DNA from: Candidatus Borrarchaeota archaeon
GTDB taxonomy: Archaea > Asgardarchaeota > Sifarchaeia > Borrarchaeales > Borrarchaeaceae
DNA length: 11,850 bases
NCBI GenBank assembly: GCA_016840645.1
Contig: JAEORY010000079.1
Location: forward strand, 1 to 11,850
Reading direction: 5' to 3'
Position numbers and translations under genes: made by a program. The notes under the pieces were generated by a model. It made no database searches. It was not told the origin of the DNA and worked only from the letters and a program-made list of their open reading frames with translations. Shown here piece by piece: positions 1 to 11,850 of the stretch. The first letter of the stretch is position 1, and each line of letters starts with the position of its first letter.

Positions 1-483
1 GAGATCTACGTTATGGCTGAAATTCCGAGCAACGTGATTTTGGCAGAGGAATTCGCTGACGTCTTCGACGGTTTTAGCATCGGGTCTAACGACTTAACCC
101 AACTAACTCTTGGATTAGATAGGGACAGCGAACTGGTAGCACACATTTTCGACGAACGAGACGAAGCGGTCAAGCGCATGTTAGCGCAAGTGATAAAAAT
201 AGCCAATGAAAAGGGACGCAAAATAGGCATATGTGGTCAAGCACCTTCAGACTTTCCAAGCATTGCGGCCTTCCTCGTTGAAGCTGGAATCAACAGTATG
301 TCACTAAATCCAGACACTATAGTCGCAACAAAAGGACTTGTTTATATTACAGAATGGGCATTAAAAAATGGACGAAAACTGGAAGAGTTAACAGACGAAG
401 AAATCCTAAGTGTGCCAGGACTTCCCAGAGACTTAGCAGAACAAGTAGTCAAAATGATTAATATGGAACGTCAACACAGTTAA
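1..483 (+). CDS. ppsA: Phosphoenolpyruvate synthase, C-terminal part (5' end outside window)
   Basis: Phosphoenolpyruvate synthase (pyruvate, water dikinase) makes PEP from pyruvate and ATP in gluconeogenesis. Only the C-terminal PEP/pyruvate-binding barrel is present, and the frame is open from base 1, so the first ATG (position 13) is internal. Clear family motifs are MAEIPSN, SIGSNDLTQLTLGLDRD and GICGQAPSD. The Cys codon of CGQ (232-234) is the expected catalytic cysteine that protonates the enolate. The stop is TAA at 481-483. The gene has no obvious functional link with the ribosomal genes downstream and is followed by T-tracts and a spacer, so it is probably a separate transcription unit. 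Family assignment is very secure; the missing N-terminal ATP-grasp and phosphohistidine domains cannot be checked here. Confidence 0.96.
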   Translation, partial: EIYVMAEIPSNVILAEEFADVFDGFSIGSNDLTQLTLGLDRDSELVAHIFDERDEAVKRMLAQVIKIANEKGRKIGICGQAPSDFPSIAAFLVEAGINSMSLNPDTIVATKGLVYITEWALKNGRKLEELTDEEILSVPGLPRDLAEQVVKMINMERQHS

Positions 484-494
484 AAACATCCTTC

Positions 495-517
495 TTTTTT
501 TCACCAATTTTTTTTGG
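495..517 (+). terminator. T-tract terminator after ppsA
   Basis: Two runs of T (495-501 and 508-515) begin 12 nt after the ppsA stop. The second run lies between CCAA and TTGG, which could pair weakly. Archaeal RNA polymerase terminates at U-rich tracts without needing a strong hairpin, so this is a plausible ppsA 3' end. Confidence 0.55.
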
Positions 518-644
518 AATATTGAAAGATTAATTCGCATTCTCACTGTTTGATGAACCTCTTTTATGTGTACAACGACGAACTCGCACTTTCCTAAAAG
601 ATTTAAGTGTTTTGAAGAGTATAGTTGGTACTCATTGAGAGATA

Positions 645-663
645 GATAAACTTAAAAAATATA
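645..663 (+). promoter_or_regulatory. Candidate BRE/TATA promoter of the eL32 operon
   Basis: GATAAA (645-650) fits the archaeal BRE pattern and is followed by an A/T-only stretch, TTAAAAAATATA (652-663), that can serve as the TATA element. Transcription would start about 25 nt downstream, near 680-690, leaving a leader of roughly 90 nt before the eL32 ATG. A short inverted repeat, GAGTA/TACTC (617-621/629-633), lies just upstream. Apart from these elements and the T-tracts, I see no gene between 484 and 777. The call rests on position and base pattern only. Confidence 0.45.
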
Positions 664-765
664 CTATCCTTCTCTATGCTGCCCCGTTTTTAATTCCAAT
701 TACTAAGCTAAATGATGCTTAAAATAGGTTTAGATAAGTTAGACATTCAAATCATCCAGTTAATT

Positions 766-772
766 GGAGGAG
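766..772 (+). promoter_or_regulatory. Shine-Dalgarno site fixing the eL32 start
   Basis: GGAGGAG lies 5 nt upstream of ATG 778. An upstream in-frame ATG at 712 would add 22 residues with no ribosomal protein character and would place this strong site inside the gene, so 778 is preferred. Confidence 0.8.
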
Positions 773-777
773 AAGTA

Positions 778-1245
778 ATGATTGATGGAAAACTCCTTCG
801 GGAACGTAAAAAAAAGAAATTAAAAAAACCTAAGTTCCGAAAACAGGAAAGTTGGCGCTACAAACGAGTTAAAAAATCTTGGAGGAGACCAAGTGGAATT
901 GACTCAAGAATGCGTCAAAAAAAGAAAGGGCTTCCAAAATCTGTGAATGTAGGCTACAAAGGACCGAAGGAAACTCGAAATCTTCATCCTTTAGGATACA
1001 GGGAAGTTCTTGTTCACAATCCAAATGAATTAGGTATGATTAATCCTGATGAGGAAATTGTAAGAATTGCCCATACAGTTGGTGCAAGAAAAAGATCACA
1101 AATTATAGATAACGCAGAAAACCTAGGTATCTATGTTCTCAATCCACAAGTACCTTTAGAACTTGCTGAACTTTCAGAAACGGAAAGATTTGAAGACATT
1201 GAATTAGAAGATTTCGAATTAGAAGATTTTGAGGAAGAAATCTAG
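778..1245 (+). CDS. rpl32e: Large ribosomal subunit protein eL32
   Basis: Archaeal/eukaryotic 50S protein eL32, 155 residues. The core is recognisable from SWRRPSGIDSRMR, KGLPKSVNVGYKGPK, the LHPLGY segment and VLVHNPNEL. The N-terminus is very lysine-rich. After the conserved domain there is an acidic tail rich in Glu and Asp (about the last 25 residues), built partly from a tandem ELEDF repeat; typical archaeal eL32 is somewhat shorter, so this extension is a local feature. ATG 778 is chosen because of the GGAGGAG site 5 nt upstream. In most archaea eL32 lies inside the spc-like cluster after uL6. Here it is the first gene of the run, behind ppsA and its own promoter. The next gene, eL19, follows after an unusually long 108-nt gap. 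Confidence 0.95.
   Translation: MIDGKLLRERKKKKLKKPKFRKQESWRYKRVKKSWRRPSGIDSRMRQKKKGLPKSVNVGYKGPKETRNLHPLGYREVLVHNPNELGMINPDEEIVRIAHTVGARKRSQIIDNAENLGIYVLNPQVPLELAELSETERFEDIELEDFELEDFEEEI
1201..1230 (+). repeat. 15-bp tandem repeat in the eL32 acidic tail
   Basis: GAATTAGAAGATTTC (1201-1215) is repeated at once as GAATTAGAAGATTTT (1216-1230), with one mismatch. It is in frame and encodes ELEDF twice, so it looks like a recent slippage duplication that lengthened the acidic C-terminus. Confidence 0.85.
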
Positions 1246-1320
1246 GATTAGAAACACTATTCCTCAAGATCAGAATTGAAGAGGTTATCTATAGGACTTA
1301 CAATATTTCAAAATTATGAA

Positions 1321-1342
1321 CCGTGAAAAACCTAGTTCACGG
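1321..1342 (+). promoter_or_regulatory. Hairpin at the eL19 ribosome binding site
   Basis: CCGTGAA (1321-1327) and TTCACGG (1336-1342) form a perfect 7-bp inverted repeat with an 8-nt loop. The last two bases of the 3' arm are also the first two bases of GGATGTG, the only Shine-Dalgarno-like element before ATG 1354. In RNA the hairpin could partly mask ribosome entry or be a protein-binding site. The pairing is seen directly; the regulatory role is inference. Confidence 0.5.
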
Positions 1343-1353
1343 ATGTGCTGAAA

Positions 1354-1803
1354 ATGGATCTGAAAAATCAAAAAGAACTTGCAGCGGACATACTTAAAGT
1401 AGGTATTTCAAGAGTCTGGATCGACCCAACACGCCTTGAAGAAGTTTCAATGGCAATCCGTCGTGAAGATATAAGGAGATTGATTCACGATGGCTTTGTT
1501 AAAAAGAAGCCAGAGACAGGTATAAGTCATGGTCGAGCTAAAAAGAAGCATAAAAAAAAGAAACTCGGTCGCAAACGTGGATACGGAAGTCGTGCGGGTA
1601 GAAAAACTGCAAGATTGCCTAGAAAACGTAGATGGATCCAAAAAATTCGCCCAATCAGGCGACATCTCAAAAAGCTGCGTGCTCGGAGGATGATCACATC
1701 TTCAACGTATCGCTTGTTGTATCGAAAAGCAAAAGGCAACAGTTTTCGCAGCAAAGCACATCTGGACACATGGATAGAAGATCATGATTTATATCGGCGG
1801 TGA
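1354..1803 (+). CDS. rpl19e: Large ribosomal subunit protein eL19
   Basis: 50S protein eL19, 149 residues. The start MDLKNQKELAADILKVG matches the family, followed by RVWIDPTRLEE, AIRREDIRRLI and the long basic stretch of the second half (SHGRAKKKHKKKK, GRKRGYGSRAGRK), which threads through 23S rRNA. A GTG at 1345 is in frame, but family alignment and the GGATGTG element 6 nt upstream favour ATG 1354. The gene is preceded by a 108-nt gap holding a hairpin and is followed closely by uL18: its TGA stop lies within the GGTGA Shine-Dalgarno of uL18, which suggests translational coupling. Confidence 0.95.
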   Translation: MDLKNQKELAADILKVGISRVWIDPTRLEEVSMAIRREDIRRLIHDGFVKKKPETGISHGRAKKKHKKKKLGRKRGYGSRAGRKTARLPRKRRWIQKIRPIRRHLKKLRARRMITSSTYRLLYRKAKGNSFRSKAHLDTWIEDHDLYRR

Positions 1804-1808
1804 ATTAA

Positions 1809-2426
1809 ATGAGAGGTCACGGACCAAGATATAGAGTAGTTTTCCGAAGACGAAGAGAAGGAAAAACAAATTATCTTCTTCGACGAAAATTATTACTTTC
1901 TAATCGGCTTCGTTTCGTAATTAGAAGATCTAATCGTTATATTACAGTTCAAATTCTTAAACCTCATCTGGATGGGGATCGTGTTATTGTTTCCGCTCAT
2001 TCTAAAGAATTGCAGGAAAACTTTGATTGGAAAGGTAATTGTGGAAATATACCTGCAACATATCTTACAGGATTACTGGCAGGTTTTCGCGCAACAAAAG
2101 CGGGATTAGAAAATGCTGTTTTAGATATTGGGATTGTTGCCCCAATTAAAGGTGCTAAAATCTTTGCAGCACTGAAAGGTGCATTAGACGCTGGACTTTC
2201 AATACCACATAGTGAAGATGTCTTACCAGATGAATCGCGTATACGAGGAGAAGACATAGCAAACTACGCACAGCTACTATCGGAGGCTGAGAAAGATGAA
2301 GACAAAAAACAGACTCAGGTTTTCACATTAGTAGCAAAAAGAGGATTACAACCCCAAAATCTTCCAGAACATTTTGATGAAATTAAGAACAAAATAGTAA
2401 ATTCTTTTGACAAGGAGGCTAATTAG
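1809..2426 (+). CDS. rpl18: Large ribosomal subunit protein uL18
   Basis: 50S protein uL18, which binds 5S rRNA in the central protuberance; 205 residues, close to the usual archaeal length. Family features include GPRYRVVFRRRREGKTNY near the N-terminus, RLRFVIRRSN, TYLTGLLAG, DIGI, and GAKIFAALKGALDAGL followed by IPHSEDVLPDESRI. The C-terminus is acidic then basic and variable. ATG 1809 has GGTGA (1799-1803) 5 nt upstream, overlapping the eL19 stop. The gene lies between eL19 and uS5 in the canonical archaeal order; the gap to uS5 is only 2 nt, so cotranscription is nearly certain. Confidence 0.97.
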   Translation: MRGHGPRYRVVFRRRREGKTNYLLRRKLLLSNRLRFVIRRSNRYITVQILKPHLDGDRVIVSAHSKELQENFDWKGNCGNIPATYLTGLLAGFRATKAGLENAVLDIGIVAPIKGAKIFAALKGALDAGLSIPHSEDVLPDESRIRGEDIANYAQLLSEAEKDEDKKQTQVFTLVAKRGLQPQNLPEHFDEIKNKIVNSFDKEAN

Positions 2427-2428
2427 AT

Positions 2429-3085
2429 ATGTCCAGAGGTAGACGTAGAAAACCTAGAAGGCAGGAAAAAGATCCTACCGAAGGCTGGATACCTAGAACA
2501 CGAGTAGGGCGATGGGTGCAGGAAGGAAAAATAACATCAGTTGATGAGTTATTTAAACTGAGTTTACCCATCAAAGAGTCTCAAATAATCGATACTCTAC
2601 TTCCTAAGCTACAAGAGGAAGTTCTTGATATTAATCTCGTTCAAAAACAAACAGATGCTGGTGAAAAAAGTCGATTCAAAGCAACAGTTGTTGTTGGGAA
2701 TAAAGATGGATATGTTGGAATAGGCACTGCGAAAGCTAAAGAAATTGGTCCTGCCATACGAAAGGCTATCCTTGTAGCAAAACTTAATATCATCCCAATA
2801 AGGCGTTCATGTGGGAGTTGGGAATGCGCATGTGGATTAGGGCATACTATTCCCTTTAAAGTGACGGGAAAGGCTGGAAGTGTTCAAGTAAATTTGTTTC
2901 CAGCACCCAAAGGTACAGGATTGGCAATTGGTGAAGTTGGAAAAACTATGTTGCGATTGGGAGGCATAGAAGATGTTTGGTGTAAAGCACGAGGTAACAC
3001 TCGCACGACAGTCAATTATGCATATGCAGTTTATGATGCTTTACGAGAAACCAACAAGATTATGACTCCACAAGATTGGGCTTGA
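2429..3085 (+). CDS. rps5: Small ribosomal subunit protein uS5
   Basis: 30S protein uS5, 218 residues, archaeal/eukaryotic type, placed at the mRNA entry side and important for decoding accuracy. The S5 double-stranded RNA-binding domain is visible (RFKATVVVGNKDGYVGIG), followed by the cysteine-bearing segment RRSCGSWECACG, which is characteristic of archaeal and eukaryotic S5, and then the C-terminal domain with LFPAPKGTGLAIG and a KARGNTRTTVN stretch. ATG 2429 has GGAGG (2414-2418) about 10 nt upstream, inside the end of uL18. The neighbours uL18 and uL30 are in the canonical order. Confidence 0.97.
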   Translation: MSRGRRRKPRRQEKDPTEGWIPRTRVGRWVQEGKITSVDELFKLSLPIKESQIIDTLLPKLQEEVLDINLVQKQTDAGEKSRFKATVVVGNKDGYVGIGTAKAKEIGPAIRKAILVAKLNIIPIRRSCGSWECACGLGHTIPFKVTGKAGSVQVNLFPAPKGTGLAIGEVGKTMLRLGGIEDVWCKARGNTRTTVNYAYAVYDALRETNKIMTPQDWA

Positions 3086-3096
3086 GGCTGATGTAA

Positions 3097-3576
3097 GTGG
3101 AAGAAAGAAAACGATTAGCAGTTATCCGGATGAGAGGCAGGGTAAATGTAAGAAAAACCACAGAGGACACACTACAAATGCTTAAACTGTTTCGTAGGTT
3201 TAACTGCGTTATCATAGATGACCGCCCTTCATATCAAGGTATGTTGCAAAAAATTAAAGACTGGGCAACATGGGGCGAAATAGATTCAGACACAGTTGAA
3301 CTTCTGTTAACAAAGAGAGGCGAAATGTCTGAAACCAAAAAGAAGATCACAGATGACCTTATCAAAAGAAAAACGTCTTTTTCATCTGTTTCTGAATTTG
3401 CACAGTCTGTTTGTGGTTTTAAAGCCGAATTTTCGGATTTACCTTCATTAAAAAAAGTGTATCGTTTACACCCTCCCAGAAAAGGACTTAAGGATATTAA
3501 AGCGTCCTTTACAGAAGGAGGAGATCTTGGATATAGAGGAGTGGCGATCAACGCACTCATACAGAAGATGATATAA
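3097..3576 (+). CDS. rpl30: Large ribosomal subunit protein uL30
   Basis: 50S protein uL30 in the long archaeal form (159 residues, against about 60 in bacteria). The N-terminal ferredoxin-like fold is recognisable from LAVIRMRGRVNVRK and TLQMLKLFRRFNCVII; the archaeal extension includes GMLQKIKDWATWGEID, LLLTKRGE and the final RLHPPRKGLKDIK with FTEGGDLGYRG. The start is GTG 3097, with only a weak GAGG element (3084-3087) at the uS5 stop. An internal ATG at 3130 would remove the first beta-strand, so the GTG is kept. The gene follows uS5 by 11 nt. Confidence 0.95.
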   Translation: MEERKRLAVIRMRGRVNVRKTTEDTLQMLKLFRRFNCVIIDDRPSYQGMLQKIKDWATWGEIDSDTVELLLTKRGEMSETKKKITDDLIKRKTSFSSVSEFAQSVCGFKAEFSDLPSLKKVYRLHPPRKGLKDIKASFTEGGDLGYRGVAINALIQKMI

Positions 3577-3597
3577 TTCTAATAGGAAGAACTAAAA

Positions 3598-4047
3598 TTG
3601 ATTCGAAAAAGGCGTAAAACAAGAAAATACCGAGGATCACGCGTCCATGGATTTGGAAGGGTTGGTCAGCATAGAAAAGCAGGCATGAGAGGCGGCAAGG
3701 GCTGGGCAGGTAAAAATAAACATCTTAAGTCAGGTTTAACTGAAGCTGAAAGAGCAACAATAGGTTCTTTTGGTTTCAAGAGACCGGCTAAATTGAGAAA
3801 ACCTGACAAATCTATCAATATTAGTAAATTAGAAGAATTAATTGAGACTTTTCCAGAAGATACTGAAGGTGTTCAGTTTAGTGATCAAACCGTAGACATT
3901 GATGTGACAAAATTCGGATATGATAAAATCCTGGGTGGAGGCAAAATTACCAAAGTAATGAATGTAAAGGCCTATAGTTTTTCAGAAAAAGCAATAGAAA
4001 AAATAGAGGCAGTAGGGGGTAAGGTCGTCCCTATTGTAGAAGAATAA
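3598..4047 (+). CDS. rpl15: Large ribosomal subunit protein uL15
   Basis: 50S protein uL15, 149 residues. The glycine- and arginine-rich N-terminus (RKRRKTRKYRGSR, HGFGRVGQHRKAGMRGG) extends into rRNA, and the C-terminal globular domain ends in KAYSFSEKAIEKIEAVGGK, typical of the archaeal form. The start is TTG 3598, placed by family alignment (M-x-RK) and an AGGA element (3584-3587) about 10 nt upstream; the first in-frame ATG is too far inside the conserved region. In archaea, as here, uL15 directly precedes secY. Confidence 0.95.
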   Translation: MIRKRRKTRKYRGSRVHGFGRVGQHRKAGMRGGKGWAGKNKHLKSGLTEAERATIGSFGFKRPAKLRKPDKSINISKLEELIETFPEDTEGVQFSDQTVDIDVTKFGYDKILGGGKITKVMNVKAYSFSEKAIEKIEAVGGKVVPIVEE

Positions 4048-4081
4048 AGCAAAACAATCCGTAAATATTAGGTGAAAATCG

Positions 4082-5500
4082 TTGGCAGGTACATTTTTGC
4101 GTGTTTTCTCTCCGCTATCGAGAGTCATACCTGAGGTTGGAAAACCAGAACGGGATGTTTCTTTCAAGGAAAAGGCGGTATATACTGTACTTTGTCTTCT
4201 TCTTTATCTCATTATGGCTCAAATTCCTCTATATGGACTTCCACAGAATATTGGTCCGGACCCATTTTTTTGGATGAGAACTATTCTTGCGAGTTCTAGA
4301 GGTACACTCATGGAGTTAGGGATCGGCCCAATAGTCACTGCAGGTCTAGTGATGCAGTTATTATCTGGCAGTCAGATCATTGACGTAGACTTCTCGAATC
4401 CAGAAGACCGTTCTCTATTTACTGCTGCTCAAAAAGTGTTAAGTGTTATAATGACAGTGTTTCAAGCGTTAGCATATCTTATTGGAGGTGCGTTTGGAAC
4501 CTTAACCATCGATATCACAATTCTTATATTTATTCAACTTATAGCTGCCGGTATAGTCCTCATGCTAATGGACGAATTATTGCAGAAAGGATGGGGTCTC
4601 GGCTCAGGAATTTCTCTCTTCATTGCTGCTGGTGTAGCCGAACAGGTAGCATGGAACTCTTTAGGACTTGTAATTTCAGATGACGGTAAATATCATGGTG
4701 CGCTCATAGCTCTTGGACAATATATTGCTGAAGGAGATGCCATGACCGCATTTAATCGTCCAGGCAGCCTTCCAGATATGACAGGATTCATTGCCACAGT
4801 AATTGTGTTTGTTATCGTTATTTACATGCAGGCTATTCGCATAGAAGTACCACTTACGTATGCCAAATATCGTGGTTTTAAAGGAAGATATCCTATCAAA
4901 TTCTTTTACGCTTCAAATATTCCTGTTATTCTTGCAGCGGCTTTCTTCGCTAATGTGTACCTTGTTGGGCAGTTATTATGGTCACGTTACAATAAGAGCA
5001 ACTCTAACTTCTGGTACAATTTGATTGGTACTTTCGAGTCGACAGATGCAGGATTGAATCCTATAGGAGGTCTTGTCTACTATTTGACGCCTCCACGAGG
5101 CCTTGAAGTGGTGACAGCGGATCCCTTGAGGGCTGTAATTTATCTATTAGTATTGATTGTTGCGTGTGCCATTTTCAGCGTTACTTGGATCGAGGTAGGC
5201 GGTATGGCTCCAAAAGACGTGGCAAGGCAACTTATCAATGCAGGAATGATGGTTCCCGGGTTTCGCCGTTCACCTAAAATACTCGAAAAATTACTGCAAC
5301 GATACATCGGTCCCGCCTCTATATGGGGTGGTGTAGCAATTGCGCTAATAGCCGCTTTTGCCGACTATCTTGGTGCACTTGGTACAGGCATGGGGATTCT
5401 GTTAGCTACAATGATAGTATCACAATATTATGAGATCATAGCTAAAGAGCGATTAGCAGATATACATCCATCCCTCAGAGACTTCTTAGGATTCGGATGA
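4082..5500 (+). CDS. secY: Preprotein translocase subunit SecY
   Basis: SecY/Sec61-alpha, the pore of the protein-conducting channel in the cytoplasmic membrane, 472 residues. About ten membrane segments can be traced: roughly 32-50, 78-95 (GIGPIVTAGLVMQLLSGS, the TM2b region after the plug), 114-135, 142-164, 176-195, 234-252, 275-296, 350-370, 410-428 and 432-450. The motif GLGSGISLF (172-180) and the basic loop YAKYRGFKGRYPIKFF before TM7, part of the ribosome-binding cytosolic face, are typical. The start is TTG 4082 with AGGTGA (4070-4075) 6 nt upstream; the first in-frame ATG would remove most of TM1. The partners SecE and Sec-beta are not in the window. Confidence 0.97.
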   Translation: MAGTFLRVFSPLSRVIPEVGKPERDVSFKEKAVYTVLCLLLYLIMAQIPLYGLPQNIGPDPFFWMRTILASSRGTLMELGIGPIVTAGLVMQLLSGSQIIDVDFSNPEDRSLFTAAQKVLSVIMTVFQALAYLIGGAFGTLTIDITILIFIQLIAAGIVLMLMDELLQKGWGLGSGISLFIAAGVAEQVAWNSLGLVISDDGKYHGALIALGQYIAEGDAMTAFNRPGSLPDMTGFIATVIVFVIVIYMQAIRIEVPLTYAKYRGFKGRYPIKFFYASNIPVILAAAFFANVYLVGQLLWSRYNKSNSNFWYNLIGTFESTDAGLNPIGGLVYYLTPPRGLEVVTADPLRAVIYLLVLIVACAIFSVTWIEVGGMAPKDVARQLINAGMMVPGFRRSPKILEKLLQRYIGPASIWGGVAIALIAAFADYLGALGTGMGILLATMIVSQYYEIIAKERLADIHPSLRDFLGFG

Positions 5501-5519
5501 TTTAACGGAGCGATAATTC

Positions 5520-6116
5520 ATGAGTGTGGCTAGTAAACGCATTATCATCGTTACTGGGATTCCTGGAGTTGGGAAAACAACGGTCTTGAATAAAGCGGTG
5601 GATATTGCTAGACAAGAGTATACCGTAGAGATCGTAAATTACGGATCTGTGATGTTTGACGCGGCAGTACATTCAGGATTTGTGGAAAACAGAGACCAAA
5701 TGCGATTGCTCCCCCCTGAAAAACAACGGGAAATTCAAAAGAAAGCGGCAGAGATCATAGCAAAAAAAGCAGCACAGGGAAAGCTATTAATAGTCGATAC
5801 ACATATGCTCATTTCAACCCCAGAAGGTTATCTAGCTGGATTACCCGAATGGGTTATCACTAAACTTAAACCAGATGTAATAGTACTTGTTGAAGCAGAA
5901 CCAGAGTCTATATTTAGTAGACGTTCAAAGGATGAAAGCAGAACTCGTGATCAAGAATCTATAATAGAAATCAACATTCATCAAAACCTATGCCGGGCAG
6001 CTGCAATTTCAATTGCAGTTTTGACAGGCACAACTGTAAAAATTGTAAATAATAAAGAAGATATGGTTGATAAGACTGCAGAAGAATTTGCAGTCGTATT
6101 ACGAGGTGTAAAGTAA
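5520..6116 (+). CDS. adkA: Archaeal adenylate kinase
   Basis: Archaeal-type adenylate kinase, which interconverts ATP + AMP and 2 ADP in the cytoplasm; 198 residues, the usual length for this family (unlike the bacterial Adk of about 215). The Walker A loop GIPGVGKTT is at residues 13-21, an Asp-containing strand LLIVDTHM is at 89-96 (Walker B-like), and the arginine-rich lid RRSKDESRTRD is at 134-144. ATG 5520 has GGAG 9 nt upstream. It lies directly after secY, as in many archaea and, with an unrelated Adk family, in bacteria. No key residue appears to be missing. Confidence 0.93.
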   Translation: MSVASKRIIIVTGIPGVGKTTVLNKAVDIARQEYTVEIVNYGSVMFDAAVHSGFVENRDQMRLLPPEKQREIQKKAAEIIAKKAAQGKLLIVDTHMLISTPEGYLAGLPEWVITKLKPDVIVLVEAEPESIFSRRSKDESRTRDQESIIEINIHQNLCRAAAISIAVLTGTTVKIVNNKEDMVDKTAEEFAVVLRGVK

Positions 6117-6710
6117 ATGCAATGGTGGAACTTTCTAAGACCATTCTATTTGTGGTTATATAACGTTGGTATAGGACAGCGTCCAGGCTCCACTCTATTT
6201 ATTCTATCGTTGTCCATTCTACTCTCCATAGTGATTAGCGTTGTTAGTCGCTTAGTAATGGACATGGACAAGCTTAATCGCTACCAGAAGGAAATCTCAA
6301 CTTGGAATAAAGCAAAGGCTGAAGCCCAAAAAACCGCGAACAAGCGACTCTATCGAAAGGTGAAACGTAAAGAAAGTTATATACAGAAGATTCAAAGCAA
6401 AGTAATGATGGAAAGGTTTAAGCCAATGTTCATTTACATGCCAGGGTTCTTTGCGCTTTTCTGGATAATAAATGGCTTCTTCAATGGTTACTTACCACTT
6501 ATTGCGGGTGAAGAAGCTAAATACGTAGTAGTACTTCCGTTTACTTTTCCAATTGAGTTCTTTGGGACGAATTTAGGGCCAGAAAACCTTTATCACTTAC
6601 TCTTCGTGTGGTGGTACGCCATGACCAGTTTTGCATTTGGTGCAATAGTCCAGAGGCTCTTTGGTATAAATATCGGTATGGGTGGAATGAGCGCATTTCA
6701 GACAAAGTGA
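6117..6710 (+). CDS. DUF106/EMC3-TMCO1 family membrane protein (archaeal YidC-like)
   Basis: A 197-residue member of the DUF106 family, the archaeal branch of the Oxa1 superfamily related to eukaryotic EMC3 and TMCO1, proposed to act as a membrane protein insertase. Three membrane segments are visible (about 24-46, 103-122 and 158-182), with a basic, helical, probably coiled-coil cytosolic region (47-98) between the first two, which is the expected layout. ATG 6117 overlaps nothing but follows the adkA stop at once; GAGGTG (6103-6108) lies 8 nt upstream, within adkA. Its position between secY/adkA and the later ribosomal genes fits coproduction of membrane-insertion machinery with ribosomes. 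Family assignment is firm; the insertase activity comes from structural work on homologues. Confidence 0.9.
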   Translation: MQWWNFLRPFYLWLYNVGIGQRPGSTLFILSLSILLSIVISVVSRLVMDMDKLNRYQKEISTWNKAKAEAQKTANKRLYRKVKRKESYIQKIQSKVMMERFKPMFIYMPGFFALFWIINGFFNGYLPLIAGEEAKYVVVLPFTFPIEFFGTNLGPENLYHLLFVWWYAMTSFAFGAIVQRLFGINIGMGGMSAFQTK

Positions 6711-6774
6711 ATTAATGGTTATTATTGACGAGTTAAATGTAACTAAAAGCAGTTAAAAGTAGGTGAAAAACAAG

Positions 6775-7041
6775 ATGCCAGCACCACGTTATCGTACTCG
6801 GTTAATTAAAAAACGAAAAATGAAATTGCCAGGTGGTCGTTCAACGACACATTATAAGAAGAAAAAAGTGAGAAAAGGTAAGTGTGCAAACTGTGGAAAA
6901 TTGTTATCAGGTGTTCCTCGACTGTCCCCCTCAGAAATAAGAAAGTTGCCAAAGACGCAGCGCCGTCCTGAAAGACCTTATGGCGGGCACCTTTGTCCTC
7001 AATGCCTGCAAGAACTCACAAAGCAGGCGGCAAGAATTTAG
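6775..7041 (+). CDS. rpl34e: Large ribosomal subunit protein eL34
   Basis: 50S protein eL34, 88 residues. The MPAPRYRTR start and the basic first half match archaeal eL34. A zinc ribbon is formed by C37-x-x-C40 (CANCGK) and C74-x-x-C77 (CPQC), all four cysteines present, with RPERPYGGHLCPQC typical of the family. ATG 6775 is chosen with AGGTGA (6761-6766) 8 nt upstream; a GTG at 6763 would overlap that site. A 64-nt AT-rich gap separates it from the DUF106 gene, one of the longer gaps of the run. eL34 is missing from several archaeal lineages, so its presence is a useful taxonomic marker. Confidence 0.95.
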   Translation: MPAPRYRTRLIKKRKMKLPGGRSTTHYKKKKVRKGKCANCGKLLSGVPRLSPSEIRKLPKTQRRPERPYGGHLCPQCLQELTKQAARI

Positions 7042-7046
7042 CAACA

Positions 7047-7069
7047 TTTTTTTAAACAGATTTCTTTTT
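7047..7069 (+). terminator. Intra-operon T-tracts between eL34 and cmk
   Basis: Seven T (7047-7053) and then TTTCTTTTT (7061-7069) lie in the 46-nt gap. Such U-rich tracts can cause partial termination in archaea, so cmk and downstream genes might be expressed at a lower level than the upstream ribosomal genes. This is inference from base composition. Confidence 0.3.
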
Positions 7070-7077
7070 CTTATATT

Positions 7078-7082
7078 GGTGA
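7078..7082 (+). promoter_or_regulatory. Shine-Dalgarno site of cmk
   Basis: GGTGA lies 5 nt upstream of TTG 7088. The same bases contain an in-frame GTG (7079), which is therefore more likely part of the ribosome binding site than the start codon. Confidence 0.6.
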
Positions 7083-7087
7083 ATAGT

Positions 7088-7642
7088 TTGCCCCAAAATA
7101 AGGGTCTTACAATAGCGATTTCTGGAACAGCTGGTGCTGGAAAATCCACTTTTGCCAAACACATTGCGGAAGCCTTTGAATTAGAACATATCTCTGCGGG
7201 GAAAATCTTTAGGCAAATGGCTCAACAAAGAGAAATGGATTTAAGCACTTTTAGCACATTTGCAGAGAATAATATTCATGTTGACAAAGAGATTGATGAA
7301 AGAAGTATAGATGCAGCAAAAAAAGGAAATGTTGTGTTAGATGGACATTTGACTGCGTGGATGTGTAAAGATTTTGTTGATCTTAACATCTTTGTGACCG
7401 CACCATTAGAAGTACGTGTTGAAAGAATTGCTCAAAGAGACGGAGATCCTTATGAATACGCTTTGGTCGAAACGACAAAGCGTGAAACAAGCGAAATAAA
7501 GAGGTACAAAAAAATTTATAATATTGACATTCAAGATCTCAGCATCTTCGATATCATCCTTAATACTGACAAATGGTCAATTGATTCAATAACAAATATC
7601 TTAAAAACAACAATACAAGAATTTATAGGAGGTGAAAAATGA
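7088..7642 (+). CDS. cmk: Cytidylate kinase, archaeal type
   Basis: (d)CMP kinase, ATP + CMP to ADP + CDP; 184 residues, matching the archaeal family of about 180. The P-loop GTAGAGKST is at residues 13-21. Other family signatures are ISAGKIFRQMA, VVLDGHLTAWM and the C-terminal RYKKIYNIDIQDLSIFDII, which is strongly conserved in archaeal Cmk. The VVLDGHL segment has His where I would expect Arg (GRL), a possible local substitution worth aligning. TTG 7088 is preferred because of the GGTGA site; GTG 7079 would add three residues. A longer open frame from 6980 would overlap eL34 and carries non-homologous sequence, so it is rejected. Its stop TGA overlaps an ATG at 7639, and the eL14 start lies just beyond. 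Confidence 0.9.
   Translation: MPQNKGLTIAISGTAGAGKSTFAKHIAEAFELEHISAGKIFRQMAQQREMDLSTFSTFAENNIHVDKEIDERSIDAAKKGNVVLDGHLTAWMCKDFVDLNIFVTAPLEVRVERIAQRDGDPYEYALVETTKRETSEIKRYKKIYNIDIQDLSIFDIILNTDKWSIDSITNILKTTIQEFIGGEK
7627..7635 (+). promoter_or_regulatory. Extended Shine-Dalgarno site of eL14
   Basis: AGGAGGTGA is the longest Shine-Dalgarno match in the window and sits within the last codons of cmk, 8 nt before ATG 7644. A GTG inside it (7632) is in frame but would consume the site, so 7644 is the start. Confidence 0.8.
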
Positions 7643-7643
7643 A

Positions 7644-7928
7644 ATGCCTGCGATAGAAATTGGACGAATTTGCGTAAAAACGGCTGGGAGAGAAGTTGGA
7701 AGAAAATGTGTGATCACAGATATTGTTGACCCAAAAACTGTGGAAATAACTGGTCCTAAAGAATTAAACGGTGTAAAAAGACGACGTGCATCAATACGAC
7801 ACATCGAACCAACAACAGAAAGAATTGAAATCGGACGAGGATCAGATGATGAAGCAGTTCTTAAGGCAATTGAGGCTGCAGGGATGACTGATGCATTAAA
7901 AGAACGGGTTAAAATCGTTCTGCCCTAA
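7644..7928 (+). CDS. rpl14e: Large ribosomal subunit protein eL14
   Basis: 50S protein eL14, 94 residues, the short archaeal form. The N-terminal KOW-like barrel is recognisable from MPAIEIGRICVKTAGREVG, KCVITDIVD and ITGPKELNGVKRRRASIRHIEPT. The C-terminal part is a short acidic-to-basic helix. The start is fixed by a nine-base Shine-Dalgarno match and by the family N-terminus. It sits between cmk and cbf5, as in many archaea. The ribosomal run appears to end here: a 71-nt U-rich spacer with hairpins follows. Confidence 0.95.
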   Translation: MPAIEIGRICVKTAGREVGRKCVITDIVDPKTVEITGPKELNGVKRRRASIRHIEPTTERIEIGRGSDDEAVLKAIEAAGMTDALKERVKIVLP

Positions 7929-7984
7929 TTTTTAATTTTATTTATTTCATTGTAATGAAAATAACTTTTTGGGATTTCCAAAAA
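7929..7984 (+). terminator. U-rich spacer with two hairpins between eL14 and cbf5
   Basis: T-rich DNA follows the eL14 stop. TTTCAT/ATGAAA (7945-7950/7955-7960) forms a 6-bp hairpin, and TTTTTGG/CCAAAAA (7966-7972/7978-7984) a perfect 7-bp one with a 5-nt loop, ending just before the cbf5 Shine-Dalgarno. It may end the ribosomal transcript, or form a leader structure for cbf5. The pairings are seen; the role is inferred. Confidence 0.4.
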
Positions 7985-7999
7985 TGAGAAGGTGAAAAA

Positions 8000-9032
8000 A
8001 TGGAAAGAGGCCGCCTACCTAGTGACGTGCGGGGAGAGTTAATCACTAAAGCACAGGAGGCGACAAACCCTGAATGGGGTTATAAGCCTGCTGAACGTCC
8101 TATTGAAGAGCATTTAGCCTTTGGAATAATCAATTTAGATAAACCTGCTGGACCAACAAGTCATGAAGTTGTAGCATGGGTCAAAAGAATCCTGGAATTA
8201 AAGAAAGCAGGACACGGAGGGACTCTAGAGTTCTGTAATACAATTTACGGAACAGAGTAATCCTGGAGTGACTGGTATTCTCCCGATCGCCTTGGAACGT
8301 GCTACAAAAGTTGTTCAAAGTTGGCTTCCTGCTGGAAAAGAGTACATCTGCATAATGCGTCTTCACAAAGAAGTAGATCACGAAAAAATTGAGGCGATAT
8401 GTCAAGAGTTTACAGGCCCACTTTATCAACGTCCTCCACTAAGATCTTCTGTAAAAAGACGCTTAAGAATCCGTAGAGTATATTATACAAATGTATTAGA
8501 AATTTTAGGAACAAATGTGCTCATTCGAGTCGGTTGTGAAGCAGGATTCTACATGAGGAAGTTGGTGCATGATATTGGCGAAGTGTTGGGCACGGGGGCT
8601 CATATGTTAGAGCTAAGAAGAACGCGTGCAGGTCCATTCAAGGAGGATGACACTTTTGTTACACTTCTTGAAGTAAACGATGCATATCACTATTGGAAAG
8701 AGGATGGAAATGAACAGTATCTGCGTAAGGTAATACAACCTGTGGAAGAAGGCTTAGTTCACCTTCCAAAACTGGTGATTCGAGATTCTGCAGTTGATGC
8801 AATATGCCATGGGGCAAAATTAACGGCGCCTGGTGTATTACAGTTAAGTGATAATATCAAACCAGGTGCTACTGTAGCTATATTTACTCAGAAAGGCGAA
8901 GCAATTGGTATTGCTGAGGCAACTATGTTAAGTAAAGAGATTCTTGAAATAGATCATGGCGTAGTTGCTCTAACAAAGAAAGTTATAATGCCACGCTCTA
9001 CATATCCAGAGTGGAAAGCATTTAAAAAATAG
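8000..9032 (+). CDS. cbf5: tRNA/rRNA pseudouridine synthase Cbf5, intron-interrupted (join 8000-8228, 8260-9032)
   Basis: Cbf5/dyskerin homologue, the catalytic subunit of H/ACA guide RNPs (with Nop10, Gar1 and L7Ae), which converts U to pseudouridine in rRNA and can act on U55 of tRNA. Read straight through, the frame stops at TAA 8258-8260. Removing 8229-8259 joins the exons into 333 residues plus stop, the normal archaeal length. The junction then reads AGHGGTLDPGVTG, with the catalytic Asp77 codon split G|AT. Layout: N-terminal extension 1-40, TruB catalytic domain about 40-235 ([14 protein letters not shown]; the [15 protein letters not shown] segment at 169-183, where I would expect Thr for Phe), PUA domain about 246-325. 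ATG 8000 has GGTGA (7991-7995) 4 nt upstream. All key elements survive after splicing, so this is an intact gene and not a pseudogene. Confidence 0.93.
8219..8264 (+). other. Bulge-helix-bulge splice motif with a 31-nt mRNA intron (8229-8259)
   Basis: The RNA folds into a canonical hBHBh'. Outer helix: 8219-8222 with 8261-8264 (one G-U). Central 4-bp helix: CUCU 8223-8226 with AGAG 8254-8257. Three-nt bulges: AGA 8227-8229 and UAA 8258-8260. Inner intron helix: 8230-8238 with 8245-8253 (9 bp, one G-U), loop 8239-8244. Cutting after the second base of each bulge, as the archaeal tRNA splicing endonuclease does, removes 8229-8259. The intron length is not a multiple of 3, so only splicing restores the frame. 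BHB introns in archaeal cbf5 mRNA are established in Crenarchaeota. Splicing here is predicted, not shown. Confidence 0.92.
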
Positions 9033-9056
9033 TGGAAGATAAGATTCCTGAGAAAA

Positions 9057-9659
9057 ATGCCAAAGCCATATTCATCTAAAATGCCCACATCCTCGTTAAA
9101 AACGAAAACAATTTCTGTTTATCTACGAGGTAGATTGTTTGAGTTCGTTTCTGCTCCAGATGTTTTTTCACAATCCAAAATTGACAAAGGCACGCAATTG
9201 CTTATTGAAAAAATGGATTTAACCAACTCGGACAGGGTTTTAGATCTTGGTTGTGGAATAGGAGTAATTGGCATTGTAGCTGCTGCTTCAATGATATCCC
9301 CTAACAGTCAAGTAGTTCTAACAGACATTAATAGACGAGCTATTAATCTTACGAAGAGTAATCTCAAAAAGAATTACATTAAAAATGCAGAGGCTAGATG
9401 GGGCGACTTTTATGAGCCTGTAAAAGGAGATAAGGAAACATTCGACGTTATTGTGACAAATCCTCCAGTTTCAAGTGGAATGAAGACTATCTTCCAGATT
9501 ATTGAAGAGGCTCCTCTTTATCTTACATCGCAAGGCTCCCTTCAGTTAGTCATAAGAAGGGGACACAATAGAGTATATGAAAAATTGAATACTGTATTTA
9601 ATACGGTCTTAGAAATTGGAAAAAAGGCAGGATATCATGTATATAAGTCATCAATGTAG
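9057..9659 (+). CDS. RsmC-like class I SAM-dependent methyltransferase
   Basis: A 200-residue class I methyltransferase of the small MTS/RsmC-like group. The SAM-binding motif I VLDLGCGIGVIGI is at 61-73, an acidic VVLTDIN strand end at 87-92, and the NPPVSSG motif at 135-141 marks enzymes methylating an amino group of a base; the RsmC relatives make m2G in 16S rRNA. The N-terminal SVYLRGRLFEFVSAPDVFS and KIDKGTQLLIE are typical of the archaeal subfamily. The start is uncertain: ATG 9057 is the first ATG after an in-frame stop (the cbf5 TAG at 9030-9032) but lacks a clear Shine-Dalgarno; ATG 9081 is the alternative. It follows cbf5 by 24 nt, so it is likely cotranscribed and involved in ribosomal RNA modification. 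The exact substrate is not evident. Confidence 0.85.
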   Translation: MPKPYSSKMPTSSLKTKTISVYLRGRLFEFVSAPDVFSQSKIDKGTQLLIEKMDLTNSDRVLDLGCGIGVIGIVAAASMISPNSQVVLTDINRRAINLTKSNLKKNYIKNAEARWGDFYEPVKGDKETFDVIVTNPPVSSGMKTIFQIIEEAPLYLTSQGSLQLVIRRGHNRVYEKLNTVFNTVLEIGKKAGYHVYKSSM

Positions 9660-9660
9660 T

Positions 9661-9698
9661 TATATAATTTTTAATTCGTACAGGGGGCTTTAGCCCCT
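9661..9698 (+). terminator. T-rich stretch and GC hairpin after the methyltransferase
   Basis: An AT-rich stretch with TTTTTAATT (9668-9676) follows the stop, then a compact GC hairpin, GGGGC/GCCCC (9684-9688/9693-9697, loop TTTA), extendable by a G-U pair. It probably marks the 3' end of the cbf5-methyltransferase transcript. No U-run follows the hairpin, so it is not a bacterial-style terminator. Confidence 0.4.
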
Positions 9699-9700
9699 AG

Positions 9701-9716
9701 CCTATAAATATTTAAA
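9701..9716 (+). promoter_or_regulatory. Candidate TATA element for the tRNA-Ser gene
   Basis: CCTATAAATATTTAAA is the best TATA-like sequence upstream of the tRNA. A start about 25 nt downstream (near 9730) would give a 5' leader of about 35-40 nt for RNase P to remove. Confidence 0.45.
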
Positions 9717-9797
9717 CAAAGGTGCCTTCTAGAAACCAATCGATTTCGGGTATCCAATGCTGATTATGCCGGGGTATCTTAGCCTGGTAGGGAGCAG

Positions 9798-9824
9798 ATG
9801 TAAGCGTCACTCATTGCAGCTCAT
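9798..9824 (+). other. tRNA-Ser intron 1 (27 nt, position 29/30) with perfect BHB
   Basis: Flanking and intron bases form a canonical hBHBh'. Outer helix: UAGG 9788-9791 with CCUG 9826-9829. Central helix: GAGC 9792-9795 with GCUC 9819-9822. Three-nt bulges: AGA 9796-9798 and AUG 9823-9825. Inner helix: UGUAA 9799-9803 with UUGCA 9814-9818. The cut after the second bulge base gives exactly 9798-9824 and leaves CAG|GC as the 5' anticodon stem. Position 29/30 is a noncanonical site. Confidence 0.88.
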
Positions 9825-9832
9825 GCCTGGAA

Positions 9833-9844
9833 ACCAGATCTGAG
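9833..9844 (+). other. tRNA-Ser intron 2 (12 nt, position 37/38), relaxed motif
   Basis: Removing 12 nt between A37 (9832) and A38 (9845) gives loop CUGGAAA and lets GCCUG (9846-9850) close the anticodon stem. The splice motif is weak: central helix CUGG 9827-9830 with UCUG 9839-9842 has one U-U mismatch and one G-U, and beyond the 5' bulge only a 5-nt loop remains, with no inner helix. The boundary could shift by one base (9834-9845) with the same product; 37/38 is the canonical site. Confidence 0.75.
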
Positions 9845-9908
9845 AGCCTGTGCTCCATTGGAGCTCGAGGGTTCAAATCCCTCCCCCGGCGCCATTCTAA
9901 TTCTCTTT

Positions 9909-9923
9909 AAAAAATAAAAAAAA
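9909..9923 (-). terminator. T-tract terminator of the uS13-uS4-uS11 operon (minus strand)
   Basis: On the minus strand this reads as T8, A, T6, about 105 nt after the uS11 stop and 15 nt before the tRNA 3' end on the other strand. It is the strongest U-tract available to stop the converging transcript before it runs through the tRNA. Confidence 0.45.
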
Positions 9924-9943
9924 CGTTACGTCAACTATTGTCA

Positions 9944-9949
9944 TTTTTT
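9944..9949 (+). terminator. T-tract downstream of tRNA-Ser
   Basis: Six T on the + strand, 50 nt after the CCA, are the first good U-tract for ending the tRNA precursor transcript. Confidence 0.35.
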
Positions 9950-9962
9950 AAAACATAAGAAT

Positions 9963-9977
9963 GGAAATGCGATTTCC
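9963..9977. terminator. Inverted repeat between the convergent units
   Basis: GGAAAT (9963-9968) and ATTTCC (9972-9977) form a perfect 6-bp stem with loop GCG, between the tRNA and the uS11 stop. It could fold in either transcript; a short CCCTTTT follows on the + strand. Confidence 0.3.
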
Positions 9978-10027
9978 CTTTTCGAAGAAGTGTTTATAGA
10001 GTGGTATTAATTAGAAAACACACATTC

Positions 10028-10426
10028 TTAAACGCGTCTTCCACGACGACCGCCTGGGCGTCTAGTTCCATCATGAGGAACTGGTGTGACTTCTTCAATT
10101 CTGCCAATCCGCATGCCTGCACGAGCTAGGGCACGGATTGCTGCTTGTGCGCCTGGACCTGGTGTTTTTGCGCCATGACCACCCGGTGCCCTTACAGTTA
10201 TATGAAGGGCTGAAATACCCTTATCTCTTGCTTCATTTGCAGCCCTAAAAGCGGCTTGCATGGCAGCGTAAGGACTGCTTTCTTCTCGATCTGCCTTAAC
10301 GATCATACCTCCGCTATATCGCGCAATAGTTTCAGCACCAGTAAGATCCGTTATATGAACAATCGTATCATTATAAGAAGAATAAATATGGGCAACGCCC
10401 CATTTCTGTTCTTGTCTTTGACTCAT
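10028..10426 (-). CDS. rps11: Small ribosomal subunit protein uS11
   Basis: 30S platform protein uS11, 132 residues, the usual archaeal length. Family sequence is continuous: [54 protein letters not shown] and the basic C-terminus [13 protein letters not shown]. The start codon (complement of 10424-10426) has GAGG (complement of 10435-10438) about 8 nt upstream. It is the last gene of a minus-strand uS13-uS4-uS11 set, with a 26-nt gap to uS4. In most archaea rpoD and uL13/uS9 genes follow; here the unit ends and converges with the tRNA. Confidence 0.97.
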
Positions 10427-10452
10427 AAAATTAACCTCAAGAAAAATTATTT

Positions 10453-10992
10453 TTATTCAGCTGATTCAGGAATTGGTGTAGATGGACGTTCTGGGTGATT
10501 ATCTTCCATATACGGACTCGAAGATGCATACGTTAACTCTTTTGCTTCTTCCTTAAGCAATAGACGACTTGGAGAAGTTATTTTTTGACCTCGTAGTGCT
10601 ATGTGACCATGAATAAGAAGTTGTCTCGCATGATGAATAGATTTTGCAAAGCCTTGTCTAAAAACTATAGTTTGAAGGCGACGTTTTAAAAGATCTTCAG
10701 TTGTTAAACTAAGGACATCATCAATAACTGCCTCTGTTTGAATCAATCCAAGGCGTTCTAATCTTGATAATAGTTCCTTTTCCACTTTCTCTCTTTTATC
10801 GGTTTCTAGAATAGCTAAAATTTGCCTAGTTTGCCCCCTAATCTTCCTCAGATACGCCTCATGCCGTAGGTATTCCTTCTTATTACGAAGACCATACTTA
10901 CCGACTAATTCGAGCTCTATAGCCATTCGATTTTTTTCCCACGGCTGAAAGGGTTTCTTATACTTTTTCTTAGGTTTTTTAGGATCGCCCAT
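10453..10992 (-). CDS. rps4: Small ribosomal subunit protein uS4
   Basis: 30S protein uS4, 179 residues, an early-assembly protein that binds 16S rRNA. The archaeal form is clear from [30 protein letters not shown] and [13 protein letters not shown], and the S4 RNA-binding domain at about 105-145 ([20 protein letters not shown], then [16 protein letters not shown]). The tail is acidic and proline-rich. The ATG is preceded by AGGTGA (complement of 10999-11004) at 6 nt, in the gap next to the uS13 stop, so the two genes are tightly coupled. Confidence 0.97.
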
Positions 10993-11004
10993 TTGACATC
11001 ACCT

Positions 11005-11463
11005 TTATCTGCCGCCTCTTTTCTTCAAGCGCACTCCAACAACTCTGCCTTTCCGCCCAGTAGTCCTCGTTCTTTGTCCTCTCACTTTTAGTCCTTGCGA
11101 ATGTCGTATACCTTTATATGTTTTGAGTTTCATCAGTAAATCAATATCAGTTTTTGTCATCAGTCTTAGTCGAGCGCCTAATAAATGTAAATCTTCGCCA
11201 GTGTGTGGATCCTTTTGACGATTTAATAACCATTTTGGAATACCATTACTTGAGGGATCTGTAATGATATCTTCAAGTTTTTTCACATCACGATCGCTAA
11301 GAAAACCAACTCTTGAAGTTTGGTCCATATCAGCTACATGCAATATTGCATGGGACAGCCGAATATCAACACCTGGAATATCAGTTAAGCCCATGTCTAA
11401 CCGTTTATTTCCATCAATATCTGTACCTATTATACGAAGAATATGTCTGAAAGATGATGACAA
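11005..11463 (-). CDS. rps13: Small ribosomal subunit protein uS13
   Basis: 30S head protein uS13, 152 residues from the chosen start. The family is clear from FRHILRIIGTDIDGNKRL, ALGVTxIxG-like GLTDIPGVDIRLSHAI, the middle RLRLMTKTDIDLL, and the basic end HSQGLKVRGQRTRTTGRKG that reaches the tRNA sites. I prefer TTG (complement of 11461-11463) because AAGGTG (complement of 11470-11475) lies 6 nt upstream and the product begins MSSSFRHI, as in relatives. The alternative is GTG at 11472, three codons earlier, which would use part of that Shine-Dalgarno. It is the first gene of the minus-strand operon. Confidence 0.94.
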   Translation of the reverse strand: MSSSFRHILRIIGTDIDGNKRLDMGLTDIPGVDIRLSHAILHVADMDQTSRVGFLSDRDVKKLEDIITDPSSNGIPKWLLNRQKDPHTGEDLHLLGARLRLMTKTDIDLLMKLKTYKGIRHSQGLKVRGQRTRTTGRKGRVVGVRLKKRGGR

Positions 11464-11469
11464 TAACGA

Positions 11470-11475
11470 CACCTT
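11470..11475 (-). promoter_or_regulatory. Shine-Dalgarno site deciding the uS13 start
   Basis: The complement reads AAGGTG, 6 nt before the TTG start. It matches the GGTGA-type sites used elsewhere in the window. Confidence 0.6.
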
Positions 11476-11535
11476 GTTCTCTTTTAGGAATATTGTCCCT
11501 TTAGAATTATTCTGTAATTAAGAACTTATCTATAA

Positions 11536-11549
11536 CCTAAATATTAAGG
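11536..11549 (-). promoter_or_regulatory. Candidate promoter element of the uS13 operon
   Basis: CCTAAATATTAAGG is a 14-bp near-palindrome (one mismatch), A/T-only in its core. Read on the minus strand, it is placed to act as a TATA element, with transcription starting near 11517 and a leader of about 55 nt. Because it is nearly symmetric, it could also serve a transcript in the other direction. Weak evidence. Confidence 0.3.
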
Positions 11550-11850
11550 GAGAATTTGTTATGTACTTGACTATTTAACACTTTCGTTATGAAGTCATCT
11601 TATAGGTATGCAAGCAGAAATGCTTGCTTTTTGAGGAGTCATTCAGAACATACAGTGAGTTTTTTATTATATCTTGTGCATCAACTCTGAAAATAGACCT
11701 AGACTCGGAAGATTTGAAACTGAAATTACAGATTCATAATTGTGATACAAAGTATTTGTAGATATTCAAGAAAACGCCCAATACATTGGATTTGAAAAGA
11801 TGTCAAGATAAGATGGTAACATGATCTCCGGAAAAGAGTATTTTAGACAA
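11550..11850. other. Non-coding stretch at the window end
   Basis: I find no convincing gene here. All frames on both strands are broken by stops within short distances; the longest minus-strand piece entering from the window edge is about 27 codons with no recognisable family. The base composition is AT-rich intergenic. The only clear structure is the hairpin at 11610-11632. A gene could begin or end just beyond 11850. Confidence 0.5.
11610..11632 (+). terminator. GAAA-capped hairpin followed by five T
   Basis: GCAAGCA (11610-11616), GAAA (11617-11620), TGCTTGC (11621-11627), then TTTTT (11628-11632). The 7-bp stem closed by a GNRA tetraloop plus a U-run looks like an intrinsic terminator of a + strand RNA. 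No + strand gene precedes it, so it may be the 3' end of a small RNA or a relic. Confidence 0.4.

What the first reader, a model, noticed from the sequence alone, without database searches (positions are those of the whole stretch)
8219..8264. Protein-coding intron in cbf5, with the catalytic aspartate codon created by splicing
The cbf5 frame is broken in the most conserved part of the active site. The break coincides exactly with a canonical hBHBh' fold: 4-bp outer helix, 3-nt bulges, 4-bp central helix, 9-bp inner helix. Excising 8229-8259 restores AGHGGTLDPGVTG, with the Asp77 codon split G|AT. The unspliced message stops at a UAA that is itself the 3' bulge, so it yields only an inactive 86-residue peptide. 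cbf5 BHB introns are known in Crenarchaeota; this one is very short (31 nt), and its lineage may not be among those described. Every functional Cbf5 molecule would depend on tRNA-type splicing.
Basis: partly seen in the sequence, partly recalled or inferred. Interest (0 to 1): 0.9.

Follow-up and report, generated by a model that had tools for sequence, protein, structure and literature searches.

The report
Active-site intron in an Asgard gene
In an Asgard archaeon (a relative of the ancestors of complex cells) the gene for an RNA-modifying enzyme is interrupted by a 31-letter intron exactly inside the codon of its catalytic amino acid, at the same spot as introns known from some heat-loving archaea.

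Summary
The window belongs with Candidatus Borrarchaeum (Asgard). Its cbf5 frame breaks at 8229-8259, exactly at a 4/3/4/3/9 hBHBh' element; excision restores a 333-residue Cbf5 with Asp77 split G|AT. Three Borrarchaeum assemblies have the intron at the same base, 30, 31 and 35 nt. So do nine genomes of three other Asgard families (one placed by hand). Helices covary: 17 two-sided changes, 0 of 500 shuffles. Relatives encode two EndA-type proteins and RtcB. It is very probably spliced; no RNA evidence exists here.

It is a new member of a known kind: Yokobori et al. 2009 (PMC2738675) place crenarchaeal cbf5 introns, 16-44 nt, at this same codon position. New is the Asgard host: two literature searches returned nothing; a third listed seven papers, not opened. 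The shared site suggests an old intron lost repeatedly; parallel insertion or transfer is not excluded. Further, all 24 distinct introns of length 3n that I read carry an in-frame stop (10.5 expected), as if read-through of unspliced message were selected against.

The parts
8000..8228 (+). cbf5 exon 1 (76 codons plus the first base of the Asp77 codon)
8229..8259 (+). 31-nt BHB intron, starts AGTTC, ends GAGTA
   Evidence: congeners
8260..9032 (+). cbf5 exon 2 (last two bases of Asp77 codon to stop): TruB_N remainder, TruB_C_2, PUA
8219..8222 (+). outer helix, 5' strand (exon 1)
   Evidence: weak in thermodynamic prediction
8261..8264 (+). outer helix, 3' strand (exon 2)
8223..8226 (+). central helix, 5' strand (exon 1)
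8254..8257 (+). central helix, 3' strand (intron)
8227..8229 (+). 5' bulge AGA, cut expected after 8228
8258..8260 (+). 3' bulge TAA, cut expected after 8259; also the stop codon of the unspliced frame
8230..8238 (+). inner helix, 5' strand (intron)
8245..8253 (+). inner helix, 3' strand (intron)

Best explanation
A tRNA-type (bulge-helix-bulge) intron sits in the cbf5 gene of a Candidatus Borrarchaeum. The transcript folds so that the two exon ends pair with the intron and with each other. The heteromeric splicing endonuclease (EndA alpha plus beta) cuts after the second base of each 3-nt bulge (8228|8229 and 8259|8260), RtcB-type ligase joins the exons and so creates the catalytic Asp77 codon, and the spliced message gives full-length Cbf5. 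Shown here: the sequence anatomy, conservation of site and of pairing, purifying selection on the exons, and presence of the enzymes' genes in congeners. Inferred: cutting, ligation, the alpha/beta assembly of EndA, and that unspliced message makes no active enzyme.
For: Exact BHB at the frame break, and a restored 333-aa Cbf5. Same base in B. weybense (35 nt), B. yapensis (31 nt) and Borrarchaeota Yap75.bin3.45 (30 nt), named, introns. Same base in Asgard families f6 (4 genomes), f12 (4) and f7 (1) (L012 of f12 was missed by the script and placed by hand). Covariation on the 11 distinct of 13 Asgard rows: 96.2% of cells paired against 85.9% shuffled, 17 two-sided changes, 0 of 500 shuffles as high; slid controls 0-5. 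At one central pair an exon base and an intron base change together (A-U 7, U-A 4 of 11). Exon 2, window against B. yapensis and B. weybense: dN 0.023 and 0.020, dS 0.147 and 0.247; exon 1: dN 0.006 and 0.012, dS 0.106 and 0.084. Two EndA-type genes in each of three congeners: one is closest to solved EndA chains 3p1z/3ajv (E 5.6e-42 and 1.4e-40), the other also matches EndA chains. RtcB in the same three. [quoted passage not shown]
Against: No RNA data. The window's own genome is not held, so a second cbf5 there cannot be excluded directly. The thermodynamically preferred register weakens the outer helix. The outer helix is imperfect in three f6 genomes (L017, L018, L023: 1, 0 and 0 contiguous pairs in strict register), and two of 11 Asgard rows break outer pair 4 and one outer pair 3. 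L012's inner helix starts only after two mismatched positions (my reading of the sequence). The 30-nt rows for the covariation count were anchored on the splice sites by me, which favours the structure. For the most distant congener (L035) the fixed-window exon 1 comparison gives only 67% DNA identity, which I take for a length difference near the N terminus but did not check.
Confidence: 0.94

Rival explanations
1. Assembly error or decaying pseudogene.
For: The frame is broken, and the relatives that I could compare are metagenome assemblies (titles).
Against: Three named Borrarchaeum assemblies have breaks at the same base with insert lengths 30, 31 and 35 and a preserved BHB; exons are under purifying selection; a single Cbf5 in G001.
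Confidence: 0.01
2. Recoding (frameshift or stop read-through), or two separate polypeptides that assemble.
For: The second half is an open ORF with a GTG at 8268.
Against: Neither yields the catalytic Asp: in 52 of 53 introns the unspliced codon is GAG or GAA, in one GTT. One frameshift or read-through mechanism does not fit Asgard inserts of 29, 30, 31, 32, 35 and 41 nt at one site. The BHB covaries.
Confidence: 0.03
3. On origin: the Asgard and thermoproteotal introns are independent insertions into one preferred target, or spread by transfer of cbf5, not remnants of one ancestral intron.
For: Close relatives lack the intron (f2, same class as Borrarchaeum; f8 and f13 beside f12). The exon target around the Asp codon is protein-constrained, so a hotspot is conceivable. 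The fewest changes of intron state on the Cbf5 tree are 11.
Against: Same base in all 52 introns that I placed; losses are inferred in Desulfurococcales (PMC2738675, abstract). A single clade of intron-bearing Asgard rows is not rejected on an Asgard tree (p-AU 0.236).
Confidence: 0.45

Closest known systems
cbf5 introns of Desulfurococcales and Sulfolobales (Watanabe et al. 2002: recalled, and seen cited only; Yokobori et al. 2009, PMC2738675: abstract, sections 3, 5 and 8 and passages read)
   Same: Same gene, same position (after the first base of the catalytic Asp codon), BHB recognition, 16-44 nt; Sulfolobus tokodaii and Sulfurisphaera ohwakuensis also 31 nt.
   Different: Host is Asgard (kingdom Promethearchaeati), not a crenarchaeon. 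By anatomy the BHB here is the conventional form, whereas all but two of the seven newly drawn in that paper are called unconventional.
tRNA and rRNA BHB introns of Archaea
   Same: Splicing element and presumed enzymes.
   Different: Located in a protein-coding message. A 2020 paper calls the crenarchaeal cbf5 intron the only such further BHB intron reported to date (PMC7714728, passage).
[quoted passage not shown]
   Same: EndA cuts an mRNA.
   Different: Not an intron inside a coding sequence.

Membership tests
archaeal cbf5 BHB intron | lies in cbf5 | tested here: met
   Pfam DKCLD, TruB_N, TruB_C_2, PUA
archaeal cbf5 BHB intron | inserted between bases 1 and 2 of the catalytic Asp codon | tested here: met
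   published position
archaeal cbf5 BHB intron | BHB with cut sites after the second bulge base giving the borders | tested here: met
   outer helix weak in ViennaRNA
archaeal cbf5 BHB intron | length 16-44 nt | tested here: met
   31 nt; Asgard range 29-41; published range
archaeal cbf5 BHB intron | host has a heteromeric EndA | tested here: met
   Two PF01974 genes in three congeners; that they assemble is inferred. Not discriminating: of 227 Asgard genomes, by my count of its table, 189 have two or three, 37 one, 1 none
archaeal cbf5 BHB intron | splicing shown by cDNA or in vitro cleavage | not testable with these tools
   no RNA data
archaeal cbf5 BHB intron | common descent with the published introns | tested here: inconclusive
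   same base; Cbf5 tree largely unresolved at depth

The most novel reading that the evidence does not exclude
The cbf5 intron was present before Asgard archaea and Thermoproteota separated and has been lost many times, which would make it one of the oldest traceable introns in a protein gene. It persists because it is used: selection keeps the unspliced message from being read through, as the in-frame stops in all 24 distinct 3n-length introns read here suggest, so that Cbf5 supply is gated by EndA/RtcB activity.
Probability: 0.3. Interest if true: 0.8.

Novelty: new member of a known kind. Interest (0 to 1): 0.56.

Why it matters
It extends the known BHB intron of an archaeal protein gene to the Asgard archaea, held to be the closest known relatives of eukaryotes (recalled), at the same base. 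That makes the age of the intron testable, and it bears on gene prediction: software that knows no such introns will probably report a truncated cbf5 in these genomes (inference). The in-frame-stop pattern, a signature that I recall from eukaryotic introns, suggests that unspliced archaeal message is translated and policed.

Tried and rejected
Rfam gathering scan and ARAGORN on the window found nothing. The idea that a two-gene EndA marks intron-bearing Asgard was dropped: by my count 189 of 227 Asgard genomes have two or three PF01974 genes, and two intron-bearing ones show only one (G025, G051; 83% and 70% complete). The AU test of f1 plus all thermoproteotal intron rows as one clade (rejected, p 0.000115) says little, because those thermoproteotal rows are not a clade themselves; the two other tests of that call did not finish, and one of them (intron-bearing Asgard rows) was run instead on an Asgard tree. 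My first blastn comparison used the wrong locus and was replaced; the first pattern scan missed minus-strand loci and was replaced. A pattern miscalled L102 as intact and mis-set L012; L102 was corrected and L012 by hand (still shows L012 wrongly). L122 (a second, long-branch cbf5 with a 17-nt insert on a 4-kb contig of G052) was left out of the Asgard counts as possible contamination, but it is among the A+ rows and the 53 introns. Left out of the tree: intein-bearing L124-L127, L128 (same gene as L025), L047, and loci that repeat others (L033-L035, L084-L088). One search dropped 19 further rows and seven, as near-duplicates or long branches. L036-L038 were put in group A by guess (their titles say Methanobacteriaceae or archaeon); they carry no intron.

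Full report
Identity. The window is a ribosomal-protein/secY/adk/cbf5 cluster (gene names by my reading of the frames, five distinct proteins of them checked with Pfam). Its own assembly is not held. The nearest relatives, named, are Candidatus Borrarchaeum weybense and B. yapensis (95% Cbf5 identity over exon 2; 94.2% and 94.5% DNA identity over about 10.9 kb) and Borrarchaeota Yap75.bin3.45 (85%; 78.6% DNA). NCBI places Borrarchaeum in Candidatus Borrarchaeota, kingdom Promethearchaeati, i.e. Asgard.

The break. cbf5 reads as ORFs of 86 and 254 residues in different frames, carrying DKCLD and TruB_N/TruB_C_2/PUA. Excising 8229-8259 gives one 333-residue protein with GHGGTLDPGVTG. The excised stretch and its flanks form a complete hBHBh' element. 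It was the only element of its grade on either strand of the window; 29 of 60 shuffles held at least one with the inner helix at 6 bp, and the mean was 0.017 with 9 bp. The folding z-score of 8209-8274 is -3.13. ViennaRNA slightly prefers a neighbouring register of the outer helix; central and inner helices are stable in either case.

Same site in relatives. A relatives search (55 of 59 genomes with a match at E 1e-30) and an Asgard-wide search (215 of 227 with a match at E 1e-10) showed short open frames in some genomes. DNA reading gives introns at the same base in 3 Borrarchaeum genomes (the fourth congener, G003, 69% complete, has no cbf5 match in either search), 4 genomes of family f6, 4 of f12 (one placed by hand) and 1 of f7. 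With the window that is 13 sequences, 29-41 nt. I read DNA from only part of the 215, and the match list was cut off; genomes with two matches that were not listed (such as G374, G385, G493) were not read. The 45 rows of group A- have an unbroken site; three of them (L036-L038) were put in that group by guess and two (L039, L135) are identical. Family f2, the same class as Borrarchaeum, is uninterrupted (L010).

Thermoproteota. A search of 300 genomes (285 with a match, only the best-scoring matches listed) gave 62 cbf5 loci whose DNA I read (30 returned as loci, 32 chosen because their frame was broken or held a stop; so 62 is not a random sample). 39 have the intron at the same base, 18-39 nt. 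Intron lengths of 36 nt (L109, L110) and 39 nt (L118) equal those printed for Staphylothermus and Ignisphaera aggregans, which is my inference for who they are. In the listed matches of 74 of 77 Thermoplasmatota and 77 of 80 Halobacteriota genomes with a match I saw no break at the intron site: splits there fall elsewhere or at contig ends, and the eight rows that hold a stop show no added length of intron size (arithmetic on the printed coordinates). These two surveys were read from tables, not from DNA.

Structure is under selection. On 11 distinct Asgard rows (of 13), 96.2% of cells pair, 6 pairs show two-sided changes and 17 cells change on both sides, with 0 of 500 shuffles as high for each of these; the count of further pair types is not exceptional (276 of 500). 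On 43 distinct rows (of 52) of both phyla, 93.0% pair and 59 cells change on both sides (0 of 500); the number of pairs with two-sided change is not exceptional (160 of 500). The rows were anchored on the splice sites by me, which favours the structure; slid controls are far lower. The tool itself warns that related rows can exceed every shuffle.

Machinery. Each of three Borrarchaeum genomes has two PF01974 proteins. One aligns to solved EndA chains (3p1z, 3ajv) and keeps the His and Lys of the stretches gpgidHspliv and vrKKf. The other aligns best to other EndA chains and lacks the His in that column; reading the pair as catalytic alpha and structural beta subunit is my inference. RtcB is present in the same three. 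So the tools for BHB splicing are there; two EndA genes are found in most Asgard genomes, with or without the intron.

Unspliced message. In 52 of 53 introns the unspliced codon would be Glu in place of Asp. In 11 of 53 the intron shifts the frame without a stop inside it, and in 42 there is a stop within or at the intron. All 24 distinct introns of length 3n hold an in-frame stop, against a mean of 10.5 and a maximum of 15 in 500 loop shuffles; of the 25 other distinct introns 15 do, which is not exceptional (mean 9.3, maximum 17). Many of the thermoproteotal 3n introns were picked because the table showed a stop, so I checked for overlooked stop-less ones: 110 rows that span the site without a stop have at most 9 extra nt. 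Unlisted genomes and the Asgard table were not checked in this way. Taking one intron per group by hand (17), all have a stop and the product of shuffle probabilities is 2e-7; in 6 of these the stop lies in the unshuffled arms and counts as certain. The grouping was made by eye and the idea arose after seeing the data. I read it as selection against read-through of unspliced message; this fits Yokobori et al.'s proposal that the intron is a negative regulator but does not prove it.

Origin. The Cbf5 tree (127 rows, quick method) leaves many deep forks open and needs at least 11 changes of intron state. Intron-bearing Asgard rows are not one branch on it (at least 3 changes forced by starred branches, L122 included), but an Asgard tree of 54 rows does not reject 12 of them as one clade (p-AU 0.236). 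Common descent with many losses, repeated insertion at a constrained target, and transfer all remain possible; the identical base in all 52 introns makes me favour descent slightly.

Literature. Searches for cbf5+intron+Asgard (0 papers), Borrarchaeota+intron (0), Asgard+bulge-helix-bulge+intron (7, seen as listing only) and two wider ones (of their papers only PMC2738675 and PMC7714728 were opened) showed no title or abstract that reports a cbf5 intron in Asgard. The library lacks most subscription papers and all preprints. A search on 3n introns with in-frame stops (10 of 75 papers listed, listing only) showed mostly eukaryotic work. The main text of PMC2738675 does not use the words 'stop codon', 'in-frame' or 'premature'.

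Verdict. Real, correctly interpreted in its essentials, a new member of a known kind in a lineage where my searches found none described.

Noticed in passing
L124:204-2711, L125:129-2636, L126:134-2704, L127:190-2757: Cbf5 of four other Asgard genomes (G021, G047, G046, G050) is an 836-857 aa frame with an intein (Pfam Intein_splicing, LAGLIDADG_3) inserted after the conserved RKL motif. So this gene is interrupted by two unrelated kinds of element in one phylum, though not together in any sequence I read. Four papers hold both 'intein' and 'cbf5' (listing only); none has either word in its title or abstract.
   Followed up: partly
L122 (G052:C131:500-2600): A second, long-branch cbf5 with a 17-nt BHB insert, beside an uninterrupted copy (L123) in the same bin; possibly contamination.
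   Followed up: partly
24 distinct 3n introns: In-frame stop codons in every cbf5 intron read here whose length is a multiple of three, at different positions and with all three stop codons.
   Followed up: partly
Asgard genomes: By my count 189 of 227 Asgard genomes carry two or three PF01974 (EndA) genes, so a heteromeric splicing endonuclease seems general in the phylum.
   Followed up: partly
L036, L037: Records titled Methanobacteriaceae archaeon hold a Cbf5 57-58% identical to that of Borrarchaeum; on the Cbf5 tree they group with L038 only, and the labels may be wrong.
   Followed up: no
G001:C1:13917-15008: A second RtcB-like gene in B. weybense, besides the standard one.
   Followed up: no
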